Assembly (NCBI GenBank): GCA_009835985.1
Contig: VXWI01000048.1
Location: forward strand, 1 to 52,103
Length of the DNA: 52,103 nucleotides
From: Acidobacteriota bacterium
Lineage (GTDB): Bacteria > Acidobacteriota > Vicinamibacteria > Marinacidobacterales > Marinacidobacteraceae
Reading direction: 5' to 3'
Part shown: one piece after another, positions 1-52,103 of the stretch
How the letters are laid out: each line of letters begins with the position of its first letter
Numbering within the stretch: the first letter of the stretch is position 1
Translations under genes and position numbers: made by a program
Notes under the pieces: model-generated
What the model saw: only the letters and a program-made list of their open reading frames with translations
Databases searched by the model: none
Told to the model about the DNA's origin: nothing

Positions 1-1
1 G

Positions 2-355
2 CCCGACATCGCCCCTCCCAAGCAACAGATCCCCTTCGAAGACCTCACCCGGATCGATATCCGCGCCGGGACCATCCTGGAGGTATCCGACGTCCCGGAT
101 TCGCGAAAGCTGGTCCGCCTGACCGTCGATCTCGGGTTTGCGACCCGCACCGTGGTCGTCGGGATGAAGCAGGAGCGGGAGAACCCCAAGGAGATCGAGG
201 GGTTGCAAGCCCTCTTCGTGGTCAACCTGCCGCCGCGGAGGATGGCGGGCGTCCTCTCGGAGGCGATGCTCTTCGACCTGGGGTATTCCGACGGGATCGT
301 GCCGGCGCTCGCGATCCCGGAACGCCCGGTCCCCAACGGGACGCGGGCGGGCTGA
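2..355 (+). CDS. CsaA-like tRNA-binding domain protein (5' end outside window)
   Basis: The reading frame is open from the window edge to a TGA at 353-355 and gives about 117 residues. It is an EMAP/Trbp111-type OB fold, a family that binds the outer corner of tRNA and is found alone (CsaA, YtpR) or at the C-terminus of MetG and PheT. Visible landmarks are the RIDIRAGTI strand near the start, VNLPPRRMAG and the closing VPNGT. The PPRR-AG-x2-SE stretch and the PNGT ending resemble CsaA more than the MetG tail. CsaA is usually about 110 residues, so only the first few codons are probably missing. A C-terminal domain of a longer protein cannot be excluded. Confidence 0.8.
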   Translation, partial: PDIAPPKQQIPFEDLTRIDIRAGTILEVSDVPDSRKLVRLTVDLGFATRTVVVGMKQERENPKEIEGLQALFVVNLPPRRMAGVLSEAMLFDLGYSDGIVPALAIPERPVPNGTRAG

Positions 356-380
356 CCCGTACACTCAACGAACCGCGCTC

Positions 381-1178
381 ATGCCCGACTCCCAACCCCT
401 GACCGCTCAGGTCGCCCTCGTCACCGGCGGCACCCGCGGCATCGGCCGCGCCGTCGCCGCCTTCTTCCTCGACGCGGGGATTCAGGTGGTGCTGACCGGG
501 ACGAACCGGCAGGCCGCGGAAGCGACCGCCGCCCAGCTCGCCGCGGAATCGCCCACCGGCGCCCTCGCCCACGGCGCGGCCTGCGACGTCACCGACGACG
601 CGAGCGTCGCCGAGCTCGCCGCCTTCGTGCGCGACCGCTGCGGCCGCCTCGACATCCTGATCAACAACGCCGGGCTCGGGATCTACCACCCCACCCCCGA
701 GCTCTCGCTGGAGGACTTCCGGCGGGTCGTAGAGACGAACCTGACCGGCGTCTTCCGGGTGACGAAAGCCCTGTTGCCGCTCCTCCTCAAAGCGGCGGAG
801 GCCGCCGAAAACGACGCGCCTTCCGGCGCGACCGTCATCAACATCGGCAGCCTCGCCGGCCGCCACCCCTTCAAGGGCGGCGCCGCCTACAACGCGTCCA
901 AGTTCGGCCTCGTCGGCCTCAGCGAGGCGATGATGCTCGACCTCCGCGACGCCGGCATCCGGGTGGCAACCGTGATGCCGGGCAGCACCGCGAGCGGCTT
1001 CGCGGGCCGCTCCGCCGAGGACGGCACGGACTGGAAGCTGTCCCCCGAGGACGTGGCCGAGGCCGTGCTCGGGATCGTCCTGCAGCGCAGCCAGGCGCTC
1101 GCCAGCCGGATCGAACTGCGTCCGAGCCGACCCCCGGTGAAGCGGCCGCCGGACTGGCGTCTCCGCAAGAAGAGCTGA
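381..1178 (+). CDS. SDR family NAD(P)-dependent oxidoreductase
   Basis: This 265-residue classical short-chain dehydrogenase/reductase would catalyse NAD(P)-dependent oxidation or reduction of an alcohol or ketone; the substrate cannot be told. The nucleotide-binding TGGTRGIG motif is at about residues 15-22, NNAG is in the middle, a serine follows in INIGSLAG, and the catalytic YNASK (Tyr-x3-Lys) comes after it. Size is normal for the family. The C-terminus is basic (RPPVKRPPDWRLRKK), which is a little unusual. A TACACT box 15 bases before the ATG could serve as a -10 element. The antiporter gene follows after 16 bases on the same strand, so the two may be cotranscribed. Confidence 0.9.
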   Translation: MPDSQPLTAQVALVTGGTRGIGRAVAAFFLDAGIQVVLTGTNRQAAEATAAQLAAESPTGALAHGAACDVTDDASVAELAAFVRDRCGRLDILINNAGLGIYHPTPELSLEDFRRVVETNLTGVFRVTKALLPLLLKAAEAAENDAPSGATVINIGSLAGRHPFKGGAAYNASKFGLVGLSEAMMLDLRDAGIRVATVMPGSTASGFAGRSAEDGTDWKLSPEDVAEAVLGIVLQRSQALASRIELRPSRPPVKRPPDWRLRKKS

Positions 1179-1194
1179 ACAGGCCCGGCCGGGA

Positions 1195-2817
1195 GTGATC
1201 TACGAAGCACTCCTCGCGGCCGGCCTGCTGATCGTTGTCGCGAAGCTGCTCGAGGGGGTGCTCCGGCGGTTCCGGCTGAACGCGATCGTCGCCTACACGG
1301 CGGCAGGCATTCTGCTCGGCCCGGTCACCGGCATCGTCGATCCCGCCGGCGAGGTCCGCGTCCTGCTCGGCGTCGGCATCTTTCTCTTCTTCTTCCTGAT
1401 CGGGCTGGACGAACTCGACATCTCGGGCTTCCTGGCGGCCATCCGCAGCCGGTGCTCGGCGGCCGCGGTGGTCTCGGTGGTGGTTTCCCTGATGGCGGCG
1501 CTGGTGGTCACCTTCAACATCGGCTTCGACTTCGGACTGGGCCTCGGGTTCGCCGGCTCGCTCGCGGTTGCCGGCGTCCTTTCCCTCACCAGCTTGGGCG
1601 TCCTCGCCAAGGTGTTGATCGACGAGGGGAAGCTGCGGACCCCCATCGGCATCGAGATGTTCACCATGGCGCTCATCGCCGAACTGCTGGTACTGCTTGT
1701 GGTGGGATTCTCGGTGGGCGAACACGCGGCCCACCCCACGCCCGCCGGCATCCTCAGGCTGGCGGGCCAGATCGCCGGCTTCGTGGTGCTGACCTGGCTG
1801 CTCGCAAGCCGGGTCATTCCGCCGCTGATCGTGTTGCTCCGGCGGCTGCTCCGGGTTCCGCAGCTCTCCTTCGGCGTCATCCTGGGCATCCTGTTCCTGG
1901 TGGTGGTGGGCGCCGAGGAGATCGGCCTCCACGGTTCGCTCGGCGCGCTCCTGTTCGGCGCGGCGCTTTCGCGATTGCCCCATCAGATCCGGCGCGAACT
2001 CGTCCCCGGGATGCGGAGCGCCGCCGACGGACTCTTCGTCCCGCTCTTCTTCAGTTCCGCTGGGCTCTATCTGAGCATGTCCTTCCTGGCGCTCGACCCC
2101 TGGACGATCGCGGCCCTGATCGTCATCCCCGCAGCGGGAAACTTCGGCGGCGCCGCACTCGGGGCCGCGGTGGCTCGCATCGAGCGGCCCCTGGTGGCCG
2201 GCACCGGACTGCTGGCCAAGGGGGTAGCCGAAATCGCGCTCCTGCTCGTTCTGCGCGAAACCGGCCTGATCGGAGCGGACCTCTTTTCGCTGCTCGTCCT
2301 CATGATGCTCGGCTACATCCTGCTGATGCCGTTGGTCATCGGGCGGGCCGTACAGAGCGCCGAAACCACCGAGTCCCCGGCGACCGCCGGCGCGCTGCCG
2401 CCGTCCCTCCTCCGCTTCGCCCTCGACAACGTGACCGTCGGGGCCGTCATCGATCCGGCCCGCTCCCATCCTGGCCCGTCGGTGCCGGTGCGCGAGTTCG
2501 TCGAAGACTGGGTCGTCCCGCATCAGCAGGACTACGTGGTCGCGAAGGACGGGAAACTGGAGGGGATCGTCTCCCTGGGAATGCTGCGCTATCTGCCGAA
2601 GCAGTCCTGGGCCGAAACTCCTCTCGTAAACGTCACCCGCGCCACCACCCCGAACACCTGGTCCGACGAGCCGGTGGAGGATGCCCTGCAGCAGATGACG
2701 GAAGCGTCACTGACCGTGCTGCCGGTCCTGGATCGCGAGACGAAGAGCTTTCAGGGCGCGATCACGAGTCAGGAGATCGTGGAACTGATCACCTCGGAGG
2801 CCCGGGGCGGGGAGTAA
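1195..2817 (+). CDS. Kef/CPA2-type cation:proton antiporter with C-terminal CBS domains
   Basis: This is a polytopic inner-membrane protein of 540 residues starting at GTG. The first about 390 residues form a series of hydrophobic segments with the CPA2 pattern (early NAIVAYTAAGILLGP, then FFLIGLDEL, GSLGALLFGAALS and LLAKGVAEIALL), expected to exchange K+ or Na+ for protons. From about residue 410 to the end lie two CBS-like repeats (DYVVAKDGKLEGIVSL and SLTVLPVLDRETKSFQGAI). These replace the TrkA/RCK nucleotide-binding domain usual in KefB/KefC, so gating by an adenosine nucleotide is a reasonable inference. It follows the SDR gene by 16 bases. Confidence 0.88.
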   Translation: MIYEALLAAGLLIVVAKLLEGVLRRFRLNAIVAYTAAGILLGPVTGIVDPAGEVRVLLGVGIFLFFFLIGLDELDISGFLAAIRSRCSAAAVVSVVVSLMAALVVTFNIGFDFGLGLGFAGSLAVAGVLSLTSLGVLAKVLIDEGKLRTPIGIEMFTMALIAELLVLLVVGFSVGEHAAHPTPAGILRLAGQIAGFVVLTWLLASRVIPPLIVLLRRLLRVPQLSFGVILGILFLVVVGAEEIGLHGSLGALLFGAALSRLPHQIRRELVPGMRSAADGLFVPLFFSSAGLYLSMSFLALDPWTIAALIVIPAAGNFGGAALGAAVARIERPLVAGTGLLAKGVAEIALLLVLRETGLIGADLFSLLVLMMLGYILLMPLVIGRAVQSAETTESPATAGALPPSLLRFALDNVTVGAVIDPARSHPGPSVPVREFVEDWVVPHQQDYVVAKDGKLEGIVSLGMLRYLPKQSWAETPLVNVTRATTPNTWSDEPVEDALQQMTEASLTVLPVLDRETKSFQGAITSQEIVELITSEARGGE

Positions 2818-2837
2818 CGGCGGTCTCCGGCTGGGAG

Positions 2838-3659
2838 TCAGGTGCCCGCGACGAACTCCCCGAGCAGGTCGTTGAACCGGTCCGGGTACTCCCAGAACAT
2901 CATGTGGCCGCCGAACACCTCGACCTGGGAGCGCGGGCAGTGCTTCGCGAGGAACGGCTTCGCGGTCTCCGACCAGTGTTCGGCGACCACGAAGAGCGAC
3001 GGGATCTCCGCGTCCACCGCCTTCGCTTCCTCGAGGTAGTCGCCGAACGAGGCGTCGGCGAGCAGATGGGCCGCCATGAGCGGCGGCGTGGCGAGCGATT
3101 GCTCGACGATCCACTTCGTGACCTCGGGGGACATCTCGCCCTCGATCATCACGTTGTCGGCGTACCAGACGATGACGCCGCGCTGGCCTGCCGGCGTCTG
3201 AATGGTCTGGAAGAACCCGCGGAGCTCCGGGATCGATCCCTCGACCCAGTCGCTTTGGTCCTCGCTCATCCCCAGCGGCGGCATGTCGATCGCGACGAGT
3301 CCGCGCAGGCCTCCGGAACCGTGGCTGCGGACGTGGTGCCAGGCGGTCATGGATCCCGTGGACCAGCCCACCAGCACGGGCTTGTCGACTTCGAGGTGCT
3401 CGAGGAGCTTCGCGAGGTCCGCGGCCTGGGTGGCGTAGTTGTTGCCGTCGGTGGTCACCGTCGAGCGTCCGTGGCTGCGGGGATCGAAGGAGATCACCCG
3501 GTGCGAGCCTGAGAACGCGGCGAACTGGTGGTCGAAGACCCTGGTCGTGAAGGTCCATCCCGGAATCAGGACGAGCGGGACGCCCTCACCGACGTCCTCG
3601 TAGTAGATGTCGACCCCGGGTGCGACCTCGAGGTAGGAACCGATGCGCTCGTTGGACAT
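2838..3659 (-). CDS. alpha/beta hydrolase
   Basis: A 273-residue alpha/beta-hydrolase-fold protein of unknown substrate. The oxyanion region is LIPGWTFTTRVFD, the strand-turn FDPRSHGRS follows, the nucleophile elbow is VGWSTGSM (G-x-S-x-G with Ser), and a late GGHMMFWEYPDRF holds the expected catalytic histidine. The start at MSNERIG is chosen because AAGGAG lies about 9 bases upstream; the frame stays open further 5' but that part overlaps the upstream gene. The ACC deaminase gene ends 19 bases upstream on the same strand, so the two are probably cotranscribed. Whether they share a pathway is unknown. Confidence 0.88.
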   Translation of the reverse strand: MSNERIGSYLEVAPGVDIYYEDVGEGVPLVLIPGWTFTTRVFDHQFAAFSGSHRVISFDPRSHGRSTVTTDGNNYATQAADLAKLLEHLEVDKPVLVGWSTGSMTAWHHVRSHGSGGLRGLVAIDMPPLGMSEDQSDWVEGSIPELRGFFQTIQTPAGQRGVIVWYADNVMIEGEMSPEVTKWIVEQSLATPPLMAAHLLADASFGDYLEEAKAVDAEIPSLFVVAEHWSETAKPFLAKHCPRSQVEVFGGHMMFWEYPDRFNDLLGEFVAGT

Positions 3660-3678
3660 GGAGTTCTCCTTGAGTAGC

Positions 3679-4692
3679 TCAGCCGCCTCCGTAGATGCTG
3701 CTGTAGGCGTTGATGGCGGGCACGCCGCCGAGATGGGCATAGAGGATCCTTGAACCGGCGGGGAAGTACCCGTTCTGGACGAGGTCGATGAGTCCCTGCA
3801 TGGATTTCCCCTCGTACACGGGGTCGGTCATCATGCCTTCGAGGCGGGCGACGAGCCGAATGGCTTCATTCGTCTCGTCCGACGGCACGCCGTAGGCGGG
3901 ATGGGCGTAGCCGTCCAACAGGACGAGGTCCTCGTCGGTGATGTCCCGCCCCAACTCCACCAGGTGCGCCGTCGTGCGCGCGATGTCCATCACCTGGGCG
4001 CGGGTCTGGCCGAACGTCGCGGAGGCGTCGATGCCGATCACCCGGCCGGCGCGGCCGTCCTTCGCGAATCCGACGAGCATTCCCGCATGGGTGGATCCCG
4101 TGACGGTGCAGACGAGGACGTAGTCGAACCGGAACCCCAACGCTTCCTCCTGCGCGCGGACCTCCTCGGCGAAGCCGACGAAGCCGAGCCCGCCGTACTT
4201 GTGGACCGAGGCGCCGGCGGGGATGGGGTAGGGCTTGCCGCCGTTCGCCCTCACGTCCTCGATGGCCCTCTCCCAGCTCTCGCGGATGCCGATGTCGAAG
4301 CCTTCGTCCACGGTTTCGATCTCCGCGCCCATCAGCCGGCTCAGCATGATGTTGCCGACGCGGTCGTAGACGGGGTCCTCGAAGGGCGCCCAGTGCTCCT
4401 GCACCAGGCGGCACTTCATGCCGAGCCTCGCGGCGGCTGCCGCGACCAGCCGGGTGTGGTTTGACTGGATCCCGCCGATGGTGACCAGCGTGTCCGCGCC
4501 TGACGCGATGGCGTCCGGCACGATGTATTCGAGCTTCCGCAGCTTGTTGCCGCCAAAGGCGAGCCCCGAGTTGCAGTCCTCCCGCTTCGCGTAGATCTGC
4601 ACCGCGCCGCCGAGGTGGGCGGACAGCCGGTCCAGCCGCTCGATGGGCGTCGGGCCGAAAGTGAGCGGATAGCGCTCGAACCTGTCCAGCAC
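3679..4692 (-). CDS. acdS: 1-aminocyclopropane-1-carboxylate deaminase
   Basis: A PLP enzyme that splits ACC, the ethylene precursor, into 2-oxobutanoate and ammonia in the cytoplasm. The GTG start gives 337 residues, close to the usual 338, and sits 8 bases after AAGGAGG. The N-terminus ([14 protein letters not shown]), [15 protein letters not shown] with the PLP lysine, [10 protein letters not shown] and VTGSTHAGM all match AcdS. The residues that separate true ACC deaminases from D-cysteine desulfhydrases are present: Tyr-Glu in DPVYEGKSM (Glu295 in Pseudomonas numbering) and, exactly 27 residues later, Leu322 in YAHLGG. True deaminase activity is therefore likely. It is followed by the alpha/beta hydrolase gene. 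Confidence 0.93.
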
Positions 4693-4743
4693 GGCGTTCC
4701 TCCTTCGTGCGGTTCGGGCGGCCCGTCCTCGGGCGCCCGGCGT

Positions 4744-4749
4744 TACCCT
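4744..4749 (+). promoter_or_regulatory. putative -10 box (TACCCT) of the nucleoside deaminase gene
   Basis: TACCCT fits the TAnnnT pattern of high-GC -10 elements and ends 10 bases before the ATG at 4760. That would leave an almost leaderless mRNA. No convincing -35 box is seen. This is inference from sequence pattern only. Confidence 0.35.
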
Positions 4750-4759
4750 ATTCGATGGG

Positions 4760-5257
4760 ATGACGAAGGAAAGACGGGAGGAATCGGTGGCCCGCGAGGA
4801 CCACATGCGGCGGGCCATCGCGATGTCGCGGCGCGCGATCTCGACGAATCGCGGGTTCCCCTTCGGCGCGGTGATCGTGAAGGGCAGCGAGGTGGTGGCC
4901 GAGGCCCACAACACCGTGCTTGCGGACAACGATCCGACGGCGCACGCGGAGGTCAACGCGATCCGTGCGGCCAGCGCGAAGCTCGGCACGTTCCTGCTCG
5001 AAGGCTGCGAGATCTACGCCTCGGGCGAGCCATGTCCCATGTGCCTCGCCGCGATCTACTGGTCGCGGCTCGACCGGATCTACTACGCGAACCGCAAGCA
5101 GGACGCCCACCGGATCGGTTTCAGCGACGACACTTTCTACCGCGAGCTCGCGCTGCCCCCGGACCGTCGCCGGATACCGACGAGCCGCCTGCTCGGCGAT
5201 GAGGCGGTCACAGTTTTCGACGAATGGAACGAGCGGCCGGACAAGGTGACCTACTGA
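4760..5257 (+). CDS. nucleoside/guanine deaminase (cytidine deaminase superfamily)
   Basis: A 165-residue zinc-dependent deaminase. HAEVNAI supplies the His ligand and the catalytic Glu, and PCPMC supplies the two Cys ligands. The PFGAVIVK strand, NDPTAHAE and the [11 protein letters not shown] stretch are close to Bacillus GuaD, and the short C-terminal ending in Tyr also fits guanine deaminase, in which the C-terminus closes over the site. tRNA adenosine deaminase (TadA) is the main alternative but is usually less similar in the C-terminal third. The steroid-reductase homologue begins 19 bases downstream. Confidence 0.85.
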
Positions 5258-5276
5258 GGCTCGGAGCGCCGGCAAG

Positions 5277-6035
5277 ATGACGGAGCTCGATTTCCACCGC
5301 CTGCTGGTCTGGGGGATGCTCGGCGTCGCCGCCATCACGTTCTTCTACCTGTTCCGCCGCACGGCGCCCTATGGACGTCACTACGCGGGCTCCGGGTGGG
5401 GCCCCGATATCTCCAGCAAGGTGGGGTGGGTCGTCATGGAGTGGCCCGCGGTCCTCTTCTTCCTGTCCGTCTACCTGCAGGGGGAAGCGGCCGCGAGCGT
5501 TGTGCCGCTGGTGTTCCTGACGATGTGGCAGATCCACTACGTGCATCGGACCTTCATCTACCCGTTCCGCGCGCGCTCGGCCGGGAATGTGCCACTTTGT
5601 GTCGTTATGTCGGGTCTCGCATTCAACCTGGTGAACGCCTACATCAACGCCAGGCTCGTTTCCGAACTCGGGGAGTACAGCGATTCGTGGCTGAGTGATC
5701 CGCGATTCATGCTGGGAGCGACGGTATTTGTCGGCGGAATGATCCTGAACATCCACTCGGACAACATCCTGTTCCGCTTGCGAAAAGGCAGAACGACACA
5801 ATATGGCGTCCCCAACGCCGGAGCCTTCCGGTTCGTCTCCTGTCCCAACTATCTCGGCGAGATCGTGGAGTGGACGGGCTGGGCCATCGCCACCTGGTCG
5901 CTCGCGGGTCTCTCCTTCGCGGTGTTGACGTTCGCCAATCTGGCTCCCCGGGCGGTCGCCAATCACCGGTGGTACCGGAAGAGGTTCCCGGACTATCCGC
6001 CGGGACGCCGCGCTCTCATCCCCGGGGTGTGGTGA
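5277..6035 (+). CDS. 3-oxo-5-alpha-steroid 4-dehydrogenase (SRD5A/DET2) family membrane protein
   Basis: A 252-residue integral membrane protein, the same length as animal SRD5A1 and plant DET2. The C-terminal half carries the family hallmark: an N-I-x-S-D-x-x-L-x-x-L-R-K segment, then GAFRFVSCPNYLGEIVEW, and an ending with FPDYPPGRRALIPGVW. These form the NADPH-binding and active-site region of 5-alpha-reductases. Six or seven hydrophobic segments are visible. The family reduces a C=C bond next to a ketone in steroids or isoprenoids; the bacterial substrate is unknown. It follows the deaminase gene by 19 bases and may be cotranscribed, with no obvious shared function. Confidence 0.85.
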   Translation: MTELDFHRLLVWGMLGVAAITFFYLFRRTAPYGRHYAGSGWGPDISSKVGWVVMEWPAVLFFLSVYLQGEAAASVVPLVFLTMWQIHYVHRTFIYPFRARSAGNVPLCVVMSGLAFNLVNAYINARLVSELGEYSDSWLSDPRFMLGATVFVGGMILNIHSDNILFRLRKGRTTQYGVPNAGAFRFVSCPNYLGEIVEWTGWAIATWSLAGLSFAVLTFANLAPRAVANHRWYRKRFPDYPPGRRALIPGVW

Positions 6036-6060
6036 GGAGGCAGGGACCGCCGGTCTTCAT

Positions 6061-6085
6061 CGGAGCGCCGGCCTCCGGCCGGCAT
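6061..6085. repeat. REP-like palindromic element between convergent genes
   Basis: A GC-rich palindrome (core GCCGGCCTCCGGCCGGC) lies between the converging 3' ends of the SRD5A-like and VOC-cupin genes. It belongs to the same family as elements near 9.4, 21.0, 32.3 and 48.1 kb. It could fold into a strong hairpin and may act as a bidirectional terminator. Confidence 0.7.
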
Positions 6086-6175
6086 CGCGCGGGAGCGCGA
6101 AACCCGCGCGGATGGCGCCACGCGGCGGGAAAGTAAGGGCCGCGGTGGCAGCTTCGCTTACTGGTGGAATGTCGC

Positions 6176-7297
6176 TCAGTTCACCGCCGTCGCAAACCCC
6201 GCTGGCAGGGAGACTTCCAGGATCTCCAGGTCGTCGGACGGTCCGTGGATGCCGGCGGTGAGGTTCGGCGGCAGCACGAAGGCGTCACCGGCGCCAAGGT
6301 CGCGGCGGGGATGTCCGTCCACCTCGAGAGACATCGACCCCTCCCGCACGAAACCGAACAGGATGTCGCCGTCATGCCGGGTTCCCGGGACCGCTACCCC
6401 CGGGACCCGCCGCGCCACCTGAACGCCCGCGATGCCCTTGGTGGCTTCGCCGATCCCCGTCTCCCGCGCCTCGAATCCCGGGATCCGCCAGGGTCCCCAG
6501 ACCGCGTCCGCCTCCCGGTGGAGGACGAACTTCGTGCCCTGGAACTCCCGGTCGGGCCGGAAGTGCGGCGTCGGCAGTTCCATCTCGTGGTCGATGGTGG
6601 TGAGGTGCTCCGCGGGTACGCCGATCTCGATCACCTCGAATCCCGCCGAGGACTCGAGGACCCGGTGCCGGATCTCGGGAGGCTGGATCACGCAGTCGCC
6701 GGCGCCGAGCACGAACGGTGGTCCCTGGTCCTCGTACACGAGCCGCACCCAGCCGCGGTGGCAGAAGATGAGCTGGAAGCCGACCGTGTGGTAGTGGACC
6801 ATGTCGTCGACCGGACCCGCCTCGGCGATCCTGATGTGCGACGCGATGATGGCGCCGCCGAGCCGGTCCGGGACGAGGTCCCGGTAGTGCATGCCGGCGC
6901 GGCCGATGACCCACGCGTCGCTGTCCGCAAGCCGCCGCACCACGAACTCGTGGGCCGCCTCCGGGATGACGAGTGGCGGATCCGCGTCCTCCAGCGCGAT
7001 CCGGTGGCCGCCAGGGGTCGTCAGTTCGGCCTCTCCGTCCGCGAAGCCGGCCGGGTTGTCGACGTGGAGCCGTAGCGCTGCCGGGGCGGGCTCGACGCTC
7101 TTCTCGAGAAGGATTGCCGTCCCGTGTCCGGAGAGCGCTGCGAAGGCCGGCGCGTCGGCGGGCCAGATCCGGTCGAGGCGGAATCCGAGCGCGTCGATGA
7201 AGAACCGCATGTCCGCGTCGAACGCAGTGCTCGGGATCCGGACTTCGGCTCGGCGGATGAGATCCGGCCGGGTCAAGGGGGAGGCATCGTCCGGCAT
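6176..7297 (-). CDS. VOC domain-double cupin fusion protein
   Basis: A 373-residue protein with three beta-rich parts. Residues about 14-105 look like a glyoxalase/VOC module (MRFFIDALGFRLDRIWPAD, AALSGHGTAILLE). Residues about 165-220 are a cupin with an HYHTVGFQLIFCHRGWVRL strand and a PPEIRHRV second motif. Residues about 305-355 are a second cupin (GDILFGFVREGSMSLEVDG, LGAGDAFVLPPN). Metal-binding histidines are clear in the first cupin and few in the second, which may be structural. The enzymatic role is unknown. It is transcribed divergently from the DUF2461 gene; a TAGCCT box lies about 16 bases upstream of the ATG. Confidence 0.8.
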   Translation of the reverse strand: MPDDASPLTRPDLIRRAEVRIPSTAFDADMRFFIDALGFRLDRIWPADAPAFAALSGHGTAILLEKSVEPAPAALRLHVDNPAGFADGEAELTTPGGHRIALEDADPPLVIPEAAHEFVVRRLADSDAWVIGRAGMHYRDLVPDRLGGAIIASHIRIAEAGPVDDMVHYHTVGFQLIFCHRGWVRLVYEDQGPPFVLGAGDCVIQPPEIRHRVLESSAGFEVIEIGVPAEHLTTIDHEMELPTPHFRPDREFQGTKFVLHREADAVWGPWRIPGFEARETGIGEATKGIAGVQVARRVPGVAVPGTRHDGDILFGFVREGSMSLEVDGHPRRDLGAGDAFVLPPNLTAGIHGPSDDLEILEVSLPAGFATAVN

Positions 7298-7398
7298 CGG
7301 TCTCGGGCGGCAGAGGCTATCGCGGTGTCACCAGAAGCCCGGAGCGCCCGCTCGCGTGCGTTACCGTTCCGCGCCCACTGACCGGGAGAGCCAAGTAC

Positions 7399-8085
7399 AT
7401 GACGACCGAGCCCATTACCGTTGCCCTTTTCGATTTCCTGCGAGACCTCCGGGACAACAACGATCGCGAGTGGTTCGCGGCCAACAAGGGCCGCTACGTG
7501 GCCGACGTACGCGACCCGATGCTCGGTTTCATCGCCGACTTCGCGGCTCCGCTCGCCGAGATCAGTCCCCACTTCGTGGCCGATCCGCGGGCGAACGGCG
7601 GCTCCCTCTTCCGGATCTACCGGGACACCCGCTTCTCACGCGACAAGACGCCCTACAAGACGAACGTGGGCGCCCATTTCCGGCACGCCGCCGGGAAGGA
7701 CGCGCACGCCCCAGGCTTCTACCTCCATCTCGAACCCGGGATGTGCTTTGCGGCATGCGGTATCTGGCGGCCGGACAACCCGACCGTGACGAAGATCCGC
7801 GAAGCGATCCAAGAAGGGCAGGACGAATGGACGCGGATCACGAGGGCTCGGGCGTTTGCCGAGACCTTCGAGTTCGAGGGCGAGTCGCTGAAGCGGCCGC
7901 CGCGGGGCTATGACGCGGGCCACCCCCTGGTCGAGGACCTGAAGCGCAAGGACTTCGCGGTGGTCACCAGCTTCGCCGAGGAAAAGGCGCTGCGGGGCGA
8001 CCTGCTCGAGTGGTTCGCCGGGATTTCCCGGCAGGGAGCGCCGTTCGTGGAGTTCCTGTCGAACGCGGTGGGGGTGGAGTTCTAG
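7399..8085 (+). CDS. DUF2461 (TIGR02453) family protein
   Basis: A 228-residue protein of the widespread DUF2461 family, whose function is not established. Typical landmarks are the opening FLRDLRDNNDREWF, the central FRIYRDTRFSRDKTPYKTN, and GFYLHLEPG. Size fits the family. A GGGAG ribosome-binding site lies about 10 bases before the ATG. The next plus-strand gene is over 100 bases away behind its own strong promoter, so this gene is probably monocistronic. Confidence 0.87.
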   Translation: MTTEPITVALFDFLRDLRDNNDREWFAANKGRYVADVRDPMLGFIADFAAPLAEISPHFVADPRANGGSLFRIYRDTRFSRDKTPYKTNVGAHFRHAAGKDAHAPGFYLHLEPGMCFAACGIWRPDNPTVTKIREAIQEGQDEWTRITRARAFAETFEFEGESLKRPPRGYDAGHPLVEDLKRKDFAVVTSFAEEKALRGDLLEWFAGISRQGAPFVEFLSNAVGVEF

Positions 8086-8094
8086 GTCCTCTCC

Positions 8095-8118
8095 CTACGG
8101 CAGATTCACCTGCCAGGA
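8095..8118 (-). repeat. inverted copy of the 3' end of the downstream PhnB-like gene
   Basis: On the minus strand these 24 bases read Ser-Trp-Gln-Val-Asn-Leu-Pro-stop and match 22 of 24 bases of the plus-strand end of the PhnB-like gene (9282-9305). The pair forms an inverted repeat around the ArsR-VOC-PhnB operon. It may be the remnant of a second PhnB-like gene or a recombination scar. No homology beyond the 24 bases is seen. Confidence 0.6.
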
Positions 8119-8121
8119 ACG

Positions 8122-8170
8122 TTGACATGCAAGCATACGCTTGCATATAATGGACCCCGGACATGCAAGG
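8122..8170 (+). promoter_or_regulatory. sigma-70 promoter with palindromic operator for the ArsR operon
   Basis: A perfect TTGACA (8122-8127) and a perfect TATAAT (8146-8151) are separated by 18 bases, exceptional for this GC-rich sequence. Between and overlapping them is a perfect inverted repeat, ATGCAAGC (8127-8134), four bases, GCTTGCAT (8139-8146). A third half-site ATGCAAG lies at 8163-8169, just after the expected transcription start. A repressor bound here would block RNA polymerase, and the first gene of the operon encodes an ArsR-type repressor, so autoregulation is likely. A second TAGACT box at 8182-8187 is less convincing. Confidence 0.85.
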
Positions 8171-8193
8171 AACACCCGTCTTAGACTGGCCTT

Positions 8194-8484
8194 GTGGACG
8201 TGTACCGCGCGATTGCCGACCCAACCAGGCGAGCCATTCTGGATGAGCTCGTCGATCGGTCAGGTCAGTCGCTTTTCGAACTCTGCTCGCGCCTGATCAT
8301 GAAGCACGGCATCAATTCCTCACGCCAGGCGATCACCCAACACCTGGACGTCCTGGAGGCCGCCGGGCTGATTCGCACGCGGCGCGAGGGGAGGTGGAAG
8401 CTCCACTGGTTCGAGGGCGGCCCGCTGAAGGCCATCGGGGAGCGTTGGCCGATCTCAACAGATGAGAGGGAACAGGAAAAATGA
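8194..8484 (+). CDS. ArsR family winged-helix transcriptional regulator
   Basis: A 96-residue winged-helix repressor with a GTG start. The opening DVYRAIADPTRRAILDEL and the recognition helix SRQAITQHLDVLEAAGL, followed by the wing IRTRREGRWKLHW, are typical of ArsR proteins found beside SRPBCC or VOC genes. No metal-binding Cys pair is visible, so the signal is probably not arsenic or another soft metal. The gene overlaps the following VOC gene by four bases (ATGA), which implies translational coupling. It very likely binds the palindrome in its own promoter at 8127-8146. Confidence 0.9.
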   Translation: MDVYRAIADPTRRAILDELVDRSGQSLFELCSRLIMKHGINSSRQAITQHLDVLEAAGLIRTRREGRWKLHWFEGGPLKAIGERWPISTDEREQEK

Positions 8485-8876
8485 GGATTCACCTTGCCGG
8501 CGTCATGGTGGACGACCAGGAAAAGGCACTTCGTTTCTACACGGAAACGCTTGGTTTCCAGGTGAAACACAACATCCCACTGGGACGTCACGCCTGGATC
8601 ACCGTCGTATCGGAGGAAGCTCCAGAGGGGACGGAGTTGGTGCTCGAGCCCGATGAGCATCCCGCGGCCCGTCCGTTCAAGGAGGCGCTTGTGAAGGACG
8701 GCATCCCGTATACCTCCTTCGCGGTCGACGACGTCGAGGCCGAACACGAACGCCTCACCGCCAAGGGTGTGCGGTTCGTTCAGCCGCCGACGGACCTCGG
8801 GCCCGTCATTACTGCGGTGTTCGACGATACGTGCGGCAACCTGATCCAGATTCAGGAGCAAAAACCTCAACCGTAG
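8481..8876 (+). CDS. VOC (glyoxalase/bleomycin resistance) family protein
   Basis: A 131-residue vicinal-oxygen-chelate protein. It opens with a HLAGVMVDDQEKALRFYTET strand-helix pattern, has ELVLEPDEHP at the domain middle, SFAVDDVEAEHERLTAKGV in the second half and ends with DDTCGNLIQIQEQ, where the last Glu-containing strand is the usual metal site. Members include glyoxalases, dioxygenases and antibiotic-binding proteins; the role here is unknown. The ATG overlaps the ArsR stop codon, so expression is probably controlled by that repressor and its ligand. Confidence 0.9.
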   Translation: MRIHLAGVMVDDQEKALRFYTETLGFQVKHNIPLGRHAWITVVSEEAPEGTELVLEPDEHPAARPFKEALVKDGIPYTSFAVDDVEAEHERLTAKGVRFVQPPTDLGPVITAVFDDTCGNLIQIQEQKPQP

Positions 8877-8909
8877 CGATCTCGAGCATCCATCCCCGGA
8901 GGACAGCCC

Positions 8910-9305
8910 ATGCCCGCCAGCGTCACCCCCTTCCTCATGTTCGAGGGCCAGGCCGACGAGGCCATGAACTTCTACGTGAAGGTCATCCCGGACAGCGAGA
9001 TCCTGAACGTCCAGCGCCACGGCCCGGACGGCCCGGGCCCGGAAGGCTCCATCTTCGTCGCCTCCTTCTCCCTCCGCGGGCAGCCGGTGATGGTGAGCGA
9101 CAGCTACATCAGCCACGACTTCACGTTCACGCCTTCCATCTCGCTCTTCGTCACCTGCCAGAGCGAAGAGGAAGTCGCGGAACTCAGCACCGCCCTCGCC
9201 GAGGGCGGCCAGTACCTGATGCCGCTCGACAACTACGGCTTTAGCCGCCGCTTCGCGTGGGTGGTGGACCGCTTCGGCGTGTCCTGGCAGGTGAACCTGC
9301 CGTAA
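8910..9305 (+). CDS. PhnB-like VOC superfamily protein
   Basis: A 131-residue protein of the PhnB-like group of VOC proteins (often labelled 3-demethylubiquinone-9 3-methyltransferase domain). Landmarks are PFLMFEGQADEAMNFYVKVI, SDSYISHDFTFTPSISLFVTC and the ending RFGVSWQVNLP. GGAGGACAG precedes the ATG. It lies 33 bases after the VOC gene and probably belongs to the ArsR-controlled operon. The last 24 bases recur as an inverted copy before the operon promoter. Substrate unknown. Confidence 0.87.
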   Translation: MPASVTPFLMFEGQADEAMNFYVKVIPDSEILNVQRHGPDGPGPEGSIFVASFSLRGQPVMVSDSYISHDFTFTPSISLFVTCQSEEEVAELSTALAEGGQYLMPLDNYGFSRRFAWVVDRFGVSWQVNLP

Positions 9306-9349
9306 CGGCGTCGGGGGCCGTGCGCGGCGCGCCAGTTCTCCCGGTGGGG

Positions 9350-9475
9350 GGGCGCCGCGGTGCCGGTCTGGAGACCGGCGTTCCAAGCCGTTTCTGCGGT
9401 GAGGTCGAGGTGGAAGAGTCTGGGTTCGACCGCCTCTCGGCGGTCGATGCCGGCCGGAGGCCGGCGCTCCGATGC
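9350..9475. repeat. two REP-like palindromic elements
   Basis: The gap between the converging PhnB-like and acyl-CoA ligase genes holds two GC-rich palindromes: one near 9350-9390 (CCGGTCTGGAGACCGG core) and one near 9446-9475 (GCCGGCCGGAGGCCGGC core). The first is nearly identical to the copies at 48061-48103. The second abuts the ligase stop codon, where a hairpin could end its transcript. Confidence 0.7.
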
Positions 9476-9476
9476 G

Positions 9477-10967
9477 TTAGCCCTTCAGGTAGGCGTTGCG
9501 GAGGAGGGGTTTGCGGACCTTGCCGGAGGGGGTGCGGGGGATGGTGGTGACGAAGACGATCTCGCGCGGGCGCTTGTAGCGGGCGAGCCGCTCGGCGCAG
9601 TGGGCGATGAGGTCGTCGCCCGAGATCTCCGCGGCGCGGACCACGGTTGCGACCGGGGCCTCGCCCCAGCGGTCGTCGGGGACTCCGAAGACCGTGCAGT
9701 CCTCGACCGCGGGGTGGCTCGCCAGGGCCGTCTCGACCTCGGAGGGGTGGATGTTGAAGCCGCCCGAGATGATGATCTCCCGGGATCGCCCGACCAGCGT
9801 GACGTAGCCGCTTTCGTCCGCCCGCCCCAGATCGCCCGTCCAACCCCAGCCGCCGCGGAAGTAGCGCGCCGTTTCTTCCTCGTCCCCGAAGTAGCCCTCC
9901 ATCATGTAGGGCCCGCGAGTCACCAGTTCGCCCACTGTCCCTGGCGGGACCGGATTCCCGTCCCCGTCCACGATCCGGAGTTCCACCCCTTCCGCGGCGC
10001 GGCCGACGGTGCCGGGGTGCGCCTCCGTGTCCGACGGCTTGAGGATCGTCAGCGGGCCGGTTTCGGACTGGCCGTAGTGATCGGTGTAACCGCAGTGCGG
10101 CAGCGCGCCCCGGCACTCCTCGATGAGGCCGGCGGGCGTCGGCGCCCCGCCGACGCCGATGTTCTTCAGCGAGGCCAGCCGCTCCCCGTTGAAGGCCGGG
10201 GAGCGGAGGAGGTCGCGCACCTGGACCGGCACCAGGAACACCGAGGAGATCCCGTGGCGCTCGGTTGCCGCAATGAACTCCGCCGGATCCCACCTGCGGA
10301 AGATGACGGAGGTGCACCCGCGCAGGATCGCGGCCTGGTACCAGATCATCAGGCCCACGGCGTGGAACATCGGGACCACTGCCCCGACGACGTCCCGCTC
10401 CGTGACCTGATGCTCGCGGGCGGTGCTGTCCGCCGAGACGTAGCGCGCCGTGTGACTGACCACCGCTCCCTTCGGCCGGCCGGTGGTGCCGCCCGTGAAG
10501 GTCATGGCGACCGGGGCCGAGGGGTCGACCTTCAGGTCCGGCGGGCGATCGGAGACCGTGGCGAGCGCGGCTTCGAAATCCGGACTTCCGGCGACCATCA
10601 CGGTGGACACCACGCTCCGGACTTTGGCGCCGATCCGGTCCTGAACCGCCGCGTCCACGACCAGCAGCCGCGGGCGGGTGCGTTCGACGATCTCCGCGAT
10701 CTCCGCCGCTGCGTAGAGCGGCGGGATGTGGACGAGCACGCTGCCGGCCCGGGCGTTCCCGAAATGGACGACCCCGTACTCCGGACTGTTGAACAGCACG
10801 GTCGCGATCCGGTCTCCGGGGCCCACGCCCCGCGCGATCAGGAAGTTGGCCAAGCGGTTTGCCAGCCGGTCGTATTCGCCGAAGTCGAGCCGCCGGCCGT
10901 CCGCGATGATCGCCGTCTTCTCCGGGGTCCTCCCGGCGGCGAGCCGCAGGATTTCGCCTAGCTCCAA
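9477..10967 (-). CDS. acyl-CoA synthetase/AMP-dependent ligase
   Basis: A 496-residue class I adenylate-forming enzyme that would activate a carboxylic acid as acyl-AMP and usually pass it to CoA. The P-loop TFTGGTTGRPKG is near residue 155, followed by PMFHAVGL, YGQSETGPL, GWGWTGDLG, the hinge GRSREIIISGG and the C-terminal catalytic lysine in PRTPSGKVRK. The start is TTG, 10 bases after the halogenase-like gene stop, which makes it the last gene of a four-gene operon. Its substrate is not predictable; in this context it could load an aryl or fatty acid that the P450 and halogenase modify. Confidence 0.9.
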   Translation of the reverse strand: MELGEILRLAAGRTPEKTAIIADGRRLDFGEYDRLANRLANFLIARGVGPGDRIATVLFNSPEYGVVHFGNARAGSVLVHIPPLYAAAEIAEIVERTRPRLLVVDAAVQDRIGAKVRSVVSTVMVAGSPDFEAALATVSDRPPDLKVDPSAPVAMTFTGGTTGRPKGAVVSHTARYVSADSTAREHQVTERDVVGAVVPMFHAVGLMIWYQAAILRGCTSVIFRRWDPAEFIAATERHGISSVFLVPVQVRDLLRSPAFNGERLASLKNIGVGGAPTPAGLIEECRGALPHCGYTDHYGQSETGPLTILKPSDTEAHPGTVGRAAEGVELRIVDGDGNPVPPGTVGELVTRGPYMMEGYFGDEEETARYFRGGWGWTGDLGRADESGYVTLVGRSREIIISGGFNIHPSEVETALASHPAVEDCTVFGVPDDRWGEAPVATVVRAAEISGDDLIAHCAERLARYKRPREIVFVTTIPRTPSGKVRKPLLRNAYLKG

Positions 10968-10977
10968 GAGAGACTCT

Positions 10978-12225
10978 TCAGACCGCTCCGACGCTGAGGT
11001 CTTCCGGCAGCCGGGCCATCGCCTCCATGGGGCCGAAGATGCTCTCCACCCCGGAACCGAAGACGTTGCCCGACAGGATGTCGATGACTCCCTGCCGGCA
11101 TTCCGGATGCGCTTTCAGGAAGTCCGCGAAGTTGAAGTCGCGGTCGTAGAACGCGTACACCATCTTCCGGAACGCCCGCATCCCGGCGATGAACGGGTCG
11201 GCGAAGGCTCCGAGCGTAGCGCCGGATAGGTCATTGTTTGTCAGACCACCGCAGATGGCATCCGCCGCCCACTCCCCCGACCTGAGGGCGAGCAACACCC
11301 CCGTCGAGTAGATGGGATCGAGGAACGCGAACGCATCGCCGACCAGCACCCAGCCGTCCCCGGCGATGCGCTCGGAGCAGTAGGAGAAGTCCTGCACCAC
11401 CCGGACGGGGATCGCCTGCTCGGCGCCCCGGAGGCGCTCCTCGAGGGCCGGACAGTTGCGGATCTCGGCATCGAAGCGGGCCTGGGCGTCGCCCGAGCCG
11501 TCCATCAGGGTTTCGAGGTCTCCCACCACCCCGACGCTCACCACCCCGCCAGCCAGCGGGATGTACCAGAACCAGGAGTCCCGGTCCCGGGTGTGCATGA
11601 TGAGCGTCGCGCCCTCATCGATGCCGCCGTCGCGCTTCGCGCCCCGGAAGTGACTGAAAATGGACACCTTGCGGAGATGCGGCTCGGCCACCTTGAGTCC
11701 GAGCTTGCGGGCCATGAGGGCGTTCCGTCCGGTCGCGTCCACCACGACCCGCGCCGGCAGCTCGAACGCGGGGCCGTCGGCCGCCCGCGCGCGAACCCCC
11801 ACCGCCCGGTCCCCGTCGAAGAGGACGTCCTGCACCTGGATGCCCTGGTGGACTTCGACGCCCCGCTCAGCCGCGTTCTCCAGCAGAAGCGCGTCGAGTT
11901 CGCTGCGCCGCACCTGCCAGGTGGTGGACCGCTCGTGCGGGTCCGTCTCCGAAAAGTAGAAGGGCGCCGAACCGCGGCCCGACGCGCTGAAGAACTGGAC
12001 GCTGTGCTTTTTCTGGAAGTGGCTCGCCTTCAGCCGCTCCACGATGCCGAGGCGGGCGAAGGTCTCGTAGGTGTAGGGCACGAGCGACTCGCCCACCTTG
12101 AAGGGCGGCGTCTTCTCCCGCTCGAGGAGGGCCACCCGGAAGCCCCCCATGGCGACGAGCGTTGCCGCCGTGGCGCCCGCGGGGCCGCCGCCCATGACGA
12201 CGACGTCCAGGTTCTCGGACTGCAC
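10978..12225 (-). CDS. flavin-dependent halogenase-like FAD enzyme
   Basis: A 415-residue FAD protein with GGGPAG at residues 12-17 and GDAFAFLDPIYSTG at 296-309. Three flavin-halogenase marks are present: WFWYIP at 218-223 (the W-x-W-x-I-P motif), FLDPIYSTG (F-x2-P-x2-S-x-G), and a lysine pair at 72-73 in HFQKKHSVQF, where halogenases have their catalytic lysine. Such enzymes use FADH2, oxygen and chloride or bromide to halogenate an electron-rich ring. A geranylgeranyl-reductase-like oxidoreductase is the alternative, but it would not be expected to keep the W-x-W-x-I-P motif. It sits in an operon with P450, radical SAM and ligase genes. Confidence 0.82.
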   Translation of the reverse strand: MQSENLDVVVMGGGPAGATAATLVAMGGFRVALLEREKTPPFKVGESLVPYTYETFARLGIVERLKASHFQKKHSVQFFSASGRGSAPFYFSETDPHERSTTWQVRRSELDALLLENAAERGVEVHQGIQVQDVLFDGDRAVGVRARAADGPAFELPARVVVDATGRNALMARKLGLKVAEPHLRKVSIFSHFRGAKRDGGIDEGATLIMHTRDRDSWFWYIPLAGGVVSVGVVGDLETLMDGSGDAQARFDAEIRNCPALEERLRGAEQAIPVRVVQDFSYCSERIAGDGWVLVGDAFAFLDPIYSTGVLLALRSGEWAADAICGGLTNNDLSGATLGAFADPFIAGMRAFRKMVYAFYDRDFNFADFLKAHPECRQGVIDILSGNVFGSGVESIFGPMEAMARLPEDLSVGAV

Positions 12226-12264
12226 GAAGTCAGGGGAAAGACAAAAACCGCCGTCTTATTGCCA

Positions 12265-13578
12265 TCAGACGTAGGCGACGCCCCGGTTCTCCGGCTCATA
12301 GAACGCGGGGAGCAGCGAATCCACTTGCAGCAGTCCCTGAGGGGTAAGACGAATAGTGTCACTGTCGACGGTGGCCATGCGCTCGCGCTCCAGCTTGCTG
12401 AACGCGGAACCGAACTCGTCGGTCAGCTCCACCCCGAACTTGCCGCGGAAGTACGAAGGGTCGAGGTATCCGAGCTTCAGTTGCAGGATCGTCTCCCGGA
12501 TCAGGCGCTCCTTCGGAGACGTCTCGAGAGCCCTGTCGATGGGGAACGAACCCGCTTCGAGCGCCTCCAGATAGGTATCCCACGACGAGGTGTTCTGGTA
12601 ATGGACTCCGCCCAGGTGGCCGAAAGAGGACACCCCGGTCGCCATCATGTCGGCGCCACGCCATAAAGCGTCACGGTAGGTGAAACGCGCCGCCCGCCCC
12701 TTCTTCTTGACGGTGTAGGCGCTCGAAGGCTCGAACCCGGCCTTCGCGAACTCCTCGAACGCGTAGGCGTGCCAATCGCGGCGCGTCTGCCAGCTCGCAA
12801 ACAAGGGCGCGTCGCTGTCGCCGTCGAGGATCTTCTTCGCGTACACGGTGTTGTAGGGCAGTTCCATCTGGTACACGGTGACGCTGTCCGGGTCGAGATC
12901 GATCGTCTGCTGGACCGTGTCGCGCCAGAGGTCCCAGGTCTCGCCGAGCATTCCCGCGATGAGGTCCACGTTGACCTGCTGGAAATCCGCCTCGCGGATC
13001 CACGGCATGCAGCGGTAGATCTCCTTCGTGGTGTGGGCGCGGCCGTTCTCCCGCAGGATCGCGTCGTTCATGTGCTCGAGGCCGAGGCTCAGCCGGGTGA
13101 CGCCGATGTCCTTGATCGCGTGCACCTTGGCCTCGGTCAACGTGCCCGGTTCGCACTCGAAGGCGACTTCGTCGAGTTCCGACCAGGAGAAGGCGTCCTT
13201 CATCCGGACGACGAGGCCGAGGAGCTGCTTCGGGCTGATGAACGACGGGGTCCCGCCGCCGAAGTAGACGAAGTGCAGGGGCCGGCCCGCGAGGTACGGC
13301 TGGGCCGCGTAGAACTCGATCTCCCGCGCCAGCCCGTCGAGGTATCGCTCGACCTCCTTGCTGTTCTTGTCGGTATAGACCCGGAAATAGCAGAACTTGC
13401 ACCGCTTCCGGCAGAAGGGAATGTGCAGGTAGAGCCCGAGATCGGGCGGCGCCGCGCCCGGCGCCTCGCCGAGAACCTCGTAAAGGGCCGGCACCTGGTC
13501 CGGGTTCCAGCGCGAAAAGGGCGGGTAGTTGGAGACGAAGACGTTGCCGAGGTCGGACTCGGTGGCGCGCTCGGTCAT
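12265..13578 (-). CDS. HemW/HemN-like radical SAM protein
   Basis: A 437-residue radical SAM enzyme. The iron-sulfur motif is CRKRCKFC (C56, C60, C63, i.e. C-x3-C-x2-C), and GGGTPS follows at about 108-112 as in HemN and HemW. A HemN_C-like C-terminal domain is recognisable (ETSPKERLIRETILQLKLG). The fourth Cys of oxygen-independent coproporphyrinogen oxidase (HemN) is missing, as in HemW. Operon position, 74 bases after the P450 and 39 before the halogenase-like gene, argues for a tailoring reaction (for example C-methylation or cyclopropanation, known for HemN-like enzymes) or heme delivery rather than heme synthesis. The exact reaction is unknown. Confidence 0.83.
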   Translation of the reverse strand: MTERATESDLGNVFVSNYPPFSRWNPDQVPALYEVLGEAPGAAPPDLGLYLHIPFCRKRCKFCYFRVYTDKNSKEVERYLDGLAREIEFYAAQPYLAGRPLHFVYFGGGTPSFISPKQLLGLVVRMKDAFSWSELDEVAFECEPGTLTEAKVHAIKDIGVTRLSLGLEHMNDAILRENGRAHTTKEIYRCMPWIREADFQQVNVDLIAGMLGETWDLWRDTVQQTIDLDPDSVTVYQMELPYNTVYAKKILDGDSDAPLFASWQTRRDWHAYAFEEFAKAGFEPSSAYTVKKKGRAARFTYRDALWRGADMMATGVSSFGHLGGVHYQNTSSWDTYLEALEAGSFPIDRALETSPKERLIRETILQLKLGYLDPSYFRGKFGVELTDEFGSAFSKLERERMATVDSDTIRLTPQGLLQVDSLLPAFYEPENRGVAYV

Positions 13579-13652
13579 TTCTCAGGGCCCGGCGTTTACG
13601 GGACGCTCGCTGCTCGGGGGAAGGAGCCGGATTCTACCGAGCCGCGACCGGC

Positions 13653-15002
13653 TCAGCGCCGACTCAGGGTGACGGGAATTCCGTGGCGCGGCTTCAGCGT
13701 CACCACCGCCTCCGTCTCGACCGGGTGCCCGGGGACGACGCGCATCCGGAACCGCGGCACGAGCTGCGCGAGGATCAACTGGATTTCGAGCATCGCCATC
13801 CCGGCCCCGATGCAGGTGCGGGGTCCTGCCGCGAAGGGCAGGTAGGAAAAGAAATTCCTCTCCTCCGCCTGTTCCGGCGCGAACCGGTCCGGGTCGAAGC
13901 GCTCCGGGTCGGGCCAGAACTCGGGATGGCGGTGGAGCGCCCAGGTTACGATCCCGATCCAGGTCCTCGCCGGCAGCACGTAGTCGCCCAGTTCCGTCTC
14001 TTCTTCCGCCCGGCGCACGACTCCCCAGACCGGCGGATAGATGCGCATCGACTCCTGCACGACCTGCTTGAGATAGGTGAGCCGGGGGAGGTCCTCCGTC
14101 CCGGCCGGCGCGCCGTGCAGCTCGGCCTCGAGATGTTCCAGAAGCCGCGCCTCGATCCCGGGATGCGTGGCGAGCAGATAGAGCGTCCAGGTAAGCGCCA
14201 TGGCGGACGTCTCGTGCCCCGCGAGGATCAGCGTCACCGCCTCGTCCCGGATCTGCCGGTCGTCCATTCCCTCGCCGGTCTCTTCGTCGCGGGCCGCGAA
14301 GAGCCGGCCCAGGAGGTCGTCGCTGCCGTTTCCGCCCGGCCCACGCTCGCCCATGAGCCCGTAGACGATGCCGTCCAGACGCTTCATCGCCCGCTTCCAC
14401 CTGCGGTTGTAGGCCGTGGGGATCCAGGGATAGAGCGTCAGGAACGAGCGCAGGTCGGTGGAGGCCAGGTTGACGACATCCAGGATCCGGGCCATTTCGG
14501 CGGCGTGTTCCTTGATGTCGCGCCCGAAGAGCGTCTCGCCGACGATGTCGAAGGTGAGCGCGCTCATCTCCCGGTCGATCCAGACGGCGTCGGCCGGGTC
14601 CTGCCGTTCCCAGCGGGCCAGCAGGGACGAGGTGAGGGCGTTGATCGTCCGATCGAAGCGGGCCAGCCGGCGGCTCGCGAACGCCGGCTGGATCAGCCGT
14701 CGCTGCCGCACCCAGTCGGGTCCGTCGTTCGTGACCAGCCCGTTCCCCATCACCTGGCGGAGCATCCGGTAGTGGGTCGTGTTCTTGGAGAAGTGGCGGT
14801 AGTCCTGCGTCAGCACCGGGCGGATGAAGTCCGGGTGGTTGACGATGCAGATGTCAAAGAGACCGCGCCAGCGAACGAGGTCCCCGTGTTCCTGGATCAC
14901 CTCGTACATGACGGTGTGCGGGTTCCGGGCAGCCTGCCGGAGCCGGTGAAAGCGCGGCGTCGTGGGGAGGCGCGGCTCCCGCCGCCGGATCTCTGGAGAC
15001 AC
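13653..15002 (-). CDS. cytochrome P450
   Basis: A 449-residue P450 starting at GTG. The I-helix oxygen-activation motif AGHETSA is at 261-267, the K-helix ExxR is ESMR at 317-320, and the heme loop FAAGPRTCIG has the thiolate Cys at 397. The C-helix WVRQRR and overall layout resemble CYP102/CYP110/CYP4-like fatty-acid or terpene hydroxylases. No redox partner is encoded nearby. It is the first gene of the minus-strand operon; a TAGTCT box ends 11 bases before the GTG, so the message would be almost leaderless. Confidence 0.93.
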   Translation of the reverse strand: MSPEIRRREPRLPTTPRFHRLRQAARNPHTVMYEVIQEHGDLVRWRGLFDICIVNHPDFIRPVLTQDYRHFSKNTTHYRMLRQVMGNGLVTNDGPDWVRQRRLIQPAFASRRLARFDRTINALTSSLLARWERQDPADAVWIDREMSALTFDIVGETLFGRDIKEHAAEMARILDVVNLASTDLRSFLTLYPWIPTAYNRRWKRAMKRLDGIVYGLMGERGPGGNGSDDLLGRLFAARDEETGEGMDDRQIRDEAVTLILAGHETSAMALTWTLYLLATHPGIEARLLEHLEAELHGAPAGTEDLPRLTYLKQVVQESMRIYPPVWGVVRRAEEETELGDYVLPARTWIGIVTWALHRHPEFWPDPERFDPDRFAPEQAEERNFFSYLPFAAGPRTCIGAGMAMLEIQLILAQLVPRFRMRVVPGHPVETEAVVTLKPRHGIPVTLSRR

Positions 15003-15012
15003 GGGCGACTCT

Positions 15013-15019
15013 TAGACTA
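15013..15019. promoter_or_regulatory. overlapping divergent -10 boxes of P450 operon and amidohydrolase
   Basis: Only 25 bases separate the two divergent start codons. TAGACT on the plus strand (15013-15018) ends 9 bases before the amidohydrolase ATG, and TAGTCT on the minus strand (15014-15019) ends 11 bases before the P450 GTG. The boxes overlap by five bases, so RNA polymerase could serve only one direction at a time. Inferred from pattern only. Confidence 0.45.
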
Positions 15020-15027
15020 GCCGCCTC

Positions 15028-16491
15028 ATGATCGGCCCGCCGGGCGTCCGCGGCTTGCGGGCTGCCGCCTTGATTTCGGTCGTGCTGGGCGCGAGCGCGA
15101 GTCCGGCGGCCTCGCAGCCCCCAACCTGCGAGTTCACGCCGGCGGGCGATGCCGGCGGACGGATGCCCGGTTTGATCATTGGCGCCGACGCGCTGTTGCC
15201 CGCCGGGCCCCAACCCGGCCACGGCGTGCACGTCCGCTGGAACGGCGGCATCGGCAGGGTGACGGATTTCGTCGCGCTACGGGCGGCGGTTCCCGACGCC
15301 GCCGTCCTCGATTGCCGGGGCCGCGCCGTGCTCTCGCCGGGCTTCGTCAACGCCCACGAACACCCCGCCACCAGCTACGCCTTCCCCGACCCGAACCTGC
15401 ACCCGGGCTACGCCCACCGCGACGAATGGCGTCTCGGCGCCGGCGGCAAGGCGGCGCTGGCGATACCGGAGCGCTACGGCTTCGCTCCCGACAACCCGCG
15501 AACGAGCGCCGTGCTCACCGCGATGGAGTTGCGGCACCTATTGGGTGGGGCCACCACGATCGCGGGCTCGGGAGGTGCGCCCGGGGTGATCCGGAATGTC
15601 GGCCGTCAGGAGCGGCCGGGCGATCTCACCCTCTACGACGAGGAGGCGGACGTGCGGACCTTCCCGTTCTCGTTCTCGGTGGTCGAGGACCTGGCGGCCG
15701 AGTGCCGGGGCGGCCCGGTCCACACCTTCCCGCCCGGCCGTGACGACGACCTGACGTTCATGGCCTATGTCCCGCACGTCGGGGAGGGCCGGCCCACGAG
15801 TTGCGCCGCGCGGGCGGAAGTGGCCCGCTACCTGGAGCGCGTGAAGCGCAGCGACCGGCGCTATTCGCTCGTTCACGGAGTCGCCACGGACGGGGACGAC
15901 TACGCGGTGATGCGCGAGTTCGACGTGACGCTCGTCTGGTCGCCCCGGTCCAATCTCGCCCTCTACGGCGAGACGATCGACCTCCCCGCGGCGCTCGAGA
16001 GCGGCGTGCGCATCGCGCTGTCGACGGACTGGTCGCCGAGCGGGTCCTTCAACATGCGGGAGGAGGTCCGGTGCGCGCGGCGGGTGGCGGAGGCGTCCGG
16101 GGCCGAGCTGCCGGCCGAAGCGCTCTGGCGCATGGCCACCGGACGCGGCGCCTACGCGCTGGGGCTGGAAGACCGGTTCGGCGCGATCCGGCCCGGTCTC
16201 CGGGCGGACCTGATGCTGGTCCGCCACGCCGGCGGCGATCCGTACGAGACGGTGCTGACGGCGGGGGACGAGGACGTCCTGGCGATGTGGGTCGACGGCC
16301 GGCCGCTGCTGCTGTCGGCGGCGCTCGACGCGCGCCTGAGCGAGCGGGAGTGCGTGACGCTGCCCGGCGTCGCACCGCGGGTGTGCGGCGTGCTCGAGGA
16401 CCTCGACCTGTCCCCCGGAGAGTTCGGGGACCTCACGCGGGACGCGGTGCCGGTGAACGACGTCCGCCGTCAGGCCCCGTGCGAGCCGTAG
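15028..16491 (+). CDS. exported amidohydrolase family protein
   Basis: A 487-residue metal-dependent hydrolase with an N-terminal hydrophobic segment ending in small residues (VVLGASASPAAS), read as a signal peptide. The first metal site is SPGFVNAHEHP near residue 110, a later His is in SLVHG and the last Asp in LSTDWSPSG. Many family members deaminate or hydrolyse cyclic amides or guanine-like rings. The tail beyond about residue 420 is longer than in cytosolic members and contains a Cys pair, consistent with an exported location. It is divergent from the P450 operon and converges with the hydratase gene, 4 bases away. Confidence 0.82.
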   Translation: MIGPPGVRGLRAAALISVVLGASASPAASQPPTCEFTPAGDAGGRMPGLIIGADALLPAGPQPGHGVHVRWNGGIGRVTDFVALRAAVPDAAVLDCRGRAVLSPGFVNAHEHPATSYAFPDPNLHPGYAHRDEWRLGAGGKAALAIPERYGFAPDNPRTSAVLTAMELRHLLGGATTIAGSGGAPGVIRNVGRQERPGDLTLYDEEADVRTFPFSFSVVEDLAAECRGGPVHTFPPGRDDDLTFMAYVPHVGEGRPTSCAARAEVARYLERVKRSDRRYSLVHGVATDGDDYAVMREFDVTLVWSPRSNLALYGETIDLPAALESGVRIALSTDWSPSGSFNMREEVRCARRVAEASGAELPAEALWRMATGRGAYALGLEDRFGAIRPGLRADLMLVRHAGGDPYETVLTAGDEDVLAMWVDGRPLLLSAALDARLSERECVTLPGVAPRVCGVLEDLDLSPGEFGDLTRDAVPVNDVRRQAPCEP

Positions 16492-16495
16492 CGGG

Positions 16496-17332
16496 CTAAC
16501 GCAGCACGACGCTGGCGGCCGGAAGGGCGCCGCCTCCCGCCTCCGCCCGGTAGAACTCCCCCGCGACCGCCGGGAGCGGCGGCGTCAGCGACCCCGTGGT
16601 GACGACCTCGCCGGCGGCGAGGGGACTTCCGTGGTTGGCGGCCATCTCCACGAGCGCCGCGACCGCATCCAGCGGGTTGCCGAGGACCATGCGGCCCTCC
16701 CCGTCGGCCACGTGTTCGGCGGCCGCGGGGTCGGCCGCCGGCGCCCGGGTCATGGAAACGGTGAGCGCGGCCATCGCGGCGACGGCGGCCTCGGGATCGG
16801 TCACCGGGACCAGCGGCCCCACCGCGAGCCGGTGATGGAGCCCGCCGGCCGCGACCGCGTCGGCGGGGGTCATGTTCCAACCCGGATACGGCGAGTCCAC
16901 GATCTCGAAGCCGAGACCGATCTCCGCCACGTGGCGGGCGACCGCGGCGCCGCGGTCGCCGCGCTCGGGCACGGACCGGAGGACGACCACCACTTCGCAC
17001 TCGATCTTGGGTTCCACGGACCCCGCCATGGAGGCTGCCGGAGTCTCGCCGGCGGGCCCGGCGCGGGTCACCGTCTCCTCGTACATGTTTCCCCACACCG
17101 GACGGCCCAGGCCGGCCTTCTCCCAGAGCGACGGGTTCGTGAACCCGATCTTGCGCCCGGTCACCGGAGAGCGGGAGGCGCGGCGGCAGGCGATGATCCC
17201 CGCCACCTGGTAGGCCTCGTCGAAACCGAATCCGGGAACGCGGTCGGTGAACGGGGTGAGGCGAGCGCCCACGGCGCGCGCGGCGATGATCTCTTCGGCG
17301 ATCGGGATGGGATCGAAGGATGGGTCGGTCAT
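16496..17332 (-). CDS. 2-keto-4-pentenoate hydratase family protein
   Basis: A 278-residue protein of the fumarylacetoacetase/hydratase fold used in meta-cleavage and 4-oxalocrotonate pathways. Signs are GRKIGFTNPSLWE, the acidic metal site VEPKIECEVVVVL, GFEIVDSPYPGWNMTPADAVA and VLGNPLDAVAALV. The start MTDPSFDPI is chosen because the frame upstream only covers the antisense of the next genes. No other aromatic-degradation gene lies nearby, so the physiological substrate is open. Confidence 0.85.
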   Translation of the reverse strand: MTDPSFDPIPIAEEIIAARAVGARLTPFTDRVPGFGFDEAYQVAGIIACRRASRSPVTGRKIGFTNPSLWEKAGLGRPVWGNMYEETVTRAGPAGETPAASMAGSVEPKIECEVVVVLRSVPERGDRGAAVARHVAEIGLGFEIVDSPYPGWNMTPADAVAAGGLHHRLAVGPLVPVTDPEAAVAAMAALTVSMTRAPAADPAAAEHVADGEGRMVLGNPLDAVAALVEMAANHGSPLAAGEVVTTGSLTPPLPAVAGEFYRAEAGGGALPAASVVLR

Positions 17333-17416
17333 GGGTTTCTCCGGCCGCGCAGTGTACGGATTCGGGGCCTCGCGCCTTCGCGGTACAGTCGGGCGCCCTT
17401 CGAAGGCGCCCCTCCC

Positions 17417-17794
17417 GTGTTCAGCATCTCCGTCCGCGACCACGTGATGTGTTCCCACTCGCTGCGCGGCGAGATCTTCGGCCCGGCGCAGAACCGCCAC
17501 GGGGCGACCTACGCGGTCACCGCGGAGTTCCGGGGACCGGAACTGGACGAAAACGGGGTGCTGCTCGACCTCGCCTGGGCGAAGGACGCGCTCGGGGAGG
17601 CGCTCGCGCCGCTCCGCTACGCAGACCTCGACGAGGTGTTCCAAGGCGAGAACACCACCACCGAGTTCCTCTGCCGCACCATCCACGGCGAGCTGGCGCG
17701 GCGTCTGCCGCCCGGATTCGCCGGCGTCATCCGCGTGGAGCTGGTCGAAAACCCACTGATGGCGGCTGCCTACGAAGCTCCCGTTCCCTCCTGA
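17417..17794 (+). CDS. 6-pyruvoyl-tetrahydropterin synthase/QueD family protein
   Basis: A 125-residue protein with a GTG start. It has the T-fold pattern FSISVRDHVMCSHSL, GPAQNRHGATYAVTAEF, NTTTEFLCRTI and a final RVELVENP with the conserved Glu. Canonical enzymes have three zinc histidines, one in the early H-x-L region and two in HGHxY; here the second motif reads HGAT, so one ligand is absent. From memory, a GPAQ-x2-HGAT subfamily with this change exists in other bacteria, and its reaction is unknown. It is followed after 12 bases by the PLP enzyme gene. Confidence 0.75.
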   Translation: MFSISVRDHVMCSHSLRGEIFGPAQNRHGATYAVTAEFRGPELDENGVLLDLAWAKDALGEALAPLRYADLDEVFQGENTTTEFLCRTIHGELARRLPPGFAGVIRVELVENPLMAAAYEAPVPS

Positions 17795-17806
17795 AAGGAC
17801 CTCCCT

Positions 17807-18964
17807 TTGCCCGACGACGATCGTTCCCCGAGCCTCGACACCCGCGCCGTCCACGAGGGGGCGCTTTCCCCCCGGCCCCTCGGCGCGGTCTCGACGCCGG
17901 TGTTCCAGACCGCGAACTTCGAGTACCACGGCGAGCAGTACCACGACGTCGGCTACCTGCGGCTCTCGAACAGTCCGAACCACGTAGTGCTGCACCGGCG
18001 GATCGCCTCGCTCGAAGGCGCCGAGGACGCCCTCGTCACCGGGAGCGGGATGGCGGCGATCTCGTCGGCGCTCCTGACCTTCCTGGGCGCCGGGGACCAC
18101 CTGCTGGTGCAGGACGTGGTCTACGGCGGCACCGCCAACATGCTGGAGCACGATCTGCCGCGCTGGGGCATCCATCACACGAAGATCGATCCGCAGGACC
18201 CCACGTCCTGGGAAGCGGCGATGACCCCTTCCACGCGGCTGATCTACGTGGAGACGCTTACCAACCCTTTGGTCCAGATGGCCGACCTCGAGGCGGTCGT
18301 CGCGTTCGCGCGGGCGAACGGGCTGATCTCGATGATCGACAACACCTTCGCGAGCCCGGTGCTCTGCCGGCCGGCGGAGCTTGGGTTCGATCTGGTGATG
18401 GAGAGCGCCACCAAGTACATGAACGGCCACAACGACCTGGTGGCTGGATCGGTGGCGGGGTCCGCCGAGCGGATGCGCCGGATCAAGTTCACGCTCGACC
18501 ACCTGGGAGGCTCGCTCGATCCCCACGCCTGCGTGCTGCTCGAGCGGGGGCTCAAGACGATCGGCCTCCGGGTACGGCGGCAGTCGGCGAACGCGCTGGA
18601 GCTGGCGCGCTTCCTCGAAGGACGCCCGGAGATCGAGGAGGTCCACTACCCGGGTCTGGCGTCGCACGCCCAGCACGACCGGGCGGCGCGCCTGCTGAAT
18701 GGAGGGTTCGGGGGGATGATGGCGTTCGTCCACGCGGGCGGCGGCGAGGCGGCCGACGCCTTTGCGTCCCGGCTCGAGCTTCCGACGGTGGCGGCGAGTC
18801 TGGGCGGGGTGGAATCGCTGATCATCCGGCCCGCCGCCGCGATCCACAGCGGCCTGCCGCCCGAGGCGCGGGCGGAGATGGGGATCAACGAGGGCCTGAT
18901 GCGGTTTTCCACAGGGGTCGAGGCGGCGGAGGACCTGATCGCCGACTTCGCGCAGGCGCTCTGA
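17807..18964 (+). CDS. cystathionine gamma-synthase/lyase family PLP enzyme
   Basis: A 385-residue PLP-dependent enzyme of the Cys/Met metabolism family. It has STPVFQTANFEY, the PLP-phosphate loop GSGMAAISSALL, IDNTFASPVLCRP, the Schiff-base lysine in ESATKYMNGHND, and the closing SLGGVESLI and MRFSTGVE. The family includes cystathionine gamma-synthase, cystathionine beta- and gamma-lyases and methionine gamma-lyase; SATKYMNGHND is common to all, so the exact reaction is not decided. TTG start with AAAGGA upstream. It is 12 bases after the PTPS-like gene and 14 before the MT-A70 gene. Confidence 0.9.
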   Translation: MPDDDRSPSLDTRAVHEGALSPRPLGAVSTPVFQTANFEYHGEQYHDVGYLRLSNSPNHVVLHRRIASLEGAEDALVTGSGMAAISSALLTFLGAGDHLLVQDVVYGGTANMLEHDLPRWGIHHTKIDPQDPTSWEAAMTPSTRLIYVETLTNPLVQMADLEAVVAFARANGLISMIDNTFASPVLCRPAELGFDLVMESATKYMNGHNDLVAGSVAGSAERMRRIKFTLDHLGGSLDPHACVLLERGLKTIGLRVRRQSANALELARFLEGRPEIEEVHYPGLASHAQHDRAARLLNGGFGGMMAFVHAGGGEAADAFASRLELPTVAASLGGVESLIIRPAAAIHSGLPPEARAEMGINEGLMRFSTGVEAAEDLIADFAQAL

Positions 18965-18978
18965 CGGGAGCCCCACGC

Positions 18979-19575
18979 GTGGCGCGGACGGGCGAGCCGG
19001 CTTTTCCGCCGCTCCCCGCGGAACGCTTCGGGATCATCTACGCCGACCCGCCCTGGGACTACAAGGGCCAACTCCAGCACGCGGGCCCGGCGAGCGGCGA
19101 TACCGGCGGAGCGATCCGCCACTACGCGACGGTCACCCTCGACGACCTGAAGAAGCTGCCGGTCGAGTCCGTGGCGGCGGCGGACTGCCTGCTCTTCCTG
19201 TGGGCGACGAGTCCCCATCTCGACCAGGCGATCAACCTCGGCAAGGCGTGGGGTTTCGACTGGGCCACGGTCGCCTTCGTCTGGGACAAGGGCCGGGTGA
19301 ATCCGGGCTTCTACACGATGAGCCAGTGCGAGCTGTGCCTGGTGTTCCGGCGCGGCCGCATCCCCACGCCGCGGGGCGCCCGCAACGAGCGCCAGCTCGT
19401 CCGGGCGGAGCGCGGGCCCCACTCGGCCAAGCCGGAGGAGGTGCGGCGGCGCATCGAGCGGATGTTCCCGGAGCAGCGGAAGATCGAACTCTTTGCCAGG
19501 CGGGAAGTTGCGGGGTGGACGTCCTGGGGGCTGGAGATCGTCGCGGAGCCGGAGCGGAGTCTGTTTACCGGATAG
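18979..19575 (+). CDS. MT-A70 family adenine methyltransferase
   Basis: A 198-residue SAM-dependent methyltransferase with the family's catalytic DPPW at residues 23-26 (IIYADPPWDY), an HYATVTLDDLKKLPV segment, FLWATSPHLDQA and the closing VAGWTSWG. Bacterial and phage members methylate adenine N6 in DNA. No restriction enzyme lies nearby, so it is an orphan methyltransferase in a housekeeping context. GTG start with GGGAG about 9 bases upstream, 14 bases after the PLP enzyme gene. Confidence 0.87.
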   Translation: MARTGEPAFPPLPAERFGIIYADPPWDYKGQLQHAGPASGDTGGAIRHYATVTLDDLKKLPVESVAAADCLLFLWATSPHLDQAINLGKAWGFDWATVAFVWDKGRVNPGFYTMSQCELCLVFRRGRIPTPRGARNERQLVRAERGPHSAKPEEVRRRIERMFPEQRKIELFARREVAGWTSWGLEIVAEPERSLFTG

Positions 19576-19578
19576 AGT
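19573..19578 (+). promoter_or_regulatory. putative -10 box (TAGAGT) of the NfeD-stomatin operon
   Basis: TAGAGT overlaps the MT-A70 stop codon and ends 6 bases before the NfeD GTG, which would make the transcript leaderless. No clear -35 element. Pattern-based inference. Confidence 0.35.
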
Positions 19579-19584
19579 CCGGGC

Positions 19585-20004
19585 GTGGCCTGGTGGATAT
19601 GGATCGGAGCCGGGATCGTCCTGGCGCTGATCGAGTTGCTGGCCGGCGGCGAACTCTGGCTCCTGTTCGCCGGGGTTGCGGCAATCGTCGTGGGGTTGCT
19701 GGCCGGCGTCGGGATGACCGACCTGGCCGCGCAGTTCCTGGTTTTCTCGGTGCTGGCCGTGTCGGCGTTCTTCCTGAGGCGCCGTCTCACGAGGCCGGTG
19801 GACACCGGCAAGGTCGGCAGCGAGTCGCTGGTGGGGGAGATCGGGCCCGCCACCTCGACGATCCTGCCCACCACTCCGGGAAACGCCGAGTTCCGGGGTT
19901 CCTCCTGGCCAGCGCGCAGCGCCACCGGACACCCGATCGAGGCCGGAACGGTCGTGCGCGTCGTGCGCATGGAGGGGATCACGCTGTTCGTCGAGCCGGA
20001 GTGA
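19585..20004 (+). CDS. NfeD-like membrane protein
   Basis: A 139-residue protein. The N-terminal 70 residues are hydrophobic with two or three membrane segments (WWIWIGAGIVLALIELLAGG, LLFAGVAAIVVGLLAG, FLVFSVLAVSAFF). The rest is a small OB-fold domain (GSESLVGEIGPATS, GTVVRVVRMEGITLFVEPE). NfeD proteins pair with stomatin-like proteins, and the stomatin-like gene begins 32 bases downstream. The pair is thought to act in membrane-protein quality control or lipid-domain organisation. Confidence 0.88.
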   Translation: MAWWIWIGAGIVLALIELLAGGELWLLFAGVAAIVVGLLAGVGMTDLAAQFLVFSVLAVSAFFLRRRLTRPVDTGKVGSESLVGEIGPATSTILPTTPGNAEFRGSSWPARSATGHPIEAGTVVRVVRMEGITLFVEPE

Positions 20005-20036
20005 GGCTCTGATGGCACACGCCAACTGAGAGAGAC

Positions 20037-20978
20037 ATGGAAGTAACGAGTTTTTCGATTGTCACCGTCCTGATCGCGCTGGTCGTCGTGATCACGCTCT
20101 ACCGGACCGCCCGGGTCGTCCCCCAGCAGCAGGTCTTCGTGGTGGAACGGCTGGGGCGCTACCGCACGAGCCTCCAGGCCGGCTTTCACATCCTGGTTCC
20201 GTTCCTGGACCGCGTCGCCTACAAGCACTCGCTGAAGGAGCGGGCCATCGACGTCCCCCAGCAGGTCTGCATCACCCGCGACAACGTGCAGATCGCCGTC
20301 GACGGCGTCCTCTACCTGCAGGTGGTGGACGCGCAGCGCGCCTCCTACGGCATCGGCGACTACGGGTTCGCGATCGCCCAACTCGCGCAGACGACACTCC
20401 GTAGCGAGGTCGGCAAGATCGATCTCGACCGGACCTTCGAGGAGCGGGCGGCGATCAACGCGTCGGTGGTCCAGGAAGTGGACCGCGCCAGCGATCCCTG
20501 GGGGGTGAAGGTCCTCCGCTACGAGATCCGAGACATCGCGCCGCCGCGGGACGTGCTGGCGGCGATGGAGAAGCAGATGCGCGCGGAGCGCGAGAAGCGG
20601 GCCACCATCCTCGAGTCCGAGGCCGACCGCGAGTCGCAGATCAACCGCGCCGAGGGCGAGAAGCAGCGCGTCATCCGCGAATCGGAGGCCCAGCGCCAGA
20701 AGCAGATCAACGAGGCGGAGGGAGAGGCCCACGCCATCCGCGCCGTCGCCGAGGCCACCGCCGAGGGCATCCGCAAGGTGGGCGACGCGATTTCGAGTCC
20801 CGGCGGGCTCGATTCCGCCCGCATCCGGGTCGCCGAGCAGTACGTGTCAGAATTCGGCAACCTAGCGCGGACCAACAACACGATCATCCTCCCGTCCAAT
20901 CTGGCCGATGTGTCAGGTTTTGTCGCGACAGCGATGGAGGTCATCAAGGGCGCGGGCACGCCACCCGCGAAGTCCTAG
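20037..20978 (+). CDS. SPFH/Band 7 stomatin-like protein
   Basis: A 313-residue membrane-anchored SPFH protein of the QmcA/slipin type. One N-terminal membrane segment (IVTVLIALVVVITLY) is followed by VPQQQVFVVERLGRYRTSL and the Band 7 core with DVPQQVCITRDNVQIAVDG. A long charged coiled coil from about residue 170 has repeated glutamate-rich segments (SEADRESQINRAEGEKQR). Such proteins assemble into large rings at the inner membrane and work with NfeD proteins and FtsH-type proteases; the NfeD gene is immediately upstream. Confidence 0.92.
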   Translation: MEVTSFSIVTVLIALVVVITLYRTARVVPQQQVFVVERLGRYRTSLQAGFHILVPFLDRVAYKHSLKERAIDVPQQVCITRDNVQIAVDGVLYLQVVDAQRASYGIGDYGFAIAQLAQTTLRSEVGKIDLDRTFEERAAINASVVQEVDRASDPWGVKVLRYEIRDIAPPRDVLAAMEKQMRAEREKRATILESEADRESQINRAEGEKQRVIRESEAQRQKQINEAEGEAHAIRAVAEATAEGIRKVGDAISSPGGLDSARIRVAEQYVSEFGNLARTNNTIILPSNLADVSGFVATAMEVIKGAGTPPAKS

Positions 20979-20981
20979 GCT

Positions 20982-21033
20982 GCGCACCGGCTTGGAACGC
21001 CGACCTCCGGTCGGCACACGGCCCGCAGGGCCC
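20982..21033. repeat. REP-like palindromic element
   Basis: GC-rich element with two palindromic parts (CCGACCTCCGGTCGG, then GGCCCGCAGGGCC) between the converging stomatin-like and metalloprotease genes. It is closely related in layout to the copy at 32294-32353 and marks the left limit of the lower-GC accessory stretch. Confidence 0.7.
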
Positions 21034-21088
21034 TAGGGATGGTCAGCCGCATGGCTCGGTCGCCTGCGACCCACCTAGTTGCCGAGCG

Positions 21089-22189
21089 CTAGTTTCGAAG
21101 AAAGTCGGGGTGTGGAAAGATGCAGCCGATGTTGTCCAAGTCCTCGATCAGCAAGAACTCGTCGCTGTCTCCGCCCCTAATTCCGGTGAGTGGCACGCTC
21201 ATGTGGACATCAGTGGGGTAGTAGCTTGAAAAACCCTCCGCATGTCCCATCCCGAAGACGTGCGCCAGTTCGTGAATGATTGTTTCGGAGTCCCGGTCAC
21301 GGGGATACGCCGCGCATGTGATCTCGGGATTGAAAAAGTAGCGGTTCATGAAGGTTGCCGGGGGCGCTCCCTGTGCGTTCCACGGACTACCGACGTGATC
21401 GGGACAGCTAGGAGTTCCCCATCCGGGACTCCAGACGTGATCTCTCCACTTTACCGTGACGGTGTAGTCGTCGTCTCCCGGCGGTGCGTCGAGGTCCATG
21501 ATCGGGTATCCGAGCCGTTCCTCGAGCCTCCGCGCCATGTCGTCGAGGGGCGCTAGGATTTCCTCTTCAAGAAACTTCGGGCGACCGATGCCCATCCCGC
21601 CAGCGATGATGCGTTCCGCCTCGATTCGGAATCGTATGGGATATTCGTGATTCCACTCGTGAACCACTTGGACGTACTGTCCGTTGTGGTAGTTCAGTGC
21701 CCGTTGCCGCTGATCTTTGCAGGCAGCAAGTCGGCCGGGTGGCGGAGGGAGGGTCAATGCAGTGTGTCCCGCCCACGGGCCGACGGCTCGACCGCCCGCA
21801 GTTTCTCGAATGGCACGCACGAACATTCCCCATGCAGTTCCCGGCTCAAGTCCTTCTGCTCGTAGCCTTGGTTCCACCACTGTCTGCAGCGGTGGCCGTT
21901 CGTCTGACGCAGTGCCATCCGGGAACGCGTGCGCTTGGTAGCTGGTGACACCGTCCATCGGGTCCCAAGACCACTCTATGAAGTCGATACCCCGATTCGA
22001 AACCCTTACGTTGGTTGGCATGTCTGGTGGTTCCGGGGGAGGTGCGGGTTCGACGACAGGGCTAGTAGGTGGCGGGACGGGCTTCCTATCCACTCCTCCG
22101 CCGCAGCCGAAAGCCAGTGACAATGGAACCAACAGTCGGAACAACGCTCCCCGGAGCCGGTTCACGGGGTTGCGTCTGATGATTCTCAA
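21089..22189 (-). CDS. matrixin-like zinc metalloprotease, predicted lipoprotein
   Basis: A 366-residue secreted protein. The start is TTG with GGAGG six bases upstream. A basic N-terminus and hydrophobic stretch lead to a lipobox ending at Cys29 (SLAFGC), followed by a proline-rich linker. A fibronectin type III-like domain spans about 56-148 (IDFIEWSWDPMDGVTSYQA). The metzincin zinc site HELAHVFGMGH is at 306-316, with a likely Met-turn at Met330 (TDVHMS). It probably sits on the outer membrane or cell surface and degrades proteins. Codon use is less GC-biased than in neighbouring core genes, which suggests transfer. Confidence 0.85.
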   Translation of the reverse strand: MRIIRRNPVNRLRGALFRLLVPLSLAFGCGGGVDRKPVPPPTSPVVEPAPPPEPPDMPTNVRVSNRGIDFIEWSWDPMDGVTSYQAHAFPDGTASDERPPLQTVVEPRLRAEGLEPGTAWGMFVRAIRETAGGRAVGPWAGHTALTLPPPPGRLAACKDQRQRALNYHNGQYVQVVHEWNHEYPIRFRIEAERIIAGGMGIGRPKFLEEEILAPLDDMARRLEERLGYPIMDLDAPPGDDDYTVTVKWRDHVWSPGWGTPSCPDHVGSPWNAQGAPPATFMNRYFFNPEITCAAYPRDRDSETIIHELAHVFGMGHAEGFSSYYPTDVHMSVPLTGIRGGDSDEFLLIEDLDNIGCIFPHPDFLRN

Positions 22190-22393
22190 GGCCTGCCTCC
22201 GAGTGGCCCGCTCATCGTACCCCCGGTGTCAGCCGGAAGCCCGGGCGCTGCCGTTCATCTGAGCGTTTGCTCTCCGCAACTGGAATCAGGGTCAGCGGCC
22301 CGAAGTGAACCGCGGAGGAGTCGCACTCTTGACGCCGGACGAAACACGGATGCTGGCGGACGGCTCCGCGTAGCCGCGCAACAAGGGGTAGCC

Positions 22394-22522
22394 ATGACGA
22401 AGGACCGACTCGTTGCGAAGCTCAAGGAGATGCGGGAGACAGGGCAAGCTGATCGGAGAGGGAGAGTGGGTGCGATGCGGCACTTGTTCCGAATCATCTT
22501 CAACCGAAAGTGCCGATCAGAG
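22394..22522 (+). pseudogene. possible truncated N-terminus of a small regulatory-type protein
   Basis: After AAGGGG and an ATG the frame reads a plausible N-terminus (MTKDRLVAKLKEMRETG, then MRHLFRIIF). It then runs into sequence antisense to the molybdenum hydroxylase fragment, where it loses coding character. This looks like the beginning of a gene cut off at a recombination junction near 22.52 kb. The rest of 22190-22573 shows nothing recognisable. Weak evidence. Confidence 0.25.
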
Positions 22523-22573
22523 GTCGTGTTCCCAGCCGGCGGCGCGATCACGGCGCCGTCCGATCCGCCGCCC

Positions 22574-23457
22574 TGCATCGCCCGCCAGACCTTCTCCGGC
22601 GTGAGCGGGGTGTCGAGGTGTTCCACGCCGAACGGCCGTAGCGCATCCATCACCGCGTTGCAGACGGCGGGCGTGGAGCCGATGGTGGCAGCTTCGCCGA
22701 TGCCCTTCACCCCGAGGGGGTTCTCCGGTGTCGGGGTCACGGTGCGGTGCAGTTCGTACTTCGGCAGCATGTCGGCGCGGGGGACGGCGTACTCGAGGAA
22801 CGTCGGGGTCAGCAGGTTGCCGCCCTCGTCGTAGACGGCGTCCTCGTAGAGCGCCTGCGCGATGCCCTGCGCGAGGCCGCCGTGCACCTGCCCCTCGGCG
22901 AGCAGCGGGGTGATGACCCGGCCGCAGTCGTCCACCGAGATGTAGCGGAGGATCTCGACGGCGCCGGTATCCGGATCGATCTCAACCGCGCAGAGGTGGG
23001 TGCCGAACGGGAGGGTCTCGCCGCGCGGCTTGAATTCCACGTCGGTAGTCGACTCGGCGGCCGCCCCCTCGGGCGCCTCGGCCGAGTAGGCGAACGCCGC
23101 GATCTCGGACAACCCGACGGCGCGGGCGGGTGAGCCGGCGACGAAGAACCGGCCGTCCTCGAAGCTGATGTCCTCGGTGGCCGCCCTGAGGAGCCGGGCG
23201 GCGAGCGCTTTCGCCCGCTCACGCACCGTTTCCGCGTTGTTGAAGATCGCGGCTGCTCCCGCCGGGGCGCTGCGGCTGCCGAAGGTGCCGATCCCGCGCG
23301 GGCACTCGTCGGTGTTGCCGTGGAGCACGGTGACTCGTTGAACCGGAACGCCGGGCTGGCCCACGTCCGCGCCCGGTCTTCTGGTGTCCCTGCCGGTGCA
23401 GGGAGGTTCCCCGCTCGGGACTGTCACCGAGCCGCCCGGCTCCACCGTGACGCCCCG
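22574..23457 (-). pseudogene. 5'-truncated copy of a xanthine dehydrogenase family molybdopterin subunit
   Basis: On the minus strand this encodes the last about 287 residues of the 768-residue protein encoded at 25575-27881, at high identity by eye (TVLHGNTDECPRGIGTFGSR, VEILRYISVDDCG, GLAQGIAQALYEDAVYDEGG, GVKGIGEAATIG). The first about 40 residues of the fragment are scrambled by small frameshifts, there is no start, and the original stop is lost so the frame runs on past VWRAMQ. The N-terminal two thirds, with most of the cofactor site, are missing, so it cannot be functional. The ATPase-TOPRIM module separates it from the intact gene. Confidence 0.88.
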
Positions 23458-23526
23458 CATCGTGAGGACAAGTGCCCTGGGTAGCGATCCAATAGAACCC
23501 GGGTCGCACACGCGGCCAAGGCTGGA

Positions 23527-23532
23527 TAGGAT
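23527..23532 (+). promoter_or_regulatory. putative -10 box (TAGGAT) of the ATPase-TOPRIM module
   Basis: TAGGAT ends 6 bases before the ATG of the ATPase gene, placing the expected transcription start at the A of the ATG. The sequence immediately upstream carries no ribosome-binding site, which agrees with a leaderless message. Pattern-based inference. Confidence 0.4.
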
Positions 23533-23538
23533 GATGCA

Positions 23539-24780
23539 ATGCTACGCCGCCTGACCGTTCGCGATTTCAAGTCGCTCCACGACGTGACAGTCGATCTGCC
23601 GCGTCTTTCGGTCTTGTTCGGGCCCAACGCAGCTGGCAAGAGCAATTTTCTGGAAGCGATCCAAGCTCTCTCTTGGATCGGCAACGCCAATACTCTGTTC
23701 GACGCTCTAGGACCACCTCTTCCTGTCCGGGGCCATCCGTTTGAGGCGTTCTCTCTGGCCCCTGCGGGATTCGCAGGCCGACTCGATGACGGTTCTGCGG
23801 ATCTGACGCTAGAAGCCGATTTGGCGACTGATCACGGCAAGTACCGATATCGGATCCAGCCACGAATCCACTATCGATCGGGACAACTTAGCGTGGCCGA
23901 CGAGTATCTCGCGCTACTGAGTGCGTCGAACAACCCCAAGTTCCGGCCCGCGATTGAGCGTGTCGAGAAGCAGATTCACGTCCGGCGCAAAGGCAAGCCC
24001 GCGCACCCGCGACAAGAGCCAGTTGGACTTAATCACTCAGTACTTTCGGACAGGAGTTTGAGCGGGATTGGATATGCGTGGCTCGACCATGTCCGGCACG
24101 AGTTGGCCAATTGGCGTGTGTACTACTTCGAGCCGCGGATGGGTATGCGACAGGAGCAAGCCCCTGCCGCAGTAACAGATATTGGGATTCATGGCGAGTA
24201 CATCGCCTCTTTCCTCTACAGTTTGCAAGGTCGGTTCCCGAAGTACTTCGAGGCCGTTTCGCGAAGCGTCCGTACGATTATTCCGAGCGTTGAAGACCTA
24301 AGAGTAGAGCTAGACCAAAACCGTGGAACTCTGAATCTCCTTGTTCGGCAAGCGGGAGTCGAATACTCGTCTCGAATCATGTCAGAGGGGACACTACGCG
24401 TTCTCGCGTTGTGTTCGATTGCTGTGAATCCTTGGAGCGGTTCGCTGCTGGCATTGGAAGAGCCGGAGAACGGCGTCGACCCACGGCAAATTGACCTCAT
24501 TGCTCTGCTACTCTTGAACTTGGCGGAGAGTCGGCAAGTGATAGTCACGACACACTCTCCGATCTTCGTGGACGCGATTCTCAAGGCGCGGAACCAGGCG
24601 AAGAAGCCGCAGAACATTGGACTCTTCAACTGTCGCCTCGGAGAGGCGGGGACTCGGATTGCTGCGTTCGAGGTCTCCGGCCCATTGTTTAAGGACCAGC
24701 AAGTGCGTAAAGCACTAACGAGCGCTGGCGATGACGCGGTGTTTCAGCACCTTCTTCTACGCGGCCTGTTGAATGACTGA
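23539..24780 (+). CDS. AAA/ABC-type ATPase (AAA_21, RecF/OLD-like), probable defence component
   Basis: A 413-residue cytosolic ATPase of the SMC/RecF-like class. Walker A is GPNAAGKS (28-35), the signature is MSEGTLR (281-287), Walker B is LLALEEPE (303-310) and the switch histidine is in TTHSP (His339). The opening LTVRDFKSLHDVTVDL is typical of AAA_15/AAA_21 proteins in OLD, PARIS, AbiL and retron systems. Its stop overlaps the next gene by 8 bases, so the proteins are likely made together. GC content and codon use are clearly lower than in flanking genes. A phage-sensing ATPase role is inferred from this partner arrangement. Confidence 0.87.
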   Translation: MLRRLTVRDFKSLHDVTVDLPRLSVLFGPNAAGKSNFLEAIQALSWIGNANTLFDALGPPLPVRGHPFEAFSLAPAGFAGRLDDGSADLTLEADLATDHGKYRYRIQPRIHYRSGQLSVADEYLALLSASNNPKFRPAIERVEKQIHVRRKGKPAHPRQEPVGLNHSVLSDRSLSGIGYAWLDHVRHELANWRVYYFEPRMGMRQEQAPAAVTDIGIHGEYIASFLYSLQGRFPKYFEAVSRSVRTIIPSVEDLRVELDQNRGTLNLLVRQAGVEYSSRIMSEGTLRVLALCSIAVNPWSGSLLALEEPENGVDPRQIDLIALLLLNLAESRQVIVTTHSPIFVDAILKARNQAKKPQNIGLFNCRLGEAGTRIAAFEVSGPLFKDQQVRKALTSAGDDAVFQHLLLRGLLND

Positions 24781-25378
24781 CGAATTGAGCGTCGACCTCT
24801 TCTGCGAAGATCGTGCTCACCGAGAGCTGATTGGAGCGCTCCTCTTGCGCATGGGCAACGACATTTCATGTGAGCTGGATGTTCGAGTCGTTTCGGCGAG
24901 AGCCGGGCGAGGTCGCGTGTTCGCGGCGTTCACGAGTTACCAGGAGATCGTAGAACGAGTGCGAGCCGATGAGGAGACACCGGATATAGTGGTGGCAGCT
25001 ATAGACGGGAACTGCGCGTCATTTGCGGAAACGAGGAAGACCATACAAAGTGCTACTCGACCTAAGTTCGACGGTCGGGTGGTAGCCGCGTGCCCCGACC
25101 CACATATTGAGCGGTGGTACATGGCCGATCTTCAAGCGTTTAAGAAAGTGGTTGGCCTCGGCCCTGACCTGATCAAGGAAAAGTGTGAACAGGACTACTA
25201 CAAACGCGTGCTGACGGACACGATTCGACGTGCAGGACATCTGCCGCCGCTAGGAGGCATCGACTTCGCGCCGGAGTTGGCCGAAGAAATGGACTTCTAC
25301 CGAGCGTCCAAGAACGATGCATCATTCAGGTCATTTGTCGATGAGTTTCGAGGGGCGCTACAGCGATGCATGGGATGA
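24773..25378 (+). CDS. TOPRIM-like (DUF4276/RloB-type) protein, probable effector
   Basis: A 201-residue protein partnered with the ATPase. The fold pattern suggests TOPRIM: a first strand with acidic loop (LSVDLFCEDRAHRELI), a second with VVAAIDGNC in place of the usual D-x-D, and ACPDPHIERWYMADLQAF, which resembles the N-x-E-x-W-x3-D region of DUF4276 and RloB proteins. In PARIS (AriB) and AbiL (AbiLii) a TOPRIM nuclease is the toxic effector held by the ATPase. Assignment to a named family needs a profile search; a metal-dependent nuclease is the best guess. Confidence 0.65.
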   Translation: MTDELSVDLFCEDRAHRELIGALLLRMGNDISCELDVRVVSARAGRGRVFAAFTSYQEIVERVRADEETPDIVVAAIDGNCASFAETRKTIQSATRPKFDGRVVAACPDPHIERWYMADLQAFKKVVGLGPDLIKEKCEQDYYKRVLTDTIRRAGHLPPLGGIDFAPELAEEMDFYRASKNDASFRSFVDEFRGALQRCMG

Positions 25379-25574
25379 ATTGCAGGTTGGCACGGGCAGA
25401 GGTCGGCTGAGAGAACACGGGAATTCGGAGGCAGCGCACGCGTTCGCATGGCGAGGGAGAGACAGCAGAGCGAGAGTGGCATAGGGCGGCTCCGCACTGA
25501 TCACGACCTAGCGTTGATGCGGCTCCACCGCTAGGAACAGACTTCACCTGGCGAACCCGCGACGAACTCAGCGG

Positions 25575-27881
25575 CTACGTCTGCATCGCGCGCCAGACCT
25601 TCTCGGGCGTGAGCGGCGTGTCGAGGTGCTCCACCCCGAAAGGTCGGAGCGCATCCATCACCGCGTTGCAGACGGCGGGCGTGGAGCCGATGGTGGCGGC
25701 CTCGCCGATTCCCTTCACCCCCAGGGGATTCACCGGGGTCGGGGTGACGGTGCGGTGCAGCTCGTACTTCGGCAGCATGTCGGCGCGGGGGACGGCGTAC
25801 TCGAGGAACGTTGGGGTCAGGAGATTCCCGCCCTCGTCATACACGGCGTCCTCGTAGAGCGCCTGCGCGATCCCCTGCGCGAGCCCGCCGTGGACCTGCC
25901 CCTCGGCGAGCAGCGGGTTGATGACCTTGCCGCAGTCGTCCACCGAGATGTAGCGAAGGATCTCGACAGCGCCGGTATCCGGGTCGATCTCCACCGCACA
26001 GAGGTGGGTCCCGAACGGGAAGGTCTCGCCGGGCGGCTTGAAGTCCACGTCGGCGGTGAGGTCCGCCGCGCTTCCCTCGGGCGCCTCGGCCGAGTGGGCG
26101 AACGCCGCGATCTCGGACCACCCCACGGCGCGGGCTGGTGAGCCGGCGACGAAGAAGCGGCCGTCTTCGAAGCGGATGTCCTCGGTGGCCGCCTCGAGCA
26201 GCCGGGCGGCGAGCGCTTTCGCGCGCTCGCGCACGGTTTCCGCGTTGTTGAAGATCGCGGCTCCGCCGACCGGGGCGCTGCGGCTGCCGAAGGTGCCGAT
26301 CCCGCGCGGGCACTCGTCGGTGTCGCCGTGGAGCACGGTGACGTCGTCCAGCGAGACCCCGAGCTGGTCGGCGGCGATCTGCGCCCAGGCCGTCTCGTGT
26401 CCCTGTCCGTGCGGGGACGTTCCGCTGCGCACCGTGACCGCGCCGTCGGGCTCCACCGTGACGCCGCCGGCCTCCCACGGCCCGAAACCACAGATCTCCA
26501 CGTAGCAGGCGAGTCCGATGCCGAGCGGCTTGCCGCCCTCGGCCCGCCGCCGGGCCTGCTCGGCGCGGAGCCCGGCGTAGTCGCCGGCCTCGAGCGCCTT
26601 GTCGAGCGCCTTCTCGTATTCGCCGCTGTCGTAGGTGAGGCCGGTCGCCGTCCGGTAGGGGAACCTGTGCGGCGGGATCAGGTTACGGCGGCGGATCTCC
26701 GCCGGGTCGATCCCGAGCCGGCCGGCCAGCACGTCGAGCGCCCGCTCGATCAGGTAGGTGGCCTCCGGACGGCCGGAGCCGCGGTAGGGCTCGTTCGGCG
26801 CGGTGTTCGTGAAGGCGCCCACCGCGTGGGCGTGCGCCGTGGCGACATCGTAGGGTCCCACGATCATCGCCCCGGTGAGCGACGGCGTGGTCGGGCCGGG
26901 CCGGCTGAAGTAGGCGCCCGAGTCGTAGAGGACGTCCACGTCGCAGTGCCGGACCCGTCCGTCCGGGTCCGCCGCGACGTCGAGGGTCACGAACAGGTTG
27001 CGGCCGTGGGTGGTGGTCTGGAAGTCCTCGGTGCGGGTCGCGAACCAGCGGACCGGCCGGTCGAGTTTCAGCGCCAGCCAGGGGACGAGCACTTCCTCGG
27101 CGTAGAGGTTCGCCTTGGCGCCGAACCCGCCGCCCACCTCGGGGGCGATGGTCCGGAGGCGCTCCTCGGGGATCCCCAGGATGCGCGCCACGCTCGACTT
27201 GACGCGGTGCGCGGACTGGGTGGAGGTCCACATGGTCACCCGGTCGCCGTCCAACCGGGCTGCGACCGCCCGCGCCTCCATGGCGCTCGGGATGAGCCGC
27301 TGGATCCGGAAATCGAGCGAGAGCTCGACCTCCCCCTGCGCCGCCTCGGGCGCGCCTTCGGGATGGAGTTCCCAGACGAACGCCCGGTTCCCCTCGACGT
27401 TGTCGTAGAGCGGCTCCGCGCCCTCGGCGCGCGCCGCCCGGGAATCGCCTGCGCCGGGAAGGTCCCGGTAGTCCACGTCCACGAGCGCAGCGGCGTCGAC
27501 CGCCTGCTCGGCGGTTTCCGCGACCACGGCCACCACCGGATCCCCGACGGTGAGCACCTTCTTGTCGGCGAGCGCCCAGCGGGCGGGAATGTGCAGTTCG
27601 GTGAACGCGCCGCCGTCGGGGGCCTTGGCCACGGGGAAGGGCCGCTTCAGCGTCGGCAGGATGTCCGCCGCGGTGAAGACCCCGGCGACGCCCGGCGCGG
27701 CGGCGGCCTCCTCGGTCGCGATCGAGACGATCTCCGCGTGCGGATAGGGGCTTCGGACCACCGCGAGATGGAGCGCGCCGGGAAGCGGAATGTCCGGGGT
27801 GTAGAGCGCCTGGCCCGTGACCAGGCGGGGATCTTCCCGCCTCCGGACCCGCTCGCCAATGGTCTGGGTTCTGATCGCCAA
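25575..27881 (-). CDS. xanthine dehydrogenase family protein, molybdopterin-binding subunit
   Basis: A 768-residue molybdenum hydroxylase large subunit (CoxL/XdhB/aldehyde-oxidase class). Features in order: GERVRRREDPRLVTGQALY, EVGGGFGAKANLYAEE around the cofactor, EPYRGSGRPEATYLIE in place of the CO-dehydrogenase AYRCSFR loop (so not a true form I CO dehydrogenase), HGQGHETAWAQIAA, and the catalytic Glu in GVKGIGEAA. TTG start at MAIRTQT. The FAD and 2Fe-2S subunit genes that usually lie beside it are not in the window. A 5'-truncated relative lies at 22574-23457. A TAGAAT box (27910-27915, minus strand) could be its -10. Confidence 0.92.
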   Translation of the reverse strand: MAIRTQTIGERVRRREDPRLVTGQALYTPDIPLPGALHLAVVRSPYPHAEIVSIATEEAAAAPGVAGVFTAADILPTLKRPFPVAKAPDGGAFTELHIPARWALADKKVLTVGDPVVAVVAETAEQAVDAAALVDVDYRDLPGAGDSRAARAEGAEPLYDNVEGNRAFVWELHPEGAPEAAQGEVELSLDFRIQRLIPSAMEARAVAARLDGDRVTMWTSTQSAHRVKSSVARILGIPEERLRTIAPEVGGGFGAKANLYAEEVLVPWLALKLDRPVRWFATRTEDFQTTTHGRNLFVTLDVAADPDGRVRHCDVDVLYDSGAYFSRPGPTTPSLTGAMIVGPYDVATAHAHAVGAFTNTAPNEPYRGSGRPEATYLIERALDVLAGRLGIDPAEIRRRNLIPPHRFPYRTATGLTYDSGEYEKALDKALEAGDYAGLRAEQARRRAEGGKPLGIGLACYVEICGFGPWEAGGVTVEPDGAVTVRSGTSPHGQGHETAWAQIAADQLGVSLDDVTVLHGDTDECPRGIGTFGSRSAPVGGAAIFNNAETVRERAKALAARLLEAATEDIRFEDGRFFVAGSPARAVGWSEIAAFAHSAEAPEGSAADLTADVDFKPPGETFPFGTHLCAVEIDPDTGAVEILRYISVDDCGKVINPLLAEGQVHGGLAQGIAQALYEDAVYDEGGNLLTPTFLEYAVPRADMLPKYELHRTVTPTPVNPLGVKGIGEAATIGSTPAVCNAVMDALRPFGVEHLDTPLTPEKVWRAMQT

Positions 27882-27949
27882 GTCTGGGTGCGCCGTCCGA
27901 AGGGGGGCGATTCTAGTGCGGTGTCTGCCGGAGACCCTGTAATACCTCC

Positions 27950-28945
27950 GTGACGGCGGCGTATTCAGGGACAGACGGCGGTCGTGTCACGATCCTGTCC
28001 GCTTTGGCCCTCCCCTCAGGATCCGATTCCGCCCTTGCGCGCCTCGCCGGCGTCAGCCATCGCTACGGGGACGTTCTCGCGCTCGACAAGCTCGATCTCG
28101 AGGTCCGGGAGGGTGAGGTGCTCGCGGTGCTGGGGCCGAACGGCGCCGGCAAGACCACCGCGGTCAGCCTGCTGCTCGGCACCCTGACCCTGCAGACCGG
28201 CGCGGCGCGGGTCTTCGGCAGCGCCCCGGACGCCGCGGAGGTCCGCCTACGGCGTGGCGCGATGCTGCAGGTCTCGGGCGTCCCCGAGACCCTCACCGTC
28301 GGGGAGCACCTGGCGCTCTTTCGTGCCTACTACCCGTCGCCGCTCCCGACGGCGCGGCTCCTCGAGATGGCGGGGCTTCAGGAACTCCGCGACCGGCGCT
28401 TCGGGAAACTCTCCGGCGGGCAGAAGCAGCGGGTGATGTTCGCGCTGGCGCTCGCCGGCGACCCCGAACTCGTGTTCCTCGACGAGCCGACCGCGGGGCT
28501 GGACCTGGACGGCCGCCGGCGCCTCTGGGACGAGATCCGGGGGCTCAAGGCGGCCGGACGCACCGCCGTCCTCACCACCCACTACCTGGAGGAGGCGGAC
28601 GCGCTCGCCGACCGGATCGCGGTGATCCACCGCGGCCGGCTGATTGCGGAGGGGAGCCCGGAGGAGATCAAGTCCCGCACCGCCGGGAGGGTGGTCCGCT
28701 GCGTCACGACGATCACCACCGAAACGGCGCGTTCCTTCCCGGAAGCCGCAGGGGCGGAGATGAAGGGGCAGCACCTCGAGGTCGTGACCGCCGAACCGGA
28801 AGCGGTGCTCCGGCGGATGTTCGCGCTCGACCCGGAACTCGGCGACTTGACGGTGGCCGGCGTCGGGCTCGAGGAGGCGTTCCTCGCGCTCACCGGCGAC
28901 GGCGGCCCGGACGGAAACGGCGCCGAGCCCGAGGGGGAGGCGTAA
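27950..28945 (+). CDS. ABC transporter ATP-binding protein
   Basis: A 331-residue ATPase subunit of an ABC-2 type exporter (CcmA-like group). Walker A is GPNGAGKTT (62-70), the signature LSGGQKQR is near 153, Walker B LVFLDEPTAG is near 173, and the H-loop is in LTTHYLEEAD. The C-terminal about 90 residues are an extra alpha/beta domain. The GTG start is uncertain; an internal start nearer residue 20-30 would also give a complete domain. The permease gene starts at the base after the stop codon, so the two form a transporter. Cargo unknown. Confidence 0.9.
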   Translation: MTAAYSGTDGGRVTILSALALPSGSDSALARLAGVSHRYGDVLALDKLDLEVREGEVLAVLGPNGAGKTTAVSLLLGTLTLQTGAARVFGSAPDAAEVRLRRGAMLQVSGVPETLTVGEHLALFRAYYPSPLPTARLLEMAGLQELRDRRFGKLSGGQKQRVMFALALAGDPELVFLDEPTAGLDLDGRRRLWDEIRGLKAAGRTAVLTTHYLEEADALADRIAVIHRGRLIAEGSPEEIKSRTAGRVVRCVTTITTETARSFPEAAGAEMKGQHLEVVTAEPEAVLRRMFALDPELGDLTVAGVGLEEAFLALTGDGGPDGNGAEPEGEA

Positions 28946-29725
28946 GTGACAGTCAACACCGCGCGCCACGGCCTCCTCTGGCACCTCCGGATCGCCCTGC
29001 TGGAGACACGGTTCCAGTTCCTGAGCTCCCTGCGGCTTCCCGCGTTCGCCGTCCCGACGCTGCTCTTCCCGCTGTTCTTCTACTTCTTCTTCGCCGTTCT
29101 CTTCCAGGCGGGCGGACCGTCGCTCACCGGCCCGACCTACATGCTCGCGACCTACGGCGTCTTCGGCGTTCTCGCACCGTCGATCTTCGGCTTCGGGGTG
29201 GGACTCGCGCAGGAGCGCGACACCGGCGCCCTCCTGCTGAAACGGACCACTCCCATGCCGACGGCCGCCTACCTCTTCGCCCGGGTGGGCACGGCCGCGA
29301 TCTTCGGGGCCGTGGTGGTCCTCGCGCTGTTCCTCCTCGCCGGATTCGCCGCCGGGGTCGAGCTGCACCGCGGGCAGTGGTTCTCTCTCGCCGGCGTCGT
29401 CCTCGCTGCCGCCCTGCCGTTCAGCGCCGTCGGGCTGGCCATCGGCGCCTGGGCGAAGCAGCAGGCGGCGGTGGCCGTGGTGAACCTGGTGTTCATCGCC
29501 ATGTCGGTGCTCTCCGGCCTCTGGTTCCCGATCTCCATGCTTCCGGGGTTCCTGCAGGACTTCGCGAACGTGTTCCCGGCCTACCACCTCGGCCAACTGG
29601 CGCTCAGGACGATCGATCTCGACCTGGGACGGCCGCTGTGGTTCCACCTCGCCCTGCTGGCCGGGCAGACGGCGGTCTGTCTCGCGGTGGCGGCGGCGGG
29701 GTTCCGGCGGTTCTCCGGGCGATGA
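28946..29725 (+). CDS. ABC-2 type transporter permease
   Basis: A 259-residue membrane protein with six hydrophobic segments and the ABC-2 pattern: an amphipathic N-terminus (LRIALLETRFQFLSSLR), LLFPLFFYFFFAVLF, then GLAQERDTGALLLKRTTPM (coupling region) and SGLWFPISMLPGFLQ near the end. It starts at GTG directly after the ATPase stop and overlaps the next gene by four bases (ATGA). It should form a dimer with two copies of the ATPase. Confidence 0.88.
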   Translation: MTVNTARHGLLWHLRIALLETRFQFLSSLRLPAFAVPTLLFPLFFYFFFAVLFQAGGPSLTGPTYMLATYGVFGVLAPSIFGFGVGLAQERDTGALLLKRTTPMPTAAYLFARVGTAAIFGAVVVLALFLLAGFAAGVELHRGQWFSLAGVVLAAALPFSAVGLAIGAWAKQQAAVAVVNLVFIAMSVLSGLWFPISMLPGFLQDFANVFPAYHLGQLALRTIDLDLGRPLWFHLALLAGQTAVCLAVAAAGFRRFSGR

Positions 29726-31536
29726 CCGGCATGGCAGGCGACGAGCGTTCCCCCTGGCGCCGCGACTTCTGGATCGCGGCGGTCGCGGTGGCCGTGTTCG
29801 CCGGGGTCCTGATGGTCCTTCCGGTGCCGGAACCGGCGGACCCGCCCGGCGGGCCGCTCCCGGAGACGAACTTCGCGGTGGTGGACGTGACCGTGTTCGA
29901 CGGGGAGGAGTTCCGGCCGCACCGCGACGTTCGGGTCGAGGACGGCCGCATCCGCGCGGTGGGGCAGCGGCTCCGCCTGCCCGATGACCTCCCCCGGGTG
30001 GACGGCCGCGGCCACACGCTGCTACCGGGCCTGATCGACGCGCACACCCACACCTACGGGATGGTGCTGAACGACTCCCTGCGCTTCGGCGTGACCACGG
30101 TCTTCGACCAGTTCACGCAGCCGTCCCTGGCGGCGATGAAGCGGCCGGCCCGCGAGAGCCTCGCCCGCACCGACGAGGCCGACCTGTTCTCCGCCGGGAA
30201 TCTCGCCACCGCGCCCGGGGGACACGGCACCCAGTTCGGGGTGCCGGTGGAGACGCTGACGGGTCCCGGCGAGGCGCCTGCGTTCGTCGCGGCGCGCAAG
30301 GAGGAGGGCGCCGACTGGATCAAGATCGTCTGGGAGGACGGCGGCACCTTCGGCGCGGACATCCCGACGCTCGACCGGGAGACGATCGCCGCGGTTATCG
30401 AGGCTGCGCACGCCGAGGGAATGCTCGCGGTGATCCACATCAGCACGCTCGAGCACGGGCTCGCGGCGCTCGAGATGGGCATCGACGGGCTCGTTCACGT
30501 CTGGGGCGACGAAGTGATCTCGGAAGAGGACGCGGCCCGTTTCGCCGAAGCCGGGGTGTTCGTGATCCCGACGCTCTCGGTGCGGGTCGCCGCGGCGGGG
30601 GAGTCCATGGGGCCGGAGCTGCTCGAAGCGACGGAGCCGCAGCACGTTTCGCCGATGCAGCGCCAGACGCTGACGGGAACCTTCCCGCGCCCGGTGGGAA
30701 CTTCGGAGGCGGCCGTCGAGAGCGTCCGCCGGCTCCACGCGTCGGGAGTGCGGATCCTTGCGGGGACCGACGCCCCGAACCCGGGGACCGGCTTCGGGAT
30801 CTCGATGCACGGCGAGCTGCGGTTGCTGGAGCGCGCCGGGCTGAGTCCGGCCGAGGCGCTGGCGGCGGCGACCGCGCATCCTCCCGACGCCTTCGGGATC
30901 GAGGACCGGGGACGACTCGCGCGCGGCCGGATCGCCGACCTGCTGCTCGTTGCCGGCGATCTGGAGAATGACCTGAGCCGAAGCACGGCCATCGCGGGCG
31001 TCTGGAAGGATGGGTTCCCGGTGGAGGCCGCGTGGGTGGCGAGCTACCCGAAGGCGCCCGACCTCTACCTCATCTCCGATTTCACGGATGGGGTCGAAGC
31101 CAGCTTCGGCCTCGACTGGCAGGAGACGGCCGACTCGCTCCGCGGCGGGTCTTCCCACGCAACGTTGTCGGCCCGCGACGGCGCGCTGCACGTCGAGGGT
31201 GCGCTCGTGCCGGGTTTCGTCTTCCTCTGGGCCGGGGCGATTTGGTCCCCGGGCGAGGAACGGCTGCAGCCGGTGGACTTCACCGGCCGGCAGGTTGTCC
31301 GCTTCCGGGTCCGTGGCGACGGGGGGGACTACGCCGTGCAGTTGTTCGGCGCCGCTCCGCAGTCCACCGCTCCCGGTAGCGTCCCCTTCACCGCGCCGCC
31401 GGAATGGACCGAGGTCGAGATCCCGCTGGAACGGTTCGAAACAGCCAATCCCGGCATCATCGCGGGCCTCTCGTTCGTAGCCACCGGCGATCCCCGGGAG
31501 TTCGCCTTCGAACTGGACGACGTGGAGATCCGGTGA
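29722..31536 (+). CDS. membrane-anchored amidohydrolase with C-terminal CIA30-like domain
   Basis: A 604-residue protein starting at an ATG that overlaps the permease stop. One membrane anchor spans about 17-35 (FWIAAVAVAVFAGVLMVL). An amidohydrolase domain runs from about 50 to 430, with H-x-H in DAHTHT (108, 110), a probable carboxylated Lys in DWIKIVWEDGG, VIHISTLEHG, GLVHVWGDE and the Asp in LAGTDAPN. The last about 160 residues resemble the CIA30 galactose-binding-like fold (DLYLISDFTDGVEASFG, VRFRVRGDGGDYAVQLF). The combination suggests a periplasmic or surface hydrolase with a binding module. Substrate unknown. Confidence 0.82.
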   Translation: MTGMAGDERSPWRRDFWIAAVAVAVFAGVLMVLPVPEPADPPGGPLPETNFAVVDVTVFDGEEFRPHRDVRVEDGRIRAVGQRLRLPDDLPRVDGRGHTLLPGLIDAHTHTYGMVLNDSLRFGVTTVFDQFTQPSLAAMKRPARESLARTDEADLFSAGNLATAPGGHGTQFGVPVETLTGPGEAPAFVAARKEEGADWIKIVWEDGGTFGADIPTLDRETIAAVIEAAHAEGMLAVIHISTLEHGLAALEMGIDGLVHVWGDEVISEEDAARFAEAGVFVIPTLSVRVAAAGESMGPELLEATEPQHVSPMQRQTLTGTFPRPVGTSEAAVESVRRLHASGVRILAGTDAPNPGTGFGISMHGELRLLERAGLSPAEALAAATAHPPDAFGIEDRGRLARGRIADLLLVAGDLENDLSRSTAIAGVWKDGFPVEAAWVASYPKAPDLYLISDFTDGVEASFGLDWQETADSLRGGSSHATLSARDGALHVEGALVPGFVFLWAGAIWSPGEERLQPVDFTGRQVVRFRVRGDGGDYAVQLFGAAPQSTAPGSVPFTAPPEWTEVEIPLERFETANPGIIAGLSFVATGDPREFAFELDDVEIR

Positions 31537-31547
31537 GGGTGGGGTCC

Positions 31548-32294
31548 ATGTTGCTTGCCCGAACGGGATGCCTGCTGGGGGCGTTGGCGATCGGGACTCC
31601 CGCTGCCGCTGCCGCCCAGAGTTCCCCCGATCCGTCGCTGCTTGCCATCGAGCGCGCCTACTACGCGGGCGAGCGGGCCGCAGGACGGGAAGCGCTCGAA
31701 GCGTTGGGCGAGGCGGACGACGTTGCCCGCGCCTGGGCGCTCTGGCGGGTCGCGGGCATGCACCGGATCCGCGGCGTGGATCGGCAGACGAAGCGGCGGC
31801 ACGAGCGGGTCCGCAAGCCGCTGCTGGAGGAGGCGGAGTCGTTGATGAAGGCGCGGATCGAGGCCGATCCGAACGACGCCGCCGCGCACCTCGTCCTGTC
31901 GCAGGTCTACCAGGCGCGGATCACCGGGATGATGTCCGGGATGCGCTTCGGCCGGAGGGCCGGAGAGACGCTCGACCGGGCGCTCGAGCTGGCGCCCGAC
32001 GATCCGCGACCGCTCTACCTGAAGGGGGTCAACCAGCTCATGGCGCCGGGCCCGTTCGGCAACAAGGAGGAGGCGCGCCGCAACCTGGAGGCGGCGGTGG
32101 CGCGCTTCGCCGAAGGCGCTCCGGAGGGGGCCTTCTGGTGGGGCGAGCCGGAGGCGCACGCCTTCCTCGGACTGTCGTATGCGCGGGAAAAGGAGCACGA
32201 CCAGGCCCGCGCGGCGTACGAACGGGCGCTGGAACTGGAGCCCGGATTCGACTGGGTCCGCGAGCGCCTGCTCCCGGACCTGGAGAGCCGGTAG
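31548..32294 (+). CDS. exported tetratricopeptide-repeat protein
   Basis: A 248-residue protein with a signal peptide (LLGALAIGTPAAAAAQ). Helical TPR repeats include one late in the protein (HAFLGLSYAREKEHDQARAAYERALELEPGF). The middle part (NDAAAHLVLSQVYQARI) resembles TRAP-transporter T-component-like proteins. The ATG follows GAGGGTGGGG; an in-frame GTG at 31533 overlapping the previous stop is an alternative start. It ends the four-gene run that begins with the ABC ATPase and may be a periplasmic partner of the amidohydrolase. Confidence 0.72.
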   Translation: MLLARTGCLLGALAIGTPAAAAAQSSPDPSLLAIERAYYAGERAAGREALEALGEADDVARAWALWRVAGMHRIRGVDRQTKRRHERVRKPLLEEAESLMKARIEADPNDAAAHLVLSQVYQARITGMMSGMRFGRRAGETLDRALELAPDDPRPLYLKGVNQLMAPGPFGNKEEARRNLEAAVARFAEGAPEGAFWWGEPEAHAFLGLSYAREKEHDQARAAYERALELEPGFDWVRERLLPDLESR

Positions 32295-32353
32295 CGCACC
32301 GGCTTGGAACGCCGGCTTTAGCCGGCACCGCGGCCCGCAGGGCCGCGAGAGCG
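32294..32353. repeat. REP-like palindromic element
   Basis: Two hairpin-forming parts (GCCGGCTTTAGCCGGC and GCGGCCCGCAGGGCCGC) sit between the converging TPR and small membrane protein genes. It matches the 21.0-kb copy in order and wording (GCGCACCGGCTTGGAACGCC at the left edge of both). Confidence 0.72.
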
Positions 32354-32376
32354 CGTAAGGCCGAGCGAGCCGAATC

Positions 32377-32766
32377 TCAGGCCGGCAGCGCCACCCGCTC
32401 CCGCGCGGCCTTCCGGAACAACAGCGCCGACCCGCACCACAACGCGGCGAAGAACCCGCTCAGGATCAGGATGTCCCACGACCACGCCGGCGCGGTGCCG
32501 AGGCCGGCGCTCACCACGATCACGGGGACCAGGAACTGGGCGAGCGCGGTCCCGGCCAACGCCCGCGACATGCCCTGCGGCCGGAAGCGCGCCATGAGGG
32601 CTCCGATGGCGGCAACCGCGACCACTCCGCCGTAGAGCAGGTTGGCGTCGTTGCCGTCGCCGCCGATGATGCCGACGGCGCCGTTCACCCAGAAGAGGAG
32701 GACGGCGGTCATCAGGGCGACGCCGACGGCGGATCGATAGGCGGTGTTCGTGGTGGGCCTGCGCAT
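32377..32766 (-). CDS. small four-helix membrane protein of unknown function
   Basis: A 129-residue hydrophobic protein with about four membrane segments (VGVALMTAVLLFWVNGAVGII, VVAVAAIGALMARF, ALAQFLVPVIVVSAG, ILILSGFFAALWC). It ends in a short basic tail. The GDGNDANLLYGG loop after the first helix is typical of small bacterial membrane proteins with no assigned role. The start at MRRPTTNTAY is preferred over an upstream in-frame ATG because the extra 22 residues are proline-rich and unlike a membrane-protein start. It is divergent from the GGT-like gene across the tandem-repeat tract. Confidence 0.6.
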   Translation of the reverse strand: MRRPTTNTAYRSAVGVALMTAVLLFWVNGAVGIIGGDGNDANLLYGGVVAVAAIGALMARFRPQGMSRALAGTALAQFLVPVIVVSAGLGTAPAWSWDILILSGFFAALWCGSALLFRKAARERVALPA

Positions 32767-32858
32767 GGTCGTGCCTACGCTGGTGATGACCGGTCGGTTC
32801 CGTGGCGGGAACCGAGGCCCTTCAGGGATCATGCCACGGCTCTGGAGAGAGGCGGGGA

Positions 32859-33032
32859 GTGCATGGAGTTCCCGGCATCCGGCTCCGCTAGTGCATGGAG
32901 TTCGGGGGGGACCGACGCCGTTAGTGCATGGAGTTCCCCGGCGTCCGACAGCGTTGGTGCATGGAGTCCCGGGCGTCCGACGGCGTTAGTGCATGGAGTT
33001 CCGGGCGTCCGACGCCGTTGGTGCATGGAGTT
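32859..33032. repeat. six tandem repeats of 32-33 bases
   Basis: The unit GTGCATGGAGTT begins at 32859, 32891, 32924, 32957, 32989 and 33021, so the period is 32, 33, 33, 32 and 32 bases. The best-kept units continue with CCGGGCGTCCGACGCCGTT, which contains the palindrome GGCGTC-C-GACGCC. The changing period breaks any reading frame, so the tract is not coding. It fills the divergent intergenic region upstream of the GGT-like gene; a TAGGTT -10-like box follows at 33046-33051. A spacing of three DNA turns would put bound proteins on one face. Confidence 0.9.
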
Positions 33033-33075
33033 CGGGCGGCTCTGGTAGGTTCGCGCTCCCCCCGGAGGTCCCCGC

Positions 33076-34767
33076 ATGAAACTCCGCACGTCCCGCAGAA
33101 CGTTCCTCGGAACCACCGCTGCCGGCATCGCCGGCGCCGCGCTCACCGCATCGCGCGCCGCGTCTGCCCCCGACGCCGCCGAGCGACAGCGCCTCATCGA
33201 GCTCGCCCATTTCGGCAGGAAGGCCCCGGCCGAGGGCGCGGGCGGGATGGCGATCACCTCGCACCCGCTCGCCACCCGCGCCGCCGTCGACATCCTGAAG
33301 CGCGGCGGGAACGCCTGCGACGCCGCGCTCGCCGCCTCGATCACCCAGACCGTGGTCGAGCCGCACATGACCACCATCACCGGCTGTCTGTCCCAGATGT
33401 ATTTCGACCAGGCCACCGGCGAGACCACCTACGTCAACGGCAACGTGAACGCGCCGATGGCGCCGCTCCCCGGCTACGGCCGCCATGACCTGGCCGGCGG
33501 ACGCGGGGTCGCGGTGCCGGGCTGGTGGGGCGGCTTCGAGGCGGCCCACGACCGTCACGGGTCGCTTTCCCGGAAGGACCTGATGGCGGACGCCATCGCC
33601 TACGCCCGGGACGGGTTCGAGATGCACCCGTTCCTCTGGGGCGAGGTCTTTATCCAGTCCGACAAGATCGGCAAGACCGCCGCCGGGCGCGAGATCTTCT
33701 TCGACGGGAACGCCATCCCGCGGCCCGGAGCGACGCTCTACCAGAAGGAGGCCGCGGACACTCTGGAGCGGCTCGCCGAAGAGGGGAACGACTACTTCTA
33801 CCGCGGCGACTTCGCCAACGAGGTCTGCGAGGTTGTACAGGCCCACGGCGGCGTCCTCACCCGCGAGGACTTCGAGCGCTGGGAGCCGCGCTGGCAGGAA
33901 CCGGCCTGGGGGTCCTACCGGGATCTCCGGATCGCCGGCTCACCCCCGCCCGACAACGGCGGCACCCACATCATCGAGATGCTCCACATGCTGGAGTTCC
34001 TCGACCTGGAGGGCCTCGGGCCGCCGACCGAGTCGGCCGAGAGCCTGCTGCAGATGGTCCGGATCAGCCACCTCGTCTACACCGAGGGCGGCCGGCAGAA
34101 CGACCCCGAGAGCCACCCGCTGCCGCTCGAGACGATCCTCTCCAAGGACTACGCGAAGATGCGGTTCGACCTGCTCCAGATGGGGCATCCGGTCGCCGAC
34201 GCCTCCGAGCCGCCCCCGCCTGCGGGCAGCAACCACGTGACCGTCGTGGACGCCGCCGGCAACGTCTCGACCATTCTGCATTCGTGCATGTCCTACCCGT
34301 GGAGCAACGGCCTCTTCGCCGGCGGGGTGAGCGTCTGCGCGGCGGGCGCCCACTTCTTCCGGGTCATGCCGAAGCCCGGCCACCGGATCTCGGCCTACGT
34401 GGCGCCGAACGTCATCTTCCGGGGCAACCGGCCGGTCATGGCGTCGGGATCGCCGAGCGTCAGCCTGCTCCAGAACGTCCTGCAGAACAGCCTGAACGTC
34501 CTGCAGTTCGGGGTGCCCGTCGGGGACTCGGTGAACCGGCCGCGCTTCGGCGGCCCGTCGCTGACCGTGCCGGGCGCGGTGCTGATCGAGGCGGACTTCC
34601 CGGAGAAGATCCGCGAGAAGGTGGCCGCGCGCGGCATCAACTTCGACGTGGTGAACCCCTGGAACTGGCACCACGGCTCGTTCGAGGGCATCCACATCGG
34701 CGAGGACGGAGTGCGGCGCGCCTGCGGGGACCCGCGGCGCTGCAGCATGGCGGAGGCGACGGCATGA
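33076..34767 (+). CDS. Tat-exported gamma-glutamyltransferase-like Ntn hydrolase
   Basis: A 563-residue GGT-family protein with a Tat signal (SRRTFLGTTAAGIAGAAL). The large-subunit pattern is clear: MAITSHPLATRAAVDILKRG, GGNACDAALAA, VAVPGWWGGFEAAH. At the autoprocessing site GGTs have Thr-Thr-His followed by a VVD-x2-GN stretch; here it reads Ser-Asn-His (385-387) before VTVVDAAGN, so the Thr nucleophile is replaced by Ser385. Ser can act as an Ntn nucleophile, but activity is uncertain. GGAGGT precedes the ATG. It overlaps the amidohydrolase gene by four bases, so the two act together, possibly on peptides or glutathione-like compounds. Confidence 0.87.
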   Translation: MKLRTSRRTFLGTTAAGIAGAALTASRAASAPDAAERQRLIELAHFGRKAPAEGAGGMAITSHPLATRAAVDILKRGGNACDAALAASITQTVVEPHMTTITGCLSQMYFDQATGETTYVNGNVNAPMAPLPGYGRHDLAGGRGVAVPGWWGGFEAAHDRHGSLSRKDLMADAIAYARDGFEMHPFLWGEVFIQSDKIGKTAAGREIFFDGNAIPRPGATLYQKEAADTLERLAEEGNDYFYRGDFANEVCEVVQAHGGVLTREDFERWEPRWQEPAWGSYRDLRIAGSPPPDNGGTHIIEMLHMLEFLDLEGLGPPTESAESLLQMVRISHLVYTEGGRQNDPESHPLPLETILSKDYAKMRFDLLQMGHPVADASEPPPPAGSNHVTVVDAAGNVSTILHSCMSYPWSNGLFAGGVSVCAAGAHFFRVMPKPGHRISAYVAPNVIFRGNRPVMASGSPSVSLLQNVLQNSLNVLQFGVPVGDSVNRPRFGGPSLTVPGAVLIEADFPEKIREKVAARGINFDVVNPWNWHHGSFEGIHIGEDGVRRACGDPRRCSMAEATA

Positions 34768-36014
34768 TGCGGCTGAGTTCGGTTCTTTCGACGCTGCTTC
34801 TCTTTGGAGCATCGGCCGCCGCGCAGGATACGGTGCTCCGCTGCGGGGCGATCTTCGACGGCGAGGCGATGGGCGGCGCCGGCGACATCGTGGTCCGCGA
34901 GGGGCGGATCGTCACCGGACCGCCGGACTCCGGCGAGGTGGTCGATCTGTCCGGGTACACCTGCCTCCCGGGCCTGATCGATCTCCACGCGCATCTCACG
35001 ATCAACCCCGAGACCCTCACCGCGCTCGACATGACCCGCTCGAGCGCCGCGCGGGCGCTCGACGCGCTGCACAACGCCCAGAAGATGCTGAAGGCCGGGT
35101 TCACCACGCTGCGGACGCCCGGCGAGTTCGACGGCTTCTACGGGACGGTGGACCTGAAGAACGCCATCGCGCGGGGCCAGCACCTGGGGCCGCGGCTGCT
35201 CGTCGCCCCGCACGCGATCTCGGCCACCGGCGGCCACGGGGACTTCAACAACCTGATGGCGGATCTCCACATCGAGACGCCCACCCGGATCGCGGACGGG
35301 CCCGAGGGGCTGCGCCTCGAGATCCGGCGGGAGTTCAAGTACGGCGCCGACTGGATCAAGCTGATGATGACCGGGGGAGTCATGTCGGCGGGCGACGACC
35401 CGAACGTCAGCACCTACACCGAGGAGGAGGTCCGCGCGGCGGTCGAGGAGGCCCACCGCCACAAGAAGAAGATCACCGTGCACGCCCACGGCGCGCCCGG
35501 GATCAACACCGCGCTCCGCGCCGGGGTGGACTCGGTGGAGCACGCGACGCTCGTGGACGAGGAGGGGATCCGGCTCTTCAAGGAGCGCGGCGTCCCGATG
35601 GTGCCCACCCTCTACGTCATGAACTACATCCTCGAGGAAGGGGAGGCCATCGGCTTCCCGCAGGAGAGCATCAGCAAGGCGCGGGCGCTCATCGAGGAGC
35701 GCGACCGGCGCATCGGCGCCGCGTTCGCACAGGGAGTGCCGGTGGCCTTCGGATCGGACACGATCTTTCCGCACGAGACCGCGGCCCGCGAGTTCGCGGT
35801 GATGGTGGGGATCGGTTTGAGTCCGACGGATGCGCTGCGGTCAGCGATGACGGTTGCGGCCAGGACGCTCGGTCTCGAGGACGAGATCGGCCGGATCGCG
35901 GACGGCTACGCGGCGGACGTGATCGCGGTGGAGGGGGACCCGCTGGAGAACATCCGGGTGATGGAGGATGTGCGGTTTGTGATGCGCGACGGCCGGGTGG
36001 TGAAGGCGCCGTAG
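34764..36014 (+). CDS. exported amidohydrolase (Xaa-Pro dipeptidase/imidazolonepropionase-like)
   Basis: A 416-residue metal-dependent hydrolase with a signal peptide (LSTLLLFGASAAAQ). Metal-site features: H-x-H at 75 and 77 (LIDLHAHL), the carboxylated Lys region DWIKLMMTGGVMS, VHAHGAPG, SVEHATL and the Asp in FGSDT. The MTGGVMS stretch is typical of the subgroup annotated as Xaa-Pro dipeptidase or carboxypeptidase-like amidohydrolases that cut N-acyl or prolyl peptides. Its ATG overlaps the GGT-like stop (ATGA). The pair suggests stepwise periplasmic breakdown of a peptide. After its stop the base composition changes abruptly to the second accessory region. Confidence 0.86.
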   Translation: MMRLSSVLSTLLLFGASAAAQDTVLRCGAIFDGEAMGGAGDIVVREGRIVTGPPDSGEVVDLSGYTCLPGLIDLHAHLTINPETLTALDMTRSSAARALDALHNAQKMLKAGFTTLRTPGEFDGFYGTVDLKNAIARGQHLGPRLLVAPHAISATGGHGDFNNLMADLHIETPTRIADGPEGLRLEIRREFKYGADWIKLMMTGGVMSAGDDPNVSTYTEEEVRAAVEEAHRHKKKITVHAHGAPGINTALRAGVDSVEHATLVDEEGIRLFKERGVPMVPTLYVMNYILEEGEAIGFPQESISKARALIEERDRRIGAAFAQGVPVAFGSDTIFPHETAAREFAVMVGIGLSPTDALRSAMTVAARTLGLEDEIGRIADGYAADVIAVEGDPLENIRVMEDVRFVMRDGRVVKAP

Positions 36015-36245
36015 CTTGCTGCGAATCGTCCGCCCCATTGCCAGCGGCTTTGTCGCAACAATTGCCACGAGAAATGCCGAAGTTGCGTATGCGGATCCCA
36101 CTGATCGACTTGCTAAGAGGATCGCGTCACTAGAACGTGCGAGCCTTCGACATGCCGGCCATACAGTAGGGGTGGCCTTCGATCAATTCGGCCCGCTGAC
36201 CCGCAGGAACGGTCGCGGCGGGACAGGGAAGGTCGAGCCAACAAT

Positions 36246-39200
36246 ATGAGAGCGGACGCAGACTTCAACGCCGAACCGGCGGCTCTTGTGCGACGGCATT
36301 TGGAGGAGCGCGTTCGGCACTTCATCGCGGGTCAAACACTCGACGTGTATCAAGGCCTGCGGTCCGTGTCGACGCAGGTATCCGAAAGTTACAGAAGTCG
36401 CGCCATTGTCGAACTTGTCCAGAACGCACACGACGCGCATGTGCCGCGCGGCGGGGCCGTGCCCGGACGCATCCGAATCCTCTTGGATCAGAACGAGGGG
36501 TCGCACGGCCACCTCTACGTCGCCAACGGCGGCTACGGCTTTAGTCCGTCTAACTTCTCTAAGCTCTGTGGTGTCGCGACTTCGACCAAGCGGGTTAGCG
36601 ACGGCATAGGTTATAAGGGGGTCGGTTTCCTTAGCGTGTTTCAGATCTGCGCGCACCCAGAGATCTACTCCACAAGAGGACGCGCCGCGCCAGGTGGCCA
36701 TTTCGATGGCTTTCGGTTCGGCGTTCCGAATGACGCCGCCCTTCGTAAAGAACTAGCCGCCCTGGATCTGACTGAATTCGCTTCGCCCATAGTCGAAGAG
36801 ATGCCACGTATTCTTCTTCCTATACCCATAGCGACAGCGCCAGATGCCTGCCGATCGTTTGCGGAAGAAGGCTACGCAACGGTTGTGCGTCTTCCGCTGA
36901 AGAACGACGAGGCATCTTCGGATGTTCGCAAGCAAATTGAGACCTTGACCCAAGCGGAGACTCCATTCCATCTCTTCCTGCATCGCCTTTCGGAAATCAG
37001 CATCACCATGTGTGGGCAGGGAGGCAGTGTAAAGAAGCACTTTCGAAGAGAGCCGCGTCGAATCTGGCACCGTAATGGCCTCGATATCAGTGAGATCGCG
37101 GTCTCCGACGACAGGCGCTTCGTGGTTGCCTCAACGACGCTTCCGCATAGCAGTTTCATAGACGTAATCGACGAGGATGTCCGCTCTGAACGCATTGCAA
37201 AGGAGTGGGCAGACTGGCGGGGCGGCGCCGACATTGGCATCGGGTTGCCGGTTGATGGTTCGTCGCTGGAAGGTCGCCTCTACAACTTCCTTCCGATGAG
37301 CGAAGGAGCGCAATCACCGCTGCCCGGCCATCTGAACGCTCCCTTCCATACGTCGATAGACCGCGGCGCTTTGACGAAGGGCGTGGGCTTTAATGAATTC
37401 CTTCTCGATCGTTCAGCAGACCTCTGCGTCCGGGCTGCCGAGGTACTCCGCGACCAACGTTCCTCGCATGCGGCATACGCTGTTCCGGATCTACTGTGCT
37501 GGCGCAAAGAGCACCGATCGCGGATTCGAAGGGCGCTATTTGGACCCAGTCGTTCGTTAAAGGATTGTCCGTTCGCTCCCTCTGTTGGCCCGACGGGACG
37601 CGGCGTCATATGGAAAACGTTCGGGCAGGCGACAATTTGGGACGACCAGAGCGAACTGCTGTCGGCGCACCGTATTGCACGAGAGGCGGGCGCGACGGTC
37701 CTGGTGCCGCGGCTCGGGAAGGAACGCCTAAGCCGCCTGGAGCAGTTCTGCGCGCCCGATGTCGACCTTAAGCCGGATCCAAGCCTTGTGGCGACTTGGA
37801 TTGAACGCATAGCGACAAGACTGTTGGAACGGCACAAGAAACGCCCTCGGTACACGGAGTGGAACGGTTTCTACCAGGCGCTGGCCCGCATGTTCGACGA
37901 GTGTCCCGAACAGCTGGTTGGCCGACGGCTAATGCTCGCTGCCAATGACTCCCTCGTTCGGGTGGAAAACTTGGAGGAAAGGGCGGCTCGACGTCGGCGG
38001 TCTGCCGTCTTTTTTCCACCGGTTCGCGGAAGTGAGCAACGGCTCAAGAGCCAGCTTCCGAAAGCCGTGCGGCGACGCATCAATTTTCTTCATCCGAAGC
38101 TCGAATGCAGCCGCGAACGATCTTCACATGCGGAGGTTCGTCGGTTCTTCGAAAGCAACCAGCTGGTGCGAAGACATGACGCGCGGGAGTTCTTGCGCGT
38201 GTTGGCCGGTGCTATGGCGGATCCGGGCCGAATACGCGACGCGGAGGCATTTCGCTGGAGCGCCTTACAGGTAGCACTTGACATGGTGGAGCCCGCGGAG
38301 ATTGGCGGGTGGTTGAACGAGCTAGGCGTCTTGGTGCCGACGGCGGGCGGCTGGAAACGAGCGGACCGCGCGTACCTCGGAAGTGGCTGGCCGAAGCAGG
38401 AGGAACGACGTGGCTCGGCGGGGGACGATCTGGAGAGGCTCATATTGGAGAGCGAGGGTGTTTCCTTTCAACTCGGGCACCTCGCAGACGCGCTAGTTAA
38501 GCCCTTCCGGGACTGGAAGGTGAAGTTGCAGAGCTATACACGGTGTAGACAGTTTCTTGTCGCCTGTGGTGCCTTGGATCACCTTAGGCCCATCAGTGTC
38601 GGCCGGGGAAGGCCTCGTAAGGTGCGGGGTTGGCAACTCGTTGAAGAACTCATACGCTGGTCTGGCATGTCCGAGCGGAATCGCAAGCTGTGGCGGGACG
38701 CCATTCAGCCTGAGGCCGTGCGGCTCCCTAGCCACACCACGTTCTATAGCGCAGAAGTCCCGATATGGTGTTTACCGGGTCAAGACCATTACGCGCGGTT
38801 CTCGGAAAAGGCACGCAGATTGTACGCCCGGCAAGTCATAAGCTTGCTAAACGCGTTTCGCCACGGCACGACGTGTTACGTTTTTCGCCCAGACTACTCT
38901 TGGGCCAAGAACCGTACCGCGTGGCTCACGCCGCTCGCAAGTTTCCTTATCCACGAGGCGTGGGTGCCAGTTGTCAGGAACCGAAATCGCGTGAGGTTTG
39001 TGACTGCTTCGGAAGCGTGGATTCCAGAAGGTGACGTCCTTCAACAACCCCCGGGGTTCCTCAATTGCGCAACTTCCGACTTTGTGGATTTATTCAACCA
39101 AAGCGACGAAGCGAAGGTTGTCTTACGGACGGTATGTGGCCTCAAGTCGTTGAGTGCCAAGGCCTCGGGAACGTCGCTCATAGACACGCTCGGAGCTGCG

Positions 39201-41654
39201 GTCGCAGAGGGGTTGGTCCATCAGGACGAACAGTCGGCTTTTGAGGCACTATACGAACGCTCCTGGAAGGACGCAGTCGAGGGCGCCAGGGCAGGTGGCG
39301 AATCGCCGGCACCGTCACATTTGGCAGCGGTCGAAGCTGACCGTTTGGTAGCCGTAGCGGTTTCAGCAAGCGCGGACGCAGTTCCGCTCGCCGAAGTTGA
39401 TTCGGCGCAGTCCCACGTGGCAACTAGGCGAGTGTGGCTGGACGACGCACGGAGCCCCCTGGCGGGCCACATGCTGGCCGAGACTGGACGACTGTTGTTC
39501 CCAGGGCGCTTGGAGGCCAATGGGAATGTCGCGCAATGGCTGGCGGAAAAGTACCCGACGTTGGTAAGGCGCGCGTCCGAAAGCGACATAGCGGTGATCG
39601 TAGATGGTGAGCGGTTTGTCCCGTCACAGCAGATTCCGGCACTTGTAGATGCAATCGGTGCCTGGTTGCCGGAATTCGTTGCGGTCGCCGCAGACCTACG
39701 CGCTCGATTCGCCAGGCTGAAGACGGGCGAAATCATGGTGAAGGTGCGACAGATCCGCCTCAAGTGTGCGAAACGGATAGCGCTAAAGATCGGAGATGAT
39801 GTCGCACCGCTGCCGGCGTTCGCCCGAGGTTGCGTTTTCTGCAACGATGCGCAGATTCCCACGATCGTTTTTGAAGAACAAATCGGCGAACGGCCCTTCA
39901 GGCTACTTTCGAGGATTGCGACTGTACTCGACGAGGCGTTGAACGGGCGCTCACAACTTGCCACCGCCGTGAGTGCCGGAGCGCTCGAGCTCGCCGAGCG
40001 GTATGCCGATACGGTTGCGCCGACGGACGACGACTATGCGTCAATATTCCATCAACCTATTGCCCGTGTGCGGAGTGTTATGGACAAGGTACGCAGCGAG
40101 CTTCAGCACGTGTTGTACGGTTTACGACCGCTCGTTTGGATGGCAGCGGGCCCGTCTGGCGTCCGTAGATTCGATCAAGAAACCGTGTCCGCACGCACCG
40201 AAGAAGAGGTGTTAGCGGCTCTAGATTCACTGGCCTGTCCTGCCGTCCGGGCTAACGAATGGGTCGCCGCCTGCAAGGCTGCACTCACGAGCGAAGACAT
40301 CGTCCTACGGCTGGGGGTTGACTTGGCACAGTACAACGATGCTACCGATGACTTGGGCCCGAAGTACCGCCGACTCGACTTCTCGACGGAACATGCCGCC
40401 AAATTCGTCCGGTACACCGCGGATAGACGCAAGGCGGTAAGAGAGTCCATTCGCGTTCACTTCCTGGATGCGTTCGATGCAGAACAGGACCTAGGGACGT
40501 ACGTTGCGATTCGGGATAGCACGCCGGAGCCTGACCCTGTGTGGGGAACTACGATGGCGAGTCTGGCGGAGGAGGAAATGGAGCGGCGGCTCACGGCGCA
40601 CTTGTCCTCGTTCGACGTTGCTCTGGTCGATCCGGCCGATTGGCTCGGTCCGCCTGTAACCGATGTGCGAGAACAGAATCGCGCGGTAGTTCGACAGGTG
40701 ATTGAGCGGGCAGCACCCTGTGTTCGGGCCTGGTGTGAGAAGCACGAGCACGTCACTCCTGATGCCTGGCTCAATCCAAACGTCGTCCGAGCCATCACCG
40801 GGCTGCTGGACGACCAAGGATGGCTCGATTTCAGACCCCTCTCGGCTCCGGATTCGCTCGATTGCGTGCGGAACACTGGTGTTTGGCCTACGGAAATGCC
40901 TCTCACCTTGTCTGCGGAGGAGCTTCAGCTATCGGCGGCCGAGTTGCAGGACGAACATAGACGGACTCGAAAACAGCGCGAACGAGACGAGCGCGCACAA
41001 CGCACGGTTACGGTCTACGGGAACGACATTGTTGAGGGAGAAACAACTGGAGATCAAATTTCGGATCTTATTGTCCCGCACTTGCATCGGAACGAGAGGC
41101 TTCAACAAAGCACGTTCAAGAACGCGAAACTGCAACACTTGCCGGTTTCTCAGGGCGACCGGAACGGCGGGGGCGGCGGTGGTGGTGGCCGTCGCAACCG
41201 GCAAGAGACTTCAGCTGCAAAGCGCCGCTTGATTGGCTTCGTCGGGGAGTTGATTGCCTTCGAGTGGTTGAAGCTACGGTTTGGCAGTGACCGAGTCACG
41301 GAGACATGTTGGGTATCTCGGAACCGTGAGCTTCTACATCCCGGGAATGGGGACGACACCAAGGGTTATGACTTCGAAGTCCGAACAAGGACTAGGGAGT
41401 GGCACTTCGAGGTGAAAGCAACGACTGGAACCGACCGCATCATCGAGCTAGGAGTTACCGAAATCGCGGACGCAGAGCGCTGTAGGGCCGATCGTACACA
41501 CCGATACCGGGTCTTGTTCATTGAGAGTGCGCTTGAGCCACAGCGTGCTAGGCTCCATATGCTTCCGAACCCTCGGAGCGAGCGCGGGGAAGGGAGGTAC
41601 CGTGAGATTTCGCGTACGGGGTTAAAGCTCGCCTTTGACCTTGCTAGCGAATAG
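36246..41654 (+). CDS. giant GHKL/sacsin-like ATPase with C-terminal DUF3883-like nuclease domain
   Basis: An 1802-residue protein. The N-terminus is an Hsp90/histidine-kinase-type ATP site: N-box ELVQNAHDAH (56-65), a G1-like ANGGYGF (93-99, lacking the usual Asp), and G2 GIGYKGVGF (120-128). The middle about 1400 residues have no domain I recognise. A glycine run near 1640 links to a domain of about 145 residues with GELIAFEWL and a D-x(n)-E-V-K pattern (GYDFEV, then HFEVKATTG), like the DUF3883 restriction-endonuclease fold. Such proteins occur in defence islands. Codon use is far less GC-rich than in flanking genes. There is no partner gene on the same strand; the 231 bases upstream hold no recognisable feature. 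Confidence 0.8.
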   Translation: MRADADFNAEPAALVRRHLEERVRHFIAGQTLDVYQGLRSVSTQVSESYRSRAIVELVQNAHDAHVPRGGAVPGRIRILLDQNEGSHGHLYVANGGYGFSPSNFSKLCGVATSTKRVSDGIGYKGVGFLSVFQICAHPEIYSTRGRAAPGGHFDGFRFGVPNDAALRKELAALDLTEFASPIVEEMPRILLPIPIATAPDACRSFAEEGYATVVRLPLKNDEASSDVRKQIETLTQAETPFHLFLHRLSEISITMCGQGGSVKKHFRREPRRIWHRNGLDISEIAVSDDRRFVVASTTLPHSSFIDVIDEDVRSERIAKEWADWRGGADIGIGLPVDGSSLEGRLYNFLPMSEGAQSPLPGHLNAPFHTSIDRGALTKGVGFNEFLLDRSADLCVRAAEVLRDQRSSHAAYAVPDLLCWRKEHRSRIRRALFGPSRSLKDCPFAPSVGPTGRGVIWKTFGQATIWDDQSELLSAHRIAREAGATVLVPRLGKERLSRLEQFCAPDVDLKPDPSLVATWIERIATRLLERHKKRPRYTEWNGFYQALARMFDECPEQLVGRRLMLAANDSLVRVENLEERAARRRRSAVFFPPVRGSEQRLKSQLPKAVRRRINFLHPKLECSRERSSHAEVRRFFESNQLVRRHDAREFLRVLAGAMADPGRIRDAEAFRWSALQVALDMVEPAEIGGWLNELGVLVPTAGGWKRADRAYLGSGWPKQEERRGSAGDDLERLILESEGVSFQLGHLADALVKPFRDWKVKLQSYTRCRQFLVACGALDHLRPISVGRGRPRKVRGWQLVEELIRWSGMSERNRKLWRDAIQPEAVRLPSHTTFYSAEVPIWCLPGQDHYARFSEKARRLYARQVISLLNAFRHGTTCYVFRPDYSWAKNRTAWLTPLASFLIHEAWVPVVRNRNRVRFVTASEAWIPEGDVLQQPPGFLNCATSDFVDLFNQSDEAKVVLRTVCGLKSLSAKASGTSLIDTLGAAVAEGLVHQDEQSAFEALYERSWKDAVEGARAGGESPAPSHLAAVEADRLVAVAVSASADAVPLAEVDSAQSHVATRRVWLDDARSPLAGHMLAETGRLLFPGRLEANGNVAQWLAEKYPTLVRRASESDIAVIVDGERFVPSQQIPALVDAIGAWLPEFVAVAADLRARFARLKTGEIMVKVRQIRLKCAKRIALKIGDDVAPLPAFARGCVFCNDAQIPTIVFEEQIGERPFRLLSRIATVLDEALNGRSQLATAVSAGALELAERYADTVAPTDDDYASIFHQPIARVRSVMDKVRSELQHVLYGLRPLVWMAAGPSGVRRFDQETVSARTEEEVLAALDSLACPAVRANEWVAACKAALTSEDIVLRLGVDLAQYNDATDDLGPKYRRLDFSTEHAAKFVRYTADRRKAVRESIRVHFLDAFDAEQDLGTYVAIRDSTPEPDPVWGTTMASLAEEEMERRLTAHLSSFDVALVDPADWLGPPVTDVREQNRAVVRQVIERAAPCVRAWCEKHEHVTPDAWLNPNVVRAITGLLDDQGWLDFRPLSAPDSLDCVRNTGVWPTEMPLTLSAEELQLSAAELQDEHRRTRKQRERDERAQRTVTVYGNDIVEGETTGDQISDLIVPHLHRNERLQQSTFKNAKLQHLPVSQGDRNGGGGGGGGRRNRQETSAAKRRLIGFVGELIAFEWLKLRFGSDRVTETCWVSRNRELLHPGNGDDTKGYDFEVRTRTREWHFEVKATTGTDRIIELGVTEIADAERCRADRTHRYRVLFIESALEPQRARLHMLPNPRSERGEGRYREISRTGLKLAFDLASE

Positions 41655-41737
41655 CGGATACAGGGTGTAGCGGGCGCGGCATTGGCTCCTAGAGCGATGT
41701 CGATTACGGGAATGGTGACGCCGTGAACGCTAGGTTA

Positions 41738-41866
41738 GCTAGGCGCTGGAGGCGTATGGGCGGAGCCGTCGCGATCCTCAGTTACTCGAAGATTCCCTCG
41801 GCGGAATGAGCCACTGTGTAAAGGGGTCGCGTGCGTCTGGCTCGGCGAGCCTCGGTTGCTACAACG
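41738..41866 (-). pseudogene. decayed 3'-end copy of the LOG family gene
   Basis: These 129 bases align with 47391-47515, the 3' end of the intact LOG gene, including its stop position and the flanking GCTAGGCG; identity is about 70% by eye with small indels. On the minus strand the core reads LYTVAHSAEGIFE against LYTVADSLDGIFE, then hits an early stop. No 5' part is present. It lies between the giant ATPase and the restriction gene. The rest of 41655-41974 shows nothing recognisable. Confidence 0.75.
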
Positions 41867-41974
41867 GGACTGAACAGCGATGAGAGGGGGCCCTCTGTTC
41901 TGATCCGACCGGCGCCCGCCCTCCGTCGGCCGTTCGATCGAAGTCGTTGCGTCCGGGGACGCTGCGGCCCTCCG

Positions 41975-42925
41975 CTACGCTGTTTCTTTGGGTCGCGGCC
42001 CCAGAAAGCGGTCGCCGTCGTAGTGGATGAGATGGTCTGGGGTGTCGCAGAGCCACACTTCGGTTTCCCAAGCGATGTTGGTCATGTGTTTGCGGAACTC
42101 TCCGAAGTCTGGAAACGCACTGATATAGATCGGGTCCGCGGTGCACGTGACCAGCATGGCTTGCAGATCGACCATCCGGGAGGGCGCAATTGGCCCGTGG
42201 GAGGTCACCGCCTCGACGAGGAACAGCCAGTTTCGTTCGGGGTCGTACAGGAGCACGTCGGGCAACTTGTCGTGATCTGTGATCGGGATGCCTAGTTCGG
42301 CTAGACGAGTTCTATCCACGAACAGGTCCTTCTTTTCCGTGTCGCCTAGGTAGAGCAGGTGCGCGCCGGGTGCGAAGCGGGGCGCGAACTCTTCGACCAC
42401 TGCTCTTTGGACCTCGTTGTGCTTGCCGGGAGAGAGCCGAACGACTCGGCCGTCAGGCAACGTCACCGGAACCTGGCGGCGATTCCGATCCTGTGCGTAA
42501 CGCTCCACGAGTGCGCCCTCTTCGCGCCGGAAGTGGGCGACGGCAGCCTCCCAATCACTCGTCCCGTAGCGACGAACGACACCCCGCGCGAGCTCGGAGA
42601 CGGCATAGTGGGCGTTGGGACTGTTCGTCGGCAGGTCGGGTTCGAAGGGGTTGTATTCAGCGATCCCGCCCTGGACGAACTGATGTAGCACCTGCCGTCT
42701 GAACGTCTCGCGCGTATTCGCCGCGTACGTCGTTTCGTAGTGCTCCGCGAGGTAGTCCATGATGCCCTTGGTGACCGTGCACCGTCGTCGCTCAGCTTTC
42801 TCCCAGCCGGAGTCGGGGGTCAGCCCGCAGAGCGCGATCAGCGTCATGCCCGCCATCTGGTTGTGTTGGGCCGCTGGCATGCCCAAGGCCTCGAGGATCT
42901 CCTGCGCCTCCGCGACGCTAGCCAA
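41975..42925 (-). CDS. BsuBI/PstI family type II restriction endonuclease
   Basis: A 316-residue restriction enzyme. The N-terminal part matches the family's helical domain (AQEILEALGMPAAQHNQMAG, then ANTRETFRRQVLHQFVQGGI). The C-terminal nuclease core has YLGDTEKKDLFVD, DHDKLPDVLLYD with Asp223, and NWLFLVEAVTSHGP with Glu238, which form the PD-(D/E)xK-type site. Known members PstI and BsuBI cut CTGCAG; the same target here is inference. The TTG start is supported by homology from residue 3 on and overlaps the methyltransferase stop by 8 bases, so the nuclease is made after the methylase. Confidence 0.93.
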   Translation of the reverse strand: MASVAEAQEILEALGMPAAQHNQMAGMTLIALCGLTPDSGWEKAERRRCTVTKGIMDYLAEHYETTYAANTRETFRRQVLHQFVQGGIAEYNPFEPDLPTNSPNAHYAVSELARGVVRRYGTSDWEAAVAHFRREEGALVERYAQDRNRRQVPVTLPDGRVVRLSPGKHNEVQRAVVEEFAPRFAPGAHLLYLGDTEKKDLFVDRTRLAELGIPITDHDKLPDVLLYDPERNWLFLVEAVTSHGPIAPSRMVDLQAMLVTCTADPIYISAFPDFGEFRKHMTNIAWETEVWLCDTPDHLIHYDGDRFLGPRPKETA

Positions 42926-44555
42926 CGGCGGCCTCCTTCCACGGAAGAGGGACCATCATGCTGGCGACGAGTGCGTCCACTTTCGCTGCGGGGTCGGGCA
43001 GGTGCTTCACCTGCCGCCCGAGCGCGACGATCGCCTCGTGCGTGGGAAGAGGCATGGCGCGTAGCTCGGTGGCGTTTACCTGGGTGTTGCCGTTGACCGT
43101 ACGGAACCAGGTGTCGAGTAAACGGCTGTTGTAGAGCGCGGCCAGACCCCACGCCTCGTCCTCCGAGAGTTCGCCGCCGGGCCGGTGGACGTAGTTGAGA
43201 TGGTTCTCCAGCCCGACCTCGGGTACCTGGAAGGCGGCGGCGATGAAGGGAGCGGCCGTCAACCGGCGCGGCTCTTCCTTGGCGCTGAAGCGACGGAGCA
43301 GGACGTAGTTTCGGTTGGGGAGGAGGAGCGCTCCGGCGCCCCTCCGCACGATGTACTCCGGCTTGTGCCGGCTGAGCGGCCACCTGGCTTCCATTGCCCG
43401 AACATGGTTCATCCACAGGAGCGGCACGTGTGTCACGGGGATCTCTCCGTCCTCGGCGATGAACTTGTTTGCCCGAAACGCCACCACTGGCCCGGTCGAG
43501 ATGTTGAGCCCCAAGTCGGAAAGACTGCTCGGCCAGGCGTCTACCACGGCCAGGGCCCGCTCGTCGTCGTCGCAGACCGGCAGCCGGAGGACCTTCTCAG
43601 GGGAATCAAGGTTGAGCACCGTGCTGGCTGGAACCTGGCGGACACTGGGTTCGCCGAGATCGTCAACTCCGAGGCTCGACGAGATCTCGACGGTGGAACG
43701 GTTCTCCAGCCCGTGATCCTGGCGCACGCCGTACACGATGACGTTTTCCTGCAGCACTGCGTCTCGACGAAACGCGTCACGCCGGGAACCGAAGACATGA
43801 ACTCGGGCCGGCCGGATCAAGTCAAAGAACACGGTCCGGAACTGCCGGAAGTACGGACCGGAGGCGAAGCTCCTCGGCGTGATGAACACGAAGTCCCCCC
43901 GTTGCCGCAGGAGCGCGGCGCCGGCGGCCATAAACAGCGCGTAGATGTTGGGCTGCCCGTGGACCACTTCCGAGACGGCCGCCGCCCGTGGGTCGTCCTT
44001 GCCGATCTTGAAGTAAGGCGGATTTGCGATGACGACATCGAACGGCTCCGCCGCCGAGCGTTTCGGGAAGAGTCCCCGCGGATGCAGGAGCTTGGCGTTC
44101 GCCAGGATGAAGTCCGTGGTCTCGATGCGGACGGAGACCGTCACTCCATAGCGCCGACGGCACCAGTCGGCCAGATGGTCCAGGACAGCCTGAAGCGGCG
44201 GGAGTAGGTCCCGGTCGATTTCATGGGCGATCAGCTTGACAATCCGGGGCTTGACGCGGCGGGAGGCGAGATGCTCCACGGCGGCGCAGCAGAGAATGCC
44301 GGCCCCGGCAGCTGGATCCAGGACGCGGATTTCGTGCTCCTCGCAGGTGATCCTCCCCGCCATGAAGCCGGCCACTACCGCCGGGGTCAGGAAGAGGCCG
44401 TGCTCCTTGCGCTCCCTGTCGGTCTTCTGTCGAATGCACCATTCGCCGATCCGGTCGGCGTACGCCGTGGGTCGCTCGACGGTCCGGGGGCCCGGCATCG
44501 GCCAGCGCGACGGCGCGGGGCCGATCGGAGCCTGTTTTGCGCGGTCTTGGCTCAT
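42918..44555 (-). CDS. type II N6-adenine DNA methyltransferase
   Basis: A 545-residue gamma-class methyltransferase partnered with the BsuBI/PstI-type nuclease. The SAM site is DPAAGAGIL (80-88) and the catalytic motif is NPPY (178-181), giving N6-methyladenine. EHGLFLTPAVVAGFM precedes motif I as in M.PstI and M.BsuBI. The C-terminal part (VGLENHLNYV, GLAALYNSRLLDTWFR) is the target-recognition region. The ATG at MSQDRAK is preferred; the frame stays open 55 codons upstream but that part is low-complexity. It overlaps the nuclease gene by 8 bases. It would protect host DNA at the nuclease target. Confidence 0.92.
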   Translation of the reverse strand: MSQDRAKQAPIGPAPSRWPMPGPRTVERPTAYADRIGEWCIRQKTDRERKEHGLFLTPAVVAGFMAGRITCEEHEIRVLDPAAGAGILCCAAVEHLASRRVKPRIVKLIAHEIDRDLLPPLQAVLDHLADWCRRRYGVTVSVRIETTDFILANAKLLHPRGLFPKRSAAEPFDVVIANPPYFKIGKDDPRAAAVSEVVHGQPNIYALFMAAGAALLRQRGDFVFITPRSFASGPYFRQFRTVFFDLIRPARVHVFGSRRDAFRRDAVLQENVIVYGVRQDHGLENRSTVEISSSLGVDDLGEPSVRQVPASTVLNLDSPEKVLRLPVCDDDERALAVVDAWPSSLSDLGLNISTGPVVAFRANKFIAEDGEIPVTHVPLLWMNHVRAMEARWPLSRHKPEYIVRRGAGALLLPNRNYVLLRRFSAKEEPRRLTAAPFIAAAFQVPEVGLENHLNYVHRPGGELSEDEAWGLAALYNSRLLDTWFRTVNGNTQVNATELRAMPLPTHEAIVALGRQVKHLPDPAAKVDALVASMMVPLPWKEAAVG

Positions 44556-44862
44556 GCTCGGCGCTTGGTGGTCGGTACCTTGATCGCGCCGGATGGCTCC
44601 GGCGGAGCCGGGAGGAGCGGCTGTCGGGTCTGGTCCCGCTGAACGAAGCGCGGGGCGGCCGCCCAAATCATCTGGAACGGGGGTTTGCTGTGTCCGGCCG
44701 CCACGACGTTGACGCCGCATAGTCTGCCCCGTCCAGGCTTTCGGTCAACCGTTTTCTTGGACTGTTCAGCCACCGGCTCGACGTCCGGTTCCCGGGGCGG
44801 TTCGGCAGAATGCCGCACCTCACGGAGTGGGGCCGCACGGTCGTCCTTCCCGGGAGGACAAC
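44556..44862. other. intergenic gap holding a doubtful small frame
   Basis: Between the methyltransferase and the AbiEi-like gene the minus strand has an open frame ending in a TGA that overlaps the methyltransferase ATG (ATGA). It starts as far up as 44932, inside the AbiEi-like gene. Its product would be proline- and arginine-rich with no motif. The cognate AbiEii toxin gene, expected right here, is absent. I treat the gap as non-coding or a relic. Confidence 0.3.
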
Positions 44863-45438
44863 TCACGCCGAGAGAGCCTCCAGGACCGGACCGACGAGCG
44901 ACTTCGCACGGCACACCTCGGCCGCGCGCCAAATCTGATCGGCGGTCGCTTTGCGATCGTGAAGAGCGTCGCGCAGCGCTTCGAGCGCTACGTGCACGCC
45001 GAATAGCCGGCGGAAGCGGAAGCAGTCCACCACGGTGCGTGCCGGGCTCGTGATCCGGACGGGAACGCCCTCGAAGGTTGTGTCAACGACCCCGTAGCGG
45101 AGCGATACCCCGGAAAAGCGGACCACCCGGACCGGCAGTTCAGGAATGAGGGGAGCGCGGGCCTTGTGGGGGACCGCGATCCAGACCCGCCGCGGCGTTT
45201 GGGTACCGAGGTCGTGGATCCTCAGGGCGGTTAGAAGGCAGACGATGGCATGCGGCACCCGAGCGCAGACGGCAGCGTGGGTGTAGTGCTCTGTGAGTTC
45301 AGCATCGGTGAACCGATATAGACCCCGGGCTACGCGCTCAACGGCTCCGTCGTCCACCAAACGCCGTAATTCGCGGGAGTGGAGTCCAGCTGCGGCTGCG
45401 TGCTTGTGACGAAAGAAAGCCGTTCGGTCAAGGTCCAT
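44863..45438 (-). CDS. AbiEi-type antitoxin/transcriptional regulator (orphan)
   Basis: A 191-residue protein of the AbiEi family, the antitoxin and autorepressor of type IV AbiE toxin-antitoxin systems. The N-terminal winged helix is ELRRLVDDGAVERVARGLYRF, followed by VCLLTALRIHDLGTQ, VWIAVPHKARAP and PARTVVDCFRFRRL, all typical. The AbiEii nucleotidyltransferase toxin that normally follows is missing; a restriction-modification pair comes next instead. The ATG at 45438 is chosen because an alternative TTG at 45480 lies inside the palindromic operator. It may have become a regulator of the restriction-modification genes downstream. Confidence 0.85.
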   Translation of the reverse strand: MDLDRTAFFRHKHAAAAGLHSRELRRLVDDGAVERVARGLYRFTDAELTEHYTHAAVCARVPHAIVCLLTALRIHDLGTQTPRRVWIAVPHKARAPLIPELPVRVVRFSGVSLRYGVVDTTFEGVPVRITSPARTVVDCFRFRRLFGVHVALEALRDALHDRKATADQIWRAAEVCRAKSLVGPVLEALSA

Positions 45439-45475
45439 CTCGATTGACGGCAGACATGGAATGTTCTGATTTGTC

Positions 45476-45495
45476 GGCAATTGTAGTCAATTGCC
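45476..45495. promoter_or_regulatory. palindromic operator upstream of the AbiEi-like gene
   Basis: Perfect inverted repeat GGCAATTG (45476-45483), TAGT, CAATTGCC (45488-45495), 38 bases before the AbiEi ATG in a locally AT-rich stretch. AbiEi proteins bind inverted repeats in their own promoters, so this is a likely autoregulatory operator. The rest of the 315-base gap to 45753 includes AT-rich sequence near 45664-45735 that may hold the promoter of the next plus-strand gene; no -10/-35 pair is certain. Confidence 0.7.
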
Positions 45496-45753
45496 TGCAT
45501 TTTCGACCACCTTGCCCACTCTGTCGGCGACGTGCGACGAGTGGATCGGTGGCGCGTCACGGCCTTCAGCTCGGAGACGGCTCCTCACGAGCCAGGGGCC
45601 CGCACGTTCGTGGGGATGGAAATCGGCCTGGTCCGGCCGATGCGGGTGCGGTCAGCGATGGAGGTTATATACTTGACTCCCGAAGAAATGATCCATAAAC
45701 TGTCCGTGTTCTTGTGATCATTTGTGACTAATCCTACTCATTCGGAGACCTCA

Positions 45754-47175
45754 ATGCGCGACTTCCTCCTGCGCTACCCCGACAGCGCGGCAGCCCGTGC
45801 CTACTTTGAGGAGCGGCGCTGGCGGGGTTGTGTCGCCTGCCCCTATTGCCGCGGTGAGGACGTTCTCGCGCGGACAGGAAAGCGCACTGGCTACTACCGA
45901 TGCCGGAACTGTGCTGGAGAGTTCACAGTTAGGACAGGCACGCTTCTCGAGCGCTCCCGCGTTCCCTTAGACAAATGGCTCTATGCCTTGTACGTCCTTG
46001 CGACAGCGCGTCAGGGGACGTCGTCAGTCCAGCTCGCCCGCGAGATTGGCGTCACGCAGAAGACAGCATGGTCCATGCTTGCGAGGCTACGCGACGCCTG
46101 CGACGGCGATCCAGAGTTGCTCATGCCAGTGCGGGAAGGAGACTCGGCGTCAACTGGCGGGACGTCGCGTCGGACTCCGGGTTCCACTTCCACGCAGTCA
46201 ACTACGACTATGGGCTACGACGAACTAGACCGCACTACGGATCGGCTCCTCTCATACACCCCCAATCGCAAGCCAGAGGATGCGCTTCAAGCAATAGCCG
46301 GAACACCGGACAGACCTCTCGTGATCGGCAACGTTGAGATACCGTGTTACGTCCTAGAGGACGAGACTCGCGTCTTGGCTCAACGGGGCATGGTGTCAGG
46401 CCTCGGAATGGCCCGGGGTGGCAGCTCCAAAGGCGGCGGGGACCGGTTGGCACACTTCGTTTGCCAGAAGACTCTCCGGCCGTTCGTTCCGGCGGATCTG
46501 ATTGAGTTGACTACGAATCCGCTCCGATTTCGCACGCCCAACGGCAACATGGCGAACGGTTATCCAGCGACTCTCCTTGCCGACGTCTGTGATGTTGTTC
46601 TCGATGCTAGAAAGGCGGGCGTACTTCAAAGACAGCAGATGCATATCGCGGCGCAGTGCGAAACGCTAGTACGCGGATTTGCTCGCGTCGGAATCATCGC
46701 GCTCGTCGACGAGGCAACGGGTTACCAACGTGTCCGTTCTCAAAGGGCCCTGGCAATCATTCTCGAGAAGTTTATTTCCGAGGAACTCCGGCCTTGGACA
46801 AAGACGTTTCCGTTCGAGTTCTACGAACAGATTTGCCGACTCCGAGGCTGGCCGGACGTGTATTCGATACACCGCCCATCGGTAATCGGAAAGTACACGA
46901 ACGATATTGTCTATGACCGCTTGGCTCCCGGTGTGCTGCGTGAGCTAAAGAAACGAAACCCTGTGGTGGCCGGCACTGGGCGCCGTCGACATAAGCATCA
47001 CCAGTGGTTCACTCAGGACTATGGTCATCCAAAGCTGCGCGAACATTTGGCTGGCGTAATTGCTCTGATGCGTGTTTCGAAGACATGGTTTGGCTTCAGG
47101 CGGAACCTCGTGAAGGCATACCCACGACTTGGAGATCAAATGCTCTTGGACTATGACCTGCCGGGAGAAGAATAG
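45754..47175 (+). CDS. IS1595-type transposase N-terminus fused to a P63C-domain protein
   Basis: A 473-residue chimera. Residues 1 to about 123 match the start of ISXO2/IS1595 transposases: FLLRYPDSAAARAYFEERRW, a zinc ribbon (CPYC at 29-32, CRNC at 50-53), and a helix-turn-helix (VQLAREIGVTQKTAWSMLAR). The transposase DDE domain is absent. After a Ser/Thr-rich linker, residues about 155-473 are a P63C-domain protein: VEIPCYVLEDETRVLAQRGM, ARVGIIALVDEATGYQ, TFPFEFYEQICRLRGW, HKHHQWFTQDYGHP. An ATG at 46210 could start the P63C part alone. GGAGA precedes the 45754 ATG. It cannot transpose; a DNA-binding role is inferred. Confidence 0.8.
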   Translation: MRDFLLRYPDSAAARAYFEERRWRGCVACPYCRGEDVLARTGKRTGYYRCRNCAGEFTVRTGTLLERSRVPLDKWLYALYVLATARQGTSSVQLAREIGVTQKTAWSMLARLRDACDGDPELLMPVREGDSASTGGTSRRTPGSTSTQSTTTMGYDELDRTTDRLLSYTPNRKPEDALQAIAGTPDRPLVIGNVEIPCYVLEDETRVLAQRGMVSGLGMARGGSSKGGGDRLAHFVCQKTLRPFVPADLIELTTNPLRFRTPNGNMANGYPATLLADVCDVVLDARKAGVLQRQQMHIAAQCETLVRGFARVGIIALVDEATGYQRVRSQRALAIILEKFISEELRPWTKTFPFEFYEQICRLRGWPDVYSIHRPSVIGKYTNDIVYDRLAPGVLRELKKRNPVVAGTGRRRHKHHQWFTQDYGHPKLREHLAGVIALMRVSKTWFGFRRNLVKAYPRLGDQMLLDYDLPGEE

Positions 47176-47391
47176 AGCACGCGAGACTGACGGGCATTGG
47201 GTCGCAGGTGTGAGACGCCGCGGCGCAGTAACGTGGGGCCAACCTGGGGCTGCACGAGTACATGCCGTTAATGAAAACCGAGGCGGCCGCGAGCACAATC
47301 AACTAATGGCCATTGCTACTCTGTCGGTTGCTCTCCATTTCATGCACTTGTGGCGCACGAACAGGGGTCCGAGTAGCCGCGTTAGATAGTG

Positions 47392-48012
47392 CTAGGCGGT
47401 GGCGCGGATGCGAGGTGCGGCGCCAGTCGTCAGCCGTTCGAAGATCCCGTCGAGTGAATCCGCCACCGTGTAGAGGTCGTGTGAGTCGGGTTGGGCGAAG
47501 CCGGTGGCCACGATGTGGTCAAAAAGTGTCAGTAGCGGGTTCCAGTAGCCCCGGACGTTCGCGAGCACGATGGGCTTGTCGTGGAAGCCGAGCTGCCGCC
47601 AGGTGATTATCTCGATCGTCTCGTCGAGGGTGCCGAGGCCGCCAGGCAACACCACGAAGCCGTCGGCCCGGTCGAACATCTCCTGCTTGCGCTCGTGCAT
47701 GCTGTCCACGACGACAAGTTCTGTCACGTTCGAGAAGGGCGGCTCCGATTCCAGGAGTGAGCGCGGAATGATTCCGACGACCCGCCCGCCCGCTTCCAGC
47801 GCCGCCTCCGCCACGGTTCCCATCAGGCCGATGCCACCACCGCCGTAGATGAGTTCGATGCCGCGCGCGGCGCAGGCGGAACCGAACGTCCGCGCGAACT
47901 CCTCGAGCCGGGGGTCCATTCCGCTCCACGACCCGCAATAGACGCAGAGTGACCTGATCGCGGTCAACTGAGGCTCAACGTTTCCAGTACTTATTTCATG
48001 GTTCTTGTTCAT
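47392..48012 (-). CDS. LOG family (TIGR00730) nucleotide 5'-monophosphate phosphoribohydrolase
   Basis: A 206-residue Rossmann-fold protein of the LOG family, which cleaves the N-glycosidic bond of (cytokinin) nucleoside 5'-monophosphates to base and ribose phosphate. Motifs: CVYCGSWSGMDP at the start, LIYGGGGIGLMG, SMHERKQEMFDRAD (catalytic Arg) and the diagnostic PGGLGTLDE. The start at MNKNHEIST is chosen because further upstream the frame runs through a REP element. A TATGCT box ends about 10 bases before the ATG. Its 3' end borders the second island and recurs, decayed, at 41738-41866. Confidence 0.9.
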   Translation of the reverse strand: MNKNHEISTGNVEPQLTAIRSLCVYCGSWSGMDPRLEEFARTFGSACAARGIELIYGGGGIGLMGTVAEAALEAGGRVVGIIPRSLLESEPPFSNVTELVVVDSMHERKQEMFDRADGFVVLPGGLGTLDETIEIITWRQLGFHDKPIVLANVRGYWNPLLTLFDHIVATGFAQPDSHDLYTVADSLDGIFERLTTGAAPRIRATA

Positions 48013-48060
48013 AGCAAGTAGGAGCATACCTCTTGCGGCCCCGTGGTGAGGAGCGCGGCG

Positions 48061-48193
48061 CGGAGCGCCGCGGTGCCGGTCTGGAGACCGGCGTTCCAAG
48101 CCGTATGCGCGCTTCTTCACAGTTGGCGTCACGCAGCGCGTTCCGCGGCGCGGAGCGTCGCGGTGCCGCCCTGGCGACCGGCGTTCCGGGCCG
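48061..48193. repeat. two tandem REP-like palindromic elements
   Basis: Two related copies at 48061-48103 and 48151-48193 share the layout CGGAGCG-CGCGGTGCCG, a CCGGTCTGGAGACCGG-like stem and GCGTTCC-GCCGT. The first is nearly identical to the element at 9350-9390. Unlike the other loci, they lie between divergent genes (LOG and the TonB receptor). Confidence 0.75.
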
Positions 48194-48263
48194 TCGGGTC
48201 ACCCGGTCGGGCGGGGCGTAACACCCCTCCGCCGTTGCGCTTGCGCCGGTTCCCGGGCGGTCC

Positions 48264-48269
48264 CATAAT
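48264..48269 (+). promoter_or_regulatory. putative -10 box (CATAAT) of the TonB receptor gene
   Basis: CATAAT differs by one base from the consensus TATAAT and lies 54 bases upstream of the receptor ATG, which has its own GGAGGT ribosome-binding site. No clear -35 box. Confidence 0.35.
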
Positions 48270-48323
48270 CGAAAGACCTCACCCACGAAGGAAGGGGATC
48301 CCCGCTCACCCTGGAGGTGCCTG

Positions 48324-51212
48324 ATGCGTAGACGATTTAGCTGGCTCGTGATCCTCGGGATCGCGGGCTCACTCGCGGCTCCGGCCGCCGCGCAGGAGTT
48401 GCGCGGACGCATCGTCGGGACGGCGATGGACGTGACGGGAGCGGTGCTTCCGGGCGTGACGGTCACCGCCTCCAGCCCGGCGATGATCCAGGACCAGGTG
48501 GTGGTGACCGGCGGCCAGGGGACCTACGTGTTCCCGGCGCTCCCCACCGGGGTCTACTCGGTCAGCTTCTCCCTCTCCGGCTTCAGCACGGTCGTCCGGG
48601 AGAACATCCAGATGACCCTGAACACCACCCTGACGGTGAACGCGACCCTCGAGGTCGGCGGTCTCGAGGAGACGATCACCATCACCGGCGAGGCCCCGGT
48701 GGTGGACGTCAAGACCACCGCCACCGGCGTGAACTTCACCGAGGAACTCCTTGAGGACATCCCGAACGCCCGGGACATCTGGGCGGCAATGGCGCAGGCC
48801 CCCGGCTTCCAGATGGAGGGCTACGACGTGGGCGGCTCCCACACCGGCACCCAGACCGGGTTCCAGGCCTTCGGCTTCGGCGACCAGCACCGGACCCTGC
48901 TCGAGGGCATCAACGTCACCGAGACGACCTCGGGGAACGCGGGTTACTTCGACTACGGCAGCTTCGAGGACTTCCAGCTCGGCGGCTCCGGGAACATGGG
49001 CGAGACCCACGGGCTCGGCGCCTTCTTCAACCTCACGGTGAAGTCCGGCGGCGACCGCTTCAACGGCGACATCTACGTCGACTTCGAGAACGACTCCACC
49101 GTGGGCGACAACGTCCCGGATGCGCTGCGCACCGGCGGCGGGACGCAGGGCCCCTACAAGGCGGGCGGCGACGGCCTCGAGGCCGGCAACCCGATCACGC
49201 TGCAGAGCGACATCAACATCGGGATCGGCGGCCCGCTCTACCCCGGCAAGGCCTGGTTCTACGGCGGCTACCGGCTGAACCACCAGGAGAAGCTGACCAT
49301 CGGCAACCCCGATCCGGCGACCACCCAGCTCGGCAACTGGACCGCCAAGGCGACCTACCAGCTCACCGAATCCAGCCAGTTGATCGGTTTCTTCAACCGG
49401 CGCACCAAGCTGCAGGCGGAGCGGAACCTCGGCCCTTCGGTGCCGCTGGACGCCGCGTGGTACCAGAGCTCGGTGAACAAGCCGATGAAGTTCGAGTACA
49501 CGAACGTCCTGACCGACAAGCTGTTCCTGAACGTGCAGCTCAGCCACTGGATCAACCAGTTCCCGCTCTTCCCGACCGCCACGAAGTCGGAGAGCGTCGA
49601 GGGGCTGCCGGCCGGCCGGCTCGAAGTGAATACCGGGGACCTCACGAACGCGAACAGCTACTACCACCTACGCAACGTCACCAAGCCGCAGATCTCCGGC
49701 AACCTGACCTATTTCGCCGACGACCTCGGAGGGCAGCACACCTTCAAGATCGGCACCGAGATCTACCGGGAGCGCCGCAAGTTCCTGCGGATGCAGCCGG
49801 AGGACATCTTCTATCGCGACGTTGACGGCGTGCCAACCGAGGTGGACATCTACAACACCCCGAACACCGGCATCAACGACATCTTCCTCACTGCGGTCTA
49901 CGCGCAGGATTCGTGGACCCTCAACGACCGGCTGACCCTGAACCTCGGATTCCGCTTCGACCGCTACAAGATGGGCTGGCCGGACAACTCTCTTTCGCCC
50001 ACCCATTCGGACATCTTCCCGCCGCTCGACGTGTCGCAGCGCGACGTCCTGACGCTTTCCAACATCGGGCCGCGGGTCGGCGCCGCGTTCGACGTCACCG
50101 GCGAGGGCGAGACGGTGGTGAAGGTCTTCTTCGGCCGGTTCTACTGGAACCCGAGCACCACGATCGTGGACGACGAGAACCCGGTGGGGCAGGCCGCGTT
50201 CCGCTACGCGTTCAACGACCTCAACGGGAACCGGGTCCTGGACCCCGGTCCGAGCGGCGGCCTCGCCGACTCCCCCGAACTCGGGGACAAGCTGCGGACC
50301 CTGGGGGGCGCGGGATTCGTGACCGTGGACCCGGGCCTCACGAACGCCTACGGCCACGAGCTGTCAACCCACTTCGAGCAGCAGATCGCGGACAACTTCT
50401 CCTTCCGGGCCTCCTACGTCCACAAGAACTCGCGTAACGGCTACGGGATCGTGGACCTGAACCGCGCCTTCGCCTACGACACCCCGTACACCTGGGAGGA
50501 CCGGGGACCGGACAACGTCGCCGGCACCGGCGACGACCAGACGATCCAGCTGATTGACCGGCAACCGGGGATTCCCGAGGATCGCCGGTACGTGAACCCG
50601 GGCGCCTACGGACTGCCGGATCCGGACGGGAACTACCACACCGTCGAAGTGGCGCTGAACCGCCGGTTCGCGGACCGCTGGATGTTCCTGACCTCGTTCC
50701 TCCACACCTGGGCGAACGCCTACATGCGGACCACGTCCTCCGGGAGCGTGCGGGCCGCCGCCCGCTTCGACTTCGTCGAGGGGACAACCTACGAGTGGCG
50801 GGCGAACCAGTCGCTCCGGCTGGGGCCGCAGGACACCACCTACTGGAACTACAAGCTGGTGGCGCGTTACATCTTCCCCCACGACATCGGGGTGAGCGCC
50901 TCGTACAAGCTCCAGAGCGGTTTCCAGACCGGCCGCCGGGTCAGCGTGCGGCTGCCGAACGCCGGGACCGAGCGGGTCATGCCGGACGGCTACAACGACC
51001 GCGCACCGAACGTCGGCATCTTCGACATGCGCGCCGAGAAGTCGTTCGACATCATGGGAGGGGCGAACATGGCCCTGCTGTTCGACGGGTTCAACCTGAC
51101 GAACAGCTCGACCGTCCTCAACTACCGGACGATCGGGGGCTCCCGCTACAACGAGATCATCGCGATCCTCGACCCGCGGGTCTTCCGGGTGGGCGTCCGG
51201 ATCGAGTTCTGA
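48324..51212 (+). CDS. TonB-dependent receptor with carboxypeptidase-regulatory-like N-terminus (Oar-like)
   Basis: A 962-residue outer-membrane protein. A signal peptide (WLVILGIAGSLAAPAAAQ) is followed by a carboxypeptidase-regulatory-like domain at about 25-110 (GAVLPGVTVTASSPAM, TGVYSVSFSLSGFSTVV), then a TonB plug (GEAPVVDVKTT, TEELLEDIPNARDIWA, LLEGINVTETTSGNAGYFDYG). The remainder is a long beta-barrel ending in Phe (FRVGVRIEF), as outer-membrane barrels do. Such large receptors are abundant in Acidobacteriota and import oligomers or peptides. No substrate-binding partner gene is adjacent, although an exported aminotransferase-fold enzyme follows. A hairpin terminator follows at 51229-51263. 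Confidence 0.92.
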   Translation: MRRRFSWLVILGIAGSLAAPAAAQELRGRIVGTAMDVTGAVLPGVTVTASSPAMIQDQVVVTGGQGTYVFPALPTGVYSVSFSLSGFSTVVRENIQMTLNTTLTVNATLEVGGLEETITITGEAPVVDVKTTATGVNFTEELLEDIPNARDIWAAMAQAPGFQMEGYDVGGSHTGTQTGFQAFGFGDQHRTLLEGINVTETTSGNAGYFDYGSFEDFQLGGSGNMGETHGLGAFFNLTVKSGGDRFNGDIYVDFENDSTVGDNVPDALRTGGGTQGPYKAGGDGLEAGNPITLQSDINIGIGGPLYPGKAWFYGGYRLNHQEKLTIGNPDPATTQLGNWTAKATYQLTESSQLIGFFNRRTKLQAERNLGPSVPLDAAWYQSSVNKPMKFEYTNVLTDKLFLNVQLSHWINQFPLFPTATKSESVEGLPAGRLEVNTGDLTNANSYYHLRNVTKPQISGNLTYFADDLGGQHTFKIGTEIYRERRKFLRMQPEDIFYRDVDGVPTEVDIYNTPNTGINDIFLTAVYAQDSWTLNDRLTLNLGFRFDRYKMGWPDNSLSPTHSDIFPPLDVSQRDVLTLSNIGPRVGAAFDVTGEGETVVKVFFGRFYWNPSTTIVDDENPVGQAAFRYAFNDLNGNRVLDPGPSGGLADSPELGDKLRTLGGAGFVTVDPGLTNAYGHELSTHFEQQIADNFSFRASYVHKNSRNGYGIVDLNRAFAYDTPYTWEDRGPDNVAGTGDDQTIQLIDRQPGIPEDRRYVNPGAYGLPDPDGNYHTVEVALNRRFADRWMFLTSFLHTWANAYMRTTSSGSVRAAARFDFVEGTTYEWRANQSLRLGPQDTTYWNYKLVARYIFPHDIGVSASYKLQSGFQTGRRVSVRLPNAGTERVMPDGYNDRAPNVGIFDMRAEKSFDIMGGANMALLFDGFNLTNSSTVLNYRTIGGSRYNEIIAILDPRVFRVGVRIEF

Positions 51213-51228
51213 TCGGACCTGACCCAAC

Positions 51229-51263
51229 GGGGGCTCCGGCCTTCGGGCCGGCGCCCCCTTTCT
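51229..51263 (+). terminator. hairpin terminator after the TonB receptor gene
   Basis: The arms GGGGGC-T-CCGGCC (51229-51241) and GGCCGG-C-GCCCCC (51246-51258) pair over 12 bases with one mismatch around a TTCG loop, followed by TTTCT. The stem is very GC-rich and the T run is short. It lies 17 bases after the receptor stop codon. Confidence 0.8.
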
Positions 51264-51317
51264 CGTTGGGGGCGGGCGTACACTCGATCCGGTTCGATTG
51301 CCGTCGAGGAGAGACCC

Positions 51318-52103
51318 ATGAAACAGCACGAAGACCGCAGCGCGTTGAATCGGCGACGCTTCCTCCAGACGACCGCCGCCGCCGGGCTGGCCGCGCTTCC
51401 CGGCGCCGCCGCGCCCGCGAGCCCGCGCCGCCAGCCGGCGTCTTTCGGCTCCAACCCGGCCGACCCGCTCGGCGTCCGGTCGAGCTTTCCGGTCACCGAG
51501 GAACTCGCCTACCTGAACAACGCCGCGGTGGGGCCGCTGCCGATCCCCGTCCGGGACGCCCTCCACGCCTACGCGGACAACAAGATGCTGCGCCGCGACG
51601 GCGCGTCGGGCGGCAAGGCGGTGGCGGGCGCGCGCTCCCGCTTCGCCGGCCTGTTCGGGGTCGATGAGGACGAGGTCGCCCTCCTCTACTCCACGAGCGG
51701 GGCCGAGAACATCATCGTGAACGCGATGGACTGGCGGCCGGGCGACAACGTGGTCGTGGACGAGCTGCACTTCGTCACCACCTTCGTGCTCTACCGCGAG
51801 CTCGAGCGCCGGGCGGGGGTCGAACTGCGGGTTATCCCGTCCAAGGACGGGGTCGTGACCGTCGACGACTTCGCCGCCCGGACCGACGACCGGACGCGGC
51901 TGCTGAGCGTGGCGTGGGTGTCGAACCGCAACGGCTTCCGCTACGAGCTGCCTCCGCTGGCCGACCTCGCCCACGCCCACGGGGCCTACCTCTACGCCGA
52001 CGCCATCCAGGCGTGGGGCACGTTCCCCACCAACCTCCACGAGGAGAAGGTCGATTTCGCCTGCGGCAACGGCTACAAGTGGCTGCACGCGGACTTCGGC
52101 TGC
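51318..52103 (+). CDS. Tat-exported aminotransferase class V-fold PLP enzyme (3' end outside window)
   Basis: The first 262 residues are visible. A Tat signal (NRRRFLQTTAAAGLAALPGA) is followed by a class V aminotransferase/cysteine-desulfurase-like domain: AYLNNAAVGPLP, LLYSTSGAENIIVNAM, VSNRNGFRYELPP, ADAIQAWGT (PLP-binding Asp) and GNGYKWLHADFG with the PLP lysine just before the window end. Export of a PLP enzyme by Tat fits loading of cofactor before transport. Related exported members are isopenicillin-N-epimerase-like. GAGGAGAG precedes the ATG, and a TACACT box lies at 51279-51284. Substrate unknown. Confidence 0.87.
   Translation, partial: MKQHEDRSALNRRRFLQTTAAAGLAALPGAAAPASPRRQPASFGSNPADPLGVRSSFPVTEELAYLNNAAVGPLPIPVRDALHAYADNKMLRRDGASGGKAVAGARSRFAGLFGVDEDEVALLYSTSGAENIIVNAMDWRPGDNVVVDELHFVTTFVLYRELERRAGVELRVIPSKDGVVTVDDFAARTDDRTRLLSVAWVSNRNGFRYELPPLADLAHAHGAYLYADAIQAWGTFPTNLHEEKVDFACGNGYKWLHADFGC

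Follow-up and report, generated by a model that had tools for sequence, protein, structure and literature searches.

In the window, the stretch of 52,103 nucleotides of an Acidobacteriota genome analysed here, an open reading frame of 473 codons runs without a stop along the plus strand at 45754–47175; it would comprise 483 codons if an in-frame GTG at 45724 were used as the start. Its front half (129 codons) carries the DNA-binding half of an IS1595 transposase at 45760–46125 (plus strand), namely the zinc ribbon, with four cysteines, and the following helix-turn-helix (HTH) of that family, as identified by Pfam, NCBIfam, a profile built from 37 IS1595 transposases, and a phylogenetic tree. 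The NCBIfam IS1595 transposase model matches with an E-value of 3.8e-12, over profile positions 1–72 of 215 only, and Pfam Zn_ribbon_IS1595 reaches 4.2e-5, slightly below the family cut-off. The 37-member profile scores 149 bits over residues 3–148 and stops there, shortly after the first catalytic motif, whose sequence has degenerated in the window ORF (EGDSASTGG versus EvDEtyiGG). The DDE catalytic domain is absent, since the match ends at residue 148 and no C-terminal remnant is found in any frame. The back half (300 codons) is a complete P63C protein region at 46279–47175 (plus strand), matching phrog_2384 with an E-value of 5.6e-99 and sharing 59–60% identity with the P63C of locus L022. 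Within it, the Pfam P63C domain PF10546 lies at 46759–47037 (plus strand) and covers all of the model (profile positions 1–93 of 93; E 3e-31; 108.3 bits against a gathering cut-off of 26.1). Both the zinc ligands and the invariant residues of P63C are intact. The profile matches to both halves thus bear out the initial annotation, which had described an IS1595 zinc ribbon and HTH in frame with a full P63C protein over 473 codons.

The left terminal repeat of an IS1595-family element, GGAGGTTATATACTTGACTCCCGA, is found upstream of the ORF at 45660–45683 (plus strand), recognized by its core and by comparison with the ends of complete elements, whose subgroup consensus is GGGAATTATATACTTGACTCCCGA. 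The core, TTATATACTTGACTCC (45665–45680), occurs once in the window, where 0.02 copies are expected, and once in the whole genome. It is also the core of the end repeat of five complete IS1595 elements (L025, L186, L187, L188 and L192), each of which has this repeat at both ends as well as a perfect 8-bp target duplication, and encodes a transposase with 51–56% identity to the window front half. Inside the IS end lies a promoter-like site, TTGACT-17-TAAACT (45673–45701, plus strand, by consensus match), and in related elements the end repeat is likewise followed by this -35 and this spacing. A ribosome-binding-like GGAG (45744–45747, plus strand) stands 6 nt upstream of the ATG at 45754; the internal ATG at 46210 has no recognisable ribosome site in front of it, and the sequence favours initiation at 45754, upstream of 46210. 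Neither a right IS end nor a target duplication was detected in the window by a motif search and a blind scan for end repeats plus duplication. Since the left end and its expression signals are kept and the right end is absent, the gene consists of the left half of an IS fused to P63C, and in this anatomy and origin we have high confidence. That a transposase module had been captured by a phage-type protein, as proposed earlier, is correct as to the joining; the DNA-binding module was not, however, lifted into P63C by itself, having been accompanied by the terminal repeat and promoter of the IS. It is rather probable that the fused 473-aa protein is made, as predicted, from the IS promoter.

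The junction at 46141–46209 (plus strand) is rich in serine and threonine in the frame of the ORF, as had been pointed out before, and yet its coding signal lies two bases on, by both codon-position composition and codon log-odds. In the ORF frame, its GC1/GC2/GC3 values are 0.39/0.91/0.61, and codon log-odds rise to +0.56 bits per codon in the frame two bases on, as against -0.56 in that of the ORF. Frame 0 is coding-like up to about 46135 and again from about 46205. What looks like a Ser/Thr-rich linker is therefore most plausibly some 65 nt read out of frame, not a designed sequence, and chance openness is needed over a short junction only, the remainder being two real coding sequences. A short coding-like peptide, SAGRRLGVNWRDVASDSGFHFHAVNYDYG, can be read at 46128–46214 in the frame two bases after that of the ORF, and the junction peptide GRRLGVNWRDVASDSGFHFHAVNYDYG in this frame has no match in Pfam, plasmids or the fetched loci. 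A C-terminal transposase remnant in the junction was considered and rejected, as neither the 37-member profile nor pairwise scoring, compared with random windows, rose above background in any frame.

An out-of-frame linker is also what accidental read-through would leave, the main rival to a functional reading, and one that we regard as a real possibility, if not a probable one. On this view, a copy of IS1595 inserted within or beside a P63C gene and has since been eroded by deletion, the junction is open by luck, and at most the P63C part is useful, the DNA-binding half being a scar. Against it stand the stop-free halves with their key residues, the retention of the IS promoter-like site and ribosome site, and a P63C region without a visible start signal of its own.

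The initial annotation suggested a search for the same junction in other genomes. When this search was run, the exact join was found in this genome only, among the genomes scanned, and the fusion is absent from seven genomes of the same genus; its restriction to one genome counts in favour of read-through. A conserved fusion protein family, such as the defence factor that was first suspected, would have the restriction-modification and AbiEi-like genes next door on its side. We nevertheless consider it scarcely credible, because the scans yielded no second genome with the fusion, the fusion has no PADLOC match, and the linker is out of frame; the transposons of its relatives, described below, do frequently contain toxin-antitoxin or defence-type genes as cargo. 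The neighbouring genes (41975–45480) comprise a BsuBI/PstI-type restriction enzyme and methyltransferase, followed by the AbiEi-like gene, beside which no AbiEii toxin was noticed. A chimeric assembly, in which the join would not be present in the organism, might be suspected of a draft genome in 124 contigs; it is very unlikely, since proteins of these two types are encoded side by side at 22 other loci and ordinary genes continue along the contig on either side.

In the tree of DNA-binding halves, that of the window groups with those of L025, L035 and the second transposase of L155 at 99/99, on a long branch (0.99), and 18 of the 63 columns that are invariant in its subgroup are changed in the window front half. 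The long branch and the changed columns also fit decay, and a front half that has diverged faster than its relatives is a further point for accidental read-through. Elsewhere, this transposase subgroup was found unpaired with P63C. One of its members, at L186:6709–8116, has lost its catalytic core in frame while both ends and the target duplication are intact, and this non-autonomous copy could still make a DNA-binding protein. Another, at L155:4812–7744, has an internal catalytic deletion and sits within the P63C member of a transposase-P63C pair. For read-through, it is relevant that such internal catalytic deletions are found in L186 and L155, which are ordinary IS copies from this subgroup, and that the latter has inserted into a P63C gene.

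Full-length IS1595 transposase genes directly before P63C were first seen in genome contigs of metagenome-assembled Truepera (L022) and Phycisphaerales (L023), and wider searches brought the totals to 19 full-length transposase-P63C pairs and three pairs lacking the DDE domain, in addition to the window fusion. A motif lies about 90–110 bp upstream of the transposase gene, with an inverted copy downstream. Ten elements are complete, being bounded by end repeats and flanked by perfect 8-bp duplications (L014, L022, L023, L064, L150, L151, L156, L159, L169 and L175); they span 2.1–4.2 kb, and most carry cargo, including PDC-S34 (L014), a SocA/Panacea antitoxin (L023), a PemK-like toxin (L151), DNA methyltransferases (L156, L175) and DUF4760 (L150). 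These elements give the impression of compact carriers of toxin-antitoxin, methyltransferase and candidate defence genes. The smallest, L169 (2102 bp), holds the transposase and P63C genes and nothing else, and P63C therefore looks like a core component rather than mere cargo; it holds the second position throughout several transposase clades, with cargo that differs between elements. The full-length pairs are spread over several transposase clades and have scattered positions in the P63C tree, which indicates several origins or exchanges of the partnership. Complete IS1595-P63C transposons occur in several phyla, and the group is widespread and apparently undescribed: the openly available papers found on P63C and IS1595 make no mention of the pairing. 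The association of IS1595 with P63C is not accidental.

The window shows the same gene order, IS1595 followed by P63C on one strand, with the DNA-binding half as its only transposase part and with no end repeats found that enclose both. In a quick tree, its P63C is sister to that of the complete transposon L022 (59% identity, SH-aLRT 95), in the midst of intermixed transposon and stand-alone copies. This relationship, together with the fact that P63C constantly occupies the second position, down to the minimal element L169, would suit an origin as a deletion derivative of an IS1595-P63C transposon, whose transposase had been replaced or overrun by that of another IS1595 and whose P63C would still be under selection from an earlier role in transposition. 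Such a history is improbable, as the clade-I element ends have left no trace, the clade-I TIR motif being absent from the window, and the mixed P63C tree also allows an origin from a stand-alone phage copy.

At three loci (L074, L176 and L177), the DNA-binding half alone, without the DDE domain, precedes P63C, and the two genes are closely spaced or overlapping. In L074, this half has 164 aa, and three tandem 22-bp element-end-like repeats lie directly upstream (L074:2357–2423) in what looks like an operator array. The L177 half (134 aa) ends at the first catalytic motif, and that of L176 (133 aa) has a stop overlapping the P63C start; a single TIR-like or end-like site lies upstream of each. 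A right end was found at none of the three, and for L177 this permits no judgement, as the contig stops just behind P63C. The window is thus a fourth DDE-less case, with the genes fused into one, and among the genomes scanned it is the only one in which an IS1595 DNA-binding half and P63C share a single reading frame. That three other loci also retain the DNA-binding half alone with P63C argues against accidental read-through. At a further locus (L179:4001–5471), an IS1595 zinc ribbon-HTH is fused to an unrelated C-terminal domain and followed by a PIN-domain gene, possibly a toxin-antitoxin pair with a transposase-derived antitoxin.

The fold of the P63C part is predicted with confidence (pLDDT 86.9). 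It matches that of phage Mx8 p63 (E 1.4e-9) and, weakly, those of BRO/antirepressor proteins (E 0.014 and above), while a search of the PDB gave no significant match; phrog_2899, the anti-repressor Ant, aligns with part of P63C at an E-value of 3e-8. The modelled fold thus suggests a weak resemblance to phage BRO/antirepressor proteins. No function of P63C was found in the literature and databases searched.

Like the IS1595 family (the IS1016 subgroup and its relatives), the elements related to the window combine a zinc ribbon plus HTH with terminal repeats and 8-bp direct repeats, and the ends of the family member ISApl4 (PMC12561309), GGGGCTGTACTAGA, resemble those of L092 and L014. The window copy differs from the family in having neither a DDE domain nor a right end, and the related complete elements differ from described IS1595 insertion sequences in carrying P63C as a second gene plus cargo. 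As small transposons bearing extra genes, they are similar to the insertion sequences with passenger genes termed tIS (PMC7986276), from which they are set apart by having P63C as a constant second gene over several transposase clades, with variable cargo. The window back half is homologous over its whole length to P63C proteins (PF10546; phage Mx8 p63), far above the Pfam cut-off. Such proteins are normally encoded by stand-alone phage, prophage or plasmid genes, and 84 of the 108 P63C ORFs in the fetched loci have no adjoining transposase, whereas the P63C of the window is fused to a transposase DNA-binding module. By analogy only, the gene may be likened to TldR, the TnpB-derived RNA-guided transcription factors of phages (PMC13418256), in that a transposon protein without catalysis may serve as a regulator; it has no RNA guide and is an unrelated protein, and its regulatory role is a prediction.

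The explanation that we prefer, with a probability of about 0.5, is that the ORF represents the left half of a transposon fused with P63C and probably gives a DNA-binding protein that is immobile and regulates itself. A member of the IS1595 family from the subgroup with GGGAATTATATACTTGACTCCCGA ends would have lost its DDE domain and right end beside a P63C gene, leaving as a remnant the IS end, the transposase promoter, the ribosome site and the zinc ribbon-HTH, which reads in frame into P63C. Expression from the IS promoter would yield the 473-aa protein, whose HTH half would bind DNA resembling the IS end, including its own promoter, and thereby bring about autoregulation, and P63C would supply oligomerisation, assembly or contacts with partners. 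As the old IS end overlaps the gene's own promoter, the simplest mechanism would be a DNA-binding protein that recognises that end. In place of a transposase, the cell would have a transcription factor or antirepressor that cannot move and controls its own expression. A subgroup IS end that is unique in the genome, the 99/99 grouping, and the kept promoter-like site and GGAG speak for this explanation, as do the sister position of its P63C to that of the transposon L022, the 19 pairs, the three DDE-less pairs with their end-like sites upstream, the ten complete elements, the intact key residues and the P63C fold matches. The occurrence in one genome, the out-of-frame linker, the diverged front half, the unpaired subgroup and the weak antirepressor resemblance speak against it, and the regulatory function predicted for the fusion protein is proposed tentatively.

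In a larger reading, which is a real possibility though less likely than not, IS1595 and P63C would form a widespread two-component transposon core in which loss of the catalytic domain repeatedly yields regulators whose operators are the old ends, the window being the first fused single-protein version. The IS1595-P63C transposon group is the larger result of this work and the one most worth following. P63C is a common phage protein domain, and its constant place behind a transposase in complete transposons, together with its repeated retention beside a DNA-binding half alone, gives a testable handle on its role: it would act with a sequence-specific DNA-binding partner, the target of which would be predictable from the transposon ends.
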